The notes beneath the pieces are model-generated. The model saw only the letters and a list, made by a program, of their open reading frames with translations, had not been told where the DNA came from and ran no database searches. This document shows, piece by piece, positions 1 through 64,000 of a stretch of 64,000 bases of DNA; position 1 is the stretch's first letter, and every line of letters begins with the position of its first letter. Source of the DNA: Comamonas terrigena NBRC 13299 (lineage in GTDB: Bacteria > Pseudomonadota > Gammaproteobacteria > Burkholderiales > Burkholderiaceae_C). The stretch spans positions 4,359,001-4,423,000 of the forward strand of contig NZ_AP019749.1 of the NCBI RefSeq assembly GCF_006740045.1. Reading direction: 5' to 3'. The position numbers and the translations under genes are program-made.

Positions 1-504
1 AAGCCACCGCGCCCGACGGTGTCTTTCATGATGGCCCACCCGGCCCACCTGATTGCCCTGGGCTTTGGCAGCGGCCTGGGCCGCATCGCACCTGGCACCG
101 TGGGCACGCTGTGGGGCTGGCTGTCGTTTCTGGTGCTGCAGCTGTGGCTGACGCCGGCACAGATCGGCTGGCTGCTGCTGGCCTCGCTGTGCGTGGGCTG
201 GTGGGCCTGCACCGTCACCGCCCGCCACCTGCGCGTGGCCGACCCCGGCCACATCGTCTGGGACGAGGTGCTGGCCATGTGGATCATCCTGTGGCTGACC
301 ATGCCCATGGGCTTCTGGGGCCAGCTGGCGGCCTTTGTCTTGTTCCGTTTCTTTGATGCTGCCAAGCCCCAGCCCGTGAAATGGGCCGACCGGCTGTTCA
401 AGGGCTTTGGCTGGAAAGGAGGCTGGGGCATCATGTTCGATGACCTGGTCGCCGCCTTCTGCACCCTGCTGGTCATGGCCGTCTGGCGCCACCTGACCCG
501 CTGA
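1..504 (+). CDS. pgpA: Phosphatidylglycerophosphatase A, 5'-truncated by window edge
   Basis: Dephosphorylates phosphatidylglycerophosphate to phosphatidylglycerol, the last step of PG synthesis at the inner membrane. The frame is open to base 1. The segment HPAHLIALGFGSGLG, the motif GTVGTLWG and the IVWDEVLAMW block match the conserved PgpA core, followed by DAAKPQPVKWADR and the GGWGIMFDD motif with paired acidic residues. Several hydrophobic segments fit a multi-spanning protein. The first in-frame candidate start (GTG at 19) leaves almost no N-terminus before the conserved core, so the true start probably lies upstream of the window. The next gene begins 14 bp downstream on the same strand. 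Confidence 0.93.
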   Translation, partial: KPPRPTVSFMMAHPAHLIALGFGSGLGRIAPGTVGTLWGWLSFLVLQLWLTPAQIGWLLLASLCVGWWACTVTARHLRVADPGHIVWDEVLAMWIILWLTMPMGFWGQLAAFVLFRFFDAAKPQPVKWADRLFKGFGWKGGWGIMFDDLVAAFCTLLVMAVWRHLTR

Positions 505-518
505 CCCACGGAGCCCCC

Positions 519-2087
519 ATGCACCCTGCCCTGCCCGCACTTTCGCTGGTCTGCCTGACATCCCTGGCCACTGCGGTGCAGGCCCAGGACTCCCGCATCA
601 CACAGGTCACGGTCTACCCCGGCAGCGCCACCGTGCAGCGCACGCTGCAGGTGCCCCCAGGTGCACGCCAGGCCGTGCTGGCCTGCCTGCCCGCCGGGCT
701 GGATGCACAGACCCTGCAGGTCAGTGCACCCGCCGGCATGACTGTGGGCGAGCTGTCGGTGCGCCAGCAGCCACGGGCGCTGATTCCCGGTTGTGCCCAC
801 CCGCAGCAGGCCCGCATCCGCGCGCTGGAAGACCAGATCGCCGCGCTGCAGGCCGAGGCCCAGGGGCTGGAGCAGGCAGGCGGCTGGCTGAACCGCTATA
901 CCCAGCCCACAGGCACCGCCCAGATTGCCGCCACGGCCGATGCACTGCGCCGCACCGGCCAGAGCGTGGCCCAGCGCCAGCACCAGCTGGCACGCGAGCG
1001 GCAGGCGCTGGAAGAGCAGCTCAAGCCGCTGCAGGCCGATGCACAGCGCACCGGCGGCGCCCAGGGCCTGGCCAGCACGGTGCTGGTCACGTTGTCGGCC
1101 CCCCAGGGCGGAACGCTGCAGCTGAGTTACCAGGTGCGGGGCACCGGCTGGCAACCCGGCTACCGTGCCAGCCTGGATGTGGAACGCCAGCGTGTGCGGC
1201 TGGAGCGCACCGCCCAGGTCAGCCAGAACAGCGGCGAGGACTGGCGCGATGTGCCGCTGACCCTGTCCACCGGGCAGCCCAATGCCGCCGCCAGCGGTCC
1301 GCTGCCGCGCCCTTGGCGCATCAGCGAAGCCCAGCCTGCGCCGCCGGCCCCGCCCATGCCCGCTCCGGTCGCCGCGCCCATGGCCCGCATGGCATCTTCG
1401 GCAGAAATGGCCAGTCTGGCCCCCACGCCGGAACCGGCCAGTTTCGACGCCAGCGTCTTCGAAGGCAGCCACGCCACCCAGTTCGTGCTGCCGCAGCGCG
1501 TCAACGTCCCCTCCAACGGCGAGCAGCTGAGCCTGACCTTGGGCGAGCAGCAGCTGGACGCCCAGGTGCTGGTGCGCAGCACGCCGGCGCTGGATGCACA
1601 TGCCTACCTGATCGCCAGCTTTGCCCTGCCTGAAACAGGCGTCTGGCCCAGCGGCCCCATCCGCCTGTACCGCGACGGTGCCTATGTAGGCGCCAGCCGC
1701 CTGGATGCCGCCCAGGTGGCCCAGACCGGCCTGGGCTTTGGCCGCGACGAACGGGTGCAGCTGCGCGCCCTGCCCACCGAGCAGACACAGGGCAGCACGG
1801 GCTTCACCGGCAGCCGCCAGCAGCGGGTGGAAAGCCGCCGCTGGGAGGTGCGCAACCTGCACCGCACGCCGGTCACCTTGCAGCTGCTGGATGCCGCCCC
1901 GGTGGCAGAACAGCAGGACATCCGCGTGGAATCGCGCTACAGCCCACAGCCGGCCAGCACCCGCTGGAACGGACAGCCCGGCAGCGTGCTCTGGGAACTG
2001 GCCCTGCCGCCCGGAACCACCCAGCAGATCAGCGCCGAGCACCGCATCTCCTGGCCGCAGGACATGCGCTTGCGCGAGCGCCGCTGA
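519..2087 (+). CDS. DUF4139/MuiA-like exported protein
   Basis: A 522-residue protein with an N-terminal signal peptide (hydrophobic run ending near AVQA, about residues 1-22). A DUF4140-like beta-rich N-terminal domain (TQVTVYPGSATVQRTL, about residues 27-95) is followed by a glutamine- and alanine-rich coiled coil (about 95-175) and a DUF4139 domain whose typical YQVRGTGWQPGYRASLD motif lies near residue 210. Proteins of this family have been called mucoidy inhibitor A-like, but their biochemical role is not established. A proline/alanine-rich linker occurs near residues 265-310. It is probably co-transcribed with pgpA and cinA. Function is not assigned beyond the family. Confidence 0.85.
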   Translation: MHPALPALSLVCLTSLATAVQAQDSRITQVTVYPGSATVQRTLQVPPGARQAVLACLPAGLDAQTLQVSAPAGMTVGELSVRQQPRALIPGCAHPQQARIRALEDQIAALQAEAQGLEQAGGWLNRYTQPTGTAQIAATADALRRTGQSVAQRQHQLARERQALEEQLKPLQADAQRTGGAQGLASTVLVTLSAPQGGTLQLSYQVRGTGWQPGYRASLDVERQRVRLERTAQVSQNSGEDWRDVPLTLSTGQPNAAASGPLPRPWRISEAQPAPPAPPMPAPVAAPMARMASSAEMASLAPTPEPASFDASVFEGSHATQFVLPQRVNVPSNGEQLSLTLGEQQLDAQVLVRSTPALDAHAYLIASFALPETGVWPSGPIRLYRDGAYVGASRLDAAQVAQTGLGFGRDERVQLRALPTEQTQGSTGFTGSRQQRVESRRWEVRNLHRTPVTLQLLDAAPVAEQQDIRVESRYSPQPASTRWNGQPGSVLWELALPPGTTQQISAEHRISWPQDMRLRERR

Positions 2088-2109
2088 CCCCGCCCGAAAG
2101 ACAGCCGAC

Positions 2110-2604
2110 ATGCCCACCCCTTTGCACGACACCCTCTCCGCCCTGGCCCAGGCCCTGGTGGCACGCGGCTGGATGATGGCCACCGCGGAAAGCTGCACCG
2201 GCGGCCTGATTGCCGCCGCCTGCACCGACCTGCCCGGTTCCAGCCGCTGGCTGGAGCGGGGCTTTGTCACCTATTCCAATGCCGCCAAGACCGAGCTGCT
2301 GGGGGTGCCTGCGGAGCTGATTGCACAGCACGGCGCCGTCAGCGAGCCGGTGGCCCGCGCCATGGCTGTGGGCGCCGCCCGGCACGCACCGGTACAGGCC
2401 AGCGTGGCCGTCACCGGCGTGGCCGGCCCGGACGGCGGCAGCGCCGACAAGCCGGTGGGCACGGTGTGGTTTGGCTGGTCGGTGCAAGGCGAGCTGCACA
2501 CGGCCTGCCTGCGCTTCGCAGGCGACCGTGCGGCCGTGCGCCAGCAGACACGCGACCACGCGCTGCAGCAGTTGCTGGCCCTGGTCGCAGCATCCGCACC
2601 CTAG
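2110..2604 (+). CDS. pncC: CinA C-terminal domain / nicotinamide-nucleotide amidohydrolase PncC
   Basis: This 164-residue protein consists of the CinA C-terminal amidase domain alone, the form that hydrolyses NMN to nicotinate mononucleotide and ammonia in NAD salvage. Conserved blocks are TAESCTGGLIAA (the serine of AESCTGG is the family nucleophile), GFVTYSNAAKTELLGV, and VAVTGVAGPDGGSADKPVGTVWFGW. The ATG at 2110 gives the normal family start, 22 bp after the DUF4139 gene. There is no N-terminal MoCF-like domain, so this is the short PncC form rather than full-length competence protein CinA. It ends 21 bp from the convergent tadG stop. Confidence 0.93.
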   Translation: MPTPLHDTLSALAQALVARGWMMATAESCTGGLIAAACTDLPGSSRWLERGFVTYSNAAKTELLGVPAELIAQHGAVSEPVARAMAVGAARHAPVQASVAVTGVAGPDGGSADKPVGTVWFGWSVQGELHTACLRFAGDRAAVRQQTRDHALQQLLALVAASAP

Positions 2605-2625
2605 CCAGGCGGGTAGCGATGCCGC

Positions 2626-4512
2626 TCAATAGACCAGCTCGGCCGCGCCGCCGCAGTTGAGCTGACCGCCCACTTCAGTGAGGGCCAGGTCAACGCCCAG
2701 CAGGCGCAGCAAGGTGTTGACCAGCGGGTCCAGCACCGGCGCCAGCACCCCGGCCACCAGGCCGCCGATCAAGGACAGCAGCCCCGCCAGAATATCGTCC
2801 ACCAGCTTCAGAATGCCCTGGATGCCGGCCTGCGAGGCACGCGGATCGGCGGGCAGTGTCGTCAGCCCGCTCAGGCTGCCCAAGGTGTTGTCCAGGCTCT
2901 GGACCACGTTGTCCGTCTGGATGCCACCCCACACCGCGGCCTGGTCCAGGCGCGGGGGTTGCAGCAGCTGAAACCCCGCCACCTGTTTGCTGGCGACCGG
3001 GGTGTCCAGCTTCAGGCCCAGGCCGCCAAAGTACTGCGCCGTGCGCTTGCCCACGCCGTCGCAGCCCCAGCAGCCAATATCCAGCACCGGCAGCGGCTGC
3101 ATGACCACCGGGGCATTGGAGGCAAAGGCTTTCTGTGCCGCCTCGTTGGCCGTCAGGCCCAGCCGTCCCACCCGGATTTCGGCGGCCGAGGTCCGCACCG
3201 TCTGCACCAGCGCCTTGCCGGTCGGGGTACAGACATAGTCCGTCAGATAGACCTGACCGCCGCCCGCCTCTACGACCACATCCACCCGGCTGGGGGCCGG
3301 CAGCAGCTCCAGGTCAGCATAGCCGCTGCCGCCTCCGGTCAGAAAATTGACCAGGGCCACGGCCGGCGAAATCAGCTTCAACAAGGCATTCAGCGCTGTG
3401 ATGGTGGCACCCACCAGCGGCAGGTCCACCGAGATCAGGGCCCGCACCTGGGCCGTGCGCACGAACAGCCGGTCGGCCCCCAGGGGATCGGCCTTGGCCA
3501 GCGCGGGGTCGCCGATCGCGGTCAGCTGCGGGGGTTGCAGCACCTTCAGACGCAAGCTCGTATTCGCAATCCCCAGCGGGATGTCCACCGCCGCGGCCGC
3601 CGCATTGTTGCCATTGCCCACCTGGATCACGGCCTGCGCCAGCTCCAGCACATTCAGCGAGGTCGACAGCGCCGAGCCGGTCAGCCCGCTTTGCAGCTTC
3701 AGCAACTGGTTCAGCTGCAGCCGCACACCCGGCACGGTGGCCGCCACGCCCGCCAGGCTCTGCAGGGCCTGCACATTCGCATCCGCCGTGGTCGCACCAC
3801 GCTGCACCACGTCCAGCATGGCCTCCAGCACCTTGTTCACGCTGACCTGGGTGCTCAGCAAGCGGTCGTAGTCCCCGGCATCAATGCCGACCTTCAATGC
3901 CAGGGCGTCCAGAAACGCCAGCAGGTCGATCTGGGTGCCCAGCAGGCCATTCCAGCCCAGCACCGAGATATCCACCTTGCCGCCCAGCAGACCGCCCACC
4001 AGCGCATTGAGCAACAGCGCATCGTTGTTGTTCTGGATGGCGGCCAGCTTGGAGCGCACGGACAGCCGGGCCAGCTGCGGCCGCTGGACGGCGGTGGCCG
4101 TGGCCTGCAGGCTGCGGCGCCCGCCGTCGGCCGCCGGCCACACAAAGAAATACGGCACCGTGCGCTGCACCGTGACCCGACAGGCGTTCACCACCGAGGC
4201 AGCACCGGCCACGAAATAGCTGGCGCGCTGTCCGGATGCATTGGGCTGCCAGTGCCCGGACTGCACCTGCAGCTGGTCGGTCGCTGCCCGTCCGTTGCTG
4301 GCGGCGCTGGCCGCCGCCAGGGAAGCACAGGTGTTCACGGGATCCGCGGCACCCGCCACCGCAGCCAGGTCGGCCATCTTCTGCAGCTCGCGCTGCTGCC
4401 AGAACAGGTTGCCGATATCGAGCGCCATCAGGCACGACAGCGCAACGCCCATCCACAGCGCCGCCACCAGCGCCACAGCGCCTTTCTGGGAGCGGTGCAG
4501 GGAAGGGGTCAC
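2626..4512 (-). CDS. tadG: TadG-like pilus assembly protein
   Basis: Last gene of the Tad pilus operon. The N-terminal block, HRSQKGAVALVAALWMG, then a hydrophobic helix and the run ALDIGNLFWQQRELQKMADLA, is the TadG-like membrane anchor, in which a pilin-like helix tethers a large periplasmic domain. The 628-residue product is rich in Leu, Ala and Val with few charged residues, and contains cysteine pairs near CTPTGK and CWGCDG. I chose the GTG at 4512 because it directly precedes the conserved anchor; the frame remains open upstream but that sequence looks non-coding. It lies 16 bp after the DUF3613 gene. TadG proteins are minor pilus-assembly components; the precise role is unsettled. Confidence 0.85.
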   Translation of the reverse strand: MTPSLHRSQKGAVALVAALWMGVALSCLMALDIGNLFWQQRELQKMADLAAVAGAADPVNTCASLAAASAASNGRAATDQLQVQSGHWQPNASGQRASYFVAGAASVVNACRVTVQRTVPYFFVWPAADGGRRSLQATATAVQRPQLARLSVRSKLAAIQNNNDALLLNALVGGLLGGKVDISVLGWNGLLGTQIDLLAFLDALALKVGIDAGDYDRLLSTQVSVNKVLEAMLDVVQRGATTADANVQALQSLAGVAATVPGVRLQLNQLLKLQSGLTGSALSTSLNVLELAQAVIQVGNGNNAAAAAVDIPLGIANTSLRLKVLQPPQLTAIGDPALAKADPLGADRLFVRTAQVRALISVDLPLVGATITALNALLKLISPAVALVNFLTGGGSGYADLELLPAPSRVDVVVEAGGGQVYLTDYVCTPTGKALVQTVRTSAAEIRVGRLGLTANEAAQKAFASNAPVVMQPLPVLDIGCWGCDGVGKRTAQYFGGLGLKLDTPVASKQVAGFQLLQPPRLDQAAVWGGIQTDNVVQSLDNTLGSLSGLTTLPADPRASQAGIQGILKLVDDILAGLLSLIGGLVAGVLAPVLDPLVNTLLRLLGVDLALTEVGGQLNCGGAAELVY

Positions 4513-4528
4513 GGGGGCCTTCGGTGCG

Positions 4529-4873
4529 CTACTTCTTCGCCATGGGCGATGCCGCGCGCTCGGGGATCGGGTGGGCAAAGCTCTCCACATAGCGTGCATA
4601 GACTTTCTGCGCCACCACGCCGGCCATGGGCTGCGGGGGACGGGAGGGCTCGGTGGTGGCCTGCTGCTGCAACAGGGCGCGTGTCGCCTGCCCCACGGGC
4701 ATGGCCGTGGGGGTGGTCCCTGGCAGGGGTTGGCAGGGCGGTGCCGCACACGCAGCCACCGGAGCCGCGTGCGCAGCTTGCGGCGGCGTTGAAAGCGCTG
4801 GTGGCGGGGTCTGCGCGGACACGCTGCCCGCCCCCACCAGAACCAGGGTCCACCACATCGGTTTGCAGATCAT
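4529..4873 (-). CDS. DUF3613-type small exported protein of the Tad locus
   Basis: A 114-residue protein with a signal peptide (hydrophobic run then SVSAQ, about residues 1-21), a proline/alanine-rich middle, and a C-terminal region with QATRALLQQQ and AQKVYARYVESFAHPIPE. That pattern matches what I recall of DUF3613, a family found in Tad loci of Pseudomonas and Burkholderia. The ATG at 4873 overlaps the tadD stop by four bases, implying translational coupling. No enzymatic motif is visible. The role is unknown, probably accessory to pilus assembly because it is encoded between tadD and tadG. Confidence 0.75.
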   Translation of the reverse strand: MICKPMWWTLVLVGAGSVSAQTPPPALSTPPQAAHAAPVAACAAPPCQPLPGTTPTAMPVGQATRALLQQQATTEPSRPPQPMAGVVAQKVYARYVESFAHPIPERAASPMAKK

Positions 4874-5736
4874 GAGGGTGCTCCTTGCTGTGCCACGGCC
4901 GTGGTGCCGGGGATGGATGCGGCCGCGGGAAGCGGCAGCGGCAAATCCGGTTCGGGAGCGCGCTGCAGCACTTCCAGCTGCTGGGCCTGCTGAAACACCT
5001 GCTGGCGCAGCGGGGCCCCCATCTGGTGCTGCTGCATCCACTGGGCCGCTTCCTGGTCTTTGCCAAACAGCAACAGGTACACGGCCACATTGCTGAGGAT
5101 GCGGCGCTGTGCAGGCTGCAGCTGTACCGCCTGCATCAGCGGAAGGCGTGCGTCGCGGGCCTGCGGCGTGTGCAGCAAGGCGTAGCCCAGATCGTTCAGC
5201 AGCAAGGCATCGGTCGGCGACAGCCGGCGTGCCGCCTGCAGCTGCGCCACGGCCTCCCGGTACTGCCCTTGCGCGGCGGCCAGCAGGCCCAGGCCATGCG
5301 CTGCACGCGCGGCCTGGCTGCCGCTCTGCAAGGTACGGTACAGGCGTTCACTGTCCTGGAACTGGCCCGTCTGGCGCAGCGCATCGGCACGCAGCAAACG
5401 GCTGGTGTCCGAAACACCCCAGCGCTGCTCCAGCGCGTCCAGATGCGCCAGCGCGGCATACCACAGCGATTTGCGCTGCAGCTCCGCCACCACCTGCAGG
5501 TAGCTGGCCTGCGTCTCTTGTCCCAGCATCGGCGTGGCGTCACCGGCGCGCTCGGCATCCGCCTGCTGCTCCGCCCGAGCCTGGCTGTCCGCCGCCTGCG
5601 ACGAAGCCATGGCCGCGGCCGCCATGCTGCCCAGCACCTGGGTGCTGCAGCCGTACAGCCCCATGCTGCCTGCCAGCGCGGCGGCCAGCAGACACCGGCG
5701 CCACCCCCATCCCTTTGCACTGCCTAGCTGCTTCAT
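4870..5736 (-). CDS. tadD: TadD-like TPR lipoprotein
   Basis: A 288-residue lipoprotein. The signal peptide ends in a lipobox-like LYGC near residue 30, predicting outer-membrane anchoring. Tetratricopeptide-like helices span about residues 75-230 (for example AALAHLDALEQRWG, YREAVAQLQAARRLSPTDALLLNDLGYAL), and a proline-rich tail follows. TadD proteins act as assembly scaffolds or pilotins for the Tad secretin. The start overlaps the tadC stop (ATGA), and the stop overlaps the next start in the same way, so tadC, tadD and the DUF3613 gene appear translationally coupled. Confidence 0.9.
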   Translation of the reverse strand: MKQLGSAKGWGWRRCLLAAALAGSMGLYGCSTQVLGSMAAAAMASSQAADSQARAEQQADAERAGDATPMLGQETQASYLQVVAELQRKSLWYAALAHLDALEQRWGVSDTSRLLRADALRQTGQFQDSERLYRTLQSGSQAARAAHGLGLLAAAQGQYREAVAQLQAARRLSPTDALLLNDLGYALLHTPQARDARLPLMQAVQLQPAQRRILSNVAVYLLLFGKDQEAAQWMQQHQMGAPLRQQVFQQAQQLEVLQRAPEPDLPLPLPAAASIPGTTAVAQQGAPS

Positions 5737-6686
5737 TTGACACTCCCCAAAGTTCGCATCACGGCCAGAAAGCCGGGGCCGGCGGTGATCACCATCAACG
5801 CCGGCAACAGGGTCAGGACCATCACCGCCGTCATCTTGACCGTGACCTTGCCGATGGCCTCCTTCATGCGCATGCGCCGCTGCTCACGCAGGCGCTGGCC
5901 GAACTGGCGCAAGGGTTCCTGCACCGCCCCACCGTGCTGGTCGATCTGCACCAGCAACGCCGTCAGATCGGCCAGGCTGTCGCTGTGGAACATCTCGGAC
6001 AGCCGGGAAAAAGCCTGGTCGCGGGAACGCCCGCCGGCATACAGCCGGTTGGCCAGCTGCAGCTCACGCGACAGCACCGGCAGCACCTGGCCAAAATCCT
6101 GCGCAATCAGCTGCAGACTCTGGTCGATGCCCTGTCCGCTGCCCTGCAGCAGGGACAGCAGATCGACCAGCACCGGCAACTCCGCCTCCACGCTGCGCCG
6201 CCGCCGCTGGGCATAACGGCGCAGCACCCACTTGGGCAGCAGATAGCCCAGGGCCAGCGCGGCAAACAGGTACAGCAAGGACAGCCGGGCCATGAAGGCT
6301 GGCGCCCACAAGGCCAGCAGCAGTGGCAGAAAAGCCATCAGGGCCAGGCGTGCCAGCACCAGGTAGACCACACCCAGGCTGTTGCCAAAGCCGCATTGCG
6401 CCAGCAAGGTCCGATCTTCCTGCGCCACCACCTGCTGCCCGGCGGGCGAGGCCAGCCATGCCCGCAGGCGCTGGCTTTGGCGCTGGAGCCACTGGCGCGG
6501 GCGCAAGGCTGTGCGGCTGCGGGGTGTGGGCCCCACCGGCTGGCGCCGCTGCAGCACCGCGTCCACATGGCGGTGCCGCTGCGCCCGCTGCCGGGCCAGC
6601 CGCCACAGCCACCACCCGAGCACCAGCAGCGGCAAAAACGCCAGCGCTGCCAGCACACTTCCTTCCCCAGGCAGATAGCGGTCCAT
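5733..6686 (-). CDS. tadC: TadC, Tad pilus inner-membrane platform protein
   Basis: A 317-residue type II secretion F-family membrane protein. Hydrophobic segments lie near residues 10-27, around 118-155 in two passes, and at the C-terminus (VMVLTLLPALMVITAGPGF). The T2SSF cytoplasmic domain is recognisable from ELPVLVDLLSLLQGSGQGIDQSLQLI and LADLTALLVQIDQHGGAVQEPL. With TadB it forms the inner-membrane platform driven by the TadA ATPase. It lies 9 bp after tadB and overlaps tadD by four bases. Confidence 0.93.
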   Translation of the reverse strand: MDRYLPGEGSVLAALAFLPLLVLGWWLWRLARQRAQRHRHVDAVLQRRQPVGPTPRSRTALRPRQWLQRQSQRLRAWLASPAGQQVVAQEDRTLLAQCGFGNSLGVVYLVLARLALMAFLPLLLALWAPAFMARLSLLYLFAALALGYLLPKWVLRRYAQRRRRSVEAELPVLVDLLSLLQGSGQGIDQSLQLIAQDFGQVLPVLSRELQLANRLYAGGRSRDQAFSRLSEMFHSDSLADLTALLVQIDQHGGAVQEPLRQFGQRLREQRRMRMKEAIGKVTVKMTAVMVLTLLPALMVITAGPGFLAVMRTLGSVK

Positions 6687-6695
6687 GCGCCCTGC

Positions 6696-7604
6696 TCATT
6701 CCAGCTGGGCCAGGCGGTACAGCATGCACACCCCGACCACCTGCAGACCGGCGGCCGCATACAGCAGCTGGCGGCCTCCCGTGTCGTTCCACAGCTGCAT
6801 GAAGTAATCCGCATTGGTGATGATGATGGCGCCCCCCACCAGCAGAGGCAGCAGGCTCAGCACCCAGGCAGACAGGCGCACCTCGGCCGACAGGGCGAAC
6901 AGTTCCTGCCGGGCCTGCTGCTGGTCGCGCAAGAAATGCGCCACCCGCTCCAGCAGGCTGTCGACCCGCCCGCCGAACCGGCCGCCGACCTGCAGGATGG
7001 CCGCCAGCAGCGAGAAGGCTTCCAGCCCCCAATGGCGGCTGGCGGTGGCCAGGGCCTGGTCCACCGGCATGCCGGCCTTGGCAAAGGCCGCAGCCTGGTT
7101 CAAGGTGGCCAGCAAAGGCGGCTTGGCCGCTGCCGAGGCCAGCAAAAAGGCCGACGGGGTGGCATGCCCCAGCACCACCATGCGCACCATGCCGTCGATG
7201 AACGCCGGCAACTGCTGCTGCACCTGCTGGCGCAGCCGCTGCCAGCGCCGCCAGGCCAGCAGCAGGGCCACGCCTATCAGCAGGCACCAGAGCAGCAACG
7301 CCGCGCGCTCCCAGCCCAGCACCGCCAGCGGCAGCGCCAACACCACCGGCACCGACAAGCCGCCCCACAGCCAGCGCCAGCTGACCGCATGCCGCAGCCA
7401 GGGTGGCCCCCAGGACAGCCCTGTCGCCACCTCCTCACCGCCCACCGGGCCCAGCAGCACCGCCGTCCCTTCGCGCTGCTCCAGCACGGTCTGCAGGTGC
7501 CGGGCCATCTGCTGCTGCAGGCGCTGGTGCGCTTCATAGCCCCACAATGCCACGCCCAGCCCGGCCAGCAGGCAGGCCACACTCAGAATGGCCCAGCCGC
7601 TCAC
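6696..7604 (-). CDS. tadB: TadB, Tad pilus inner-membrane platform protein
   Basis: A 302-residue F-family protein with two transmembrane helices near the N-terminus (LSVACLLAGLGVALWG), two in the middle (LSVPVVLALPLAVLG, LLLWCLLIGVALLLAW) and two at the C-terminus. The core QQLPAFIDGMVRMVVLGHATPSAFLLA and KAGMPVDQALATAS is typical of TadB. I chose the GTG at 7604 because it overlaps the tadA stop in a GTGA arrangement, the pattern seen elsewhere in this operon; a second GTG lies 9 bases upstream. The gene sits between the ATPase and TadC, as in other Tad loci. Confidence 0.92.
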   Translation of the reverse strand: MSGWAILSVACLLAGLGVALWGYEAHQRLQQQMARHLQTVLEQREGTAVLLGPVGGEEVATGLSWGPPWLRHAVSWRWLWGGLSVPVVLALPLAVLGWERAALLLWCLLIGVALLLAWRRWQRLRQQVQQQLPAFIDGMVRMVVLGHATPSAFLLASAAAKPPLLATLNQAAAFAKAGMPVDQALATASRHWGLEAFSLLAAILQVGGRFGGRVDSLLERVAHFLRDQQQARQELFALSAEVRLSAWVLSLLPLLVGGAIIITNADYFMQLWNDTGGRQLLYAAAGLQVVGVCMLYRLAQLE

Positions 7605-8911
7605 AGCGGCCACCCCCCGCCATCGGCCATGCCCCGTGCGGCGTTGCCGGCCTTCCAGGCGGCCAGCTTCGGTGTCTGCGGCGGCACTCCCAGGCTGTGC
7701 CAGCTGTCGACCTGCCCGCCCTGGGACTCGTGGCGGTACAGCTCCTGCAGCGCCACCGTGTCGTCCACCATGCCCACCACCTCCGTGATGGACAGCAGCC
7801 GGCGCTTGCCGTTGGGCAGGCGGCCGATCTGCACGATGAAATCCAGGGCCGACACCATCTGCCTGCGCAGGCTCAGCTCGCTGCCGGCAAAGCCGGCAAA
7901 CCCCGCCAGCATCTCCAGCCGGTACAGGCATTCGCGCGGCGAGCTGGCATGGATGGTGGCCATGGAGCCGTCATGGCCGGTGTTCATGGCCTGCAGCATC
8001 TCCAGCACCTCGGCGCCGCGCACTTCACCGACGATGATGCGGTCGGGCCGCATGCGCAGGCTGTTGCGCAGCAGATCGCGCGTGGACACGGTCCCCTGCC
8101 CGTCCAGTCCGGCAGGCCGGCTCTCCATGCGTACCACATGCGGATGGTGCAGCGACAGCTCGGCCGCATCCTCGATGGTCACCACCCGCTCGCTCTCCGG
8201 GATGAACACCGCCATGGCGTTGAGCAACGAAGTCTTGCCGGAGCTGGTGCCACCGCTGATCAGGATGTTGCAGCGCTCGCGCACGGCGTGGTGCAGCAGG
8301 CTGGACATGGCCGCATCCAGGCTGCCCATGCGCACCAGATCGTCCATGCCCCAGGCCTCCTGCCGGAACTTGCGGATGGAGACCAGCGGGCCATCCAGCG
8401 CCAGCGGCGGAATGACGGCATTCAGGCGCCCGCCGCCCGGCAGGCGGGCATCCACCATGGGCGACGATTCGTCCAGACGCCGCCCCAGGGGGGCCAGCAC
8501 GCGCTGCACAATGCGCAGCAGATGCTGGTCGTCACTGAAGGCCAGTGCCTGTTTGTGCAGCACCCCCCGGCGCGATATGAACACGTTCTGGTAGCCGTTG
8601 ATCAGGATGTCTTCCACATCCTGGTCCTGCATCAGATCGTCCAGTGGACCCAGGCCATTGATTTCCTTGAGCAGGTCGCGCGCAATCTGCTGGGCTTCGC
8701 TGGTATTGATGGGAACGCGCCGCAGTTGCACAAAGCGGTCGATCTCCCGCGCCACGAATTTCTGCACCCGCGCCTCGTCCCAGTGCGAGAACTCCGATCC
8801 GACTTCCTCTATCCGCGCCAGCAGGTGTTCATGGGCCTGCAGGCGAATGGCCAGGTATTCGCGCGACGCCGCAAACCCGCCGGCCGCATCGCTGTAAATC
8901 ATCTGCATCAT
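7601..8911 (-). CDS. tadA: TadA/CpaF secretion ATPase
   Basis: The motor ATPase of the Tad pilus, in the cytoplasm at the inner membrane; 436 residues. Motifs in order: Walker A GGTSSGKT (about 220-227), Asp box VVTIEDAAEL (243-252), Walker B region RIIVGEVRG (291-299) and His box HDGSMATIHA (313-322). The N-terminal domain with INGLGPLDDLMQDQDVEDILING (about 84-106) is the CpaF-type N-domain. Two ATGs occur in tandem; the first, at 8911, overlaps the tadZ stop by four bases. It powers both pilin polymerisation and, in some systems, retraction. Confidence 0.96.
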   Translation of the reverse strand: MMQMIYSDAAGGFAASREYLAIRLQAHEHLLARIEEVGSEFSHWDEARVQKFVAREIDRFVQLRRVPINTSEAQQIARDLLKEINGLGPLDDLMQDQDVEDILINGYQNVFISRRGVLHKQALAFSDDQHLLRIVQRVLAPLGRRLDESSPMVDARLPGGGRLNAVIPPLALDGPLVSIRKFRQEAWGMDDLVRMGSLDAAMSSLLHHAVRERCNILISGGTSSGKTSLLNAMAVFIPESERVVTIEDAAELSLHHPHVVRMESRPAGLDGQGTVSTRDLLRNSLRMRPDRIIVGEVRGAEVLEMLQAMNTGHDGSMATIHASSPRECLYRLEMLAGFAGFAGSELSLRRQMVSALDFIVQIGRLPNGKRRLLSITEVVGMVDDTVALQELYRHESQGGQVDSWHSLGVPPQTPKLAAWKAGNAARGMADGGGWPL

Positions 8912-10218
8912 GGTGTGCGCCCTCCTGCCCGCTGCAGCCATGTCTGACAGCGCTGCAGCAGCCCCTGCGGCCGGGGCGCGGCGGCCACGCCGTCGGCCTG
9001 CAACGATGCAGCCATCTGCCGCACCTGCACGCAATAGGGGTCGGCCGCATCGGCTTCGGACAGCAACTGCCCCTGGCTGCTGGCCTGCAGCATGGCCAGG
9101 TCGCGCTGCGGCAGCACATGGCGCAAGGGGTGTGCCACCCGCCGGGCAATTTCCTCGGGCGCCATGCCGGCACCGCGCAGCGCGCGGTTGATCACCACGC
9201 CATCGCACATCGGCGCCCCCTCCGGCTTGGACGGCAGGGTGCTGAGCATTTCCGTCAGGGACACAATCCCCCCCACCGACTGGTCGCACACCGCCCAGAC
9301 GTGGTCGGCCTCGCGGGCCACGGCCTGCACCATCTCGTGGGCGGGCAAGCCCCCCAGGTCAATCACCTGCCAGGCAAAAAACGCGCGCAGACGTTGCACC
9401 ATTGCCGACATGGAGCGCGGCTCCACATCCCGCATGATCTGGGGCTGTGCCGGCCACGGCAGCACCATCGGGCCGCAACGGTGGCGCGGCAAGGCGGCCG
9501 CCAACAGGGCCGGGTCCAGCCGGTGCATGCTCTGGATCGCATCGACCATGTGAAAGCTGCTTTGCAGGCCCAGGTGCATCAGCCCGTCGCGCAGCGGAAA
9601 GCCCAGGTCCAGCAAGCCCACCAGCGCACTGCTTTTTGCTGTCGCCGGACCAGTCGCCCCCATGGTCTGCGCCAGGGCCGCCGACAGGTGTGCCGCCAGG
9701 GTGCTGACCCCCATCCCGGGCCGGGCCCCCAGCAGCGCAACGGTTTTTCCCAGCTGCTGCCCTGCGGCCGCCTTACTGCCCAGCACATGCGCGCTGCCGC
9801 GCATGCTCAAGGACCAGAAGGGCTTGAGCTGCTCCTCCACGGACCCCGCCATGTCCAGGAAGTCCTGCGCCCCGCCCCGCAGTGCCGCCAAAGGCACCTT
9901 GGGGGTGTTGGCATAGCCCATGCCCAGCACGGACAGCTTGGGCTGGTGTTCGCGCAGCCACTGGGCCAGCTTGACCGGTCCTTCCAGGTCCTGGCGGGCA
10001 TCGAACTGCACCACCACCATCACCACCTGGGGGGTCAGTGCGGCCTTCATCGCCTCGGGGTGGGGCGCGCAGTGCAGCACCTGCATGGCATTGCCGATGC
10101 GCGCCTGCAGCCAGGCCGCATCCTCCGCCGAATCCCCCACCTGCAGCACACACACCGGCGCATCCTGGGCGGGCGGCGGCTCCAGCAGCGAAGGGGTCGT
10201 GACATCCGCAAAGTTCAT
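8908..10218 (-). CDS. tadZ: TadZ/CpaE-like localisation ATPase with degenerate Walker A
   Basis: A 436-residue protein with an N-terminal receiver-like domain (about residues 20-130, VCVLQVGDSAEDAAWL to LAALRGGAQDFLDM) and a ParA/MinD-type ATPase domain beginning near residue 158. TadZ proteins mark the pole and recruit other Tad components. The P-loop region reads GARPGMGVST (about 164-173): the lysine usual in the deviant Walker A motif is absent, as in many TadZ proteins, so weak or no ATP hydrolysis is expected. It lies 9 bp after rcpA and overlaps tadA by four bases. Confidence 0.9.
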   Translation of the reverse strand: MNFADVTTPSLLEPPPAQDAPVCVLQVGDSAEDAAWLQARIGNAMQVLHCAPHPEAMKAALTPQVVMVVVQFDARQDLEGPVKLAQWLREHQPKLSVLGMGYANTPKVPLAALRGGAQDFLDMAGSVEEQLKPFWSLSMRGSAHVLGSKAAAGQQLGKTVALLGARPGMGVSTLAAHLSAALAQTMGATGPATAKSSALVGLLDLGFPLRDGLMHLGLQSSFHMVDAIQSMHRLDPALLAAALPRHRCGPMVLPWPAQPQIMRDVEPRSMSAMVQRLRAFFAWQVIDLGGLPAHEMVQAVAREADHVWAVCDQSVGGIVSLTEMLSTLPSKPEGAPMCDGVVINRALRGAGMAPEEIARRVAHPLRHVLPQRDLAMLQASSQGQLLSEADAADPYCVQVRQMAASLQADGVAAAPRPQGLLQRCQTWLQRAGGRTP

Positions 10219-10227
10219 GGCCCCTCC

Positions 10228-11571
10228 TTATTCCGAAAAGCCCGGCAGGGCATCGCTGCTGCCGCTGGGGCCGACATAGCTGCCCCAGAAGCGGCGGCCC
10301 CCGGTGCCATCGCTTCCGGCCCCCGGCAGCTGCCCCTCCTGCAGCTGTCCCTGGGCAAACGGTCGCACCAGGCGCGGGGTGACGACGATCACCAGCTCCC
10401 GCTCCTTGCGGCTGAATTCCTGGCGCTTGAACAAGGTGCCCAGCACCGGAATCTGGCTGAGCAGCGGCACCCGGTTGACGGACGACACCGTGGCCTGACT
10501 GACCAACCCGCCGATGACAAAGCTCTCGCCATCCCCCAGCTCCACCGTCGTGTCCGCACGCCGCGTGGTGATGGCGGGCACCGCCACGCTTTGCAGCGTG
10601 ACCGCATTGGCATAGTCGAGCTCGCTCGATTCGGGTGCCACTTTCAGCACGATGCGCTGGTCGTCCAGCACCGTGGGAGAGACGGTCAGGCCCACGCCAT
10701 AGGGCTTGTATTCGATGCTGACGGAGCCATTGCCCTGGGACAGCGGAATCGGGATTTCACCGCCGGCCAGGAAATTGGCGCTCTGCCCGGACAGCGTCAC
10801 CAGCGACGGCTCGGCCAGCACCCGTGCCATGCCACTGCCTTCGAGCATGCCCAGGTTCACGCCCACGCCGGCCTTGCCGAAATCCAGCAGCAGGCCAAAC
10901 GCCTGGGCAAAAGGCGAGCTGGCATCCGGCGCCAGCAAGCCAGGGGAACCAAAGGCAGTACTGCCCGTGGCGCCCGCCGACAGCACGCCAAAGCGGAACC
11001 CCTGGCTGTTGCTGCGGGTGCTGAACAGATTGATGCCGGCCTGCTGCATGCGGTTCTTGTTGATCTCCACCACCTTCACGTCCACCTGCACCACATGGCT
11101 CTTGAGCAGCACCACGCCGGCATCCCCCTGCGCGGCCTTGTCCCCCGCCATGCGTTGCGCATGGGCTTCCAGGCTGGTGGAACGCACCCCCTCCTGCCCG
11201 GAGCGCTGGCGCACCGTCAGCACATAGTGGCGCGCCGCGCCGGTACCTTGCGGCCACACCATCAGCGAGCTCACGCCCGGCTTCAGCGGGGTCAGCACCA
11301 ACTGGGCGGACCCGCCGGTGGGCCGAGCCCGCTGCACCTGCACGCCCAGCACGGTGTCATCGCCCACCGCCAGGCGGCGCACCCCCTCGGGCACCTCCAG
11401 CAGCTGCTGCACCCCCACCTGCAGGCTTTTTTCCAGCATCGACGGCGCTGCCTGCCCCTGGGACTGCGCCACCGCCAACGGCACGGCACCACACGCCACC
11501 GTCACCAGCCCCCCCACTGCCCGGCGCCACCACCAGGACGGATTGGCGGGTGTTGCGCGATATGAACTCAT
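10228..11571 (-). CDS. rcpA: Tad pilus secretin RcpA/CpaC
   Basis: Outer-membrane secretin through which the pilus exits; 447 residues. A signal peptide (about 1-36, ending near LAVAQ) is followed by a pilus-assembly N-domain (LEVPEGVRRLAVGDDTVLGVQV, a BON-like segment) and the secretin domain (VQVDVKVVEINKNRMQQAGINLF near 185, and GGEIPIPLSQGN, IVLKVAPESSELDYANAV, PAITTRRADTTVELGDGESFVIGGL near 345-385). The C-terminal RVPLLSQIPVLGTLFKRQEFSRKERELVIVVTP motif is diagnostic, cited here only in part. It lies 10 bp after cpaB. A short Ser/Gly-rich tail follows the last conserved strand. Confidence 0.95.
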   Translation of the reverse strand: MSSYRATPANPSWWWRRAVGGLVTVACGAVPLAVAQSQGQAAPSMLEKSLQVGVQQLLEVPEGVRRLAVGDDTVLGVQVQRARPTGGSAQLVLTPLKPGVSSLMVWPQGTGAARHYVLTVRQRSGQEGVRSTSLEAHAQRMAGDKAAQGDAGVVLLKSHVVQVDVKVVEINKNRMQQAGINLFSTRSNSQGFRFGVLSAGATGSTAFGSPGLLAPDASSPFAQAFGLLLDFGKAGVGVNLGMLEGSGMARVLAEPSLVTLSGQSANFLAGGEIPIPLSQGNGSVSIEYKPYGVGLTVSPTVLDDQRIVLKVAPESSELDYANAVTLQSVAVPAITTRRADTTVELGDGESFVIGGLVSQATVSSVNRVPLLSQIPVLGTLFKRQEFSRKERELVIVVTPRLVRPFAQGQLQEGQLPGAGSDGTGGRRFWGSYVGPSGSSDALPGFSE

Positions 11572-11581
11572 GGCACCTCAC

Positions 11582-12496
11582 TCAGTAATGCACGGTTTCG
11601 GACCGGTTCCCCCGTAAGACTTCGACCGCCAGACCCGTTGCGCGCGGTGGCGATCCCTCCCCCCCGGGCCTGCGCGCCGCTGGCGGCAGGCCATGGTGTG
11701 CGGTCAGCAGTGACGCGGTCTGCGACGGCGGCAGTGCGCGCCCGGGCGCGGTGCGGGCCAGTTGCTCCAGCACCACCACTTCGGTGCTCGGTACGGCCGC
11801 GCGGGATGGCGCATCCTCCCTGTCCAGCGGATTGCGCAAGGCCAGCAGCACCTGCCCCTGGCGCTCCGCCAGCAGCAAGGCATTCACTTCCTGCGCCTGC
11901 ACCGCCAGCACGGCGGTACGCGGCGGCTGCCCGGTGCGTGCGGCCTCATCGGCGCCGTCCTTGCCGGCAGCGCCCTCCATCTGGCTGCCATAGGCCAGCA
12001 CCCGCTTGCGGGCCAACAGCTGCCGGGCCTGGGTGGCGTCCACTTCCTGGCTGTCCTTGCGCAGCACCACCAGTACATCCACCCAGTCGCCCGGGGCCAG
12101 CTTGTGCCCCACGGCGGAGGACTCATCCACCTTGATGGCCACGGCGCGCTCGCCGGCTTGCAGCCCGGCGGCGATACCCCCCAGCAGCCGGGAAGCGATC
12201 ACCGGATCGCCTTCTGCCGCAGGCTGCGCCAGGGTGCGCCCCAGGACGCTGGCCTCCAGCGCCACCGCGCCGGGCGGCAGCATGGCCACCGGCTGCAGGC
12301 GCACATCCTCGGCCTGCAGCAGATGGCCGGCAGGCAAGGCCTTGCTGGCCACCACCATGCTGACCGTAGGAGCGACCGTGCCCGGCGTTGGAGCAACCGG
12401 CGCCCTGGCCGGACCCGAGACCAGAAAGGCCATCCACGCCAGCCCGCCTCCCAGGACCACCAGGGCCAGCGCGACGAATTTGAAGCCTTTGTGCAT
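11582..12496 (-). CDS. cpaB: CpaB/RcpC, Flp pilus assembly periplasmic protein
   Basis: A 304-residue protein with one N-terminal membrane helix (VALALVVLGGGLAWMAFLV, about residues 7-25), then an SAF domain (VVASKALPAGHLLQAEDV, about 48-65) and an RcpC-like region (RAVAIKVDESSAVGHKLAPGDWVDVLVVL, near 117-145). In other Tad systems this protein works with the secretin at the outer-membrane face. It lies 11 bp after tadE and 10 bp before rcpA. The C-terminal 80 residues are poorly conserved and arginine-rich. Confidence 0.93.
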   Translation of the reverse strand: MHKGFKFVALALVVLGGGLAWMAFLVSGPARAPVAPTPGTVAPTVSMVVASKALPAGHLLQAEDVRLQPVAMLPPGAVALEASVLGRTLAQPAAEGDPVIASRLLGGIAAGLQAGERAVAIKVDESSAVGHKLAPGDWVDVLVVLRKDSQEVDATQARQLLARKRVLAYGSQMEGAAGKDGADEAARTGQPPRTAVLAVQAQEVNALLLAERQGQVLLALRNPLDREDAPSRAAVPSTEVVVLEQLARTAPGRALPPSQTASLLTAHHGLPPAARRPGGEGSPPRATGLAVEVLRGNRSETVHY

Positions 12497-12507
12497 GTGC
12501 CTCCCGT

Positions 12508-12987
12508 TCAGTAGCTGAGCGCAATCTGCGTCACCGCCATCCCGGTGAGACGCTGGGGTGTGGGCAGCAGCGGCAGGCGCGGCAGGATGGGGGTGGCCGC
12601 ATAGTCATAGTTCAGCGACACCGACAGACAGCGCACCCGGCTGGCCAAGGCCGCCGGAATCTGGCACTGCACGGCGGTCACCAGCTGCGTCTGGCAGGCA
12701 ATGGCACGCCCGCTCACCTGTTCCAGCCAGCGCACGCCCTGCTTGGCCATGGTGCAGGCCGCGGTCGTGCGGGAGGCTTCGGCATCGTTCAGGCTGTCAA
12801 AGCGCAAGGCCGCACGCGCGCCTTCCGCCGCAGACTGGGCCAGTGAATGCTGCGCCGCAAAGATCAGCCCATAGGACAGCAGGCCATACATCATCAGAAA
12901 CAGCACGGGAAACACCAATGCCAGTTCCAGCGCCGCCACCCCGCGTTGCCTGTTCGGGTTCCGGTGGGTGGCGGGCAACTGGGGCAT
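12508..12987 (-). CDS. tadE: TadE-like pseudopilin
   Basis: A 159-residue minor pilin. The basic leader NRQRG is followed by VAALELALVFPVLFLMMYGL, which carries the conserved glutamate of the TadE helix, and a small extracytoplasmic domain with four cysteines (residues near 78, 98, 107 and 119) that could form disulphides. TadE pseudopilins are processed by the CpaA/TadV peptidase. There is no separate tadF in this operon; this gene is the only TadE/F-type pseudopilin apart from the anchor of TadG. It lies 31 bp after cpaA. Confidence 0.9.
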   Translation of the reverse strand: MPQLPATHRNPNRQRGVAALELALVFPVLFLMMYGLLSYGLIFAAQHSLAQSAAEGARAALRFDSLNDAEASRTTAACTMAKQGVRWLEQVSGRAIACQTQLVTAVQCQIPAALASRVRCLSVSLNYDYAATPILPRLPLLPTPQRLTGMAVTQIALSY

Positions 12988-13018
12988 CGGGTGTCGACTC
13001 CTTGTGCAATTCGGCGGC

Positions 13019-13498
13019 TCAGCGGCGCAACCACCAGACGGCCACTGCGGCCAGGCTCAGCGCCATGCCGTAGGGCACCTGCCGCAAGGGCGGCATGCGC
13101 GGCGCGGCACGGGGAACGGCCAGCGGCGCCGGGCCGGGCCGCGCCCACTGCAGGCCCAGACCCCAGGCCACCGCCAGCAGCACGCTGATCAACCATGCTT
13201 CGCCGGCGTGGGCAGCGCCCAGCCACATGCCAATGGCCGCGGCCAGCTTCACATCCCCGGCCCCCATCCAGCGCAGCAGATAGAACGGCAGCAGCGCCAG
13301 CAAGGCCAGTGCCATGCCCAGCAGGGCCTGCCCCAGGTCCAGGCCAAAGGGCGACACTTCCAGCACGGCCGCCGCAGCACCCAACGCCGCCAGCAGCAGC
13401 ACATCCCGGTTGGCAATGCGGCGCCAGCGCACATCGCACCACGCCACATGCGCCAGCACGGCGGCCGCCAGCCCCTGCAGCGCGATGGCGCCGAGCAT
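13019..13498 (-). CDS. cpaA: CpaA/TadV-type prepilin peptidase (A24 family)
   Basis: A 159-residue polytopic membrane aspartyl protease that cleaves the Flp prepilin leader. The two catalytic aspartates appear as CDVRWRRIANRD (near residue 22) and GAGDVKLAAAIG (GxGD motif, near 84). It lacks the N-terminal methylase domain of PilD-type enzymes, as expected for the Tad type. Hydrophobic segments cover nearly the whole length. Its stop is 31 bp before tadE, and its start is 8 bp after the flp stop. Confidence 0.93.
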   Translation of the reverse strand: MLGAIALQGLAAAVLAHVAWCDVRWRRIANRDVLLLAALGAAAAVLEVSPFGLDLGQALLGMALALLALLPFYLLRWMGAGDVKLAAAIGMWLGAAHAGEAWLISVLLAVAWGLGLQWARPGPAPLAVPRAAPRMPPLRQVPYGMALSLAAVAVWWLRR

Positions 13499-13506
13499 GG
13501 TCTGCC

Positions 13507-13695
13507 TCAGGGGGTAGCAGGCGCGGAGGCGGTCGTAATGGCCGTGCTGATGCTTTGAAACACGCCTCTGATGTCGGTGCCCAGGGCCGTCAGGGCAGCG
13601 ACGATGACCACCGCAATCAGGCCAGCGATCAGGCCATATTCAATGGCGGTGGCACCTTCTTCATCGCGCCAGAAGCGCAGCAGAGCTTTTTGCAT
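13507..13695 (-). CDS. flp: Flp/Fap-type major pilin
   Basis: A 62-residue prepilin and first gene of the Tad operon. A short basic/acidic leader (MQKALLRFWRDEEG) precedes the hydrophobic core ATAIEYGLIAGLIAVVIVAA, which contains the Flp motif with the conserved Glu-Tyr pair after the predicted Gly/Ala cleavage site. A GAGGAG ribosome-binding site lies about 7 bases before the ATG. The tail after the core (SISTAITTASAPATP) is unusually Ser/Thr/Pro-rich. Only one flp copy is present in the window. Confidence 0.96.
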   Translation of the reverse strand: MQKALLRFWRDEEGATAIEYGLIAGLIAVVIVAALTALGTDIRGVFQSISTAITTASAPATP

Positions 13696-14074
13696 GGCAA
13701 CTCTCCTCTCAGCAGGCTGACATGCCCGCCATGAGGAAAGTCTAATGACGCCATACCTGGAGAATCCCCGTCCGTCCGACCCACTGTCGGATCGCGGCGA
13801 GCGGTGAACGGGGAAACAAGTCAGCCAAACTTTTCACAATGATTTACACAGGCCAAGCTTCATCTAACTTCAAGGATTTGCAGATGTGACGGCGGCAATC
13901 CATTGATTACCACCACCACGCTGACGCCATCTATCTCCTGCGACGCACGCCGCAGTCAGAGCAGTCCTACAAACAAGACCACCCTATAAGAATGGGTACC
14001 TCGTCTCCCCCTTTCTGCTACGCCTGTGCCGCTTGACCGGCGCGGCGGCGCCCGCCCCGCGTAGGGTGATGCCT
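13696..14074. other. Intergenic region upstream of flp and downstream of the SulP gene
   Basis: About 380 bases with no credible gene. It must contain the Tad operon promoter (minus strand). I could not fix convincing -35/-10 hexamers. An inverted repeat TCCGAC-CCACT-GTCGGA at 13775-13791, 80 bp before the flp start, could be an operator or a leader hairpin. The middle (13815-13870) is relatively AT-rich and is the likeliest promoter position. The distal part lies behind the sulP stop; no clear U-tailed terminator is visible for that gene. Confidence 0.4.
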
Positions 14075-15550
14075 TCAGCCCTGCACCCGGTCCATCAGCC
14101 GCTGGCTGGCGGCATCCAGCCCCTGTACCTGTACCGTGCACCCGTGCTGGCGCAGGCGCTCGACCACCTTGTCCAGCGCCCCCACGGCGGTGATGTCCCA
14201 GAAATGCGCCCCGCTGACGTCGATGCGCACCACCCGGCCGGCGGCGGCACGCACATCGAACGCTTCCACCAGCGCATCGGCAGAGGCAAAGAACACCTGA
14301 CCGCGCACCGTCCATTCCAGCGCACCATCGACCGCCTCGCGCAGCGTCACCTGCATCATGTGCGAGACCTTGAACGCAAAGAACACACCCGACAGCAGCA
14401 CCCCGGCCAGCACGCCGGCCGCCAGGTTGTGGGTGGCGACGGTGATGGCCACGGTGGCCACCATCACGCCGCTGGACAGGCGCGGGTAGCGCAGCAGATT
14501 GCGCAGCGAGCCCCAGTCGAACGTCGACGCCGACACCATGACCATGATGGCCACCAGGGCCACCACCGGCACGCGCGACACCCAATCCTTGAGGGCCACC
14601 ATCAGGATCAGCAGAAACACCCCGGCAAACAGCGTGGACAGTCGGCCCCGGCCGCCGTATTTCACATTGCCCACGGCCTGACCGATCATGCCGCAGCCGG
14701 CAATGCCGCCGAACACGCTGGACGCCATATTGGCCAGGCCCAGCCCGGTGCATTCCCGGTTCTTGTCGCTGGGGGTGCCGGTCAGCTCGTCGACCACGGC
14801 CGCCGTCAGCACCGACTCCAGCAGACCCACCATGGCAATCGCCAGCGCCGGCAGGGCGATGATGCGCAGCGTCTGCAGATCGAACGGAACGGCGGGCAGG
14901 CCGAACGCCGGCAAGGCCTGCGGCAGCTGGCCCAAGTCGGCCACGGTGTGCAACGGCAGCCCCATGGCGCTGGCGATCACCGTGGACAGCACCACGCACA
15001 CCAGCGGCGGTGGAATGGCCACCAGCAGCTTCAGCCCGGTGCGCTGCGCGATCCACGGCAGGCCGTAGATCAGGGCCAGCCCCAGGCCCAGCATGGCCCA
15101 GGTGGGCAGGTTGGCCCCCTTCAGATGGGGCAGCTGGGCCGCAAAAATCATGATCGCCAGCGCATTCACAAAGCCGGTGCGCACCGAGCTGCTGACAAAG
15201 CGCATCAGCATGCCCATGCGGCACAGACCGAATGCGACCTGCATCAGCCCCGCCAGCAGGCCGGCGGCCAGCAGGTACTGCAGGCCGTGCGACGCCACCA
15301 GCGGCGCCACCACCAGCGCCACCGAGCCCGCCGCCGCCGACACCATGGCCGGCCGCCCGCCGAAAAAGGCGATGACGATGCTGATGACGAAGGACGCAAA
15401 CAGCCCCACCGACGGATCCACCCCCGCCACAAAGGAGAAGGCAATCACCTCCGGAATCAGTGCGAACGTGGCGACGGCACCGGCCAGCAGTTCACGGGGA
15501 ATGCTGGGGGCCCATTCGGCACGCCAGCGCATCAAGGTGGAAGGGTTCAT
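14075..15550 (-). CDS. SulP family anion transporter with STAS domain
   Basis: A 491-residue inner-membrane transporter of the SLC26/SulP family, which carries sulfate, bicarbonate or C4-dicarboxylates in bacteria; the substrate cannot be read from sequence. Typical motifs are LLAGAVATFALIPEVIAFSFVAGVDPSVGLF (near residues 21-50), GGRPAMVSAAAGSVALV and the VGLLESVLTAAVVDELTG block with NRECTGLGLAN. The C-terminal STAS domain (about 390-491) has the IDVSGAHFWDITAVGALD motif. I chose the ATG at 15550, which starts at the conserved N-terminus. The neighbour at 15670 is on the same strand but 120 bp away. Confidence 0.92.
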   Translation of the reverse strand: MNPSTLMRWRAEWAPSIPRELLAGAVATFALIPEVIAFSFVAGVDPSVGLFASFVISIVIAFFGGRPAMVSAAAGSVALVVAPLVASHGLQYLLAAGLLAGLMQVAFGLCRMGMLMRFVSSSVRTGFVNALAIMIFAAQLPHLKGANLPTWAMLGLGLALIYGLPWIAQRTGLKLLVAIPPPLVCVVLSTVIASAMGLPLHTVADLGQLPQALPAFGLPAVPFDLQTLRIIALPALAIAMVGLLESVLTAAVVDELTGTPSDKNRECTGLGLANMASSVFGGIAGCGMIGQAVGNVKYGGRGRLSTLFAGVFLLILMVALKDWVSRVPVVALVAIMVMVSASTFDWGSLRNLLRYPRLSSGVMVATVAITVATHNLAAGVLAGVLLSGVFFAFKVSHMMQVTLREAVDGALEWTVRGQVFFASADALVEAFDVRAAAGRVVRIDVSGAHFWDITAVGALDKVVERLRQHGCTVQVQGLDAASQRLMDRVQG

Positions 15551-15669
15551 GGAGAGCACAAAACACCCGGCATCTGCGGGCTCTGGTGCGCGATGGTACG
15601 CAGCCTGGGGCAAGTCTGCAGCCGCCGGGCTGTGCACCGTGTGCGCCGCCAGGGCGCACCCGAACCTTT

Positions 15670-16863
15670 TTACTCCGCATCCACCCGCTGTTGCGGGCGT
15701 GCTGCGGGCAACTCCAACTCCATCGGTGCCGGCGCCAGCATGGGCGAGGCGACCGGCGCGGGGAACAGCAGCTCCACCGTCTGCGCCACGCTCTGCTGCC
15801 AGTCGGTGCGCGGCTCCTGGCCGATCAGCGCCAGCAGGCGGCGGTTGTCCAGGCGGTGCGGGGTACGCCAGACATATTCCATCGAGCCCAGCGCGCGCAT
15901 ACGGGGGGAAAAACAGCCCAGCAGTTTCCACAGCGGCCACTGCACATGGCCGGAGCGCAGATCGGCGGCGCCGGTCACCCAGCCCCGCTGCTGGGCGATC
16001 TGTCCCAGGGCCTGCCACCAGTCCTGGCCTTGGCGCTGCTGGCCGGCAAAGTGCAGCCGGACCCAACTGCCCAGCCGGTGGCGTTGGCTGGCCACACGCT
16101 CCAGGGTCTGGGCCAGGTCGTGCACATAGACCCAGGGCGTGGCCACGTCATACGGCCCCAGCCAGGCCATGCGCCCGCGCGGCAGCTGGCCGGCCACCGA
16201 ATCACGGATCCAGCCATCGCCCGCATGGCCGTAGTAGGCCCCGGCACGCAGGGTGCAGACCGACAGGCCGGTTTCCGCCGCCATGCGCAGCTGCAGCTCG
16301 GTCTGGGCACGCACCTCGGCCAGGTAGGAGCCCAGCATCGCCGCATGCGGCAGGGCATCGTCCTCGCGCAGCACCTCGGGCAGCTGGCGCCCGTAGGCCA
16401 GGATGGACAGCGGCACCAGCAGCAGGGCGTTGCAGCGCCGGGCGACGGCAATGCTGGAGCGGGTGAGCTGCTCCAGCTCGCGGGCCCAGGCCCAGGAGGA
16501 AAACCCCGTGGCCATGGCATGCACCACCACGTGCACTCCACCATGGCTGGCCAGCAGCTGGTCCCAGCCGGCCGTGTCGGTCAGCGGGGTGTCGACCCAG
16601 CGCACCTCGCCGGCCACCGGCGGCGCTTCGCACGGGTGCTGCACCAACCCGCTGCCGGGACACACATGGGCCAGCACGCGCCAGCCCGCCTGGGCAAATG
16701 CCTGGACACAGGCATAACCCAGACGCCCGTGTGCGCCCAGCACCAGCACGGTACACAGGGTGCGGGAGGCCAGCAGGGTGGGGGCAGCGCCATGGGGCTG
16801 TTCGGAGGGCAGCAGCCCTTGCCAGGGCAAGGTCTGCGCGGGCACGGAAGTCGCAACGGTCAT
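15670..16863 (-). CDS. NAD(P)-binding epimerase/dehydratase-like protein
   Basis: A 397-residue protein of the extended short-chain dehydrogenase superfamily. The Rossmann signature is VLVLGAHGRLGYACVQAF (about residues 39-56), a GxxGxxG variant, and the next strands include VVHAMATG and LLLVPLSILAYG. The usual catalytic YxxxK appears altered: SYLAEVRAQTELQL has tyrosine but no lysine at the expected place, as in atypical members that bind nucleotide without classical chemistry. The C-terminal 40 residues are proline-rich. The substrate is unknown. It is transcribed alone or with the downstream SulP gene. Confidence 0.75.
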   Translation of the reverse strand: MTVATSVPAQTLPWQGLLPSEQPHGAAPTLLASRTLCTVLVLGAHGRLGYACVQAFAQAGWRVLAHVCPGSGLVQHPCEAPPVAGEVRWVDTPLTDTAGWDQLLASHGGVHVVVHAMATGFSSWAWARELEQLTRSSIAVARRCNALLLVPLSILAYGRQLPEVLREDDALPHAAMLGSYLAEVRAQTELQLRMAAETGLSVCTLRAGAYYGHAGDGWIRDSVAGQLPRGRMAWLGPYDVATPWVYVHDLAQTLERVASQRHRLGSWVRLHFAGQQRQGQDWWQALGQIAQQRGWVTGAADLRSGHVQWPLWKLLGCFSPRMRALGSMEYVWRTPHRLDNRRLLALIGQEPRTDWQQSVAQTVELLFPAPVASPMLAPAPMELELPAARPQQRVDAE

Positions 16864-17056
16864 CTAGGCAGGTAGGCAGATGGACCCGGACGGCGCCGTG
16901 GCGCGCCCGCAGATCATGCAGACCGCCTCGATTCACCCCGATGCGGGCGGCAAAGCGCGCGGCCCTGGGGACCGGACAGGAATCTGCCGATTATCCGGCG
17001 CGCCCAGCTACGTAATAACACGTACATCGCCACCACATGCCCCTGCACGCTGCCCA

Positions 17057-17094
17057 GAAAAAAAGGAACCCGCGTCCTGCAGGTTCCTTTTTCT
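17057..17094 (-). terminator. Rho-independent terminator after the UPF0149/SEC-C gene
   Basis: The arms AAAAAGGAACC (17060-17070) and GGTTCCTTTTT (17082-17092) form an 11-bp stem with an 11-base loop. Read on the minus strand, the hairpin ends in a run of T residues 40-80 bp after the stop codon at 17135, so it should terminate that gene. The A/T-flanked stem could also work in the opposite direction. Confidence 0.85.
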
Positions 17095-17134
17095 GGTGCG
17101 ATGGCCTTGCGGCCGCCGCAGTGTCCGTGCCGGC

Positions 17135-17980
17135 TCAGGCGCCGCAGCACTTCTTGAACTTCTTGCCACTGCCGCAGCTGCAAGGGTCGTTGCGGCCGGG
17201 CTCGTCGCCCTTGACCACGGCGGTCACGCGCGGGCCCATGCTGCGCCACAGCTGGCGCAGGTCGTACACAGCCCAGACGGCTTCGCCGAAGGCGTCGACG
17301 CGCTCCTGGCTGGTCGATACCGGGCCGGTTTCCTCGTACAGGTTCAGTGCCGGCTCGTCGGTGTCGTCTTCGGTCAGGTTGACGATGAATTCCATGGCCG
17401 CATCCAGCCACTGGGCGGCTTCCTTGTCCCGGGGAGCGGCCCATTCCTCGGCCCAGTTCTCCACCACGAACATGAAGCCCAGGGCCCACACCTGGGCGAA
17501 GGACGGCACTTCCTCGTCTTCGATCTCGGCGCGCTCGGCTTCGGGCAGCACCAGGATGGCGCCGCGCGTGTCCAGCACTTCGGGCTGGAAGGCTTCGTCA
17601 TCGGCCAGGGACTTCACTTCGGTGTCCAGCTGGACACGGATTTCGTCGATGCGGCGCTGGGCCAGTTCCAGGAAGCGGGCCTGCTGCTCGGCACTGGCAA
17701 ACACCTCCAGCTGGGGCAGGGGCTGGCCATCGGGCACTTGCAGGTCTTCACCGTCGCCCAGCAGCATGGGCAGCCATTCGCCCACGGAGATGGGGCGGCG
17801 CGTGCAGACCACGGCGGTCAGGAAGCCGTCGCAGAACTCCCACTGCGGCACTTCTTCCGAACGCTCGCGCAGGCTGTCCAGCAGCTCGTCCAGTTCCTGC
17901 AGGTCTTCGTTGCTCAGAGCGGGTTGTGCCGTAGCTTCGGCGGGTTGTGCCGTAGCTTCGGCGGGTGTGGTGTTTTCCAT
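17135..17980 (-). CDS. UPF0149 (YecA-like) protein with C-terminal SEC-C zinc motif
   Basis: A 281-residue cytoplasmic protein. The UPF0149/YgfB-like domain (about residues 22-200) contains the acidic, aromatic-rich WEFCDGFLTAVVCTRRPISVGEWL and WALGFMFVVENWAEEW segments. The protein ends in the SEC-C metal-binding motif GRNDPCSCGSGKKFKKCCG, as at the C-terminus of SecA. In E. coli, YecA binds SecB and the ribosome through this motif; here the function is inferred from the family. The ATG at 17980 begins a repeated Ala-Gln-Pro-Ala-Glu stretch. The start lies about 160 bp from the divergent gene at 18143. Confidence 0.88.
   Translation of the reverse strand: MENTTPAEATAQPAEATAQPALSNEDLQELDELLDSLRERSEEVPQWEFCDGFLTAVVCTRRPISVGEWLPMLLGDGEDLQVPDGQPLPQLEVFASAEQQARFLELAQRRIDEIRVQLDTEVKSLADDEAFQPEVLDTRGAILVLPEAERAEIEDEEVPSFAQVWALGFMFVVENWAEEWAAPRDKEAAQWLDAAMEFIVNLTEDDTDEPALNLYEETGPVSTSQERVDAFGEAVWAVYDLRQLWRSMGPRVTAVVKGDEPGRNDPCSCGSGKKFKKCCGA
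17921..17962 (-). repeat. Two tandem 21-bp copies in the 5' end of the SEC-C gene
   Basis: Two identical 21-base units (17921-17941 and 17942-17962) are followed by a partial third copy. They encode AQPAEAT twice near the N-terminus and preserve the frame. This looks like a recent in-frame slippage duplication in a disordered N-terminal tail, so copy number may vary between strains. Confidence 0.9.
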
Positions 17981-18142
17981 GGTGCGATCCTGCGCGTCAA
18001 AGGCTTCTATGATGGCCCGGCAGCCAGTTGCCGCAGAGGTGCGGGGCTGCGCCGGGCGGGGCCGTTGGCGCATGCCGCGCCAGCCAATGGGCGGCAGTGT
18101 AGCCCGCCCCCCATGTCCGTGCACCGTACACAGGAGTTGCCC

Positions 18143-19855
18143 ATGGTTGCTGCCGCCACCCGCTCCGGCGGGCTGTTTCCCATCCGTTACACCGCGCTGG
18201 TGCTGTGCGCCCTGGGCGGCGCGCTGTGCCTGGCGGCTGCGCTGCTGTGGCCGCGCTGGTGGTGGTGGCTGGCCGCCGCCCTGCTGCTGGCCCTGGCCCT
18301 GGTGGGCTGGTTCGACCTGCGCCAGACCCGCCACGCCATCCTGCGCAACTATCCCATCATCGGCCACCTGCGCTTTCTGTTCGAGTCGATCCGGCCCGAG
18401 ATGCGGCAGTACTTCATCGAGTCGGACAACGAGAACCTGCCCTTCTCCCGCGCCCAGCGCTCCCTGGTCTACCAGCGCAGCAAGGGCCAGCCCGACAGCC
18501 GCCCCTTTGGCACCCAGCTGGATGTCAGCGCCAACGGCTACGAATGGGTGAACCATTCGCTGCAGCCCAGCACGCTGGCCTCGCACGACTTCCGCACCTG
18601 GATCGGCGGCGTCCCCGGCCAGCCACACGAGGGCGTGGCGCCCTGCACCCAGCCCTACCAGGCCAGCGTGTTCAACATCTCGGCCATGAGCTTTGGTGCG
18701 CTGTCGGCCAATGCCATCCTGGCGCTGAACCAGGGCGCCCGCACCGGCGGCTTCGCCCACGACACCGGCGAAGGCTCCATCAGCCAGCACCACCGCGTGC
18801 ATGGCGGCGATCTGATCTGGGAAATCGGCTCCGGCTACTTCGGCTGCCGCAACGCCGACGGCAGCTTCAGCGCGGAACGCTTTACCGCCAATGCGCTGGA
18901 TCCGCAGGTCAAGATGATCGAGCTCAAGCTCAGCCAGGGCGCCAAGCCCGGCCATGGCGGCATGCTGCTGGGCGCCAAGGTCACGGCGGAAATTGCGGCT
19001 GCCCGGGGCGTGCCGGAGGGAGAAGACTGCATTTCGCCGTCCAGCCACAGCGCCTTCACCACCCCGCTCGAGATGCTGCAGTTCATCGCCAGGCTGCGCC
19101 AGCTCTCCGGCGGCAAGCCCGTGGGCTTCAAGTTCTGCGTGGGCCATCCCTGGGAATGGTTTGCCATCGTCAAGGCCATGCAGCAGACCGACATCACGCC
19201 CGACTTCATCGTGGTGGACGGTGCCGAAGGGGGCACCGGCGCAGCGCCGGTGGAATTCACCGACCATGTGGGCGTGCCGCTGCAGGAAGGCCTGCTGCTG
19301 GTGCACAACACCCTGGTCGGCGTGAACCTGCGCCACCGCATCCGGCTGGGTGCCGCCGGCAAAGTGATCACCGCCTTCGACATCGCGCGCATGATGTCGC
19401 TGGGTGCCGACTGGTGCAACTGCGGGCGCGGCTTCATGATGGCCCTGGGCTGCATCCAGGCCCAGACCTGCCATACCGGCCGCTGCCCCACCGGCGTCAC
19501 CACCCAGGACGCCCGGCGCCAGCAGGCCCTGGTGGTACCCGACAAGGCCACGCGCGTGGCCAACTACCACCGCCAGACCCTGCACGCGCTGATGGAGCTG
19601 GTGCAGGCCGCCGGTCTGCAGCATCCGCGCGATTTCACGCCCCACCACATCGTGCGCCGCACCGGCGACAGCCAGGTGCACCTGCTGTCGAATGTGGTGC
19701 TGCATGTGCAGCCCGGCGCCCTGCTGGGGCCGCTGGATGGACAGCACAATGTGTTCCAGATCTACTGGCCGCGCGCCTGTGCGGAGAGCTTTCACATCGC
19801 CCCGCCGCCGATGACGCCTTCGGCCGAGCGCCCGCAGAACGTGCCCCAGGCCTGA
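18143..19855 (+). CDS. FMN-binding glutamate synthase-like protein
   Basis: A 570-residue protein with two N-terminal membrane helices (about residues 13-52) and a glutamate synthase large-subunit-like FMN barrel. Recognisable blocks are VFNISAMSFGALSANAILALNQGA, the KLSQGAKPGHGGMLLGAKV loop, DFIVVDGAEGGTGAAPVEF and ALGCIQAQTCHTGRCPTGV. The last has cysteines spaced C-x5-C-x4-C, the 3Fe-4S ligands of glutamate synthase. It has no glutaminase domain. Stand-alone members are widespread, but their reaction is unclear. I chose the ATG at 18143 because AGGAG lies 8 bases upstream; an ATG at 18113 lacks a ribosome-binding site. No gltB/gltD partner lies nearby. Confidence 0.88.
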   Translation: MVAAATRSGGLFPIRYTALVLCALGGALCLAAALLWPRWWWWLAAALLLALALVGWFDLRQTRHAILRNYPIIGHLRFLFESIRPEMRQYFIESDNENLPFSRAQRSLVYQRSKGQPDSRPFGTQLDVSANGYEWVNHSLQPSTLASHDFRTWIGGVPGQPHEGVAPCTQPYQASVFNISAMSFGALSANAILALNQGARTGGFAHDTGEGSISQHHRVHGGDLIWEIGSGYFGCRNADGSFSAERFTANALDPQVKMIELKLSQGAKPGHGGMLLGAKVTAEIAAARGVPEGEDCISPSSHSAFTTPLEMLQFIARLRQLSGGKPVGFKFCVGHPWEWFAIVKAMQQTDITPDFIVVDGAEGGTGAAPVEFTDHVGVPLQEGLLLVHNTLVGVNLRHRIRLGAAGKVITAFDIARMMSLGADWCNCGRGFMMALGCIQAQTCHTGRCPTGVTTQDARRQQALVVPDKATRVANYHRQTLHALMELVQAAGLQHPRDFTPHHIVRRTGDSQVHLLSNVVLHVQPGALLGPLDGQHNVFQIYWPRACAESFHIAPPPMTPSAERPQNVPQA

Positions 19856-19950
19856 GCGCCGCCACGGCTCCGGCCGGCCAGGGCGCCGTACGGCGCCGCA
19901 AAAACGGCACAATCCGCTGTCCGCACACCGGCCTGACCCCGGTGGGCCCT

Positions 19951-20796
19951 GTGCCCTTGTTTCCCTTTCGATCGCTGCCCGTGCCCGCTACCGACCTGCC
20001 CGTCCCCACCCTGGATTACGCCGCCTTTCTGCAGCAGCATGTGCGCCTCCAGCCGCACAGCGTGGTGCGCTATGTCCAGCCCACGGAAACGCTGTGGCTC
20101 AAGCGCGTGGGCCGCAGCAATGCCGCCTGGCGCTACCGCTTCCTGGGGGCCGTGGCGCGCTGCCTGCGCGTGCCGGTGCTCACCCCCGTGCCCAACCCGG
20201 GCGGGCGCGTGGCGATTGGCACCGAGGTGGCCCGCCTGCGCGATCTGGCGGCCCGCGGCCTGCGCGTGCCCGAGGTGCTGGCCGCCTGCGAAGACGGCTT
20301 TCTGATGCGCCACCTGGGCGCCCCCGGCGAGAACACACCCAGCCTGGGCAACGAGATGGAACAGGCCGTGCCGCGTGGCAGCGCCACCGTGCTGGCACTG
20401 TGGAAGCAGGGGCTGCAATCGCTCACCAAGGTCCACCGGGCCGGCACCTGCCTGAGCCAGGCCTTTGCCCGCAACCTGGTACGCTGCCCGGATGGCGTGA
20501 TCGGCTACATCGACTTTGAAGACGACCCCGCCACCGCCCTGCCGCTGCCGCTGTGCCATGCGCGGGATGCGCTGTGCTTTGCCCATTCCACGGCCTGGAT
20601 CCTGCACGCTGCCGACGCCCTGCCCGCCGCCCGCACCCAGTGGCAGGCCTGGGTGCAGACGCTGACTCCCGCCGCCCAGCAGGCCCTGCGCGACAGCGTG
20701 GCCCGCATGGCCTGGGCCGGCCGCTTCCCCGAAAACCGCAAATGGGGTCGCGACGCACAGCGCATCCGCATGGCCTGGGAACTGCTGCGGCCCTGA
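19951..20796 (+). CDS. Putative BUD32/lipopolysaccharide-kinase-like phosphotransferase
   Basis: About 281 residues. The fold looks kinase-like: an N-lobe with TETLWLKRVGR, a glycine-poor loop, and a C-lobe with LTKVHRAGTCLSQAFARNLVRCPDGVIGYIDFEDDP, where the H-x(6)-S...N and DFEDDP elements resemble the catalytic and metal-binding loops of BUD32, WaaP or RIO kinases. The substrate is unknown. The start is uncertain: in-frame GTG codons at 19942, 19951 and 19981 and a TTG at 19957 all lack a good ribosome-binding site. A 16-bp palindrome (19882-19897) separates it from the upstream gene. Confidence 0.65.
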   Translation: MPLFPFRSLPVPATDLPVPTLDYAAFLQQHVRLQPHSVVRYVQPTETLWLKRVGRSNAAWRYRFLGAVARCLRVPVLTPVPNPGGRVAIGTEVARLRDLAARGLRVPEVLAACEDGFLMRHLGAPGENTPSLGNEMEQAVPRGSATVLALWKQGLQSLTKVHRAGTCLSQAFARNLVRCPDGVIGYIDFEDDPATALPLPLCHARDALCFAHSTAWILHAADALPAARTQWQAWVQTLTPAAQQALRDSVARMAWAGRFPENRKWGRDAQRIRMAWELLRP

Positions 20797-20869
20797 CACC
20801 CGCGTTGCGCCCGCCGCACAGAGGGATGTCGGGGCGCATGGGCTGCGCGATACTGGGTGCCGGAGCACC

Positions 20870-21628
20870 ATGCGCAACCTGATCCACCTCACCAACCGCC
20901 ACCGCACCCCCGGCACCAACCTCACCCTCGGCCTGGTGCTGGCGTTCACGGCCGGCGCCATCAACGCGGGCGGCTTTCTGGTGCTGCACATGTACACCTC
21001 GCACATGACGGGCTTTGCCTCCCAGCTGGCCGATGCCCTGGTACTGGACAACCACCGGCTGCTGCTGAACGCGCTGGGCGCCATCCTGGCCTTCATGGCC
21101 GGGGCCGCCACCTGCGCCGTGCTGGTGAACTGGAGCCGCCAGCGCCATCTGCACAGCGTCTATGCCCTGCCGCTGATGCTGGAGGCGCTGCTGCTGTTCC
21201 CCTTCGGCCTGATGGGCGCCGCCACCCTGCGCTGGAACACCCCGTTCGCCGTACCGCTGACGGTGCTGCTGCTGTCCTTCATGATGGGACTGCAGAACGC
21301 CGTCGGCTCGAAGACCTCCGGCGGCAGCATGCGCACCACGCACATGACCGGCAACATCACCGACCTGGGCATGGAACTGGGCAAGCTGCTGCTGTGGCAG
21401 CGCAGGGCCAGCGCCAGCGCGCAGCCCGTGCCCCACCACTGGCCGCGGATGAAAGCCTCTGCGGGGCTGCTGGCGATGTTTGTGCTGGGCGGCATGGCCG
21501 GGGCACTGGGTTTTCAGCACCTGGGCTTTGTCTGCGTGGTGCCGCTGGCGGCCTTGCTGCTGGCCCTGGCCGTGCCTCCGCTGCTGCGCGATCTGCCGCG
21601 CTCCCGGCAGCGGCACGGCCCGCGCTAG
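20870..21628 (+). CDS. YoaK/DUF1275 family membrane protein
   Basis: A 252-residue protein with about six hydrophobic segments. The DUF1275 hallmarks are AFTAGAINAGGFLVLHMYTSHMTG near the N-terminus and the related repeat GGSMRTTHMTGNITDLGMELGK, giving two HMTG motifs in a pseudo-duplicated fold. These proteins are inner-membrane, probably transport-related, with no established substrate. The ATG at 20870 is the natural start. There is no clear operon partner; the upstream kinase-like gene ends 73 bp before it. Confidence 0.88.
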   Translation: MRNLIHLTNRHRTPGTNLTLGLVLAFTAGAINAGGFLVLHMYTSHMTGFASQLADALVLDNHRLLLNALGAILAFMAGAATCAVLVNWSRQRHLHSVYALPLMLEALLLFPFGLMGAATLRWNTPFAVPLTVLLLSFMMGLQNAVGSKTSGGSMRTTHMTGNITDLGMELGKLLLWQRRASASAQPVPHHWPRMKASAGLLAMFVLGGMAGALGFQHLGFVCVVPLAALLLALAVPPLLRDLPRSRQRHGPR

Positions 21629-21800
21629 CCGCACGCGCGGCCGTGCGCACCGCAGGTGGCGGCTCAGCAACAAGCCGGACCGTGCCACAGGATGTGCAGT
21701 GAGCGCGATGGCAGACCGCGCCGGCACAGGTGATACACCACCCCAGCCCGACGCAGACGCGCCAACACCCAAGGGTTAACCCCAATCTTCATACTTTCCT

Positions 21801-21822
21801 ATAGTTCTAACAATAGAACTAT
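21801..21822. promoter_or_regulatory. Palindromic operator overlapping the gntR start codon
   Basis: A perfect 9-bp inverted repeat, ATAGTTCTA (21801-21809) and TAGAACTAT (21814-21822), separated by ACAA. The second arm includes the A and T of the gntR ATG. A -10-like TATAGT lies at 21800-21805. GntR regulators usually bind such palindromes, so this is a strong candidate for the autoregulatory operator of the catabolic cluster. The -35 assignment is weak (GTTAAC region near 21775). Confidence 0.75.
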
Positions 21823-22573
21823 GAAACCAAAGAAACTCACACCGGACTGGTCGATCGGCAAGCAGCCGCTGTACCTGCAGCTGGCCACCATCTTCCGCCC
21901 CCGCGTGGAAACCGGCCTGTGGCCGCGTGGCGAACAGACGCCGACGCTGGAAATGCTGATGCGCGAATTCGGTGTGGGCCGCGTCACCGTGCGCAGTGCG
22001 CTGGCGGAGCTCGAAAGCGAAGGCCTGCTGGTGCGCTCCCGCGGCAAGGGCACGTTCATCCAGGACCTGCCCGCCAATGCGCCGCAGAAATTCGTCGTGG
22101 GCACCACCTGGGAAGAACTGGTGGCGCGCGGCAATCTGAATGCCTTGACGGTGTCGCTCAACACCGCCAGGGAAGCAGCCTGGCCGCTGCCGGCCTGGTG
22201 CGGCACGCAGGCGGGTCAGAACCAGAAATATTATCTGCTGGAGCGCGTGTATTCACGACAAGGTATTCGCGTGTGCTACAGCCGGGTTTTTCTGGAAGCC
22301 AGCATTTATCGGCGGCTGAAAACGGAAATCCGCCAGCAGGCCGTCCTCACCGTGCTGGGCAATGACCGCCAGACACACATCCAGTCCGGCAAGCAGAGCA
22401 TCACCATCATTTCCGCCGGAGATGACACGGCCGCCCATCTGCATATTCCGGTGGGTTCACCGGTGGCAGAAATTACCCGCAGCATTTATGACACGGAGAA
22501 TAAATTGATTTATTGGGCCTGTGTGCATTATGACAGCCGATATATACGACTGGATTTTGATTTAGTGAAGTAA
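21821..22573 (+). CDS. GntR/HutC-family transcriptional regulator
   Basis: A 250-residue regulator. The N-terminal winged helix (about residues 15-82) contains LYLQLATIFRPRVETG, TLEMLMREFGVGRVTVRSALAELESEGLLVRSRGKGTF, the GntR signature. The rest is a UTRA ligand-binding domain (about 95-245), placing it in the HutC subfamily. No Shine-Dalgarno sequence precedes the ATG, and the putative -10 is about 15 bases away, so the message may be nearly leaderless. The last 150 bases are clearly more AT-rich than the flanking genes. It probably controls the three downstream catabolic genes. Confidence 0.93.
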   Translation: MKPKKLTPDWSIGKQPLYLQLATIFRPRVETGLWPRGEQTPTLEMLMREFGVGRVTVRSALAELESEGLLVRSRGKGTFIQDLPANAPQKFVVGTTWEELVARGNLNALTVSLNTAREAAWPLPAWCGTQAGQNQKYYLLERVYSRQGIRVCYSRVFLEASIYRRLKTEIRQQAVLTVLGNDRQTHIQSGKQSITIISAGDDTAAHLHIPVGSPVAEITRSIYDTENKLIYWACVHYDSRYIRLDFDLVK

Positions 22574-22613
22574 ATCATTCTCCGGCATTAATAAATACAT
22601 CAAAGGAGACCTT

Positions 22614-23594
22614 ATGCCATTCACGTTCCGTGCCCTCTTGCCTGTGCGCCTGGCCGCCGCCGCCGCCCTGGGACTGGGTCTGACCGCCAGTACGGCGGCC
22701 CAGACCGCATCCCCCTACCCCAGCAAGCCGATCTCGCTGATCGTGCCCTATGGCGCCGGGGGCAGCACCGACGCCCTGGCCCGCGCGCTGACCGACCGCA
22801 TGGGCAAGAAGCTGGGTCAGCCCTTCATTGTGGAGAGCAAGCCGGGGGCGGCCGGCACCCTGGGCGTGACGCAGATGGTGCGCACCCGGCCAGACGGCTA
22901 CAGCCTGACCTTGGTGCCGCTGTCGGTCTTCCGCCAGCCCTACCTGACCAAGGTGCAGTACGACCCGCTCAAGGACCTGTCGTACATCGCCACGGTGATG
23001 AACTACACCTACGCCATTGCCGTGCCCTACAGCGCGCCGTGGAAGAGCATCCAGGAACTGGTGGCCGACGCCAGGAAGTCGCCCGACAAATACTCCTATG
23101 CCGGCTCGGCCCAGTACAGCTCCAACCATCTGGCCATGACCGAGCTGGCGCGTGCCGCCCAGCTGCAATGGACCTTTGTGCCCTACAAGGGCGATGCCGA
23201 GGCCATCAACGCCCTGCTGGGCGGGCATGTGGACATCATCAGCGCCACCAGCACCATCCTGCCGTTCGTCGAATCCAAGAAAGCGCGCGTGCTGGCCGTG
23301 GCCGGTGCCGAGCGCTCGCCGGATTTCCCCGGAGTCCCCACGCTCAAGGAGGCCGGCTATCCCGTGGAAATGGCTTCGCCGCTGGGCATTGCCGGCCCGG
23401 CCGGCCTGCCCAGGGACATCGTCGACAAGCTCGACAGCACGGTGCGCGAGGTCATGCAGGACCCCGACTTCATCCAGCAGGCCCGCATGCTGGGCGTCGA
23501 GCTGAACTACCGCGGCAGCAAGGCCTACACGGCCTGGGCCGCCGACACCTACGCCAAAGAAAAAACCATCATCACCCGCCTGGCGGGCCAATAA
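22614..23594 (+). CDS. Bug (TctC-like) tripartite tricarboxylate transporter binding protein
   Basis: A 326-residue periplasmic solute-binding protein of the Bug family, very abundant in Burkholderiales. Signal peptide about 1-29 (cleavage near STAAQ). The motifs YPSKPISLIVPYGAGGSTDALAR, VENKPGA-like VESKPGAAGTLG, and GVPTLKEAGYPVE are characteristic. The membrane partners TctA and TctB are not encoded nearby, as is usual for Bug proteins. AAAGGAGA lies about 6 bases before the ATG. The ligand is unknown; the context suggests an organic acid that feeds the downstream enzymes. Confidence 0.93.
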   Translation: MPFTFRALLPVRLAAAAALGLGLTASTAAQTASPYPSKPISLIVPYGAGGSTDALARALTDRMGKKLGQPFIVESKPGAAGTLGVTQMVRTRPDGYSLTLVPLSVFRQPYLTKVQYDPLKDLSYIATVMNYTYAIAVPYSAPWKSIQELVADARKSPDKYSYAGSAQYSSNHLAMTELARAAQLQWTFVPYKGDAEAINALLGGHVDIISATSTILPFVESKKARVLAVAGAERSPDFPGVPTLKEAGYPVEMASPLGIAGPAGLPRDIVDKLDSTVREVMQDPDFIQQARMLGVELNYRGSKAYTAWAADTYAKEKTIITRLAGQ

Positions 23595-23617
23595 CCCTGT
23601 GATCTGCTGACAACGCC

Positions 23618-24643
23618 ATGACATCTCTCCCCCCTCTCGCTCCCGCCACCTCTGATCTGCAACTGGGCAGTCAGCCCTTCACGCCCGGCACCAGCCGCGT
23701 CACTGTGCTGGGTGCCGGCGTCATGGGCCCCGGCATTGCCCTGGTGTTTGCCGAACACGGCTACCAGGTGGATCTGTGCGAAATCCACGAGACCGGCCTT
23801 GCCAAAGGCATGCAATCGCTGCGCGACGGCCTGGCGCTGAAAGTCAGCGAACAGTTGCTGACGCAGGAGGCCGCCGACGCTGCCCTGGCCCGCGTGCAAA
23901 GCCATGTGGGCAGTGACGTGGCCATCGCCCGCGCGGACCTGGTGATCGAGGCCGTGTCCGAGAACAAGGAGGTCAAGCGCCAGGTCTTCGACACCATCGC
24001 CCGCATCGGCAAGCCCACGGTCATCACCTGGAGCAACACCTCGTCGCTGGATGTGTTCGCCCTCAGCGACGCCAGCATGCGCGGCCGCCTGGTGGTGGCG
24101 CACTGGTTTGCGCCGGCCCAGATCATTCCGCTGGTGGAAGTGGTGGGTTCGGCCCCGCACACCGACACGCTGATGCAGCAGACCTGCGAAGTGCTCCGCG
24201 CCGTGGGCAAGACACCGGTGCGCCTGAACAAGATGGTCAACGGCTTTGTCATCAACCGCCTGCAGCGCCTGCTGGGCCGCGAAATCTTCCACCTGCTGGA
24301 AAGCGGCGTCATCAGCCCGGAAGACATGGACATCGCCGTGCGCGCCAGCATTGCCCCGCGCATGCAGGTGCTGGGCGTGGTGCAGCGCTACGACTTCACC
24401 GGTCTGGGCCTGAGCGTGCGCAATTTCCGCGACCCCGACTTCCAGGACCCGCCGTTCGAGGAGGTGCCCAAGCACCTGCTGGACCGCGTCAACGACGGCC
24501 ACCTGGGCGTGGCCACCGGCCAGGGCTTCTTCGACTACGGCACCCAGACCATGCTGGAGCTGCAGAACGAACGCGACCGCCACCTCTACCGCGTGATGGA
24601 GCGTTTGAGCCATTACGTCGATGGTCCCCGCCCGGTGCGCTGA
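23618..24643 (+). CDS. 3-hydroxyacyl-CoA dehydrogenase family protein
   Basis: A 341-residue NAD-dependent dehydrogenase. The N-terminal Rossmann fold has VTVLGAGVMGPGIALVFAEHGYQVDLCE (about residues 29-56, GxGxxG), then the 3HCDH block with IEAVSENKEVKRQVF, NTSSLDV, HWFAPAQIIPLVEVV (catalytic-region histidine) and NKMVNGFVINRLQ. Such stand-alone enzymes oxidise 3-hydroxyacyl-CoA or related hydroxy acids (for example carnitine or 3-hydroxybutyryl-CoA); the real substrate is not determined. It lies 23 bp after the Bug gene, apparently in one operon with it and the fumarylacetoacetase. Confidence 0.88.
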   Translation: MTSLPPLAPATSDLQLGSQPFTPGTSRVTVLGAGVMGPGIALVFAEHGYQVDLCEIHETGLAKGMQSLRDGLALKVSEQLLTQEAADAALARVQSHVGSDVAIARADLVIEAVSENKEVKRQVFDTIARIGKPTVITWSNTSSLDVFALSDASMRGRLVVAHWFAPAQIIPLVEVVGSAPHTDTLMQQTCEVLRAVGKTPVRLNKMVNGFVINRLQRLLGREIFHLLESGVISPEDMDIAVRASIAPRMQVLGVVQRYDFTGLGLSVRNFRDPDFQDPPFEEVPKHLLDRVNDGHLGVATGQGFFDYGTQTMLELQNERDRHLYRVMERLSHYVDGPRPVR

Positions 24644-24759
24644 GCCCCCAGCAGGTGCTGCACCGCCACCGCAGCACCCGCCGCTTTCCCTACTCCGCGC
24701 GGGACTGCGCGGAGCCCTCCGCGCCAGTCCACCCCGCCCCCTCTTCTTTTGCATCCCCC

Positions 24760-26031
24760 ATGCACACCATCGACTTTGCTTTGCGCGCCTTTGTGCCTGG
24801 CGCCCAGGACTCGGAGTTTCCGCTCCAGAACCTGCCTTACGGCATCTTCAACACCGCCCGGGCGCCCCGGCCCCGCGTGGGCGTGGCCATTGGTGACCAG
24901 ATCCTGGACCTGGCCGCTGCCGCCCAGGCCGGTCTGCTGGTCAGCGTGTCGGCAGACGCCCTGCTGCAGCCCACACTGAACGCGCTGGCCGCCCTGGGCC
25001 GCGCGCGCTGGACCGCCCTGCGGGCCGAGCTGGCCGCGCTGCTGCAGGAAGGCTCGCCACTGGCCACCTACCCGCAGGCCACGCAGCTGCTGGTTCCCCA
25101 GGCCGAAGCCCGGATGCACCTGCCGTTCGCCATCGGCGGCTTCACCGACTTCTATGCCTCGGAAAACCACGCCTACAACTGCGGCTGCCTGTTCCGCGAC
25201 CCGGCCAACGCCCTGCCGCCCAACTGGAAGCACATCCCCATCGGCTATAACGGCCGCGCCAGCAGCGTCATGCTGGGCGGTGCGCCGGTGGTGCGCCCCA
25301 ACGGCCAGCTGCCCGGCAAGGAGGGGCCCAGCTGGGGGCCCACGCAGTCGCTGGACTTCGAACTGGAGATTGGCGTCTTCATCGGCCGTGACACGGAGCT
25401 GGGCCAGCCTCTGCCCGTTGCCCAGGCACAGGACGCCATCTTTGGCGTGGTGCTGCTCAACGACTGGAGCGCGCGCGAGGTGCAGCGCTGGGAATATGCC
25501 CCGCTGGGCCCGTTCCAGGCCAAGGCCTTCCACACCTCGATCTCGCCCTGGGTGGTCCCGCTGGACGCGCTGCAGCCCTTCCGTGTGGCACTGCCGCCGC
25601 AGCAGCCCACCGTGCTGCCCTATCTGCAGCAAGCCCAGCGCCATTCCTACGACGTGCAGCTGTCCGTGAGCCTGCAGCCCGGCACCGCCGACCGTGCCAC
25701 ACCCATCAGCTGCAGCAATCTGCAGCACCTGTACTGGAGCTTCGAGCAGCTGATCGCCCACCACACCGGCAGCGGCTGCAATCTGCGTGTGGGCGACCTG
25801 CTGGGCACCGGCACCATCAGCGGCACCGACCACGATGCCCTGGGCTGCATGCTGGAGATGACGCGCAACGGCCAGGAGCCGCTGCACCTGCTCACCGGCG
25901 AAGCACGCCGCTTTCTGGAAGACGGCGACACGCTGCGCTTCAGCGCCCAGGCCCACCAGGGCGGCATCCGCATCGGCTTCGGGGAGCTGTGCAGCACCGT
26001 GGCACCGGCGGTGGCCTACCCGCAGGGGTGA
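24760..26031 (+). CDS. fahA: Fumarylacetoacetase
   Basis: A 423-residue protein, the usual length of true fumarylacetoacetase (EC 3.7.1.2), which splits 4-fumarylacetoacetate into fumarate and acetoacetate at the end of the homogentisate pathway. An N-terminal SH3-like domain (about 1-115) precedes the hydrolase fold. Family motifs are FTDFYASENHA with the metal aspartate and catalytic histidine (about D130 and H137), NWKHIPIGYNGRASSV, LDFELEIGVFIG (metal glutamates), LLNDWSAREVQ and SPWVVPLDAL. Asn replaces the commoner His in the GYHGR motif. No homogentisate dioxygenase lies in the window, so the pathway may differ. I chose the ATG at 24760; the frame is open upstream but is not conserved. 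Confidence 0.87.
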   Translation: MHTIDFALRAFVPGAQDSEFPLQNLPYGIFNTARAPRPRVGVAIGDQILDLAAAAQAGLLVSVSADALLQPTLNALAALGRARWTALRAELAALLQEGSPLATYPQATQLLVPQAEARMHLPFAIGGFTDFYASENHAYNCGCLFRDPANALPPNWKHIPIGYNGRASSVMLGGAPVVRPNGQLPGKEGPSWGPTQSLDFELEIGVFIGRDTELGQPLPVAQAQDAIFGVVLLNDWSAREVQRWEYAPLGPFQAKAFHTSISPWVVPLDALQPFRVALPPQQPTVLPYLQQAQRHSYDVQLSVSLQPGTADRATPISCSNLQHLYWSFEQLIAHHTGSGCNLRVGDLLGTGTISGTDHDALGCMLEMTRNGQEPLHLLTGEARRFLEDGDTLRFSAQAHQGGIRIGFGELCSTVAPAVAYPQG

Positions 26032-26095
26032 GCCCCGGGTAACCCGGGTCGCGGCCACAGCGCCCGGGAGCTTGCAACCAGAAGCACCACCCCAT

Positions 26096-26134
26096 AAAAA
26101 AACCGCTCCGGCTTCCCAGCCAGGGCGGTTTTTT
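26096..26134. terminator. Bidirectional terminator between fahA and dctA
   Basis: An A-tract followed by ACCGC (to 26106) pairs with GCGGT followed by a T-tract (26125-26134) around an 18-base loop that can itself partly pair. It sits between convergent genes and has A/T runs on both sides, so it can stop transcription from either direction. Confidence 0.88.
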
Positions 26135-26191
26135 GGGATGGCACTGCTACGCAGTGGCCGAGCGCAGCAGCCCGCAGGCTACCGACCGTGC

Positions 26192-27517
26192 TCAGGCATG
26201 GGCGCGGTGCCCGGGTTCCTCGAGCTCCACCGGGTTGCCCGACAGTGCAGCGTCCAGCTTGTCGTGGTCCAGGGCATTTTCCCACTTGGACACCACCACG
26301 GTGGCCACGGCATTGCCGATGAAGTTGGTCAGCGAACGACATTCCGACATGAAGCGGTCCACGCCCAGGATCAGGGCCATACCGGCCACGGGCACTTCGG
26401 GCACCACGGCCAGGGTGGCGGCCAGGGTGATGAAGCCGGCGCCGGTCACACCGGCCGCGCCCTTGGATGACAGCATGGCAACCAGCAGCAGCGCGATCTG
26501 GTGGCCCAGCGTCAGGTGGGTGTCGGTGGCCTGGGCAATGAACAGCGCCGCCAGCGTCATGTAGATGTTCGTGCCGTCCAGGTTGAAGGAGTAACCGGTG
26601 GGCACCACCAGACCAACGACGGACTTGCTGCAGCCGGCCTTCTCCATCTTGTGCATCAGCGAAGGCAGGGCCGATTCGGAAGACGAGGTACCCAGCACCA
26701 GCAGCAGCTCGTCCTTCAGGTACTTGATCAGCTTGACCACGGAGAAACCGCAGAAGCGGGCCACGGCACCCAATATCACCAGCACGAACAGGGCAGAGGT
26801 GATGTAGAACGTCAGCACCAGCTCGGCCAGGTTGACCAGCGAACCCAGACCGAACTTGCCGATGGTGAAGGCCATGGCGCCGAAGGCACCGATGGGGGCG
26901 GCCTTCATCACGATGTTCACCAGCTTGAAGATGGGCTTGGTCAGCGATTCCAGGAAGTTCAGCACCGGCTTGCCGCCTTCGCCGGCCAGGGCCAGGGACA
27001 CGCCAAACAGCACGGCCACCAGCAGCACCTGCAGGATGTTGTCACCGACGAAGGGACTGACCAGGGTCTTGGGGATGATATCCATCACAAAGCCGGTCAC
27101 CGTCATGTCGTGGGTCTTGGCCACATAGCCCTTGACGGCGGTCTGGTCCAGATCGGCCACGTTGATGTGCATGCCGCCACCGGGCTGCATGACATTGGCC
27201 ACGATCAGGCCCACCACCAGCGCCAGCGTGGAGAAGGTCAGGAAATAGGCCATGGCCTTGCCGAACACGCGGCCCACAGCGCTCAGGTGCGTCATGCTGG
27301 CGATGCCGGTGACGATGGTCAAGAAGATCACCGGCGCGATGATCATCTTGATCAGCTTGATGAAGGCATCGCCAAACGGCTTCATGGCCTCGCCGTAGGC
27401 GGGCTAGAAATAGCCCAGCAGCACGCCGATGATGATGGCGAACACCACCTGGAAGTACAGTTGGCGGTAGAACGGCTTGCGCAGCGTCTGGATGGTTTCG
27501 GTGGGAATGGCGTGCAT
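26192..27517 (-). pseudogene. dctA: dctA, C4-dicarboxylate:cation symporter, interrupted by an amber codon
   Basis: The intact protein would be 441 residues of the DAACS family, importing succinate, fumarate and malate. Translation from the ATG at 27517 (AGGAG about 9 bases upstream) reads 37 residues ending LLGYF, then meets TAG at 27406-27404. The same frame continues with [24 protein letters not shown] and all later motifs to the stop at 26192. Family members have a tyrosine codon at this place, so one base change explains it. Internal initiation at the ATG at 27385 would lose the first membrane helix. The divergent hybrid sensor kinase may regulate it. Confidence 0.9.
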
Positions 27518-27544
27518 GACGCAGGCTCCTGAAAACGCAAAAAA

Positions 27545-27561
27545 TGCACCACCTCGGTGCA
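27545..27561. promoter_or_regulatory. Inverted repeat in the dctA / sensor-kinase intergenic region
   Basis: TGCACC (27545-27550) and GGTGCA (27556-27561) form a perfect 6-bp inverted repeat with a 5-base spacer, 28-44 bp before the dctA start. It could be an operator or a small leader hairpin for dctA. A second conspicuous element, GGGTAAACACCTA, lies at 27656-27668. Confidence 0.45.
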
Positions 27562-27763
27562 CCACTGCCCGCATTGGACTGCGGTCCGTTTTCCGTGCCG
27601 ATAACCTATTGGTATTAGACGCAGAGGCTTCCCTAGGCAAAATGCAGACAACCAAGGGTAAACACCTAATACACCATGTCACCCCCAGGCCACGCCGGGC
27701 TGGGGTCAGGCCTGCCGTTCCGCCCTTCTCGCGCCCACCGGCGCCACTGCACCGCACCACACC

Positions 27764-30448
27764 GTGAGCTCCTTCAACCTGTTCTCGCCCCGCCGCCACC
27801 CGGCCTGGACCCTGCTGATCCTGCTGGGCGGCATGTGCCTGTGCATGACCCTGGCCTACCAGCTGGCCTGGCAGCATGCACTGCGCGGTGAAAGTGAAAA
27901 CGTGCAGCGCCAGCTGGGCCTGTACGCCCAGGCACTGGCCCAGCGCATCGACCGCTACCGCACCCTGCCCGAAGTGCTCTCGCTGGACCCCGAACTGCGC
28001 AGCGCCCTGCACCAGGCGTTGGACCAGCCGCTCAGCCCGTCCCAGGTGGACCATCTGAACCGCAAGCTGGAGCTGGCCAACGGCGTCAGCCAGGCCTCCA
28101 CGCTGACCCTGATCGATCTGCACGGCAAGGCTCTGGCCGCCAGCAACTGGCGCGATGCGCGCAGCAATGTGGGCGAGGACTACAGCTTCCGGCCCTATGT
28201 GCAGCAGGCCCTGGCCCAGGGCAGCGGGCGCTTTTACGGCATCGGCATGACCACCGGCCTGGCCGGCTACTTTCTGTCGCGCGCGATCGAAGACGAGCAC
28301 GGCCGCATCACCGGCCTGGTGGCCATCAAGATCCTGCTGCACGAGCTGGAGAGCGAATGGCTGCAGGTGCCCGACACGGTGCTGGCATCGGATGCGCACG
28401 GCGTGGTCTTTCTGGCCAGCGGCGATGACTGGCGCTACCGCCTGCTGCAGCCGCTGAGCGCGGCCGACGAGGCCGAGCTGGCCGCCACCCGCCAGTACGC
28501 CAACCAGCCGCTGCGCCCGCTGCGCTACAAGGTGGAGGAGCAGCTGGACCATGGCGGCACCCTGGCCCGGCTGCAGGAGCCGGCACTGCCCGGCCGCACT
28601 CTGTGGCACACCCAGCTTCTGCCCGCCAGCCGCTGGCAGCTGCACCTGCTGCACAACACCGATGCCAGTCGCACCACCAGCCGCTGGGCCGCCGCCGCCG
28701 CCGGCGGCGCCTGGCTGGCGCTGTGCCTGCTGTGGCTGTTTGTGCGCCAGCGCCAGCGTATCACCCGCCTGCGCCTGCGCAGCCGCCAGGAGCTGGAAAC
28801 CGTGCTGCACCAGCATGCCCAGGAACTGCGCACCGCCCAGGACGGCATTCTGCAGGCCGCCCAGCAGGCCGCCCGCACCACCGACACCGGCCTCTCCCCC
28901 AGCCTGGAGCACCTGCCCCAGGGCGTGGTCATCATCGATGCCGACCTGAACCTGGTGGCCTGGAACTCCCGCTACGTGGAACTGTTCCGCTATCCGGCCG
29001 AGCTGATGCGCGTGGGCCATCCCATCGAAGACCTGCTGCGCCACAACGCCCGACGCGGTCTGCTGGGCAGCGGCCCGATGGAAGGTGCCATCCAGCGCCG
29101 CCTGCAGCATCTGCGCAGCGGCAAGCCCCATCTGCACGAAAGCGCCAAGGGCGATGGCACGGTGCTGGAGATTCGCGGCAATCCACTGCCCGGCGGCGGC
29201 TTTGTCACCAGCTACGCCGACATCACCAGCTACAAGAACGCGGCGCGCGAACTGCGCTCCCTGGCGGACACGCTGGAAAAACGCATTGCCGAGCGCACCC
29301 GCGATCTGGATGCCGCCAAGCAGGAGGCCGAGCGCGCCAACCGCTACAAGACCCGTTTTGTGAATGCCGCCGTGCACGACCTGCTGCAGCCGCTGAATGC
29401 CGCGCGCATGTACACCAGCCTGCTGCCCGGCCACCTGCACGACGCAGCCGGCCGCCAGGTGGCGCACAGCATCGACCAGGCCCTGGCCTCGCAGGACGCC
29501 ATCCTCACCAGCCTGCTGGACATTGCGCGCATGGAGTCCGGCCAGCTGGAAGTCCATGTGCGTGACTTCGCGCTGAACGCCCTGCTGGAAGTGGTGCAGA
29601 ACAACTTCGGCATGCAGGCCGAAAGCGAAGGCCTGACCCTGCGCTGCCTGCCCACGCACTATGTGGTGCACAGCGACGAGGCGCTGCTGCGCCGCATCCT
29701 GCAGAACTTTGTCTCCAACGCCATCCGCTACACGCGCAAGGGCCGCATCGTCGTCGGCTGCCGCCGCGTCGGCCAGCAGCTGCGCATCGAGGTGCACGAC
29801 CAGGGGCCCGGCATTCCCGAGAGCCTGCAGCAGGAGGTGTTCGAGGAATTCCGCCGCCTGGACGAAGGCCACGCCGACGACCGCGGCACCGGCCTGGGCC
29901 TGGCCATCGTCGAGCGCCTGGGCCGCCTGCTGGGCCACGAGATCGGCCTGCGCTCCCAGCTGGGCAAGGGCAGCGTGTTCTGGGTCACCGTGCCGCTAGG
30001 GGACGCCACCGCGCTGGCCCCGCAGCCCGTGCCCAGCCATGTGCAGCAACCGGACACCGGCCCGCTGCACGGTGCCTGCGCCTGGTATGTGGAAGACGAC
30101 CCGTCCACCCGCGCCGCCACCTGCGCCCTGCTGCAACGCTGGGGCTGCCAGCTGCCTTTTGCCGGCGGTGCCCCCGAAGCGCTGGCCGAGGCCGCCCCCG
30201 GCAATGCCCCCCAGCTGGTGCTGCTGGACGTGCACCTGGGCGCGTTCTACGGCCCGGATGTCTACACCCAGCTGTGCGAACGCTGGGGCAGTGCGCCCCC
30301 CGTTATCCTGCTCACCGCCGAGCGCGACGCCACCTTGCGCCGCCAGGCCGCCGAGCGCGGCTGGGGATTTCTGGCCAAGCCGGTCCGGCCGCCGGCGCTG
30401 CGGGCATTGATGAGCCAGACCCTGGTCCGGGGGCGGGAAGGCGGATAA
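27764..30448 (+). CDS. Hybrid sensor histidine kinase/response regulator (NahK/ErcS-like)
   Basis: An 894-residue inner-membrane sensor. Order: TM1 (about 15-37), large periplasmic Cache-like sensor (about 40-305) resembling DctB-type domains, TM2 (308-327), coiled coil, PAS domain (about 382-490), HisKA with AAVHDLLQPLNAAR (phospho-acceptor H538), HATPase (N652, DQGPGIP, GTGLGLAIVERLG), then a receiver (acidic residues 777-779, phospho-acceptor D822, K872). The H-box sequence HDLLQPLNAAR is typical of NahK/ErcS kinases, which often signal to an unlinked LuxR-type regulator; one lies at 35095. It starts with GTG and is divergent from dctA. Confidence 0.9.
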   Translation: MSSFNLFSPRRHPAWTLLILLGGMCLCMTLAYQLAWQHALRGESENVQRQLGLYAQALAQRIDRYRTLPEVLSLDPELRSALHQALDQPLSPSQVDHLNRKLELANGVSQASTLTLIDLHGKALAASNWRDARSNVGEDYSFRPYVQQALAQGSGRFYGIGMTTGLAGYFLSRAIEDEHGRITGLVAIKILLHELESEWLQVPDTVLASDAHGVVFLASGDDWRYRLLQPLSAADEAELAATRQYANQPLRPLRYKVEEQLDHGGTLARLQEPALPGRTLWHTQLLPASRWQLHLLHNTDASRTTSRWAAAAAGGAWLALCLLWLFVRQRQRITRLRLRSRQELETVLHQHAQELRTAQDGILQAAQQAARTTDTGLSPSLEHLPQGVVIIDADLNLVAWNSRYVELFRYPAELMRVGHPIEDLLRHNARRGLLGSGPMEGAIQRRLQHLRSGKPHLHESAKGDGTVLEIRGNPLPGGGFVTSYADITSYKNAARELRSLADTLEKRIAERTRDLDAAKQEAERANRYKTRFVNAAVHDLLQPLNAARMYTSLLPGHLHDAAGRQVAHSIDQALASQDAILTSLLDIARMESGQLEVHVRDFALNALLEVVQNNFGMQAESEGLTLRCLPTHYVVHSDEALLRRILQNFVSNAIRYTRKGRIVVGCRRVGQQLRIEVHDQGPGIPESLQQEVFEEFRRLDEGHADDRGTGLGLAIVERLGRLLGHEIGLRSQLGKGSVFWVTVPLGDATALAPQPVPSHVQQPDTGPLHGACAWYVEDDPSTRAATCALLQRWGCQLPFAGGAPEALAEAAPGNAPQLVLLDVHLGAFYGPDVYTQLCERWGSAPPVILLTAERDATLRRQAAERGWGFLAKPVRPPALRALMSQTLVRGREGG

Positions 30449-30605
30449 GGCAGGTAAGGCCGCGGAGCGGAACGCACCGCGCATGGGTGCCGAAAAGCTG
30501 CAGCGAAGGCGCATCCTAGAATGCCGGACTGGATATCCGTCGTGCGCGCGCCTGTGGCCTCCCCGCTGCGGCGCATAGAAAAACCCCTTATCCGGTTCCG
30601 TGTAC

Positions 30606-31409
30606 ATGCAACTGCCCATCCACATCGTCGACGCCTTCACCCCCGAGCGTTTCAAGGGCAACCAGGCGGCCGTTGTGCCGCTGGAGGCCTGGCTGCCTGC
30701 CGCCACACTGCAGGCCATCGCCACCGAGAACAATCTGTCGGAAACCGCCTTCCTGGTCTGGAGCGCCGAACGCTCCGCCTTTGAGATCCGCTGGTTCTCC
30801 CCGCTCAAGGAAATCGACTTCTGCGGCCATGCCACGCTGGCCAGTGCATTCGTGCTGTTCGCGGCCGATGCCGCCCTGCGCAGCATCACGTTCTGGGCGG
30901 CGGCCGTCGGCAACGTCACGGCCACACAGGAGGCCGAAGGACGCATCCAGATGACCTTCCCCCGCCGGGATGCCCGGCCCGTGGAGGCCCCGCCGGCCGC
31001 GCTGATCGACGGACTCACCCCGCGCCCGCTGGCCTACTTGGTCAATCAGCAGGCCTATGTGGCGGTGTATGCCTCGGAAGCCGATGTGCGCCAGGTGCAG
31101 CCGGATCTGGACAAGCTCACCATGCTGGGACCGCTGGATGTGGTGGTCACCGCCCCGGCACCAGCCGGCGCACCCTATGACTTTGTCAGCCGCTATTTCT
31201 GGCCGGCCAATGGCGGGGTTGAAGATCCAGTCACCGGCTCCATCCACGCGGCACTGGCCCCCTACTGGGCCGGACAACTGGGCAAAAACAGCCTGGTGGG
31301 CCACCAGGTCTCGCTGCGCACGGGCACGCTGTTCTGCGAGGTGGGCGACACCACGGTGCAGGTGTCGGGCCACTGTGCCCGCTATCTGAGCGGCACGATC
31401 ACGGTCTGA
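30606..31409 (+). CDS. PhzF family isomerase-like protein
   Basis: A 267-residue protein of the PhzF/YddE (diaminopimelate epimerase-like) fold. Conserved features are IHIVDAFTPERFKGNQAAVV at the N-terminus, NNLSETAFLVW with the catalytic glutamate (about residue 45), FCGHATLASAFVLF and GGVEDPVTGSIHAALAPYW near residue 205. PhzF of phenazine synthesis is an isomerase; most homologues, including this one, have unknown substrates and no phenazine genes are nearby. I prefer the ATG at 30606 over the GTG at 30600. Neither has a good ribosome-binding site. Confidence 0.88.
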   Translation: MQLPIHIVDAFTPERFKGNQAAVVPLEAWLPAATLQAIATENNLSETAFLVWSAERSAFEIRWFSPLKEIDFCGHATLASAFVLFAADAALRSITFWAAAVGNVTATQEAEGRIQMTFPRRDARPVEAPPAALIDGLTPRPLAYLVNQQAYVAVYASEADVRQVQPDLDKLTMLGPLDVVVTAPAPAGAPYDFVSRYFWPANGGVEDPVTGSIHAALAPYWAGQLGKNSLVGHQVSLRTGTLFCEVGDTTVQVSGHCARYLSGTITV

Positions 31410-31523
31410 CGCGGGCCCATCGGCCGCATGCGGCCGAGGGCGAACCCTGCAGCCGGTCGGTTACCAGCCCCGGCACACAGCGGTTCGCGCACCCGCGCGT
31501 GGTACTGCAGTGCTCCAACGCAC

Positions 31524-32768
<1,245 letters not shown>

Positions 32769-32944
32769 AGTCAAAGCACGGGCAGGGCAATGGCGGGGAT
32801 TAATGTTTCCTATTGTGACATTTTGGGCTGACACCCCTGCTGGCGGTGGGGCCGCCGTCCCTGTGGCAGTGGGCTGTGCGTCTGGCCCCGACCACCAGGC
32901 GCTCGGAGCGCACGGGGCGCGCGGAACCGGCCGCGCCGCAGCTT

Positions 32945-34405
32945 TTACAGCGTGTTCTTGTGGATCTGGCCGCCTTTCATGATCACACGCAGGTGCTGCC
33001 CGGGATCGGCCAGAAAGTCTAGGTTCACCGCCGGGTCGCCATCGGCCACCAGCAGGTCGGCCCAGGCGCCTTGGGCAATGCGGCCCAGCATGCCGGGGTA
33101 GGGATTGCGTTCACCCGACAGCGCCAGCAGTGCGCCATTGGTCCCCGTGGCCTGGCCCAGCAGGGTCAGCGGATCGTAGAAACGCGTCAGCTTGGCCAGA
33201 TGCCGGCCCTGGCCAGCCGTGTTCTTGGGGTTGAACAGAATGTTCGTCCCCCAGCCGGTATGCACACTGTACTTCTGCGCCATGGCATAGGCGTTGACCG
33301 TGCCTTCGGCCACCTGCTTCTGGCTGGCACGGCGGGCAGGGTCGGGATAGGGGTTGCTGTCCTCGTCCTGCAAAAAGGGCTGCAGGCTCCACCACACGCC
33401 TTCGTCGCGCATCATGCGCACGGTGGCCTCGTCGGCCAGCTGCCCGTGCTCGATGCATTTCACCCCGGCGCGGATGGCCCGCTGTATGCCCTTGGAGGTG
33501 TACACATGCGCCATCACATAGGTGTTCCAGTCGCTGGCCGCCTCCACGCCGGCGCGCAGCTCGCGCTCCGTGAACTGCGTGCTGTCCAGCGGGTCGTACT
33601 GCGAGGCCACCCCGCCGCCGGCCAGCATCTTGATCTGTGTGGCCCCCAGCATCAGCTGCTCGCGCACACGGCGCAGCACCTGCGCTTCGCCGTCGGCGAT
33701 CATGGCCACGCCGGTGTTCTCCACCAGGCTCATCGGTGCGCCGTCGGCGCGCGGCAGATCACTGCGCAGGCGGAAATCCCCGTGGCCCGACGTTTGCGAA
33801 ATCATGGCCCCGCTGGGGAAGATGCGCGGCCCAGCCACCAGGCCTTCATCGATGGCGCGCTGGAGCGCGAACGCCGGCCCGCCTGCGTCGCGCACCGAGG
33901 TAAAACCACGCAGCAGCGTACGCTGCGCCTCCTGCGCCGCCACCAGGTACAGATAGCCCAGATCGGCTGTCATGGCCACCATCTGCGAGACGCCCGCCAG
34001 CATGGTGTGCCAGTGCACATCAATCAGGCCGGGCATGACCAGCTTGCCCTGGCAATCCAGCACCCGTGCACCTTCCACCGTGGCGGCGGCGGGCAGCAGA
34101 TCGGCGATCCTCTGGCCCTGGACCAGCACCTGCACGCCATGGCGCACCGGCTTGCCCGTGCCATCGAACAGGCGCAGATTCGTCAACAGCAGCGGGCGGT
34201 CATCGCTGGCAGCCGCAGCCGTGCCCGGCAGGGCAAACGGTGCCAGCATGGCCGCCATGCCGCCCAGAAAGCGGCGGCGCGACAGATCTTCACTCACCCG
34301 GTGGTGCAGACGCTGGCACATGGCACTGCTGCAGGGGCAGGCCAAGGCGCGGATGGGGCCCAGGCGCCAGGGCAAAGAAGAGGCGGAACCGGCGGGAAAC
34401 GTCAT
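32945..34405 (-). CDS. Tat-exported metal-dependent amidohydrolase
   Basis: An imidazolonepropionase/Xaa-Pro-dipeptidase-like amidohydrolase. A twin-arginine signal, SRRRFLGGMAAMLAPFALPGTAAAA, is followed by LTNLRLFDGTGKP, VMPGLIDVHWHTM (HxH metal ligands), TSVRDAGG, the metal-ligand lysine region QIKMLAGGGVAS, MAHVYTSKGIQRAI and IEHGQL, and finally GAWADLLVADGDP. It should act in the periplasm on a cyclic amide or peptide; the substrate is unknown. The start is uncertain: ATG at 34405 has AAGGA 7 bases upstream but gives a long n-region, whereas GTG at 34297 gives a compact Tat signal. Confidence 0.85.
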   Translation of the reverse strand: MTFPAGSASSLPWRLGPIRALACPCSSAMCQRLHHRVSEDLSRRRFLGGMAAMLAPFALPGTAAAASDDRPLLLTNLRLFDGTGKPVRHGVQVLVQGQRIADLLPAAATVEGARVLDCQGKLVMPGLIDVHWHTMLAGVSQMVAMTADLGYLYLVAAQEAQRTLLRGFTSVRDAGGPAFALQRAIDEGLVAGPRIFPSGAMISQTSGHGDFRLRSDLPRADGAPMSLVENTGVAMIADGEAQVLRRVREQLMLGATQIKMLAGGGVASQYDPLDSTQFTERELRAGVEAASDWNTYVMAHVYTSKGIQRAIRAGVKCIEHGQLADEATVRMMRDEGVWWSLQPFLQDEDSNPYPDPARRASQKQVAEGTVNAYAMAQKYSVHTGWGTNILFNPKNTAGQGRHLAKLTRFYDPLTLLGQATGTNGALLALSGERNPYPGMLGRIAQGAWADLLVADGDPAVNLDFLADPGQHLRVIMKGGQIHKNTL

Positions 34406-34543
34406 ATGCACCATCCTTTGCTGCAGACAGGAAAAATCTGCCCCGCACACGGTGGCGCGGGAGGGAAAACCACAAGCGGGCCACGCCGTGGCCCACCCCC
34501 GTTTGGCACCTGGGCGCGTCCACCGCGCCGCCGTGTTCGGCGT

Positions 34544-34939
34544 TTATTCCAGACCGCTGATCTTCCAGGCGCCGTCGGCCTGCAGGCAGAACCAGACGTT
34601 CCAGCTCTCGGTCTGCTGGCGCTGGCTGACCTTGGCCGACAGCAGACGGCACTGGCCGGCCGACTGCGTGGCGACGGTGGCACCCGGCGTCAATTGCACC
34701 TTCACGGGCTGCTTGCTGCTGCGGGCGCTGCTGTTCCATTCCTGGGCCACGCCGGCCTGGCCTTCATTCAAGGCCTTGCCGATGAAGGCACGGAAATCCG
34801 GCACGTCCCGGGCAGGGATGTGCAGCAGCACCGACTGGTTCAACGGACCCAGCGACAGGGCCTGTGCGCCCAGAGGCATGAACAAAGCGACCGCAGCGCA
34901 GGCCGCACCCAGGGAGATGGCTTTTTTCATTTGCAACAT
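34544..34939 (-). CDS. Small exported protein, RT0821-like surface-antigen C-terminus
   Basis: About 131 residues with a signal peptide ending near GAQALS, so periplasmic or outer-membrane associated. The C-terminal half, GQCRLLSAKVSQRQQTESWNVWFCLQADGAWKISG, has the paired cysteines and the W-C...DG-W pattern of the RT0821/17-kDa surface-antigen C-terminal domain, as I recall it. The function is unknown. An in-frame ATG at 34930 could also be the start (both are close to the signal peptide). It lies 138 bp upstream of the amidohydrolase on the same strand. Confidence 0.7.
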   Translation of the reverse strand: MLQMKKAISLGAACAAVALFMPLGAQALSLGPLNQSVLLHIPARDVPDFRAFIGKALNEGQAGVAQEWNSSARSSKQPVKVQLTPGATVATQSAGQCRLLSAKVSQRQQTESWNVWFCLQADGAWKISGLE

Positions 34940-35094
34940 CACCACACGATAACGCCGAATGGCGGCCATGGCGCGTTTTGCCCGCACAGGGGCATCCGGA
35001 CTGTAGCGGATCCCGCACGGACGCAACGCCGGCCCCCGACGGGTGTGGACGCGGAGACCGGACCGGTGGCAGCCGACCTGCCACCACAGCGGCC

Positions 35095-35733
35095 TCACAT
35101 ATCCTGGTCGTTTTCCAGGCTCTTGACCAGCACCGCGGCCTGGGTGCGTGAATAGCATTCCAGTTTTTTCAGAATGGCCGTCACATGCACTTTGACGGTG
35201 TTCTCGGCCAGGCCCAGTTCATGGGCGATCTGCTTGTTCAGCAAGCCGTCGGCCAGGCACAGCAGCACACGGAACTGCTGGGGCGTGAGCTGTGCCAGGC
35301 GGGCGGCCAGTGCGGCATCGGCCTCGGAGCGTTCGGCCACCATGGGGGGAAACCAGTTGTCTCCGGCCAGCACCGCGTCCAGTGCCGCACCCATGGTGTC
35401 GGCCGGTGTGGATTTGGGGATGAAGCCCGCCGCCCCGAATTGCTGGGCACGGCGGATGACACGGGGGTGGTCATTGGAGGAGATGATGACCACCGGGATC
35501 TCCGGGTACTCGCCACGCACATGCAGCAGCACCGAAAAGCCGCGCGCACCGGGCATGGCCAGGTCCAGCAGCACCAGTTCCACCTCGGGGTGGGCCTGCA
35601 GCGCGGCGCCCAGGGTGGCGGCACTGGCGGCTTCCACAATGGCGTACTGCGGCAGGCGTTCGCGCAGTACATGCATCACGGCGGCGCGAAACAGCGGGTG
35701 GTCGTCGGCGACGAGAAGCGTGGGGGCGGACAT
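35095..35733 (-). CDS. NarL/FixJ (LuxR-type) response regulator
   Basis: A 212-residue regulator with an N-terminal receiver (acidic D10/D11, phospho-acceptor D57 in LVLLDLAMPG, K107 in GFIPKSTPA) and a C-terminal LuxR helix-turn-helix (LTPQQFRVLLCLADGLLNKQIAHELGLAENTVKVHV). It resembles the ErdR/AgmR group, which pairs with ErcS/NahK-like hybrid kinases, so the kinase at 27764 is a plausible partner, though they are 5 kb apart. Start: ATG at 35733 fits the family; ATG at 35751 is the alternative. It sits downstream of the 25-codon gene and its terminator. Confidence 0.9.
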   Translation of the reverse strand: MSAPTLLVADDHPLFRAAVMHVLRERLPQYAIVEAASAATLGAALQAHPEVELVLLDLAMPGARGFSVLLHVRGEYPEIPVVIISSNDHPRVIRRAQQFGAAGFIPKSTPADTMGAALDAVLAGDNWFPPMVAERSEADAALAARLAQLTPQQFRVLLCLADGLLNKQIAHELGLAENTVKVHVTAILKKLECYSRTQAAVLVKSLENDQDM

Positions 35734-35906
35734 GGAGGGCAAGTCTGCCATGCCCAGCGGCAGCGACGACGACGCAGCACAAAAAACCATCCCGGGCAGC
35801 GCGCGCCGCACGATCCGCCGCCACCCAGCCCCATCACTGACATTCAGAGTTCTGGAGCAGACCGCATGGTTGTGCCCCTTCGGCCTGCCGCCGAACGGCA
35901 GCAGGC

Positions 35907-35941
35907 AACAAAAATGCCCTGCAGCCGGTGCTGAAGGGCAT
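35907..35941 (-). terminator. Rho-independent terminator behind the 25-codon gene
   Basis: ATGCCCT (35914-35920) and AGGGCAT (35935-35941) form a 7-bp stem; inner bases GCAGC and GCTG extend the pairing. On the minus strand the hairpin is followed directly by TTTTTG. It lies 75-110 bases after the stop codon of the small gene at 36016 and before the response-regulator start, so it could either end the small transcript or attenuate read-through into the regulator. Confidence 0.78.
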
Positions 35942-36015
35942 ATTGCTGGGGTGCCGCCAGGGCACCCTGTCCGCCGGGAAGTGACCGCGCGGCGGGCGCG
36001 GCAAGCCGCAGGGGC

Positions 36016-36093
36016 TTACTGGCTGGCGACTTCCAGGTGGGCCTCGCGGGCTTCGTGGATGAAGTTGATCAGAGAGTTGATAGCTTGGCGCAT
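36016..36093 (-). CDS. Unrecognised 25-residue small protein
   Basis: A 26-codon reading frame (including stop) encoding 25 residues, MRQAINSLINFIHEAREAH then LEVASQ. An AGAAGGT ribosome-binding site lies 6 bases before the ATG, a strong terminator follows the stop, and a structured leader precedes it. The peptide can form an amphipathic helix with Ile/Leu/Phe on one face and acidic/basic residues on the other. It is not PqqA: the conserved Glu and Tyr of that peptide are absent. I do not recognise it. It could be a small regulatory or membrane-associated protein, or a leader peptide for the response regulator downstream. Confidence 0.65.
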   Translation of the reverse strand: MRQAINSLINFIHEAREAHLEVASQ

Positions 36094-36121
36094 GACAGAC
36101 CTTCTTTCGTAATGCTACGGA

Positions 36122-36160
36122 GAGATGCACTTCCACTGAGGGTGGGAATGGCTGCATCTC
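36122..36160 (-). ncRNA. Stem-loop in the leader of the 25-codon gene
   Basis: GAGATGCA (36122-36129) and TGCATCTC (36153-36160) form a perfect 8-bp stem. Inside it, CCAC and GTGG segments can form a second stacked helix around a 5-base loop. The element ends 29 bases before the small gene's start codon on the minus strand and would be part of its transcript. Whether it binds a ligand or protein, or simply stabilises the RNA, cannot be told from sequence. Confidence 0.55.
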
Positions 36161-36365
36161 GACGGCCACTCCTAGGGTCAAACCCGATAAGTGTTAACCC
36201 GTAGACCTAAGTATAAACCACAATCCAAATTTGTGCATAGCAGCATCACGCAGCGGCCACCATGCCGTCGGTCCCCGGGGGAGAACCCGCACAACGCCGC
36301 CCAGGTGACTGTGTTGCAGCGCCGCGACTGTCCACACTGGCAGGCATCTGTTCAGGAGGACCGCA

Positions 36366-37325
36366 ATGACCCGCAATGTGACCGTCGCCGTGGCACAGAC
36401 CGCCACCGTGTTGTTCGATACCGCCGCCACCGTGGCCCAGGCCCAGCGCCTGATGCACGAGGCCGCCCGCCAGGGTGCCCGGGTGCTGGTGTTTCCCGAG
36501 GCCTATATCGGCGGCTACCCCAAGGGGGCGGACTTCCACATCTTCATCGGCGCCCGCACGCCCGAGGGCCGGGCCGACTACCAGAAGTACTACGAAGCCG
36601 CAGTCACGCTGGACGGCCCCGAGCTGGCGGCCCTGGCCCAGACCGCGGGCGAACTGGACCTGACCGTGTGCGTGGGCATCATCGAGCGCGACGGCGGCAC
36701 GCTGTACTGCACCGCCGCCTACCTGGGCCGCGGCGCGGATGGCCATGGCACGGTGCTGGGCCACCACCGAAAGCTGATGCCCACGGCGCTGGAACGCCTG
36801 GTCTGGGGCTATGGCGACGGCTCCACGCTGCAGGCCATCGACACGCCCCACGGCAAGCTGGGTGCGGTGATCTGCTGGGAAAACTACATGCCCGCGCTGC
36901 GCATGGCCATGTACCAGCAGCGTGTGGCCCTGTACTGCGCGCCCACCGCGGACGACCGCGACACCTGGGTCAGCAGCATGCAGCACGTCGCCATGGAAGG
37001 ACGCTGCTTTGTGCTGTCGGCCTGCCAGCACCTGCGCCGCAGCCAGTTCCCCATGGATGCCATGCACAACCGCCTGCCGGCCGCCGACGACACGGTGCTG
37101 ATGCGCGGCGGCAGCGTGATCATCAGCCCGGCCGGGCGCATCCTGGCCGGACCGGTGTATGGCGAGGACGCCCTGCTGACCGCCGAGATCGATCTGGACG
37201 AGATTCCGCGCATGCAGATGGACTTCGACCCGGTGGGCCACTACGCGCGGCCCGATGTCTTCCAGCTGCGCGTGCACACCGCCGCACAGCGCGCCGTGGA
37301 TCTGCAGCCTGGCCACGGGCAATAA
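36366..37325 (+). CDS. Nitrilase-family carbon-nitrogen hydrolase
   Basis: A 319-residue cytoplasmic enzyme with the nitrilase catalytic set: E45 (LVFPEAYIGGYPKG), K136 (GHHRKLMPTALER, with E143) and C170 (GAVICWENYMP). The sequence around the cysteine and the GYPKGADF motif fit true nitrilases (EC 3.5.5.-), which convert nitriles to carboxylic acids and ammonia, rather than amidases. The preferred nitrile is unknown. AGGAGG lies 7 bases before the ATG. It is divergent from the 25-codon gene with 272 bp between, so the two may share control. Confidence 0.92.
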   Translation: MTRNVTVAVAQTATVLFDTAATVAQAQRLMHEAARQGARVLVFPEAYIGGYPKGADFHIFIGARTPEGRADYQKYYEAAVTLDGPELAALAQTAGELDLTVCVGIIERDGGTLYCTAAYLGRGADGHGTVLGHHRKLMPTALERLVWGYGDGSTLQAIDTPHGKLGAVICWENYMPALRMAMYQQRVALYCAPTADDRDTWVSSMQHVAMEGRCFVLSACQHLRRSQFPMDAMHNRLPAADDTVLMRGGSVIISPAGRILAGPVYGEDALLTAEIDLDEIPRMQMDFDPVGHYARPDVFQLRVHTAAQRAVDLQPGHGQ

Positions 37326-37457
37326 AGCCGCAGTGGCGTGCACCGGAACGGCGCAAGGCCGCATCCAGTGGCACGGGTTCCATGCCCCAGCTGCTAAGCT
37401 GCCGGCATCCGGGGCCCATGGTCCCGGTCTTGTTCAACCCTGCCAGGAGCTGCCGCC

Positions 37458-37778
37458 ATGATCGTGACCACCACCCCCAGCATCGAAGGCCAATCCATCA
37501 CCCGGTATTGCGGGGTGGTGGCCGGCGAAGCCATCCTGGGCGCCAATATGTTCAAGGACATGTTTGCTGGCATCCGAGATCTGGTGGGCGGGCGCAGCGC
37601 CACCTATGAACGCGAGCTGCAGAAGGCACGCGAGATTGCGCTGCGCGAACTGCAGGAGCGCGCAGCCGCCCTGGGCGCGAACGCCGTGGTCGGCGTGGAC
37701 CTGGACTACGAGGTGCTGGGCCAGGGCAACGGCATGCTGATGGTCAGCGCCAGCGGCACGGCCGTGGTGGTGCAGTGA
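37458..37778 (+). CDS. YbjQ/UPF0145 family protein
   Basis: A 106-residue protein matching the YbjQ family: an N-terminal [31 protein letters not shown], then an amphipathic helix ([26 protein letters not shown]). Members form small oligomeric rings and have been suggested to bind metal, without firm proof. CAGGAG precedes the ATG by about 7 bases. It is 132 bp from the nitrilase stop, so co-transcription is possible but not evident. Confidence 0.9.
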
Positions 37779-37804
37779 CGCGGGTGCGCAAAGTGGTGCG
37801 CCCG

Positions 37805-37832
37805 GCCGGCTGAAAAGGATTTTTCAACCGGC
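37805..37832. terminator. Hairpin between the convergent ybjQ-like and deaminase genes
   Basis: The segment GCCGG(C)TGAAAA (37805-37816) pairs with TTTTCA(A)CCGGC (37821-37832) through 11 base pairs interrupted by one C-A mismatch, with a GGAT loop. It lies 27 bp after the ybjQ-like stop and 44 bp from the deaminase stop. It lacks a following U-run, so it may be a Rho-independent terminator of low efficiency or an mRNA-end stabiliser. Confidence 0.5.
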
Positions 37833-37875
37833 GCGGCACATCCCCTCAAACAGCCATCCACCCCGCGCGCTCCGC

Positions 37876-38421
37876 TTACGCCTTCCACGCCCCCACATGC
37901 GGGGCCGTGGCTTCGTCGATCAGGGACGGGCCGGTGCACTCCATGGCAAACGGCGCCGCACGGAACACATCGCGGCAGGAAAGCTCCACGTCGCGCTGGT
38001 CCAGGCGCTCGCCGCGGAACACGCGCAGGCGGCGGTCGTCGATGCCATAGACCACGCGGCGGATATTGGCCCAGAAGATGGCGCCGGCGCACATCACACA
38101 GGGCTCGCCGGACGCATAGATGGTGGCCGTCTCCAGCGTGGCGCGGTCGTGGCGCTGGCAGGCGTAGCGGATGGCCTGCACCTCGGCATGGGCCGTGCAA
38201 TCACCGGTTTCGCCATTGCTGTTCCAGCCCTGGCCCAGCACCGTCCCATCGGCACCGATGATGACCGAACCGAAAGGCCGGTTGCCCCGCTCGCGCGCGG
38301 TGCGCGACAGCGCGATGGCCTGGCGCAGATAGCGGCCGTCCCGTTCGTCCACAGCCTGCTCGGCGGCCAGCACCGCCTGTCCGCCTGGCGGGCCTGCAAA
38401 AATGTTTTCAACGGCGTTCAT
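37876..38421 (-). CDS. guaD: Nucleoside/guanine deaminase-like zinc enzyme
   Basis: A 181-residue member of the cytidine-deaminase superfamily, similar to the small bacterial guanine deaminases. Zinc ligands and the catalytic glutamate are in CTAHAEVQAI (H78, E80) and EPCVMCAGAIFW (C108, C111). FGSVIIGADGTVLGQGWNSN and the C-terminal DQRDVELSCRDVF region fit the guanine/nucleoside deaminase group. The ATG at 38421 overlaps the binding-protein stop by four bases, so the two are co-expressed behind a xanthine riboswitch. This supports guanine to xanthine deamination, although substrate identity is inferred. Confidence 0.85.
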   Translation of the reverse strand: MNAVENIFAGPPGGQAVLAAEQAVDERDGRYLRQAIALSRTARERGNRPFGSVIIGADGTVLGQGWNSNGETGDCTAHAEVQAIRYACQRHDRATLETATIYASGEPCVMCAGAIFWANIRRVVYGIDDRRLRVFRGERLDQRDVELSCRDVFRAAPFAMECTGPSLIDEATAPHVGAWKA

Positions 38422-39449
38422 GCAGCGCTCCCTTGCTTGACGGCGGTCGGCAGGAAGGCGGTGTTCCACAGTTTCTCGGGCGCCGGCAGCTGGCCCAGCG
38501 CAAAGGTCTCGCCCACCTCGGCGATCTGCTGCTTCAGCACCGCAGGCACGATGCGGCCCAGGCCGGCAGCCTGCGTCTCGGCGGTGGCCAGGTAGCCGCG
38601 GGTGATGGCCCAGCGCGCGGCTTCCAGATCGGCGCGCAGCAGCGGGTCACGCTGGCGTACGGCATCCAGGCCGGCCTGGGGGTTGGCCAGCATTTCCACC
38701 AGGGCACGCTGCGTGGCACGCAAAAAGCCTTTCAGCGCTTCGGGGCGCTCCTGCATCAGCTTGGTGGAAGCCAGCACCGCATTGCCATACAGGTGCACGC
38801 CGGCATCGGCATAGGACAGCACGCTCAGCTGGGCCGGCGGCATGCGCTGGAACAGCGAGACCGCGGAATCGTGGAAATAGGTGGCGGCATCTACATCACC
38901 GCGCACCACCACGTTGTCGCGGGCGGAGAAATCGGTGGTCACCCACTGGAACAGATCGGCGCCCAGCTTCTGCTGCTTGGCCACCATGGGCCAGCTGCGG
39001 CGGGTGGACTCCACTGCCGCCGCCGCTACCTTCTTGCCCTGCAGGCTGGCAAAACTGGTGCCCACACCCCGGTCCTTGCGACCGATGATGACAAACGGCG
39101 CGCGGTTGTAGTACTGGTAGACGGCCTGCACCGGCAACGCGGTCTCGGCCTTGGCATGGGCCTCGATCAGTGCACTGATGTCGCCCAGGCCCAAGTCGTA
39201 GGCACCGGAAGCCACACGGGTGATGGAAGCCACCGAGCCGGAGCCGGAATCGATCTGCACCTCCAGGCCTTCGGCCGCGTAATAGCCTTTGGCGGCGGCC
39301 AGCACAAAGGGCGCGGTCTGGCTGCTGAACTTGAAATCCAGCGTGAGTTTGAGCGGCTGCAGGGCCTTGGCCTGGGCGTGCACGGCCAGCGGCAGAGCGG
39401 AAGCAGCGGTCAGCGCACAGGCGCTGGAGAGGAAGTGGCGGCGTTGCAT
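38418..39449 (-). CDS. NMT1/THI5-like ABC transporter substrate-binding protein
   Basis: A 343-residue periplasmic binding protein of the SsuA/THI5/NMT1 type. The start MQRRHFLSSACALTAASALP is a Sec/Tat-like signal (cleavage near VHAQA). Domain markers are LTLDFKFSSQTAPFVLAAAKGYYAAEGLEVQIDSG and ASGAYDLGLGDISALIEAHA. AGGAGA lies 8 bases before the ATG at 39449. No permease or ATPase gene accompanies it, so it must work with components encoded elsewhere. The xanthine riboswitch 112 bases upstream indicates that its ligand is a purine or purine-like base. Confidence 0.9.
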   Translation of the reverse strand: MQRRHFLSSACALTAASALPLAVHAQAKALQPLKLTLDFKFSSQTAPFVLAAAKGYYAAEGLEVQIDSGSGSVASITRVASGAYDLGLGDISALIEAHAKAETALPVQAVYQYYNRAPFVIIGRKDRGVGTSFASLQGKKVAAAAVESTRRSWPMVAKQQKLGADLFQWVTTDFSARDNVVVRGDVDAATYFHDSAVSLFQRMPPAQLSVLSYADAGVHLYGNAVLASTKLMQERPEALKGFLRATQRALVEMLANPQAGLDAVRQRDPLLRADLEAARWAITRGYLATAETQAAGLGRIVPAVLKQQIAEVGETFALGQLPAPEKLWNTAFLPTAVKQGSAA

Positions 39450-39560
39450 GACAAATCTCCTGGGATCGTGGGTGCCACGCCGCCGCCGGAAAGCAGAAAG
39501 CAACCGGGCCCGCGCCCATGCCACAACCTGCTCCCTTGCAACGGTGGTGGCAAGGCAGGT

Positions 39561-39622
39561 TGAGCAATTTCCGGGCGTTGGCGGCTGGATACAGCCGCCT
39601 TGCGCTGAACGCTTCTACTCGT
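39561..39622 (-). ncRNA. Xanthine riboswitch (NMT1 motif), copy for the binding-protein/deaminase operon
   Basis: On the minus strand it starts ACGAGTAGAAGCGTTCAGC (39622-39604), continues with a GC-rich hairpin whose arms are GGCGGCT and AGCCGCC (39580-39599), and ends GGAAATTGCTCA (39572-39561). GAG and CTC at the ends can form the closing P1 helix. The identical conserved strands recur in the opposite orientation at 39791-39850 with a different, covarying hairpin, which shows selection for structure. The pattern matches my recollection of the NMT1-motif RNA, established as a xanthine- and urate-binding riboswitch of betaproteobacteria. Confidence 0.85.
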
Positions 39623-39790
39623 TCGGCGCTGCAAGCATTTGCCGTGCCAGATGTTTGATGCAGCGCAAAAACTTCCGCAACTTTGCGCCGGACCGCCGCC
39701 ACGGAATCGGGCCGCCATGCCATCGGTGCACGGCACGCCCCGGCACCCGGTCCGGCACGCTGGCACAGCTTGTGCATGCATGTGCAGCGC

Positions 39791-39850
39791 ACGAGTAGAA
39801 GCGTTCAGCACCGTCCCCTGTACCACAGGGGGCGGGCAGGAAATTGCTCA
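39791..39850 (+). ncRNA. Xanthine riboswitch (NMT1 motif), copy for the oxygenase gene
   Basis: Plus-strand copy: ACGAGTAGAAGCGTTCAGC (39791-39809), a hairpin with arms CCCCTGT and ACAGGGG (39815-39831), then GGAAATTGCTCA (39839-39850). The 19-base and 12-base conserved strands are identical to the divergent copy at 39561-39622, while the hairpin sequence differs but still pairs. It lies 157 bases before the ATG at 40007. Confidence 0.85.
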
Positions 39851-39854
39851 GGCC

Positions 39855-39884
39855 GCACGGTGGCGGGAAGCCCCCGCACCGTGC
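39855..39884 (+). promoter_or_regulatory. Strong hairpin just after the plus-strand riboswitch
   Basis: GCACGGTG (39855-39862) pairs with CACCGTGC (39877-39884), with more pairing inside (CGGG with CCCG). It begins four bases after the riboswitch. It has no U-run, so a plain intrinsic terminator is unlikely. It may be part of the expression platform or a Rho-related pause element; the minus-strand copy has no equivalent hairpin. Confidence 0.5.
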
Positions 39885-40006
39885 GCCGCGCCTGAGGGCT
39901 GGACGCCACCTGCAAGACCGCTGCACCAGCAGCGTGCACGGCCACCCAGCCTGGGGCATTCACCACACCGTAGCACTCACCTGCTCCCTGTTTTGGAAAG
40001 CCAGCC

Positions 40007-41014
40007 ATGCTGAACCCTGTCACCACCACTCCCCCCGCCCCCTCCGACTTCGCGCTGGAAGAACTGCGCAAGGAATCCACCATGGGCACCGAAGGCACGA
40101 CCGTGGCGCGCGAAGTGCGCGTGATCGATCTGAGCGACTTCGAGGCCCGCCGCGCCGAAATCACCGAGCAGCTGTGGAGCGCTGCGGTGGAAATCGGCTT
40201 CTTCCAGGTCAGCCACCACGGCATTGCCCAGGCCGACATCGATGCGGCATTCGCCCGCTCTGCCGCCTTCTTTGCGCAGGCCGAAACCACCAAGGCCCAG
40301 TGGCCGCTGGCGCGCAACGCCGGCTGGGAAAGCCGTGCGCAGATCCGCCCCTCCACGGGCAAGGCCGACCTGAAGGAAAGCTACCAGGTCACCCGCCCGC
40401 GCATGGCCGGCCTGTGGCCGACCGAGGCCGAACTGCCCGGATTTCAGGCCGACACCCTGGGCTTCGAGGCGCAATGCTGGGCCGTGGGCATGCGCGTGCT
40501 GTCCTGCTTTGCCGACAAGCTGGGCATGGAGCGCGACTTTTTCACCCGCGCCCACAACCCGGCCAGCCCGCACTACCAGAGCACGCTGCGCATGCTGCGC
40601 TACTTTGCGCCCCAACCCGGCCAGGAACCCGGCGCCTGGCGCGCCGGTGCGCACACCGACTTCGACTGCCTGACCCTGCTTTTCCAGCGCCCCGGCCAAG
40701 GGGGGCTGCAGGTGCTGCCCGGCAAGGAAATGGAAGGCCGTGCCTGGACCCCGGTGGAGCCCATGGAAGGCGTGATCACCTGCAATATCGGCGACATGCT
40801 GATGCGCTGGAGCGATGACCAGCTGCCCTCCAACTTCCATCGTGTGAAGAACCCCGCTGCGCATGAATACCAGGGCGACCGCTACAGCCTGGCCTTCTTC
40901 TGCCAGGCCGACGAGGACGTGCTCATCCACAGCAAGAGCGGCAAATACCCCGATATCACCGCCGCCGAGTACCTGAAGCAGCGCATCAGCGCCAACTTCT
41001 CCAACAAGTACTGA
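40007..41014 (+). CDS. 2-oxoglutarate/Fe(II) oxygenase, isopenicillin-N-synthase type
   Basis: A 335-residue non-haem iron oxygenase. The DIOX_N region (VIDLSDFEARRAEI, GFFQVSHHGI) is followed by the 2OG-FeII domain with iron ligands H216 and D218 (GAHTDFDCLTLLFQ) and H278 (PSNFHRV) and the 2-oxoglutarate-binding R292-x-S294 (DRYSLAFF). Placement behind a xanthine riboswitch suggests a purine or purine-breakdown substrate; that is inference. An ATG at 40082 with AAGGA 7 bases upstream may be the real start, giving 310 residues. It is the only gene of its transcript that I can see. Confidence 0.88.
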   Translation: MLNPVTTTPPAPSDFALEELRKESTMGTEGTTVAREVRVIDLSDFEARRAEITEQLWSAAVEIGFFQVSHHGIAQADIDAAFARSAAFFAQAETTKAQWPLARNAGWESRAQIRPSTGKADLKESYQVTRPRMAGLWPTEAELPGFQADTLGFEAQCWAVGMRVLSCFADKLGMERDFFTRAHNPASPHYQSTLRMLRYFAPQPGQEPGAWRAGAHTDFDCLTLLFQRPGQGGLQVLPGKEMEGRAWTPVEPMEGVITCNIGDMLMRWSDDQLPSNFHRVKNPAAHEYQGDRYSLAFFCQADEDVLIHSKSGKYPDITAAEYLKQRISANFSNKY

Positions 41015-41204
41015 GAAAACCCGGCAGCGCCCGTGTCCGCCCCCGGATGCGGGCTCGGCCAGCGCGGCGGGCACCCGGTGGGCCTGGGCACTGGCAGGCG
41101 CGGCACGGGCACATGCTTTTCCTACACAGCAGCCTCACAGGCTCCCACGCCACAGCAGGGGATAAACGGCGCATAACTGCAGCACGTCGCTACGGAGCCC
41201 TGCC

Positions 41205-41459
41205 ATGCGCCACACCCTCCACGCCCACCGGGCGCATGACCGCCTGCACTTCCGGCTCCATGCGCGCTCCCACCCGCAGGCCTCGGTGCCCCCTTTGCAC
41301 CTGCGCTACCACAGCCAGTTGCTGGTGGCGGCCGCCGTCATCGCGGCCCTGGCACTGTTCAGCGGCATCTGGCTGCAGCCCGCGCCGCCCGACCCAGCCC
41401 AGAGCACCACGAGCACGTCCGCCGTGGAAGCGGACCAGGACCTGGCGCCCGCGGAGTGA
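41205..41459 (+). CDS. Hypothetical small membrane protein
   Basis: An 84-residue protein with a His/Arg-rich N-terminal third (RHTLHAHRAHDRLHFRLHAR), one hydrophobic helix (LLVAAAVIAALALFSGIWL, about residues 39-57) and a short acidic Ser/Thr tail. It looks like a single-pass inner-membrane protein. GGAG lies 8 bases before the ATG. No family is recognised. It is convergent with the DAHP synthase, whose stop is 98 bp away. The histidine-rich segment might bind metal, which is speculation. Confidence 0.5.
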   Translation: MRHTLHAHRAHDRLHFRLHARSHPQASVPPLHLRYHSQLLVAAAVIAALALFSGIWLQPAPPDPAQSTTSTSAVEADQDLAPAE

Positions 41460-41557
41460 GCGGCATCAGCGAATGCACGGCATGCAGGCGCCCACGCTAC
41501 GGCCATGGCCGCGGCACTGCCGCTGCGTCACGGCGGTGCATGGCAGCGCCCACCCGC

Positions 41558-42703
41558 TCAGGCCTGGTGCGCCCGGCGTGCGCGCACCGCGGCTGCCAGC
41601 TGCTGCAGCACGGGCACGGTCTGCTCCATGCTGATGCAGGCGTCCGTCAGCGACACTCCATAGGCCAGCTCGGCGCCGTCCACGATGTCCTGGCGGCCTT
41701 CGTGGATATGGCTTTCGATCATCACGCCGGTGATGCGGGCATCGCCACCCGCCACCTGTTCCGCCACATTGGCGGCCACGTCGATCTGGCGACGGTGCTG
41801 CTTGCTGCTGTTGGCATGCGACAGATCGACCATCACCTGCGGGCGCAGGCCGCTCTTTTCCAGCAGCTCGCACGCGGCCTGCACATGGGCCGCGTCGTAA
41901 TTGGGCGCCTTGCCGCCGCGCAGAATGATGTGGCAATCCTGGTTGCCACGTGTTTCAAAGATGGCGCTCTGGCCCATCTTGGTGATGCCCATGAAGGCAT
42001 GGCTGGACGCTGCGGCCAGCATGGCGTCGCTGGCCACCTTGACGCCGCCATCTGTGCCGTTCTTGAAACCGACGGGGCAGGACAGGCCGCTGGCCAGCTG
42101 GCGGTGGCTCTGGCTTTCGGTCGTGCGGGCACCGATGGCGCCCCAGCTGACGAGATCGCTGATGAACTGGGGCGACAGCAGATCCAGAAACTCCGTGCCC
42201 GCCGGCAAGCCCAGCTCCAGCACATCCAGCAGCAGGCGGCGCGCCATCTCCAGCCCTTCGTTCACGGCAAAGCTGCCATCGCGGTGCGGGTCGTTGATAT
42301 AGCCCTTCCAGCCCACCGTGGTGCGCGGCTTTTCGAAGTACACGCGCATCACGATCAGCAGATCGTCCTGCAGTGCATCGGCGTGCACCTTGAGCTGGCG
42401 GGCATAGTCCATGGCCTGGTCGTGGTCGTGGATGGAGCACGGCCCCACCACCACCACCAGGCGGTCATCCTGGCCGTGCAGCACGCGCGAGATGGCGGCG
42501 CGGCTGGACTCCACCAGTGCATACGCCTGCTCGGTGATCGGCAGCCACTCTTCCAGCAGCGCCGGCGTCAGCAGCGGACGCACGATCTTGATGCGTGTAT
42601 CGTCCACACGGGTCTTGTCCAGCGTGGTCAGCTTGGGAGAGGCGGGCACGGCCTTGCGGACCGTTGCAGCAGTGGGAGGCAGGGGCGTCGTGGAGGAAGT
42701 CAT
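41558..42703 (-). CDS. aroG: 3-deoxy-7-phosphoheptulonate (DAHP) synthase, class I
   Basis: A 381-residue cytoplasmic enzyme (EC 2.5.1.54) joining phosphoenolpyruvate and erythrose-4-phosphate, the first step of the shikimate pathway. Signatures are VVVVGPCSIHDHDQAMDYARQLK, MRVYFEKPRTTVGWKGYINDP, LLSPQFISDLVSWGAIGARTTESQ, PVGFKNGTDGG and VMVDLSHANSSKQ. The N-terminal 40 residues contain the region used for feedback inhibition in E. coli AroF/G/H; which amino acid inhibits this one cannot be read reliably, so the symbol is indicative. It lies alone and divergent from the gene at 42845. Confidence 0.95.
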   Translation of the reverse strand: MTSSTTPLPPTAATVRKAVPASPKLTTLDKTRVDDTRIKIVRPLLTPALLEEWLPITEQAYALVESSRAAISRVLHGQDDRLVVVVGPCSIHDHDQAMDYARQLKVHADALQDDLLIVMRVYFEKPRTTVGWKGYINDPHRDGSFAVNEGLEMARRLLLDVLELGLPAGTEFLDLLSPQFISDLVSWGAIGARTTESQSHRQLASGLSCPVGFKNGTDGGVKVASDAMLAAASSHAFMGITKMGQSAIFETRGNQDCHIILRGGKAPNYDAAHVQAACELLEKSGLRPQVMVDLSHANSSKQHRRQIDVAANVAEQVAGGDARITGVMIESHIHEGRQDIVDGAELAYGVSLTDACISMEQTVPVLQQLAAAVRARRAHQA

Positions 42704-42844
42704 CCCGCTATTGTCGCGCCATGCGCTTCTCCCTTGGCGATGACCTGGCGTGCGGGCACGGGCAGGCTGGCGGCCCCACTCCCGCTAGACTGCGCTCCGA
42801 CTCTGGCCGCACTGCCCCCCGCTTGCCCCGTTGAACACCACCCC

Positions 42845-43555
42845 ATGGAACTGCAGTTCACCATCACCCCTGCCCACACCGCCATCCGCCTGGAGGCCGC
42901 GCTGCAGCGCGAGATCGCGCGGTTGCACGGGCAGCAACGCCGCGCCGTCGCCCACGTGGCGCACTGGCAGAGCCGCTGGCTCAGCCCCTTGCTCTACTGG
43001 CTGTGCCTGGGCGCAGGCCTGCTGGCGGAGTCGTACATCGCCATGCTGGTGTGGGTGCTGCTGTTCACCCTGCTGTGGCGGCGCTACGCCCCGCGCCTGC
43101 TGGGCGGCGTGAGCGCCCGCCAGACCGGCCGCCAGCCGCCCCTGCAAGGCCTGCACCAGCGGCTGACACGCAGCATGCTGCAGACCGCACTGCAGCGCGA
43201 GGAAGGCCGCTGGCGCCTGCTGCTGGATGCACAGGGCTTCACCCTGGTGCACGCCGGACGCCACCCTCCCCGGCAGGCCCGTACCGCATGGGCGGACATC
43301 GTGCACCTGCAGGCCACACCCGACTTCTATTGCCTGGCCACGGCCGCGCTGGCGGCCCAGGGCAAGGCCTACCACCTGCCCCGTCACAGCGATGCCATGG
43401 ACCCCGCCCTCTACCAGCGGCAACTGGCGTTGTGGCTGCAGCGCTGCCTCGTGGCACTGGAAACCCCTGCCATGCCCGAGGCCACTGTGGACTTGGTCCA
43501 GAACACCGCCCAGGCAGTCACTCCGCAGACAGCTTCATCAGCACCAGACCGCTGA
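42845..43555 (+). CDS. Membrane protein of unknown function, possibly YcxB-like
   Basis: A 236-residue protein: a basic N-terminal helix with [18 protein letters not shown], two hydrophobic segments ([30 protein letters not shown], about residues 44-75, cited in part) and a cytoplasmic domain with [20 protein letters not shown]. That layout, a TM hairpin and then a strand-rich domain with a tryptophan-led WADI segment, resembles YcxB-like proteins, but the match is weak. The last 38 bases overlap the convergent sugE gene. The ATG at 42845 was chosen because the upstream reading frame is antisense to aroG. Confidence 0.6.
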
Positions 43556-43835
43556 CGATCAGCACGGCGGCCAGCATGCGCAGGGCGCTGAGCTGCTCCC
43601 CCAGCACGGTGATGCCCACCACAAAGGCGCCCACGGCACCGATGCCGGTCCAGATGGTGTAGGCCGTGCCCAGCGGCAGCGTGCGCATGGCCACCGACAG
43701 CAGACCAAAGCTGGCGATCATTGCCACCAGGGTGATGGCGCTGTATTTGAGGTTGGTGAACCCGTGGGACTGCTTCATGGTGAAGGCCCACACCACTTCC
43801 AGAACGCCTGCGATCAACAGATACACCCATGCCAT
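43518..43835 (-). CDS. gdx: Guanidinium exporter of the SMR family (Gdx/SugE)
   Basis: A 105-residue, four-helix small multidrug resistance protein working as an antiparallel dimer. The conserved glutamate (E13 in [13 protein letters not shown]) and [19 protein letters not shown] are typical; HGFTNL replaces the loop of drug exporters, as in SugE/Gdx. Known Gdx proteins exchange guanidinium for protons. The guanidine-II riboswitch immediately upstream strongly supports this function over quaternary-ammonium export. AGGAG lies 7 bases before the ATG at 43835. The 3' end overlaps the convergent gene. Confidence 0.93.
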
Positions 43836-43860
43836 AAACCACTCCTGAAACGGTTGCATG

Positions 43861-43925
43861 GCCGGGTCGTCCCAGCAAGCGGCGGCTGCCCCGCAGGGGC
43901 CAGCGGTGCAGGGCCGTCCCTGCAC
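43861..43925 (-). ncRNA. Guanidine-II riboswitch (mini-ykkC)
   Basis: On the minus strand, two hairpins with the class-defining ACGR tetraloops: the first GTGCAGGG-ACGG-CCCTGCAC (43925-43906), the second GCTGGG-ACGA-CCCGGC (43876-43861). The 29-base linker is GC-rich. The second hairpin ends 25 bases before the gdx start, so guanidine-stabilised loop-loop pairing can free or hide the ribosome-binding site. Mini-ykkC RNAs bind free guanidine and normally switch genes on; that is established for the class. Confidence 0.93.
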
Positions 43926-44104
43926 ACCGAAAACATGGTCATCCTAGCCGCAGCAGCGGCCGTGGGCACAGACCGTCCGCATGGCCCGGCCGCGCATGGG
44001 TGGTTGGCACGCCACAGTCGTCCGCAAAAAGGTGAGCGGCCGGCGCCCACTGCCCTAGGATGAAAAGGTATTTGCGCACGCCCCAGCCATCCCCACGCCA
44101 CCCC

Positions 44105-44517
44105 ATGCTGACCACACTGAACCACCTGACCCTGGCCGTGACCGGTCTGCCGCGCAGCCTGGACTTCTACACCCAGGTGCTGGGCTGCCGCCTGCATGCG
44201 CGCTGGGATGGGGGGCATATCTGACGCTGGGCAGTCTGTGGATCTGCCTGTCACCGGATGCGAGGCGCGTGTCCGCCAGCACCCCGCCGGACTACACCCA
44301 CTACGCCTTCAGCCTGTCCCAGGCCGACTTTGCGCCTTTTGTTGCGCACGCCCGTGCCCTGGGCGTGTGCGAATGGAAGACCAACCGCAGCGAAGGCGAT
44401 TCCTTCTACTTTCTGGACCCCGACGGCCACGCGCTGGAAGCCCATGTGGGCACGCTGGAGAGCCGGCTGGCGCAGTGCCGGCTGCAGCCCTATGCGGGCA
44501 TGCAGTTCTTTGACTGA
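44105..44517 (+). pseudogene. fosA: fosA-like fosfomycin glutathione transferase, frameshifted
   Basis: The first 39 codons ([33 protein letters not shown]) start a vicinal-oxygen-chelate fold typical of FosA, with metal ligand H7. A run of six G bases at 44210-44215 should be seven for the frame to continue; instead a stop follows at once (tga, 44222-44224). In the shifted frame the rest is intact: [26 protein letters not shown] with the second histidine, [27 protein letters not shown] with the metal glutamate, and [10 protein letters not shown] single-base deletion or a sequencing error explains it. If intact it would inactivate fosfomycin. Confidence 0.88.
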
Positions 44518-45018
44518 TCAGGCCGCTGCTGCGGCCGGCTCGGCGGCGTCCAGCACCACCACATTGCCCACCGTCGCACCGTAGTGCGTGGCCACGCGCT
44601 TGCGCTGCTTGAGCACGGCGCGGTCCTTGCTGACCAGCACCGCCTGGTGCAGGCTGGCCAGATCCAGGAAATGCTGGTCGTCCGGATCGGTACAGGTGAA
44701 GCGGATCTTGGGCGCCTCGGCCACGTATTCGACGGCCGCGTCAAAGTCCGCCATCACACCTTGCGGCGTCTTGCCGTAGTAGCTGACACGCGGCGCGATC
44801 TGGCTGTAGTGGAGCACGCGCTCCAGCTCGATGCGCTGGGCCTGGTCGGCAATCCAGCGCACTTCGCCCCGGGCGACCAGTTCCCGGATGGAGGGAATGT
44901 GCGGATCGTCAAAGATCAGCATGTCCAGCACCACATTGGTGTCCAGCACCATGGGACGCGGCAGCGGACCGGCATAGCCGTCGTTGCAGGACGGCCAGCG
45001 CAACGGAGCGATTTTCAT
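44518..45018 (-). CDS. PIN-domain protein, putative toxin component
   Basis: A 166-residue PIN-family nuclease. Acidic active-site residues appear in MVLDTNVVLDMLIFDD (near residue 24) and in TCTDPDDQHFLDLASLHQAVLVSKDRAVL near the C-terminus, matching the PIN family called a toxin component (COG1569-like). No antitoxin gene adjoins it: the start overlaps the stop of the rRNA methyltransferase gene by four bases (ATGA), and the other side is the fosA remnant. Its close coupling to an RNA-modifying enzyme may mean a housekeeping RNA role instead of toxicity. Confidence 0.85.
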   Translation of the reverse strand: MKIAPLRWPSCNDGYAGPLPRPMVLDTNVVLDMLIFDDPHIPSIRELVARGEVRWIADQAQRIELERVLHYSQIAPRVSYYGKTPQGVMADFDAAVEYVAEAPKIRFTCTDPDDQHFLDLASLHQAVLVSKDRAVLKQRKRVATHYGATVGNVVVLDAAEPAAAAA

Positions 45019-46319
45019 GCCCCGTGCCCTTCGGCCCCAGGGCCTTGCGGAGCGCCGGAGGCACTGTCCTGCTTGCGGGGCTTGGTCGAGCCCTTGACCA
45101 TATCGAAGCAGAACAGACGGCATTCGATCGGGCCATTCCACATCGGCGTGCGGCGCGATTCCTTGAGGCGCATCTTGCCGGGCAGCTTGAGGTCGGGCGT
45201 CAGCATCCACGCGCTCCAGCCGCTGTAGTTCTTCTTCCAGTGGCTGGCCAGCTGGCTGAAGAACTCGCCGCCGTCTTCGGTCTGCGCGGTTTCACGGCCT
45301 GCGCGCTCCACCTGCCCCATGCGCTCGGCGGCATTGCGGCCGGCGGAACCGGCCGCGGCGATCCGCTCGCCATAGGGCGGGTTCAGAATCAGCATGCCCG
45401 GCTGCTCGCAGGGCGGCATGCGCTGCAGCGCATCACCGCCGCGCAGCTGGATGGTGTCGGCCACCCCGGCGCGTTCGGCATTGCGCTGGGCAAAGTCCAC
45501 CATCCGGAAGGCGATGTCGGAACCGTAAATGCCCACGGGCGACTCGGGCAGGATGGCGCTTTCCGCCTCATCCAGCATGGCTTCCCAGACATGGCGCTGG
45601 AACGGCACCAGCTTCTCGAACGCAAAGCGGCGCAGAATGCCGGCGGGAATCTTGCGCGCAATCTGCGCGGCCTCGATCACCACGGTGCCGCTGCCGCAGC
45701 AGGGGTCGTACAGCGGCTGCGGGTTGTCGCCATGCGGGTCCCAGCCGCTGGCGGCCAGCATGGCGGCGGCCAGGGTTTCCTTCAGCGGGGCGTCGCCCTT
45801 GTCCTCGCGCCAGCCGCGTTTGAACAGCGCTTCGCCCGAGGTGTCGATATAGATGGTGGCGCCGTCGGTGGTCAGGTGCAGGTGCACGCGCACATCGGGG
45901 TGGTGCGTCTCCACGCTGGGGCGCACGCCGTGGCGCTTGGCACGGAAGCGGTCGGCAATGGCGTCCTTCACGCGCAAGGCGGCAAAGTTCAGGCTGGTCA
46001 GCGGGCTGTGCTGGGCCGTGACCTCGATCTTGAAGGTCTCCTGGGGCGAAAACCAGATCTCCCAGGCCACCTCGCTGGCCGCGCGGTACAGATCGTTCTC
46101 GTTGCGGTACATGCTGTGCGACAGCTCGATCAGCACGCGCTGTGCCAGCCGGCTGTGCAGGTTGAGCAGCAGGGCGTCGCGCCACATGCCGCGCAGCATC
46201 ACGCCGCCCCGGCCCACCAGCAGGTCTTGCCCGGTGGCGCCGGTGATGGCGTGGACCTCGTCGGCCAAAAAGCCCTCGACGCCGGCGGCGCAGGGCAAAA
46301 ACAGGTGCAATTGGTTCAT
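45015..46319 (-). CDS. rlmL: THUMP-domain rRNA (guanine-N2)-methyltransferase, RlmL N-terminal type
   Basis: A 434-residue enzyme related to the N-terminal half of E. coli RlmL (methyl-transfer to 23S rRNA G2445). The N-terminal THUMP region (about residues 1-155) is followed by a Rossmann methylase with YDPCCGSGTVVIEAAQ (SAM-binding) and LILNPPYGERI (the NPPY catalytic motif). The C-terminal 40 residues are Lys/Ser-rich. It lacks the second methyltransferase half of fused RlmKL. The ATG at 46319 begins the conserved LHLFLPCAAGVEGFLADEV region; the open frame upstream is not conserved. Confidence 0.9.
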   Translation of the reverse strand: MNQLHLFLPCAAGVEGFLADEVHAITGATGQDLLVGRGGVMLRGMWRDALLLNLHSRLAQRVLIELSHSMYRNENDLYRAASEVAWEIWFSPQETFKIEVTAQHSPLTSLNFAALRVKDAIADRFRAKRHGVRPSVETHHPDVRVHLHLTTDGATIYIDTSGEALFKRGWREDKGDAPLKETLAAAMLAASGWDPHGDNPQPLYDPCCGSGTVVIEAAQIARKIPAGILRRFAFEKLVPFQRHVWEAMLDEAESAILPESPVGIYGSDIAFRMVDFAQRNAERAGVADTIQLRGGDALQRMPPCEQPGMLILNPPYGERIAAAGSAGRNAAERMGQVERAGRETAQTEDGGEFFSQLASHWKKNYSGWSAWMLTPDLKLPGKMRLKESRRTPMWNGPIECRLFCFDMVKGSTKPRKQDSASGAPQGPGAEGHGA

Positions 46320-46459
46320 AGCAAGCCGCCAAGGATACGCGAGACACCCCGGCCACGGCGCGCGGTGGAGTTTCTGCGTCCCCCCTGTCCGGACCGTCCA
46401 GGCTCCCCTGCTGGCCTCCCGGACACTCCGCACCGCCGGGATTTGCGTACGATGCGGGC

Positions 46460-46831
46460 ATGTCTACGCATTTCCTGACCTCTGTCCCGGCACTGGCCCG
46501 TGTCCGCCTGCTGCTGGCTGCTTCGGCCCTGGCCCTGCTCAGCGCCTGCCAGTCCGCGCCCACCCAGCCGGCAGCGCCTGCCACCGCCGGCCAGGCCATG
46601 CCCGCCGCAGCCACTGCGCCTGCCGTGGCCGAACCCCAGCCGCTGGACGAAACCCCGGAGCCGCCGATTCTGGGCAAGCGCACCGACAGCCATGGCTGCA
46701 AGCCTTCCACCGGCCATGCCTGGTGCGAACGCACCAAGAGTTGCGAACGCCCCTGGGAGCTGGCCCTGCAGCGCGGCTTTGAAAACACCCCGGCGGGCTG
46801 GCACGCCTACTGCGACGGCAGCACCCGCTGA
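46460..46831 (+). CDS. Small lipoprotein with a cysteine/tryptophan motif
   Basis: A 123-residue protein. The signal peptide ends in LLSAC (lipobox, cysteine near residue 30), so it is probably anchored in a membrane. A Pro/Ala/Thr linker follows, then a compact C-terminal motif HGCKPSTGHAWCERTKSCERPWELA, with cysteines spaced for two disulphides. I have seen this C-x(7)-WC-x(4)-SC-x-RPWE pattern in assorted bacterial secreted proteins, but no function is known to me. It is divergent from rlmL, 140 bp away. Confidence 0.75.
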   Translation: MSTHFLTSVPALARVRLLLAASALALLSACQSAPTQPAAPATAGQAMPAAATAPAVAEPQPLDETPEPPILGKRTDSHGCKPSTGHAWCERTKSCERPWELALQRGFENTPAGWHAYCDGSTR

Positions 46832-46882
46832 GCACGGCACGCCTGCAGCCCGGCACGGCGGCTGGCGCGCTCGCCCCGCCGC

Positions 46883-47896
46883 CTACTGCACATGCAGCGG
46901 GCTGGCCACGCCACCGGCCAGGGCTTCGACCTGGGCCCGCTGCGGTATGGAAGGCTGGGCGCCCACCTGGCCCATGCACAGGCTGGCGGCACGTATGCCC
47001 CATTGCACGGCATCGCCCAGGGCATGGCCTTCGGCCAGCCGGGTGACCAGCGCCCCCAGAAAGCTGTCGCCCGCCCCCGTGGTGTCCAGCACCGGCAGCG
47101 CCAGCGCGGGATGGGTGCTGACACGCCCGCCGCAGACGGCCACCGCCCCCTGAGCACCCAGCGTGACCACCACCTGGGACACGCCCCGTGCCAGCAGGCG
47201 CTGGGCGGCGTCGGCTGCCGTGGCCGGGCTGTCCACCACCTGATCGCTGTAGGCGGCGGCTTCGACCTCATTGACCACCAGGGTGTGGACCAGGGGCCAC
47301 CAGGCTTCAGGCAGCTCGCGCACCGGTGAAGGGTTGAAGACCACGCGGCAGCCGGCGCTGCGTGCTGCCTCCAGCACCTGCTCCAGCACGCTGTCCGAGG
47401 TCTCGCGCTGCAGCAGCACGAAATCGGCCTGGGCCAGCACGTTCAGCAGCGCCTCATCCGGCAGCTCCAGCAGCACATTGGCGCCGGGCACCACGCAGAT
47501 CCGGTTCTGGCCATTGCCCTCCACCAGCACCATGGCCGCACCGGTAGAGACCCCGTCCAGCACCTGCACATGGTCCATGTCCACGCCGGCGTCGTGCAGC
47601 GCCAGCCGCAGGCTGTTGCCATGGTGGTCGCGGCCTACGCAGCCAAACAGCGTGACCTGGGCGCCGTGGCGTGCGCAGGCCACGGCCTGGTTGCCGCCTT
47701 TGCCGCCAGGCAGGTAGCGCAGGCTGTGGGCCATCACGGTTTCCCCGGCCCGGGGCACGCGTTCCAAGTGCAGCACCGCATCCATGTGCAGGCTTCCCAC
47801 CACGGCGATGCGGGCCACGCTGTGCGGGTGGTCGGGTTCGGGCTGCGCCGACAGCAGCTTGCGAGGCAGCGCGGAAGAAGAAAGCGGTGCAACCAT
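46883..47896 (-). CDS. rbsK: Ribokinase (PfkB-type sugar kinase)
   Basis: A 337-residue PfkB-family kinase. Recognisable parts are the N-terminal sugar-binding IAVVGSLHMDAVLHLERVPRAGET, YLPGGKGGNQAVACARHG (first PfkB signature), NPSPVRELP, and LPVLDTTGAGDSFLGALVTRLAEG with the catalytic aspartate (second signature). It has the layout of ribokinase (EC 2.7.1.15), although other sugars or nucleosides are possible. Compared with E. coli RbsK it has about 27 extra N-terminal residues. AGGAGA lies 7 bases before the ATG at 47896. No ribose transporter gene is near. Confidence 0.88.
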   Translation of the reverse strand: MVAPLSSSALPRKLLSAQPEPDHPHSVARIAVVGSLHMDAVLHLERVPRAGETVMAHSLRYLPGGKGGNQAVACARHGAQVTLFGCVGRDHHGNSLRLALHDAGVDMDHVQVLDGVSTGAAMVLVEGNGQNRICVVPGANVLLELPDEALLNVLAQADFVLLQRETSDSVLEQVLEAARSAGCRVVFNPSPVRELPEAWWPLVHTLVVNEVEAAAYSDQVVDSPATAADAAQRLLARGVSQVVVTLGAQGAVAVCGGRVSTHPALALPVLDTTGAGDSFLGALVTRLAEGHALGDAVQWGIRAASLCMGQVGAQPSIPQRAQVEALAGGVASPLHVQ

Positions 47897-48100
47897 GGGG
47901 GGTCTCCTTTGCTGCCAACGGCCGTGGCATGTGCGGAATGAACCAAGGATGGCTGCACGATACCTCCAACTGCCGGCGCTGCCCAGCCGGTTTGCACGGG
48001 TCTGGGGGATTGCGGCAGCGCAGCATGCCACGCAGGGGTTCCGCCACCGCGGGCCGTGGCCTCACCGGGCGCCCCGCCGCCCTCTGCAGCCCCGCTGCGC

Positions 48101-49666
48101 TTACAGCGTCTTGCGCAGATTGGCCGGCGCGATCTTCAGCGCCTCACGGTACTTGGCCACGGTGCGGCGGGCGCACTCGATGCCCTGCTCCTTGAGCATT
48201 TCGGCGATCTGGCTGTCCGACAGCGGCTTCTTGGCGTTCTCGGCCGAGACAAACTGCTTGATCAGCGCCCGCACTGCGGTGCTGGAGGCATTGCCGCCGG
48301 TTTCCGTGCCCAGCCCGGAGCCGAAGAAATACTTGAGCTCGAAGGTGCCGTGCGGCGTGGCCATGTACTTGGCGGTGGTCACCCGGCTGATGGTGGATTC
48401 GTGCAGGCCCAGTTCGTCGGCGATGTCGCGCAGCACCAGCGGGCGCATGGCCAGCTCGCCGTGCACGAAGAAGTTCTTCTGCCGCTCCACGATGGCGCGC
48501 GACACCCGCAAGATGGTGTCGAAACGCTGCTGCACGTTCTTGATGAACCAGCGGGCTTCCTGCAGGCGCTGCTGCAGGCCGGCATGGCCTTCGCTGCCCT
48601 TGTGGCCGCGCAGCGCACCGGCATACACATCGTGCACGCGCAGACGCGGCAGCACGTCGGGGTTGAGCTGCACGTTGAACTGGGGTGTGCCTTCGCTGGC
48701 GCGGCGGCCGGCGCGGGTGACGATCACGTCCGGCACGATGATGTTGCGCTCCACATTGACAAAGCGCCGGCCGGGCCGGGGCTCCAGCCGGGCGATCAGT
48801 GCCATGGCCATGCGGGTGCGCTCTTCGCTGCTGCCGGTGGCCTGCATCAGGCGGCGCACATCGCGCCGGGCCAGCAGGTCCAGCGGCTGGGCGCAGATGG
48901 TCAGCGCCGTCTCCACCACACTGGCCTCGGCCTCACCGCGCTGCAGCAGATGGTTCAGCTGCAACTGCAGGCATTCGGCCAGCCCCTGGGCGCCCACGCC
49001 CACCGGCTCCAGGCTGTGCAGCAGCCGCAGTGCCACGGTGAAGCGGTGCACCAGCTCGTCGAGCTGCTCTGGATCGTCCGTGCCGGCCAGGCCCTCGGCC
49101 AGGGACTGCAGCGACTCTTCGAGGTAGCCGTCGTCATTCAGGTTCTCGATCAGGAAACGCAGCACATAGCGGTCCAGCTCGGACAGGTGCAGCGACAGCG
49201 ACTGGCGCAGCAGGTGGTCGGTCAGCGATTCATGTGCACGGGCCAGATCCAGGGCGCTGACCTCGTCGCCATCGCCGCCCTGGGCGTTGCGCGCCGGGGC
49301 ATCGCCGCCCCATTCGCTGTCATCGGGGCGCAGTTCGCTGGTGCCGTCGCCCTCCCAGTCGGGGGCATCGTATTCCGTGCTGCCGGGGCCTTCCGCACTG
49401 TCGGCGGGCGCCTCCGCAGCCCCTGCCGTCAGCGCGCCATCGGCGGCATAGTCATCGCCCTGCGCCGGCGTGTCCGACTGGGACAGGCCGAAGTCTTCGC
49501 GGGGGGCGTCGTCGCTGTCGACTTCCAGAAACGGGTTGTCGTCGAGCATCTGCTCGACTTCCTGCGCCAGCTCCAGCGTGGACAGCTGCAGCAAGCGGAT
49601 CGACTGCTGCAATTGCGGCGTCAGCGCCAAATGCTGCGACACCCGCAGTGACAAACCAGGCTTCAA
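48101..49666 (-). CDS. rpoN: RNA polymerase sigma-54 factor
   Basis: A 521-residue alternative sigma factor. Region I is glutamine/leucine-rich (LRVSQHLALTPQLQQSIRLL at the N-terminus), followed by an acidic, low-complexity region II (about residues 50-130), the core-binding domain (ALDLARAHESLTDHLLRQSL, DGYLEESLQSLAEGL), the DNA-binding segment (LGLHESTISRVTTAKYM) and the RpoN box ARRTVAKYRE (about 499-508). It lies downstream of lptA-lptB, as in most proteobacteria, but 56 bp after lptB. The start at 49666 is the conserved MKPGLSLRVSQ. Confidence 0.97.
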   Translation of the reverse strand: MKPGLSLRVSQHLALTPQLQQSIRLLQLSTLELAQEVEQMLDDNPFLEVDSDDAPREDFGLSQSDTPAQGDDYAADGALTAGAAEAPADSAEGPGSTEYDAPDWEGDGTSELRPDDSEWGGDAPARNAQGGDGDEVSALDLARAHESLTDHLLRQSLSLHLSELDRYVLRFLIENLNDDGYLEESLQSLAEGLAGTDDPEQLDELVHRFTVALRLLHSLEPVGVGAQGLAECLQLQLNHLLQRGEAEASVVETALTICAQPLDLLARRDVRRLMQATGSSEERTRMAMALIARLEPRPGRRFVNVERNIIVPDVIVTRAGRRASEGTPQFNVQLNPDVLPRLRVHDVYAGALRGHKGSEGHAGLQQRLQEARWFIKNVQQRFDTILRVSRAIVERQKNFFVHGELAMRPLVLRDIADELGLHESTISRVTTAKYMATPHGTFELKYFFGSGLGTETGGNASSTAVRALIKQFVSAENAKKPLSDSQIAEMLKEQGIECARRTVAKYREALKIAPANLRKTL

Positions 49667-49722
49667 CGCGACGCTCCCTCTCTGTGATCTTGTGTGTGTG
49701 TCGTGGCGGCGGAAGTGACGGG

Positions 49723-50502
49723 CTACATCCTGAAATGTTCGCCCAGGTAGACCCGCCGGACGTCGGCGTTCTCCACAATCTCTTCCGGTGTGCCCTGCGC
49801 CAGCACATGGCCGTCGCTGATGATGAAGGCGTGGTCGCAGATGCCCAGCGTCTCGCGCACGTTGTGGTCGGTGATCAGCACCCCGATACCGCGCTCCTTG
49901 AGGAAGCCGATGATGCGCTGGATCTCGATCACCGCGATGGGGTCGATACCCGCAAACGGCTCGTCCAGCAGGATGAAGCGCGGCTGCGTGGCCAGGGCCC
50001 GGGCGATTTCCACGCGGCGGCGCTCGCCACCCGACAGCGCAATCGCCGGCGAGGAGCGCAGGTGGTCCACACGCAGTTCCTTGAGCAGATCGGTCAGGCG
50101 CCGCTCCACCTCGGCCTTGGTCAGGGGCTTGCCCTGTTCATCCTGCTGCAGCTCCAGCACGGCGCGCACATTGTCTTCCACGCTGAGCTTGCGGAAGATG
50201 GAGGCTTCCTGCGGCAGGTAGGACAGACCCAGGCGCGAACGCTGGTGGATGGGCATGTTCGCCACCGAGTGGCCGTCGATGTAGATATCGCCGGCATCGC
50301 TGCGCACCAGGCCCACGATCATGTAGAACGAAGTGGTCTTGCCCGCGCCATTGGGGCCGAGCAAGCCCACCACTTCGCCTTTCTGCACGGCCAGGGACAC
50401 GTCCTTGACCACCTTGCGGCTGCCATAGGACTTGGCCAGATGGTGCACTTCCAGGCGGCTGCTGGCGCCTGGGGCGGTCGGGGTGTCGGAAGAGCGGGTC
50501 AC
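49723..50502 (-). CDS. lptB: LptB, ATPase of the lipopolysaccharide export ABC transporter
   Basis: A 259-residue cytoplasmic ABC ATPase driving LptFG extraction of LPS from the inner membrane. Motifs: Walker [17 protein letters not shown], signature [15 protein letters not shown], Walker [17 protein letters not shown] and the H-loop [17 protein letters not shown]. The GTG at 50502 overlaps the lptA stop by four bases, so lptA and lptB are translationally coupled. The N-terminal 15 residues are Ser/Pro-rich and extra compared with E. coli. lptF and lptG are not in the window. Confidence 0.97.
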
Positions 50503-51140
50503 GGGTTGCGCGATTTCATGGTGTCCGAAGGCTTGAGCGGCTGCGCACTCGGCGCCACCGGGGCCTGCGGGGGCTGGGTCTTGGGCGCCAGCACGGCGCG
50601 CACGCGGCCACCGGAGCCGGCCGCAGCTTCCTCGCTGCCCGGCGTGGCGCGGCGGTTGCCGTCCACGGTGAACACATCGGTCAGGTTGTTGTAGGTGATG
50701 ATGTTGCCGGTGATGTCGTCACTCAGCGTGGCGCCGGTGTAGCCGCGCAGCTGGCCCCGCTGGATCAGGCGCACATCGTCCTTCTTGCCGTCGTACTCGA
50801 TGATTTCGCCTTCGCCTTCCACGTACTCTTCGGGTGCACCGGGCTGGGTGTCGCGCTTCTGGCGGAAGAACGCGCGCTTGCCGGGGGCCGCCCAGACCTT
50901 GCCGAACTGGTAACCCTCGGCGTCCTGGCGCACTTCCAGCTTGGCGCCGCGCAGCACGATGGTGCCCTTGGTCAGCACCACATTGCCCGTGAACGTGCTG
51001 ACCTGCTGCAGCTCGTCATGGTGCAGCGCATCGGCTTCGATGTTCATGGGCTTGTTGCGATCGGCCTTTTCGGCCTGTGCCGTGCCCATGGCAGCTGCCA
51101 GGACCGTAAGCGCGAGTATCGGGAGGAGTTTGCGTGTCAT
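50499..51140 (-). CDS. lptA: LptA, periplasmic lipopolysaccharide transport protein
   Basis: A 213-residue protein with a signal peptide (cleavage near AQAEK, residue 23) and an OstA/LptA beta-jellyroll (about 35-165): [39 protein letters not shown] and [18 protein letters not shown]. It bridges LPS between the inner and outer membranes. The C-terminus has an extra Pro/Ala-rich tail (about 40 residues). I chose the ATG at 51140; ATGs at 51152 and 51167 are in frame. lptC is not adjacent, in contrast to the usual order. Confidence 0.93.
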
Positions 51141-51226
51141 GTGAGAAGGCATGAATCTTGCAGCCATTGTAGGGCACTGGTTTTCCCCAGGGCTGCCCTG
51201 TGGGCGACTCGCAGGGAAATCGACAC

Positions 51227-51251
51227 AAAAAAGCCCGCTGGAAAGCGGGCT
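51227..51251 (-). terminator. Rho-independent terminator after dsbA
   Basis: GCCCGCT (51233-51239) and AGCGGGC (51244-51250) form a tight 7-bp stem with a 4-base loop. On the minus strand it is followed by a run of six T residues. It sits 44-68 bp after the dsbA stop and separates the argS-dsbA group from lptA, implying a separate promoter for lptA. Confidence 0.92.
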
Positions 51252-51294
51252 GGGTGCAGGGCGGTCAGGCCCTGCCGGGCGAAAGCGGGACCGC

Positions 51295-51948
51295 TCAGGC
51301 CTTGCGGCTCTGGTTGGCCAGGTAATCCACCACATTCAGCACGTTCTGCATGCTGCCGGCGCGGGGGCCGTCGGTGTAGAACTTGCCGGCCACGCCCATG
51401 GAAGGCACGCCCTCCACATCGTATTCCTGCTGCAGCGCCGAAGCCTTGCGCACCTGATTGGCCACGGTGAAGGAGTTGTAGATCTCCTTGAACTTGGCCA
51501 CGTTCGCGCCCTGCTTGCCCACCCATTCGAAGATGGCGTCATCGGTGGCCAGCTTGTTGCGCTCCACGTGGATGGCGTGGAACACCTTGACGTGCATGGC
51601 ATCGAAGTTGTCCATGGCCTGCAGCGTGAAATACAGCTTTTGCTGGGGCACGAAGCTGGCGTTGAAGGCCACGGGCACACGGCGCACCACCACATGGGCG
51701 GGAGCCTTCTGCTTCCAGGCGGCGAATGCCGGCTCGAAAGCGTTGCAATGCGGACAGCTGTACCAGAAGAACTCGACCACTTCCACCTTGCCGGCAGGTG
51801 CCTCGGTGGTGGCGGGCTTGGACAGTTTCACATAGTCCTTGCCTTCCTTGGGGGCGGCGGCCTGGGCATGGGCGGTCGCGGTGGCGCCCAGGGCCATGGC
51901 AGATGCGACCGAGGTGACGGCCAAGGAAAACTCACGGCGTTTCATCAA
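51295..51948 (-). CDS. dsbA: Thiol:disulfide interchange protein DsbA
   Basis: A 217-residue periplasmic oxidase that introduces disulphide bonds into exported proteins. The signal peptide (about 1-29, cleavage near AHAQA) is followed by a thioredoxin fold with the active site FWYSCPHCNAF (C65-P-H-C68, the strongly oxidising DsbA dipeptide) and the cis-proline region VEGVPSMGVAGKFY. It is the natural oxidant for cysteine pairs seen in several exported proteins of this window. It follows the SPOR-domain gene by 66 bp. Confidence 0.95.
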   Translation of the reverse strand: MMKRREFSLAVTSVASAMALGATATAHAQAAAPKEGKDYVKLSKPATTEAPAGKVEVVEFFWYSCPHCNAFEPAFAAWKQKAPAHVVVRRVPVAFNASFVPQQKLYFTLQAMDNFDAMHVKVFHAIHVERNKLATDDAIFEWVGKQGANVAKFKEIYNSFTVANQVRKASALQQEYDVEGVPSMGVAGKFYTDGPRAGSMQNVLNVVDYLANQSRKA

Positions 51949-52014
51949 AGCTACTCCTGTTAGGGGATATTCACTGCCCAGTCAGAGCCGGGCCGTGGCA
52001 AAAAGTTCTGCCGG

Positions 52015-52704
52015 TCAGCGCTGCACGCGCACCAGGGCCGAATCCACCCCGGCGCCGTCGAGCTTGCCCTTGAGCTGCTCGGCGTCGTCACGCTTGCCGA
52101 ATGGACCCACCCGCACCCGGAACACGGTGCGGCCGTTCTGCTCGCGCTCGCTCACGCGGGCTTCCCAGCCCAGCATGGCCAGCTTGGCGCGCTGGGCATC
52201 GGCGTCGGCCTGGGTGCGGAAGGCACCCGCCTGCACAAAGTAGTCGAAACCGTCCGAACCCGAAGCGGCGGCGGCCTTGGCCTCCGACTGCTTGAGCTTC
52301 TGGTTGGCCAGGTCCCCCAGCGGGTCCGCCGAGGAGGCCTTGCCGTCAGGTTTCTTGGCGTCCTGCGCCGGCGGAGTGGCCGGCGGGGTGCTGACACCCG
52401 TGGCCGGGCCACTGGTCGGTGGCGTGGTGGGCGTGGCCACCGGCGGCGCGGTGGGCGCCACGGGCTGCTGGGTCACCGGCTGCGTCTGCGTCTGGTTGGC
52501 CGGGTTCTTGCCGTACAGCGGCGAGTTCGGGTCCCAGTTCTTGTTGCGTTCGGCTTCCTTGGCCTCGGTGTCCTTGGGGGTCTTGGTCAGGAAGGGCACC
52601 GGCACCTTGGTCACATAGACCGCCACTGCCAGAGCGGCCCCCAGGCCGATGATGATGCCCAGGATCAGTCCGATCAGGGTTCCGCCACGTTGCTTGGTCT
52701 TCAT
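52015..52704 (-). CDS. SPOR-domain membrane protein
   Basis: A 229-residue inner-membrane protein with one N-terminal helix (GTLIGLILGIIIGLGAALAVAVYV, about residues 9-31, cited for position), a long Pro/Thr/Gln-rich periplasmic linker, and a C-terminal SPOR domain (about 152-227: FDYFVQAGAFRTQADADAQRAKL, VFRVRVGPFGKRDDAEQLKGKL). SPOR domains bind denuded septal peptidoglycan, so a role in division, like FtsN, is likely. The ATG at 52704 lies 18 bp after argS and is co-transcribed with it. Confidence 0.92.
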   Translation of the reverse strand: MKTKQRGGTLIGLILGIIIGLGAALAVAVYVTKVPVPFLTKTPKDTEAKEAERNKNWDPNSPLYGKNPANQTQTQPVTQQPVAPTAPPVATPTTPPTSGPATGVSTPPATPPAQDAKKPDGKASSADPLGDLANQKLKQSEAKAAAASGSDGFDYFVQAGAFRTQADADAQRAKLAMLGWEARVSEREQNGRTVFRVRVGPFGKRDDAEQLKGKLDGAGVDSALVRVQR

Positions 52705-52722
52705 AGTTTTGCGAGTCAATGC

Positions 52723-54432
52723 TTACATACGCTCGGGCGCGGACACGCCCAACACCGCCAGACCATTGTGCAGCACTTGTGCCGTGGCGGCGACCAGGGC
52801 CAGACGCGCCAGCTTGACCGCTTCATCGTCCACCAGGATGCGCTCGGCGTCGTAGTAGCTGTGGTAGCTGGAGGCCAGGTCGCGCAGGTAGAAGGTCACG
52901 TCGTGCGGGGCATTGCCCGCAGCGGCGGCGCTCAGCATCTCGGGGTACTTGGCCAGCAGCAGCATCAGCGCCTGGGCCTGCGGACCTTCCAGCGCGGACA
53001 GGTCCACCTTCTCCAGCGCAGGCACGCCCGCGCCGCCGGCTTCCTGCCAGGCGCGCAGCACGGACTGGATGCGGGCATGGGCGTACTGCACGTAGTACAC
53101 CGGGTTGTCGTTGTTCTGGGCCACGGCCAGATCAACGTCGAAGGTGTATTCGGTGTCGGGCTTGCGCGAGAGCAGGAAGAAGCGCACCGCATCCTTGCTG
53201 GTCCACTCGATCAGATCGCGCAGCGTCACATACGAGCCGGCACGCTTGCTGATCTTCACTTCCTCGCCATTGCGCACCACGCGCACCATGGTGTGCAGCA
53301 CATAGTCGGGGTAGCCCTGGGGAATGCCGACATTGGCCGCCTGCAGGCCGGCGCGCACGCGGGCGATCGTGCCATGGTGGTCGGTGCCCTGGATGTTGAC
53401 GACCTTGCCGTAACCGCGCTTGAACTTCTGGATGTGGTAGGCCACATCCGGCAGGAAGTAGGTGTAGGTCCCGTCGGTCTTGCGCATCACGCGGTCTTTG
53501 TCGTCACCGTAGTCGGTGGACCTGAGCCACAGTGCCCCGTCCTGCTCGTAGGTATGACCGCTTTCGATCAGGCGCTTGACCGTGTCTTCCACATGGCCGT
53601 TCTGGTACAGGCTCGATTCGAGGTAGTACTCGTCGAACTTGAGGTTGAAGGCCTGCAGATCCTTGTCCTGCTCGTTGCGCAGATAGGCCACGGCAAAGTT
53701 GCGGATGTTGTCGTAGTCCTCGACATCGCCGTTGGCGGTGAACTCACGGTCATCGGCCTTGACGGTTTCCTTGTTCAGGAACGCCTGGGCAATGTCGGCA
53801 ATGTAGTCACCGTTGTAGAAATTCTTGGCCAGCGGGTTCTCGCTGTCGGTCGGCCAGCATGCGTCACCGGGCTTGAAGCCCTTGGCGCGCAGCTGGGTGG
53901 ACTTGGTCAGGGTGTCGATCTGCACGCCCGCGTCGTTGTAATAGAACTCGCGGTGCACCTTCCAGCCCTGGGTGGAATACAGATTGCTGATGGCATCGCC
54001 AATCGCCGCCTGGCGGCCATGGCCCACGTGCAGCGGGCCGGTGGGGTTGGCGGAGACGAACTCGACCAGGACGTTCTCGCCACGGTCGGCCTGGAAGCCG
54101 AAGCGGGCCCCCTGCGCCAGCACTTCGCGCACGATCTCCTGCTTGGCAGCAGGCTTGAGGCGGATGTTCAGAAAGCCAGGACCGGCGATCTCGATCGCAT
54201 CCACCCACTGCCGGAACGCGGGCGTGGCTTCCAGCGCGGCCTTGAGCTGTTCGCCCAGTGCGCGGGGATTGGCCTTCAGAGGCTTGGCCAGCTGCATGGC
54301 CGCCGTGCAGGCGAAGTCGCCGTGGGCTGCCACCTTGGGGTTTTCAAATGCGGCGCGGGCGCCGGCGCCGGGCGAAAGTGTTTCGAGCTCGGCAGCCAGG
54401 GCTGCGAGCAAATCCTGTTTGACGGAAAGCAT
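52723..54432 (-). CDS. argS: Arginyl-tRNA synthetase
   Basis: A 569-residue class I aminoacyl-tRNA synthetase (EC 6.1.1.19). The N-terminal Arg-specific domain (about 1-120) is followed by the HIGH-type motif [17 protein letters not shown] (HVGH), [22 protein letters not shown] upstream of it, and the KMSKS-equivalent [10 protein letters not shown]. The C-terminal DALR anticodon-binding domain ends [16 protein letters not shown]...[21 protein letters not shown]. Arg, Gln and Glu enzymes need tRNA for adenylation. The start at 54432 is the conserved [12 protein letters not shown]. Confidence 0.97.
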
Positions 54433-54689
54433 CGGGGGATTTTACGTGGCTGCCCATATCTTGCCGGCGGCCCGTGGCCACACCCTTGAGCCCGTGCTGC
54501 CAGCCAGGGGCCGGGCACAGGGAGCCGGGGCCCACCGAAACGCCCCGAAAAGCGGCATCCGCCCTTGCGCGACATACACAAACAGCTCCTCTTTTTACAT
54601 TTTCACAAAACTTCGCTGACCGCCACGGGGGGCCGCCAGCGTGCCATTCCCCCGCACACCGTGGCGATGCCACTACACCACGCCAAACA

Positions 54690-54708
54690 AATAACAATCA
54701 TTCTCATT
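54690..54708 (+). promoter_or_regulatory. Fur-box-like operator upstream of the FecI-type sigma gene
   Basis: AATAACAATCATTCTCATT (54690-54708) fits the hexamer-repeat Fur consensus GATAATGATAATCATTATC with most A/T positions kept, 20 bp before the sigma start codon, in an AT-rich spot within GC-rich DNA. Iron-replete Fur would repress the whole sigma-antisigma-receptor operon. A promoter is probably overlapped; I could not define one with confidence. Confidence 0.65.
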
Positions 54709-54727
54709 CAAGAATAGAATCGCCGGC

Positions 54728-55279
54728 ATGTCCCCGCCGCATCCGCCGTTCGACCCCATGCAGCAGGCCCAGCAACTGTTCGCGGGGCACCACCCCTGGC
54801 TGCTGTCCCGGCTGAAGGCCCGGCTGCGCAACACGGCCGAGGCGCAGGACGTGGCGTCCGAAACCTTTTTGCGGGTGGTCGCTGCGCCGCAGCCGATGCG
54901 GATCGACGAACCGCGCGCGTTTCTGACCACCATTGCCCAGCGCCTGCTGTTCACCTTGTGGCGGCGGCGCGAGCTGGAGCGCGCCTACCTGGAAGCCCTG
55001 GCCCAGCGCCAGGACGAACTGGCCCCCTCCCCCGAAGAGCGTGCGCTGCTGCTGGAAACCCTGGAAACCATTGCCCAGGCCTTGGAGGGCTTGCCGCTCA
55101 AGGCCCGGCAGACCTTTCTGCTCAGCCAGCTCGACGGACTGACCTACCATGCCATTGCCGAGCAGCTGGGCATTTCGCACAGCACGGTGCGCCGCCACAT
55201 GACCGAAGCATTTCGCCGCATTGCCATCGCCCAGCTACAGCAGCAGGCAGGCGTCCCCCGGGCGTCCCGCCATGGCTAG
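54728..55279 (+). CDS. fecI: FecI-family ECF sigma factor
   Basis: A 183-residue iron-starvation sigma factor. Region 2 (about residues 20-90) contains NTAEAQDVASETFLRV, RAFLTTIAQRLLFTLWRRRELERAYLEAL, and region 4 (about 110-165) has ALEGLPLKARQTFLLSQLDGLTYHAIAEQLGISHSTVRRHM with the helix-turn-helix. Kept inactive by the FecR-like protein encoded next, it would direct transcription of the outer-membrane receptor. It overlaps the fecR start by 8 bases. The symbol is used by family resemblance. Confidence 0.93.
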   Translation: MSPPHPPFDPMQQAQQLFAGHHPWLLSRLKARLRNTAEAQDVASETFLRVVAAPQPMRIDEPRAFLTTIAQRLLFTLWRRRELERAYLEALAQRQDELAPSPEERALLLETLETIAQALEGLPLKARQTFLLSQLDGLTYHAIAEQLGISHSTVRRHMTEAFRRIAIAQLQQQAGVPRASRHG

Positions 55280-56246
55280 CCACGCCAGTACCCCGCTGGA
55301 CAGCGCCACCGAAGCCGCGATCGGCTGGCTGGTGCAGCTGCATTCCGGCGACATGGGCGCACCCGAGCGCGACCGCCTGGCGCAGTGGCTGGATGCGGAC
55401 CCGCAGCACCGCACCGCCTGGGAACAGCTGCAGGTCCCGCTGCAACGGCTGCGCGTACCGCAGCCCGCCGCCGGGCGCCTGCTGAGCGACACCCTGGCCC
55501 GTGCCGAGTCCCGCACCCGCAAACGCCGCCAGGTGCTGCGCGGGGCCCTGGGCCTGGGCGGCGTGGCCGTGGGCGCCACCTGGCTGGCCGACCGCCACCA
55601 GCCCGTGGCGCAATGGAGCGCCGACCTGCGCACCGGCACCGGCGAGCGGCGCGAATTTCTGCTTCCCGATGGCAGCCGCCTCACGCTGGATGCGCGCTCG
55701 GCCGTGGACCTGGACTTCCGTCCCGGCCACCGCCGCGTCCGGCTGCGCCAGGGCGCCCTGCTGGCCGAGGCCACGCCCCAGGCCGACCTCGGCCCCGCCT
55801 TCACCGTGCACACCGTGCATGGCCAGGTCCAGGCCCTGGGCACCCGCTTTACCGTGCGCCTGCAGGACACCTCCAGCCTGGTGGGCATGCTGGAGCACAG
55901 CGTGGAAATCACCACCGCCAGCGGCCAGCAGCGCCAGCTGCACGAAGGGCACAGCGCCTGCTTCAATGCCACGGACATCGAGGATGCCGACACGCTCAGC
56001 CCCGAAGGCACGGCCGCCTGGCGGCACGGCATGCTGCAGGTGCACGACCAGCCGCTGGCCGACGTGGTGCAGGCGCTGCGCGCCTACCGCCCGGGCGTGC
56101 TGCGCATCGCGCCGCGTGCGGCGGCCCTGCAGGTCTATGGCACCTATGCACTGGACGACACCGACCGCGCCCTCACCGCGCTGGCCGAGACCCTGCCCAT
56201 CACCGTGCACCGTGCGCTGGGCGGCTGGCTGGTGACGATCGAGTAA
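55272..56246 (+). CDS. fecR: FecR-like anti-sigma/sigma-regulator
   Basis: A 324-residue inner-membrane protein. The N-terminal cytoplasmic DUF4880 segment (ATEAAIGWLVQLHSGDMGAPERDRLAQWLDADPQHRTAW, about residues 12-50) is followed by a single membrane helix (VLRGALGLGGVAVGATWLA, about 88-106) and the periplasmic FecR domain (GERREFLLPDGSRLTLDARSAVDLDF, TPFAVHT-like AFTVHTVHGQVQALGTRF). It receives the signal from the TonB-dependent receptor and controls the sigma factor. The ATG at 55272 overlaps the end of the sigma gene. Confidence 0.93.
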   Translation: MASHASTPLDSATEAAIGWLVQLHSGDMGAPERDRLAQWLDADPQHRTAWEQLQVPLQRLRVPQPAAGRLLSDTLARAESRTRKRRQVLRGALGLGGVAVGATWLADRHQPVAQWSADLRTGTGERREFLLPDGSRLTLDARSAVDLDFRPGHRRVRLRQGALLAEATPQADLGPAFTVHTVHGQVQALGTRFTVRLQDTSSLVGMLEHSVEITTASGQQRQLHEGHSACFNATDIEDADTLSPEGTAAWRHGMLQVHDQPLADVVQALRAYRPGVLRIAPRAAALQVYGTYALDDTDRALTALAETLPITVHRALGGWLVTIE

Positions 56247-56445
56247 GGCCGCACGGAACAGAAACCAGGCATCCCGCGGGCTCCGGATGGGCTCCCCCGT
56301 CCGCACCCGCGGCACTGCCATGCCCCCCCAACCGGCTTCCCGCACCCTGTCCGTGCAAAAAAATGAACACTTTGCGCGGGCTGTTCGACAAGCCATGGAC
56401 GCCTTCAGGTTCTGTCCTTTGTCCACCTTTGTCGAAAGCCTTTGC

Positions 56446-58911
56446 ATGCTGCACCCCTGCCCCCTGCCGTTGCGCGCCCTGGCCGCCGCGGCCCTGGCCT
56501 GCGCCTTGAGCGCCCACGCCCAGACCGCCACCACTGCGGGCCCCGCCACCGCCACCTCCACCGCCGTCCGCAGCTATGACCTGCCGGCCCAGCCCCTGGG
56601 CAGCGCCCTGGCCCGCATCGCCGCCGACAGCGGCCAGCAGATCAGCCTGGATGCCGAACTGGTGCGCGGACGCACCGCACCGGCCGTGCGCGGCAGCTAC
56701 ACCGCCGAGCAGGCCGTGCGCGCCGCGCTGGCGGGCAGCGGACTGGAGCTGGTGCGCACCGGCTCCGGCAACTGGTCGCTGCGCACGCAGCCCACGCCCG
56801 CCCCACGGGCGGCAGGCGAAGCCCCCAGCCTGGGGGAAGTGCGCGTGAGCGCCGAGGCCACACGCAGCGCCACCACCGACCACACGGGCAGCTACACCGC
56901 CCGCGCCGTCACCATAGGCAAGAGCGAGCAGCCCCTCAAGGACATTCCCCAGTCGGTCAGCGTGGTGACGCGCCAGCTGATGGACGAGCAGAACGCCACC
57001 TCGGTCTACGACGCCCTGGCCAGCACCACCGGCATCACCCTGCTGCAAAGCCCGCAGGGCGGCAAATACATCTATTCGCGCGGTTTTGACATTGCCACCC
57101 TGCAGTACGACGGGGTCAATGTGCAGCGCCTGTACGGCCGCTCCAACAACTACAACGGCAGCACCGCCATCTACGACCGCGCCGAGATCCTGCGCGGTTC
57201 GGCCGGCCTGCTGCAGGGCGGTGGCGACCCCAGCGGCGCCGTCAACCTGTCGCGCAAGCGCCCGCTGAAGGAAGGCGGCGTCAGCGTCACGGCCAAGGCC
57301 GGCTCCTGGGACCGCTATGCCACCCAGATCGATGGCAGCAGCGCGCTGAATGCCGAAGGCACGCTGCGCGGCCGGGCCGTGCTGGACGTGGAAGACGAAC
57401 ACTCCTTCATCGACTTAGTCAACCGCCGCAACACCACCTTGTACGGCACGCTGGAATACGACCTCTCGGCCCAGACCCAGGTCAGCATCGGCGCCAGCTA
57501 CGAAACCTTCAAGGGACGGCCCTTCATCTCGGGCCTGCCGCGCTACAGCGACGGCAGCGACATCCGCCTGCCGCGCTCCACCTACCTGGGTGCCAGCTGG
57601 AACCGCCAGGACAACAGCACCCAGACCATTTACGCCGACCTGTCGCACCAGTTCAACGACCAGTGGCGCGCCAAGGTCTCGGCCATCCACGTGCAGGAAG
57701 ACGTCTACCTCAAGTACGCTTCCTCCCAGCGCACCGTCAACCCCGCCACCGGCCTGGGCGGCACCGTGGCCAACATCACCGATGCCAGCCAGACCGCCTG
57801 GGGCATCGACGCCAACCTGACCGGCGAGTTCGCGGCTTTCGGCCGCCAGCACGAGCTGGTGCTGGGCGCCAGCTACAACCACACCCGGGCAGACACGGAC
57901 TACAGCTCCAAGACCCCGTTCACTCCCATCGATGTGTTTGCGCCCAATCCCTACCGGACCGAACCCACCGATGCCGAGATCCGCTACGCCAACACCGAAA
58001 ACCGCCTGGCCACGTCCCGCCAGCTGGGCGCCTATGGTGCGCTGCGCCTGCAGCTGAGCGACCCGCTCAAGCTGGTGGTAGGCGGCCGTGCGGCCTCCTA
58101 CCGGACCATCTGGGACACCACCGTCACCACGCTGGGCGTCGCCACCCCCTCGTCCACCCTGCAGGACAACAACCGCTTCATGCCGTTTGCGGGCCTGATC
58201 TACGCGGTCAACCCCAGCTGGTCGGCCTACGCCAGCTATGCCGACATCTTCAACCCCCAGTGGTCACTGGATGCGGCAGGCCAGAACCTCAAGCCCATCC
58301 AGGGTGCCACCTATGAAATCGGGTTGAAGGGTGAACTCTTCGGCGGCCGCGCCAACACGTCCTTCGCCCTGTACCGCGTGGACCAGAAAAACCGTGCCAC
58401 CGAAGACCTGGCCTCGGGTGCGAACTGCCGCGACGGCTATTACTGCTACACCGACAGCGGCCGGGTGCGCAGCCAGGGTTTTGACGCCGAAATCAGCGGC
58501 GAGCTGGCACGCGGCTGGAACCTGTTTGCCGGGTATACCTTCAACCGCAACACCTACGAACGCGACATCAACAACCAGGGACAGGACTTCAACACCTACA
58601 CGCCCAAGCACATGCTGCGTGCCTGGACCACCTACCAGCTGCCCGGTGCATGGAGCGCCTTCACCCTCGGCGGCGGTGTGAATGCGCAAAGCGCCTCCTA
58701 CCGCAAGGTGGGCAGCGCGAGCATCCAGGCCCCGGGCCGCGCGGTGTGGAGCAGCTATGTGCGCTACCAGATCAACAAGCAGTGGCAAGCTTCGCTGAAC
58801 TTCAACAACATGTTCGACAAGCGCTACTACACATCGATCGGCAACCTGGTCAACAGCAGCCACTACGGCGATCCCCGCAATGTGATGCTGACCCTGCGCG
58901 GCAATTTCTGA
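56446..58911 (+). CDS. TonB-dependent ferric siderophore receptor with signalling domain
   Basis: An 821-residue outer-membrane transducer. Signal peptide (about 1-26, SAHAQ), then an STN (secretin/TonB N-terminal short) signalling domain (YDLPAQPLGSALARIAADSGQQISLDAELV, about 42-95), a plug (KDIPQSVSVVTRQLMDEQNATSVYDALAS, GFDIATLQYDGV) and a 22-strand barrel ending in a terminal phenylalanine (LTLRGNF). The STN domain marks it as a cell-surface signalling receptor of the FecA/FpvA type; the ligand is probably a hydroxamate or similar siderophore, undetermined. The start is near-certain only within a few codons; I used the ATG at 56446, at the signal peptide. Confidence 0.9.
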   Translation: MLHPCPLPLRALAAAALACALSAHAQTATTAGPATATSTAVRSYDLPAQPLGSALARIAADSGQQISLDAELVRGRTAPAVRGSYTAEQAVRAALAGSGLELVRTGSGNWSLRTQPTPAPRAAGEAPSLGEVRVSAEATRSATTDHTGSYTARAVTIGKSEQPLKDIPQSVSVVTRQLMDEQNATSVYDALASTTGITLLQSPQGGKYIYSRGFDIATLQYDGVNVQRLYGRSNNYNGSTAIYDRAEILRGSAGLLQGGGDPSGAVNLSRKRPLKEGGVSVTAKAGSWDRYATQIDGSSALNAEGTLRGRAVLDVEDEHSFIDLVNRRNTTLYGTLEYDLSAQTQVSIGASYETFKGRPFISGLPRYSDGSDIRLPRSTYLGASWNRQDNSTQTIYADLSHQFNDQWRAKVSAIHVQEDVYLKYASSQRTVNPATGLGGTVANITDASQTAWGIDANLTGEFAAFGRQHELVLGASYNHTRADTDYSSKTPFTPIDVFAPNPYRTEPTDAEIRYANTENRLATSRQLGAYGALRLQLSDPLKLVVGGRAASYRTIWDTTVTTLGVATPSSTLQDNNRFMPFAGLIYAVNPSWSAYASYADIFNPQWSLDAAGQNLKPIQGATYEIGLKGELFGGRANTSFALYRVDQKNRATEDLASGANCRDGYYCYTDSGRVRSQGFDAEISGELARGWNLFAGYTFNRNTYERDINNQGQDFNTYTPKHMLRAWTTYQLPGAWSAFTLGGGVNAQSASYRKVGSASIQAPGRAVWSSYVRYQINKQWQASLNFNNMFDKRYYTSIGNLVNSSHYGDPRNVMLTLRGNF

Positions 58912-58955
58912 CCAGCGCCAGCACGCACCACCTGCACCAGCCCATCCCGGCTGTG

Positions 58956-58982
58956 AAAAGGCCGCTCTAAAGCGGCCTTTTT
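58956..58982. terminator. Bidirectional terminator between receptor and DUF2214 genes
   Basis: AAAAGGCCGCT (58956-58966) pairs with AGCGGCCTTTT (58971-58981) through 11 bp around a CTAA loop, with A and T tracts flanking. It sits between convergent genes and can terminate both. Confidence 0.93.
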
Positions 58983-58998
58983 CAGCAGTGCCGCGCTT

Positions 58999-59445
58999 TC
59001 ACCAGCCGCGCGCCCAGAACACAGCGATGACGGCGATCACCGGAATCAGGTGCGACTGCCACATGATCCAGCGGCGTGTGCGGCGCACGGCATCTTCCGG
59101 CGGCAGGCTGCCCTCGGCCTGCAAGGCCTTGGCCCAGCGGCGGAAGTCGATGGAAGGCTTGATGGACATCAGCGCCGCCAGCACAAACAGCGTCATCTTC
59201 AGGTGGAACAGCGGCTGGCTGACATACCAGCCCATGCCTTTGGCACCCCACAGCACCCGCGCCACGCCGGACAGCAGCAGCACCACGGCGGCAATGCCGT
59301 AGATCAGGTCCAGCCGCGCCAGGCGCCGCACCACGGCGGCATTCATCCATTCGGGACGGCACAGGGCCGCCTCGCTGCTCAGGAACACCACCAGGGTCAG
59401 GATGGCCACGATGTGAATGGCGGCCAGTACAGCTTCCAGGGTCAT
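58999..59445 (-). CDS. DUF2214 family membrane protein
   Basis: A 148-residue protein with four hydrophobic helices (about residues 5-25, 46-64, 82-95 and 129-145). It matches the DUF2214 family, whose function is unknown: LEAVLAAIHIVAILTLVVFLSSE at the N-terminus, RLARLDLIYGIAAVVLLLSGVARVLWG and GWYVSQPLFHLKMTLFVL. The ATG overlaps the lysR stop by four bases, so expression follows the regulator. Confidence 0.85.
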   Translation of the reverse strand: MTLEAVLAAIHIVAILTLVVFLSSEAALCRPEWMNAAVVRRLARLDLIYGIAAVVLLLSGVARVLWGAKGMGWYVSQPLFHLKMTLFVLAALMSIKPSIDFRRWAKALQAEGSLPPEDAVRRTRRWIMWQSHLIPVIAVIAVFWARGW

Positions 59446-60374
59446 GGATTCACTCCCTCGCGCCAGAACTCCGGGCGCTCATAGTGCATTTTGAGGTAAT
59501 CGATCCACAGCCGGACGCGCAGCGGCATGTGTTTGCGTTGAGGAAACACAACGTAAATGCCATTCGGGGGGGCGGCAAACTCCTCCAGCACCGCCACCAG
59601 CCGGCCAGCAGCGATTTCGGTCTCCACCTCCCAGGTGCTGCGCCAGGCCATGCCCCAGCCGCCCAGGCACCAGTCGTGCAGCACCTGGCCGTCGGAGCAA
59701 TCCAGCGGCCCGCCGGGTTTGATGTGCACCACTTCGCTGCCGCCGCTGTCCTGCGGCATGCGAAACGCCCAGCCCCGCGTCTGCGAGGCATCGCTGGACA
59801 GCGTCAGGCAGCGATGCTGCGCCAGCTCGCCCGGGTGGCGCGGCGTGCCGTAGCGCGCCAGATAGGCCGGCGTGGCCACGCACAGGCGCCGGTTGTCGGC
59901 CATGCGCACGCTGACCAGGGAAGAGTCGGGCAGATCGCCCACCCGCACCGCGCAGTCATAGCCTTCCCCGGCCAGGTCCACCACGCGGTCGCTGAGGTTC
60001 AGCGAAATCGTCACCTCGGGATGCAGATCGTGAAAGCGCGGCACCAGCGGCGCCACGTGGCGGCGGCCAAAGCCGGCCGGCGCCGTGACGCGCAAATGCC
60101 CGGTGGCCTTGACGCCACCGGCCGACACGCTGGCCTCGGCGTTGGCCACATCGGACAGCAGGCGCTGGCAATCCTCCAGAAAAGCGCTGCCCTCGTGCGT
60201 GAGGCTGATGCGCCGCGTGGTACGCACCAGCAGCTTCACGCCCAGATGCTCTTCCAGCGCGTCCAGGCGCCGCCCCATGATGGCGGGCGCCACCCCTTCC
60301 GCCTTGGCCGCAGCCGTCAGGCTGCCCTTGGTGGCAACGGAAACAAAGGATTCGAAGGCTTTGAGTTTGTCCAT
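59442..60374 (-). CDS. LysR-family transcriptional regulator
   Basis: A 310-residue regulator. The N-terminal winged helix (MDKLKAFESFVSVATKGSLTAAAKAEGVAPAIMGRRLDALEEHLGVKLLVRTTRR, about residues 1-55) is followed by the LysR substrate-binding domain (about 90-300), with GHLRVTAPAGFGRRHVAPLVPRF and the glycine-rich tail region. It resembles CrgA/AaeR-like regulators. It lies divergent from glcB with 324 bp between, so it may act on glcB, on the DUF2214 gene, or on itself. Confidence 0.92.
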   Translation of the reverse strand: MDKLKAFESFVSVATKGSLTAAAKAEGVAPAIMGRRLDALEEHLGVKLLVRTTRRISLTHEGSAFLEDCQRLLSDVANAEASVSAGGVKATGHLRVTAPAGFGRRHVAPLVPRFHDLHPEVTISLNLSDRVVDLAGEGYDCAVRVGDLPDSSLVSVRMADNRRLCVATPAYLARYGTPRHPGELAQHRCLTLSSDASQTRGWAFRMPQDSGGSEVVHIKPGGPLDCSDGQVLHDWCLGGWGMAWRSTWEVETEIAAGRLVAVLEEFAAPPNGIYVVFPQRKHMPLRVRLWIDYLKMHYERPEFWREGVNP

Positions 60375-60698
60375 ACACCCCGGTGCAGTCACAGTGCCTG
60401 CTGCAAGCCCACAGCGTGACGGCCCCTCCACGCCTTGCCATGGAATCGGCCGCTTGCGCCTGCTGTCCTTGCACGCACAGCGATCAAAACAGATATTGCT
60501 ACAGCGCTGCCACCGTGGCAGAAAGGCCCGTAGCCCCACGCTGGTGCGCAGCATGCGTCACTTTTGCAAAAAAGTCATTGGTTTTGACATATTCGGTCGG
60601 TTTATTAACCGAATTATTTCTAATACAGTGTACCCAGCGCCTATCCTGGTGGGCTGTTTCCGGCCCGCTTTGTTTTGTTTTCTGCCCACGAGGTTTCC
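60375..60698. other. Intergenic region between lysR and glcB
   Basis: About 324 bases holding the divergent promoters. The last 130 bases are AT-rich. TTGACA lies at 60584-60589, but no -10 at the right spacing is obvious. An inverted repeat occurs at 60597-60612 and TAATAC at 60621-60626. No open reading frame or stable RNA structure of note is visible in the lysR-proximal half. Confidence 0.5.
60597..60612. promoter_or_regulatory. Palindromic operator candidate upstream of glcB
   Basis: TCGGTT (60597-60602) and AACCGA (60607-60612) flank TATT in a 16-bp inverted repeat, 87-102 bp before the glcB start, within the AT-rich promoter area. The LysR regulator next door usually binds T-N11-A boxes, which this only partly resembles; a GntR or other regulator of glyoxylate metabolism may be the binder. 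Confidence 0.5.
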
Positions 60699-62891
60699 AT
60701 GACCCAACGCACCAACGCCCACGGCCTGCAAGTGGCCAACGAGCTGTACAACTTTGTGAACACACAAGTGCTGCCCGGCACCGGTGTGGAACAGGACGCC
60801 TTCTGGAAGGGTTTCAGCACCCTGGTGGGTGACCTGGCCCCCAAGAACGCCGCCCTGCTGGCCGAGCGTGACCGCCTGCAGACCGAGCTGGACACCTGGC
60901 ACAAGGCCAACCCCGGCCCCATCGCCGACATGGCGGCCTACAAGCAGTTCCTGACGCAGATCGGCTACCTGATCGAGTCCCCCAAGGACGCCAAGGCCAC
61001 CACCGAAAACGTGGACGCCGAACTGGCCCAGATCGCCGGCCCCCAGCTGGTGGTGCCCATTCTGAACGCCCGCTACGCACTGAACGCCGCCAACGCCCGC
61101 TGGGGCAGCCTGTATGACGCGCTGTACGGCACCGATGCCATCAGCGAAGAAGGCGGCGCAGAAAAGGGCAAGGGCTACAACCCCGTGCGCGGCGCCAAGG
61201 TCATCGCCTTTGCCCGCAACTTCCTGGACCAGTCCGTGCCGCTGGCCGCTGGCTCGCATGCCGACTCCACGGCCTATGCCGTCGAAGGCGGCAAGCTGGT
61301 CGTCACCCTCAAGGACGGCAGCAAGACCGGCCTGAAGGACGCAGACAAGTTCATCGGCTTCCAGGGTGATGCCGCAGCCCCCTCCTCGGTGCTGCTGAAG
61401 AACCACGGCCTGCACATCGACATCATCGTCAACAAGTCCACCCCCATCGGCAGCTCCGACGCCGCGGGCGTGTCCGACGTGGTCGTGGAAGCCGCCGTGT
61501 CCACCATCCTGGATCTGGAAGACTCCGTGGCGGCCGTGGACGCCGAAGACAAGGTGCTGGGCTACAGCAACTGGCTGGGCATTCTGAAGGGCACGCTGAC
61601 CGAATCGTTCGAAAAGGGCGGCAAGACGCTGACCCGCGGTCTGAACGGCGACCGCAGCTACACCGGCGCCAACGGCCAGCCCGTCACGCTGCATGGCCGC
61701 TCGCTGATGTTCCTGCGCAATGTGGGCCACCTGATGACCAACCCGGCCATCCTGTGGGGCGCCGAAGGCAAGGAAATCCCCGAAGGCATTCTGGACGCGG
61801 TGGTGACCACCGCCATCGCCATGCACGACCTGCAGGGCCACGGTGCCAACGGCATCCGCAACAGCCGCACCGGCAGTGTCTACATCGTCAAGCCCAAGAT
61901 GCACGGCCCCGTGGAAGTGGGCTTTGCCAACGAGCTGTTCGGCCGCGTCGAACAGCTGCTGGGCCTGAAGGCCAACACCGTGAAGCTGGGCATCATGGAC
62001 GAGGAGCGCCGCACCTCCGTCAACCTGAAGGCGTCCATCGCCGCCGCCCCCGCCCGCGTGGCCTTCATCAACACCGGCTTCCTGGACCGCACCGGCGACG
62101 AGATGCACACCGCCATGCAAGCCGGCCCCATGGTGCGCAAGGGCGACATGAAGTCCTCCGCTTGGCTGGCCGCCTATGAGCGCAACAACGTGCTGGTGGG
62201 CCTGACCATGGGTCTGCGTGGCCGCGCCCAGATCGGCAAGGGCATGTGGGCCATGCCCGACCTGATGAAGGCCATGCTGGAGCAGAAGATCGGTCATCCC
62301 AAGGCCGGCGCCAACACCGCCTGGGTGCCGTCGCCCACCGGCGCCACGCTGCACGCCCTGCACTACCACCAGGTGAGCGTGGCCGACGTGCAGAAGGAAC
62401 TGGAAAAGACCAGCGCCGACACCGAGCGCGACAACATCCTGGCCGATCTGCTGCAAATCCCCGTGGCCAAGAACCCCAAGTGGACCGACGCCGAAAAGCA
62501 GCAGGAGCTGGACAACAACGTGCAAGGCATCCTGGGCTATGTGGTGCGCTGGGTCGACGCCGGCGTGGGCTGCTCCAAGGTGCCCGACATCCACAACGTG
62601 GGCCTGATGGAAGACCGCGCCACGCTGCGCATCTCCAGCCAGCACATCGCCAACTGGCTGCTGCACGGCGTGGTGACCGAGCAGCAGGTGCGTGACACCT
62701 TTGCCCGCATGGCCAAGGTGGTGGACGGCCAGAACGCCGGCGACGCCAGCTACAAGAGCCTGGCCGCCAACCCCGGCGGCGCGGCCTTCCAGGCGGCCCT
62801 GGACCTGGTGTTCAAGGGCGTGCAACAGCCTTCCGGCTACACCGAACCCCTGCTGCACGCCTGGCGTCTGAAGGTCAAGGCCGGCGCATAA
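60699..62891 (+). CDS. glcB: Malate synthase G
   Basis: A 730-residue enzyme (EC 2.3.3.9) condensing glyoxylate and acetyl-CoA to malate, used on glycolate, C2 compounds or purine-derived glyoxylate. The length and the insertions fit isoform G. Typical regions are [62 protein letters not shown] (catalytic/metal region) and [26 protein letters not shown] with the conserved Asp/Glu, plus [17 protein letters not shown]. The ATG at 60699 has GAGG 8 bases upstream. The gene is followed by a strong terminator. No isocitrate lyase is in the window. Confidence 0.96.
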
Positions 62892-62939
62892 GGAATTCCC
62901 CCGACGGCAACGCGCATTCGCCACTGCCGTATGACATGG

Positions 62940-62975
62940 CGCAAAAGCGGCACCTTCCGGTGCCGCTTTTTTGCG
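62940..62975 (+). terminator. Rho-independent terminator after glcB
   Basis: The arms AAAAGCGGCACC (62943-62954) and GGTGCCGCTTTT (62959-62970) form a 12-bp stem with a TTCC loop, followed by TT and a short GCG. It lies about 50 bp after the glcB stop and has an A-run before the stem too, so it can act in both directions. Confidence 0.93.
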
Positions 62976-63060
62976 TTCTGCGTACATCTTGTCAGCCAGT
63001 TAAAAGTATCTTGCTGTTACATACGCGCAGAATTCATTTCTTTCATTCCTGCACGATCAC

Positions 63061-63747
63061 ATGCGCTCTTTTCAACTGACTTTCCTGGCTGCTGTCGTGG
63101 CCACGCCGCTGGTGCTGACCGGCTGCGCAACCGAAACCTCCCAGGCCGTGGCCGCCACCCAGACGCAGAGCGCCACCCGCAGCTACCACGGCCCGCGCAG
63201 CCCGATTGCCGTGGGCAAGTTCGACAACCGTTCCAGCTACCTGCGTGGTGCGTTTTCTGACGGTGCGGACCGGCTGGGCAGCCAGGCCAAAACCATTCTG
63301 ATGGCCCATCTGCAGCAAACCAACCGCTTCAATGTGCTGGACCGGGACAACATGGCCGAGATCAAGCAGGAAGCTGCCATCCAGGGCGCTACCCAGCAGC
63401 TCAAGGGCGCAGACTATGTGGTCACCGGTGACATCTCCGAATTTGGCCGCAAGGAAGTCGGCGACAAACAACTGTTCGGTGTGCTGGGCCGCGGCAAGAC
63501 CCAGACGGCCTACGCCAAGGTCACACTGAACATTGTCAACATCCGCACCTCGGAAGTGGTGCGCTCCGTGCAAGGCGCGGGCGAATACCAGCTCTCCAAC
63601 CGCGAAATCATCGGCTTCGGCGGTACCGCCAGCTATGACTCCACCCTCAACGGCAAGGTGCTGGATCTGGCCATCCGCGAAGCCGTGGACCGTCTGGGCG
63701 AAGCCGTGGATGCCGGCGCACTGCCCGCCCTCTCGGCGCAGCGTTGA
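63061..63747 (+). CDS. CsgG/HfaB-family lipoprotein
   Basis: A 228-residue lipoprotein. The signal peptide ends in LVLTGC (cysteine near residue 22). Typical CsgG/HfaB segments are PIAVGKFDNRSSYLRG, AKTILMAHLQQTNRFNVLDRDNMAEIKQEA and GADYVVTGDISEFGRKEVG. CsgG-like outer-membrane proteins form export or stabilising pores; this short form is usually followed by DUF4810 and DUF799 lipoprotein genes, and the next gene is indeed a DUF4810 type. The start lies after an AT-rich stretch holding the promoter. Confidence 0.88.
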   Translation: MRSFQLTFLAAVVATPLVLTGCATETSQAVAATQTQSATRSYHGPRSPIAVGKFDNRSSYLRGAFSDGADRLGSQAKTILMAHLQQTNRFNVLDRDNMAEIKQEAAIQGATQQLKGADYVVTGDISEFGRKEVGDKQLFGVLGRGKTQTAYAKVTLNIVNIRTSEVVRSVQGAGEYQLSNREIIGFGGTASYDSTLNGKVLDLAIREAVDRLGEAVDAGALPALSAQR

Positions 63748-63758
63748 AGGAGCACGCC

Positions 63759-64000
63759 ATGAAGATCTCTTCGGCCATCCGTACCGGCAGCGCCCTGGCC
63801 CTGACTGCATTGTTGGTGGGCTGCGTGTCCGCTCCCAAGCCACTCTACAGCTGGAACGGCTACCAGACACAGGTTTACAGCTACCTCAAGAGCGATGGGC
63901 CGGCACAGGAAGAGCAGATCCTGGAGCTGGAAAAAGGCGTGCAGCAAACCGCCGGCAAGGATGCACACCTGCCCCCCGGCTACCAGGCCCACCTTGGTCT
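63759..64000 (+). CDS. DUF4810-type lipoprotein, truncated by the window end
   Basis: Only the first 80 codons are visible. A lipobox LLVGC follows the signal peptide, then SAPKPLYSWNGYQTQVYSYL, a block characteristic of DUF4810 proteins, and KGVQQTAGK...LPPGYQAHLGL. AAGGAG lies 8 bases before the ATG, and the gene starts 11 bp after the CsgG-like gene, so they form one operon. A third member (DUF799 type) is expected just beyond the window. Confidence 0.85.
   Translation, partial: MKISSAIRTGSALALTALLVGCVSAPKPLYSWNGYQTQVYSYLKSDGPAQEEQILELEKGVQQTAGKDAHLPPGYQAHLG

Follow-up and report, generated by a model that had tools for sequence, protein, structure and literature searches.

The xanthine (NMT1) riboswitch class described by Yu & Breaker in 2020 binds xanthine and urate, acts as an OFF switch and has pcbC, NMT1 and tadA as gene partners (PMC7373994). 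The closest described arrangement is that of Hydrogenophaga intermedia S1, for which the legend of Fig. 5A in that paper describes adjacent NMT1 representatives in opposing orientations, and one H. intermedia aptamer, in a lacZ fusion driven by the thiC promoter, behaved as an OFF switch. In the crystal structure of the class the pocket nucleotides are G7, A8, A9, G10, C11, G35, A39 and U40, positions 14 and 37 adjoin this pocket, and the RNA that was crystallised carries A37 (PMC8266621). Purine use has also been connected with sigma-54: rpoN1 is required for xanthine as a nitrogen source in Ralstonia solanacearum (PMC4676750), and xanthine dehydrogenase is among the common sigma-54/NtrC targets in Burkholderia cenocepacia, although a B. 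cenocepacia ntrC mutant shows better growth on uric acid (PMC5491218). These systems resemble the proposal made here in having genes for purine use governed by sigma-54 and by nitrogen. The genes differ, being those for xanthine permease, xanthine dehydrogenase and urate oxidase, and the text consulted of the two papers does not mention a riboswitch (PMC4676750, PMC5491218).

Divergent aptamers and their genes

We have analysed a stretch of 64,000 nt from Comamonas terrigena NBRC 13299, here termed the window, in which a gap of 557 bp, as given in a preliminary description of this DNA, lies between the start codons of a binding-protein gene (39449, minus strand) and an oxygenase gene (40007, plus strand). 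An Rfam cmscan of the whole window gave just two over-cut-off matches, both to RF03054 (curated cut-off 36 bits) and on opposite strands, one in the oxygenase arm at 39788..39854 on the plus strand (47.5 bits, E 2e-7; core GAGTAG from 39793) and one in the binding-protein/deaminase arm at 39557..39625 on the minus strand (42.4 bits, E 5.1e-6; core GAGTAG from 39620). A search of the 4.67 Mb genome, a single contig, returned these two RF03054 matches and no others. The preliminary description had proposed that the same RNA is present twice in opposite orientation and is of the NMT1/xanthine type, and the covariance-model scan of both strands bears out the orientation as well as the identity. 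Its coordinates, common blocks and hairpins were likewise correct, the conserved strands of 19 and 12 bases, ACGAGTAGAAGCGTTCAGC and GGAAATTGCTCA, being found in both copies.

P1, P2a and P2b pairing can be read from the alignment in both window aptamers, and all eight nucleotides of the published pocket are present in both copies. By our reading the minus-strand copy would have a three-nucleotide J2, like the crystallised Ideonella RNA, and the plus-strand copy a two-nucleotide J2 with A at 34, a nucleotide tolerated there in ITC tests (PMC8266621). The variable segments fold with energies of -24.7 and -19.4 kcal/mol (shuffle means -9.7 and -8.7 kcal/mol, respectively), values reached by 0 of 500 shuffles each, and the helix of the plus-strand variable hairpin is extendable to 11 bp. 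The earlier observation that these hairpins differ in sequence and keep their pairing stands; the label of covariation attached to it does not, since unlike hairpins are not aligned sites. True covariation of the aptamer stems is modest: in the 43 relatives compared, the first position of P2a is a UA pair in 25, a GC pair, with both sides changed, in 6 and unpaired in 12, and P1 is invariant in these relatives and therefore mute on covariation, either way.

The minus-strand unit begins with an NMT1/THI5-like periplasmic binding protein (38421..39449; PF09084, E 4.8e-34), followed by a TadA-like/cytidine-type deaminase (37879..38469, minus strand; PF00383, E 3.8e-24) that falls below the cut-off of the TadA model NF008113, with 83 of 150 bits. 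The plus-strand gene at 40007..41011 encodes a 2OG-Fe(II) oxygenase of the DIOX_N/isopenicillin-N-synthase type (PF03171, E 1.8e-21; PF14226, E 3e-15), for which an NCBIfam scan gave no match. By the Pfam families of the flanking genes, the window aptamers sit 5' of NMT1/THI5, pcbC or tadA-type genes, as does the class. The binding protein, which the deaminase follows within 37879-39449, starts like a signal peptide; no ABC permease or ATPase adjoining it was found among the genes scanned. PF02738, the molybdenum-hydroxylase domain that occurs in xanthine dehydrogenases, has one match in the genome, so that a purine oxidase other than the 2OG oxygenase is conceivable.

Compared with the RF03054 class, the window is alike in covariance model, core nucleotides, P1/P2a/P2b and gene partners, and its aptamers are no different. 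As in H. intermedia S1, opposing aptamers lie beside NMT1, pcbC and tadA genes; comparison with the legend and text for that strain indicates two NMT1 genes there and one in the window (PMC7373994). Earlier publications cover the riboswitch class, its gene partners and the divergent arrangement, of which the window is a further member. By analogy with the published class, from which ligand and direction are taken, xanthine should shut both window arms down because the class is an OFF switch. The idea that one metabolite gates both operons fits, with the amendment that the direction would be OFF, that the oxygenase is only a putative purine oxidase and that the arrangement had been printed in 2020.

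The aptamer core lies 157 nt (plus strand) and 112 nt (minus strand) from the start codon. In unconstrained folds of the leaders P1 is absent and part of its 3' strand is taken into a hairpin further downstream, and with the aptamer imposed as a constraint each leader loses about 8 kcal/mol; the predicted folds are compatible with a two-state switch. No clear alternation between an exposed and a hidden ribosome site was seen between the states of these leader folds. In a weak comparative test for an alternative stem with the P1 3' strand, p <= 0.05 was reached by 29 of the 101 oxygenase leaders, by 5 of the 64 binding-protein leaders and by 7 of the 42 others. An intrinsic terminator was considered as the expression platform and rejected, the search giving one site on the minus strand against a shuffle mean of 0.6.

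Sigma-54-type elements upstream of the aptamers

The preliminary description missed the sigma-54 elements of the locus and a systematic arm difference in its relatives. The motif was first spotted by reading upstream of the aptamers of the window's clade, in which TGGCA(C/T)...GC precedes both arms, and sites were scored against TGGCAC-N5-TTGCW with exact spacing over 11 positions. In the window, sigma-54-type -24/-12 elements with 10 of 11 consensus positions are located at 39761..39776 on the plus strand (TGGCACAGCTTGTGCA) and at 39634..39649 on the minus strand (TGGCACGGCAAATGCT). By convention a sigma-54 transcript starts approximately 12 nt past the -12 box, which gives predicted starts at ∼39787 and ∼39623. 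Both strands of the window together hold 7 sigma-54-like sites scoring at least 10, 41 at least 9 and 211 at least 8; the two aptamer-side elements are among the seven. For the simple pattern TGGCAC-N6-TGCW, 5 window matches compare with an expectation of 1.4. A single sigma-54 site is unconvincing alone and the claim therefore rests on position and recurrence. Sigma-70 promoters for the two units were also sought and rejected, with 0 sigma-70-like sites in 39420-40030. The window itself carries the rpoN (sigma-54) gene (48101..49666, minus strand; ORF of 521 aa; PF04552, E 5.7e-65 within the frame), and NtrC is encoded elsewhere in the genome (627 bits, over cut-off).

Recurrence was assessed over 80 nt 5' of each of 208 distinct beta/gamma-proteobacterial leaders, taken from loci L001-L139. 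With sigma-54 spacing, 200 of the 208 score at least 8/11 and 130 reach 10, compared with 6 to 43 leaders at 8 for nine alternative spacings and with a mean of 6.2 (maximum 11) in shuffles. The proportion at 8 or above is similar by arm: oxygenase 97/101, binding protein 62/64, unassigned 40/42 and deaminase 1/1. The distance from the G of the -12 GC to the aptamer core is 14-19 nt in 196 of these 200 leaders, so that transcription is expected to begin 1-6 nt ahead of the core. Five of the eight failing leaders retain TGGCA(C/T) and TTG and are without the GC only. The leaders are mutually related, and grouping similar upstream regions, which reduces the effect of kinship without removing it, leaves 118 clusters, of which 111 score at 8 and 96 at 9 (cluster shuffles at 8: mean 3.2, maximum 7). 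When the 118 clusters were searched for gapped patterns without a preset motif, the top-ranking ones were GGC-N8-TG, found in 103, TGG-N9-TG in 98, TGG-N10-GC in 100 and GGC-N9-GC in 100, all of which are parts of one predicted sigma-54 element; for TGG-N10-GC 9.2 clusters were expected, and the maximum for any pattern in any shuffle set was 29. As a computed pattern, the promoter link is strong.

TPP riboswitches of the same genus, 30 loci fetched from a longer list of matches, served as a control and gave 2/30 at 8 or above and 0/30 at 9 in 80 nt, and 3/30 and 0/30, respectively, in 150 nt. Twenty further arms were obtained from class and phylum searches: the element is at the usual distance in 13, three score at least 8 at 29-41 nt, and four are without a worthwhile element, three of these coming from two genomes outside the class. 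As failures occur mostly in genomes outside the class, the link looks like a beta/gamma-proteobacterial trait, the sample outside being thin. None of 7 oxygenase loci without an aptamer has a sigma-54 score of 8 or above in the 500 nt upstream; 5 of the 7 have a cobalamin riboswitch, and their context thus differs.

The stretch between the two promoter elements of the window (39650..39760) offers possible room for enhancer-binding-protein sites, but no convincing NtrC site was found, the best NtrC-like match in the inter-aptamer interval being only 7/10. In the intervals of 85 relatives, NtrC-like palindromes of at least 9/10 occur in 19 (shuffles: mean 0.33, maximum 2). Other palindrome spacings are also raised, 15/85 with a gap of 4 and 12/85 with a gap of 12, and the NtrC-like palindromes are therefore a hint only. 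A 10/10 palindrome, TGCAC-N7-GTGCA, lies between the promoters in L101, L108, L110, L118, L123 and L125 and was not found in the window.

The divergent pair in relatives and the difference between its arms

Of 53 genomes of the genus, 28 carry an RF03054 match; in 23 of them two divergent copies lie no more than 1 kb apart, and the other 5 have single copies. In the family sample a match was found in 75 of 399 genomes, three of the 75 belonging to the genus, and a divergent pair in 44 of the 75, with 59 to 305 bp between the paired aptamers. No convergent or same-strand pairs within 1 kb were detected in either sample. Among named oxygenase loci, 16 of the 80 fetched were scanned with Rfam and 12 of these 16 have a close pair, including loci from Franconibacter, Pantoea, Pseudomonas, Cupriavidus and Pigmentiphaga. 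In the search with the oxygenase, the named relatives that matched best were Comamonas aquatica (79% identity) and C. avium (78%). The pattern search used for the leaders agreed with the covariance model on 29 of 29 aptamers at the 16 scanned loci, the other leaders not all being model-checked, and it missed one weak aptamer of 39.1 bits in L102. In C. aquatica and C. avium a guanidine-II riboswitch is found on the minus strand no more than 2 kb from the pair (L060:1826-1869 and L061:1852-1898). The record L118, titled Chryseobacterium, resembles the Citrobacter record L123 in arm coordinates and cores and is possibly mislabelled or a mixed assembly.

The two arms were compared at 86 loci where an oxygenase arm is accompanied by a single other arm, whatever the distance, using the numbering of the crystal paper (PMC8266621), in which P2a consists of U13-A38, U14-A37 and C15-G36. 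In 77 of the 86 pairs position 37 is U or G on the oxygenase side and A on the partner, and the reverse was observed in 0; the remaining 9, the window's genome, three clade relatives and five others, have A37 on both arms. Counted by arm, 87 of the 101 oxygenase arms are without A37, as is 1 of the 107 others; per distinct core the counts are 23 of 32 and 1 of 22, respectively, in a set obtained with a pattern that fixes U at position 14 and in which many genomes are closely related. Pfam assigned ten genes behind unassigned arms to six NMT1 proteins and three Rieske oxygenases, with one without a family. The contact between 14 and 37 on the oxygenase side is non-canonical yet kept, which suggests function. 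Because both window arms have A37, the arm difference is not seen in the window; the predicted arm subtypes apply to the relatives, from which the window departs. The presence of GGAAATTGCTCA in both window arms, while the arms of C. testosteroni differ from each other, hints that gene conversion may have occurred between the two arms in this clade.

Proposed control of the two units

From the aptamers, promoter elements and gene families of this locus and their recurrence, all established by computation, we infer that both units are under two-layer control, by a sigma-54 promoter and then by a xanthine/urate OFF aptamer, a reading to which we assign a probability of roughly 0.8. Each of the two divergent units would be transcribed from a sigma-54 promoter. 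Such promoters depend on NtrC or some other activated enhancer-binding protein, so that both units would probably be opened under nitrogen limitation. The RNA would begin within a few bases of the xanthine/NMT1 aptamer, binding of xanthine or urate would lock P1 and the J1-J2 pocket, and the downstream gene would be turned off, most likely at translation, which presumes that aptamer and ribosome site are coupled through leaders of 112-157 nt. One unit would supply the binding protein and the deaminase and the other the 2OG/Fe oxygenase, enzymes whose substrates are presumably purines. The net logic would be scavenging of purines when nitrogen is short and a stop once oxidised purine has accumulated.

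An ordinary xanthine riboswitch pair transcribed from sigma-70 promoters, with the sigma-54-like sequences inert or otherwise used, would have in its favour that the motif is short, as the 211 window sites scoring at least 8 on both strands attest, and that arms without it exist (8/208 and 4/20); moreover, the published reporter switched from a thiC promoter, so that the native promoter is not needed (PMC7373994). Against these points, 39420-40030 contains no sigma-70-like site, enrichment is specific to one spacing and a fixed distance of 14-19 nt over 118 clusters, and TPP riboswitches of the genus show the motif in 2/30 only, and we regard sigma-70 transcription as improbable. The identity of the conserved blocks in the two copies and their inverted orientation would also be expected of DNA operators for a protein. 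This explanation deserves almost no weight, as the RNA model is over its cut-off, experiments have established the class (PMC7373994, PMC8266621), 206 of 208 relatives have an inter-block segment that folds below its own shuffle mean, and single copies occur in 5 of the 28 matched genomes of the genus.

A different objection concerns the common gate itself, in that the arms of most relatives may be tuned differently, in affinity or in ligand, giving two set points. The one-sided loss of A37, in 77 of 86 pairs with 0 reversals, at a site adjoining the pocket of the crystal structure (PMC8266621) argues for such tuning, whereas the window has A37 on both arms, the pocket nucleotides are identical in both arms, the crystallised RNA is itself of the A37 type, and the search pattern fixes U at position 14; we consider separate tuning possible, if rather doubtful. 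Two-layer control and arm subtypes may also be joined in a composite beta/gamma-proteobacterial device, a sigma-54 promoter firing into an aptamer that occurs in two arm subtypes with different set points, which we put forward tentatively and at somewhat less than an even chance. In such a device transcription would read nitrogen status and translation oxidised purine, the different set points would stem from the non-Watson-Crick contact between 14 and 37 that is kept in the oxygenase arm, and the window's clade would have lost, or never had, the arm difference.

Beyond the known pair, the additions made here are the promoter link, as a computed pattern, and the putative arm subtypes of the relatives. 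No mention of sigma-54 promoters at xanthine riboswitches was found in a literature search covering main texts, largely of open-access papers; the main text examined of the RF03054 class papers does not mention a sigma-54 element upstream, and the main text of a 2025 sigma-54 regulon survey is without the words 'xanthine', 'purine' or 'NMT1' (PMC12316311). The arm difference at 14/37 is likewise not mentioned in the text consulted of PMC7373994 and PMC8266621, consensus figures aside. Yu & Breaker left open why oxidised purines should be monitored with an OFF switch (PMC7373994). The recurrent sigma-54 link offers a testable answer, that these may be nitrogen-scavenging operons with a product brake, and it would make this riboswitch class an instance of one coupled to a single alternative sigma factor. 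The link also predicts where the riboswitch RNA begins, and the arm-specific change beside the pocket singles out aptamers for side-by-side comparison.
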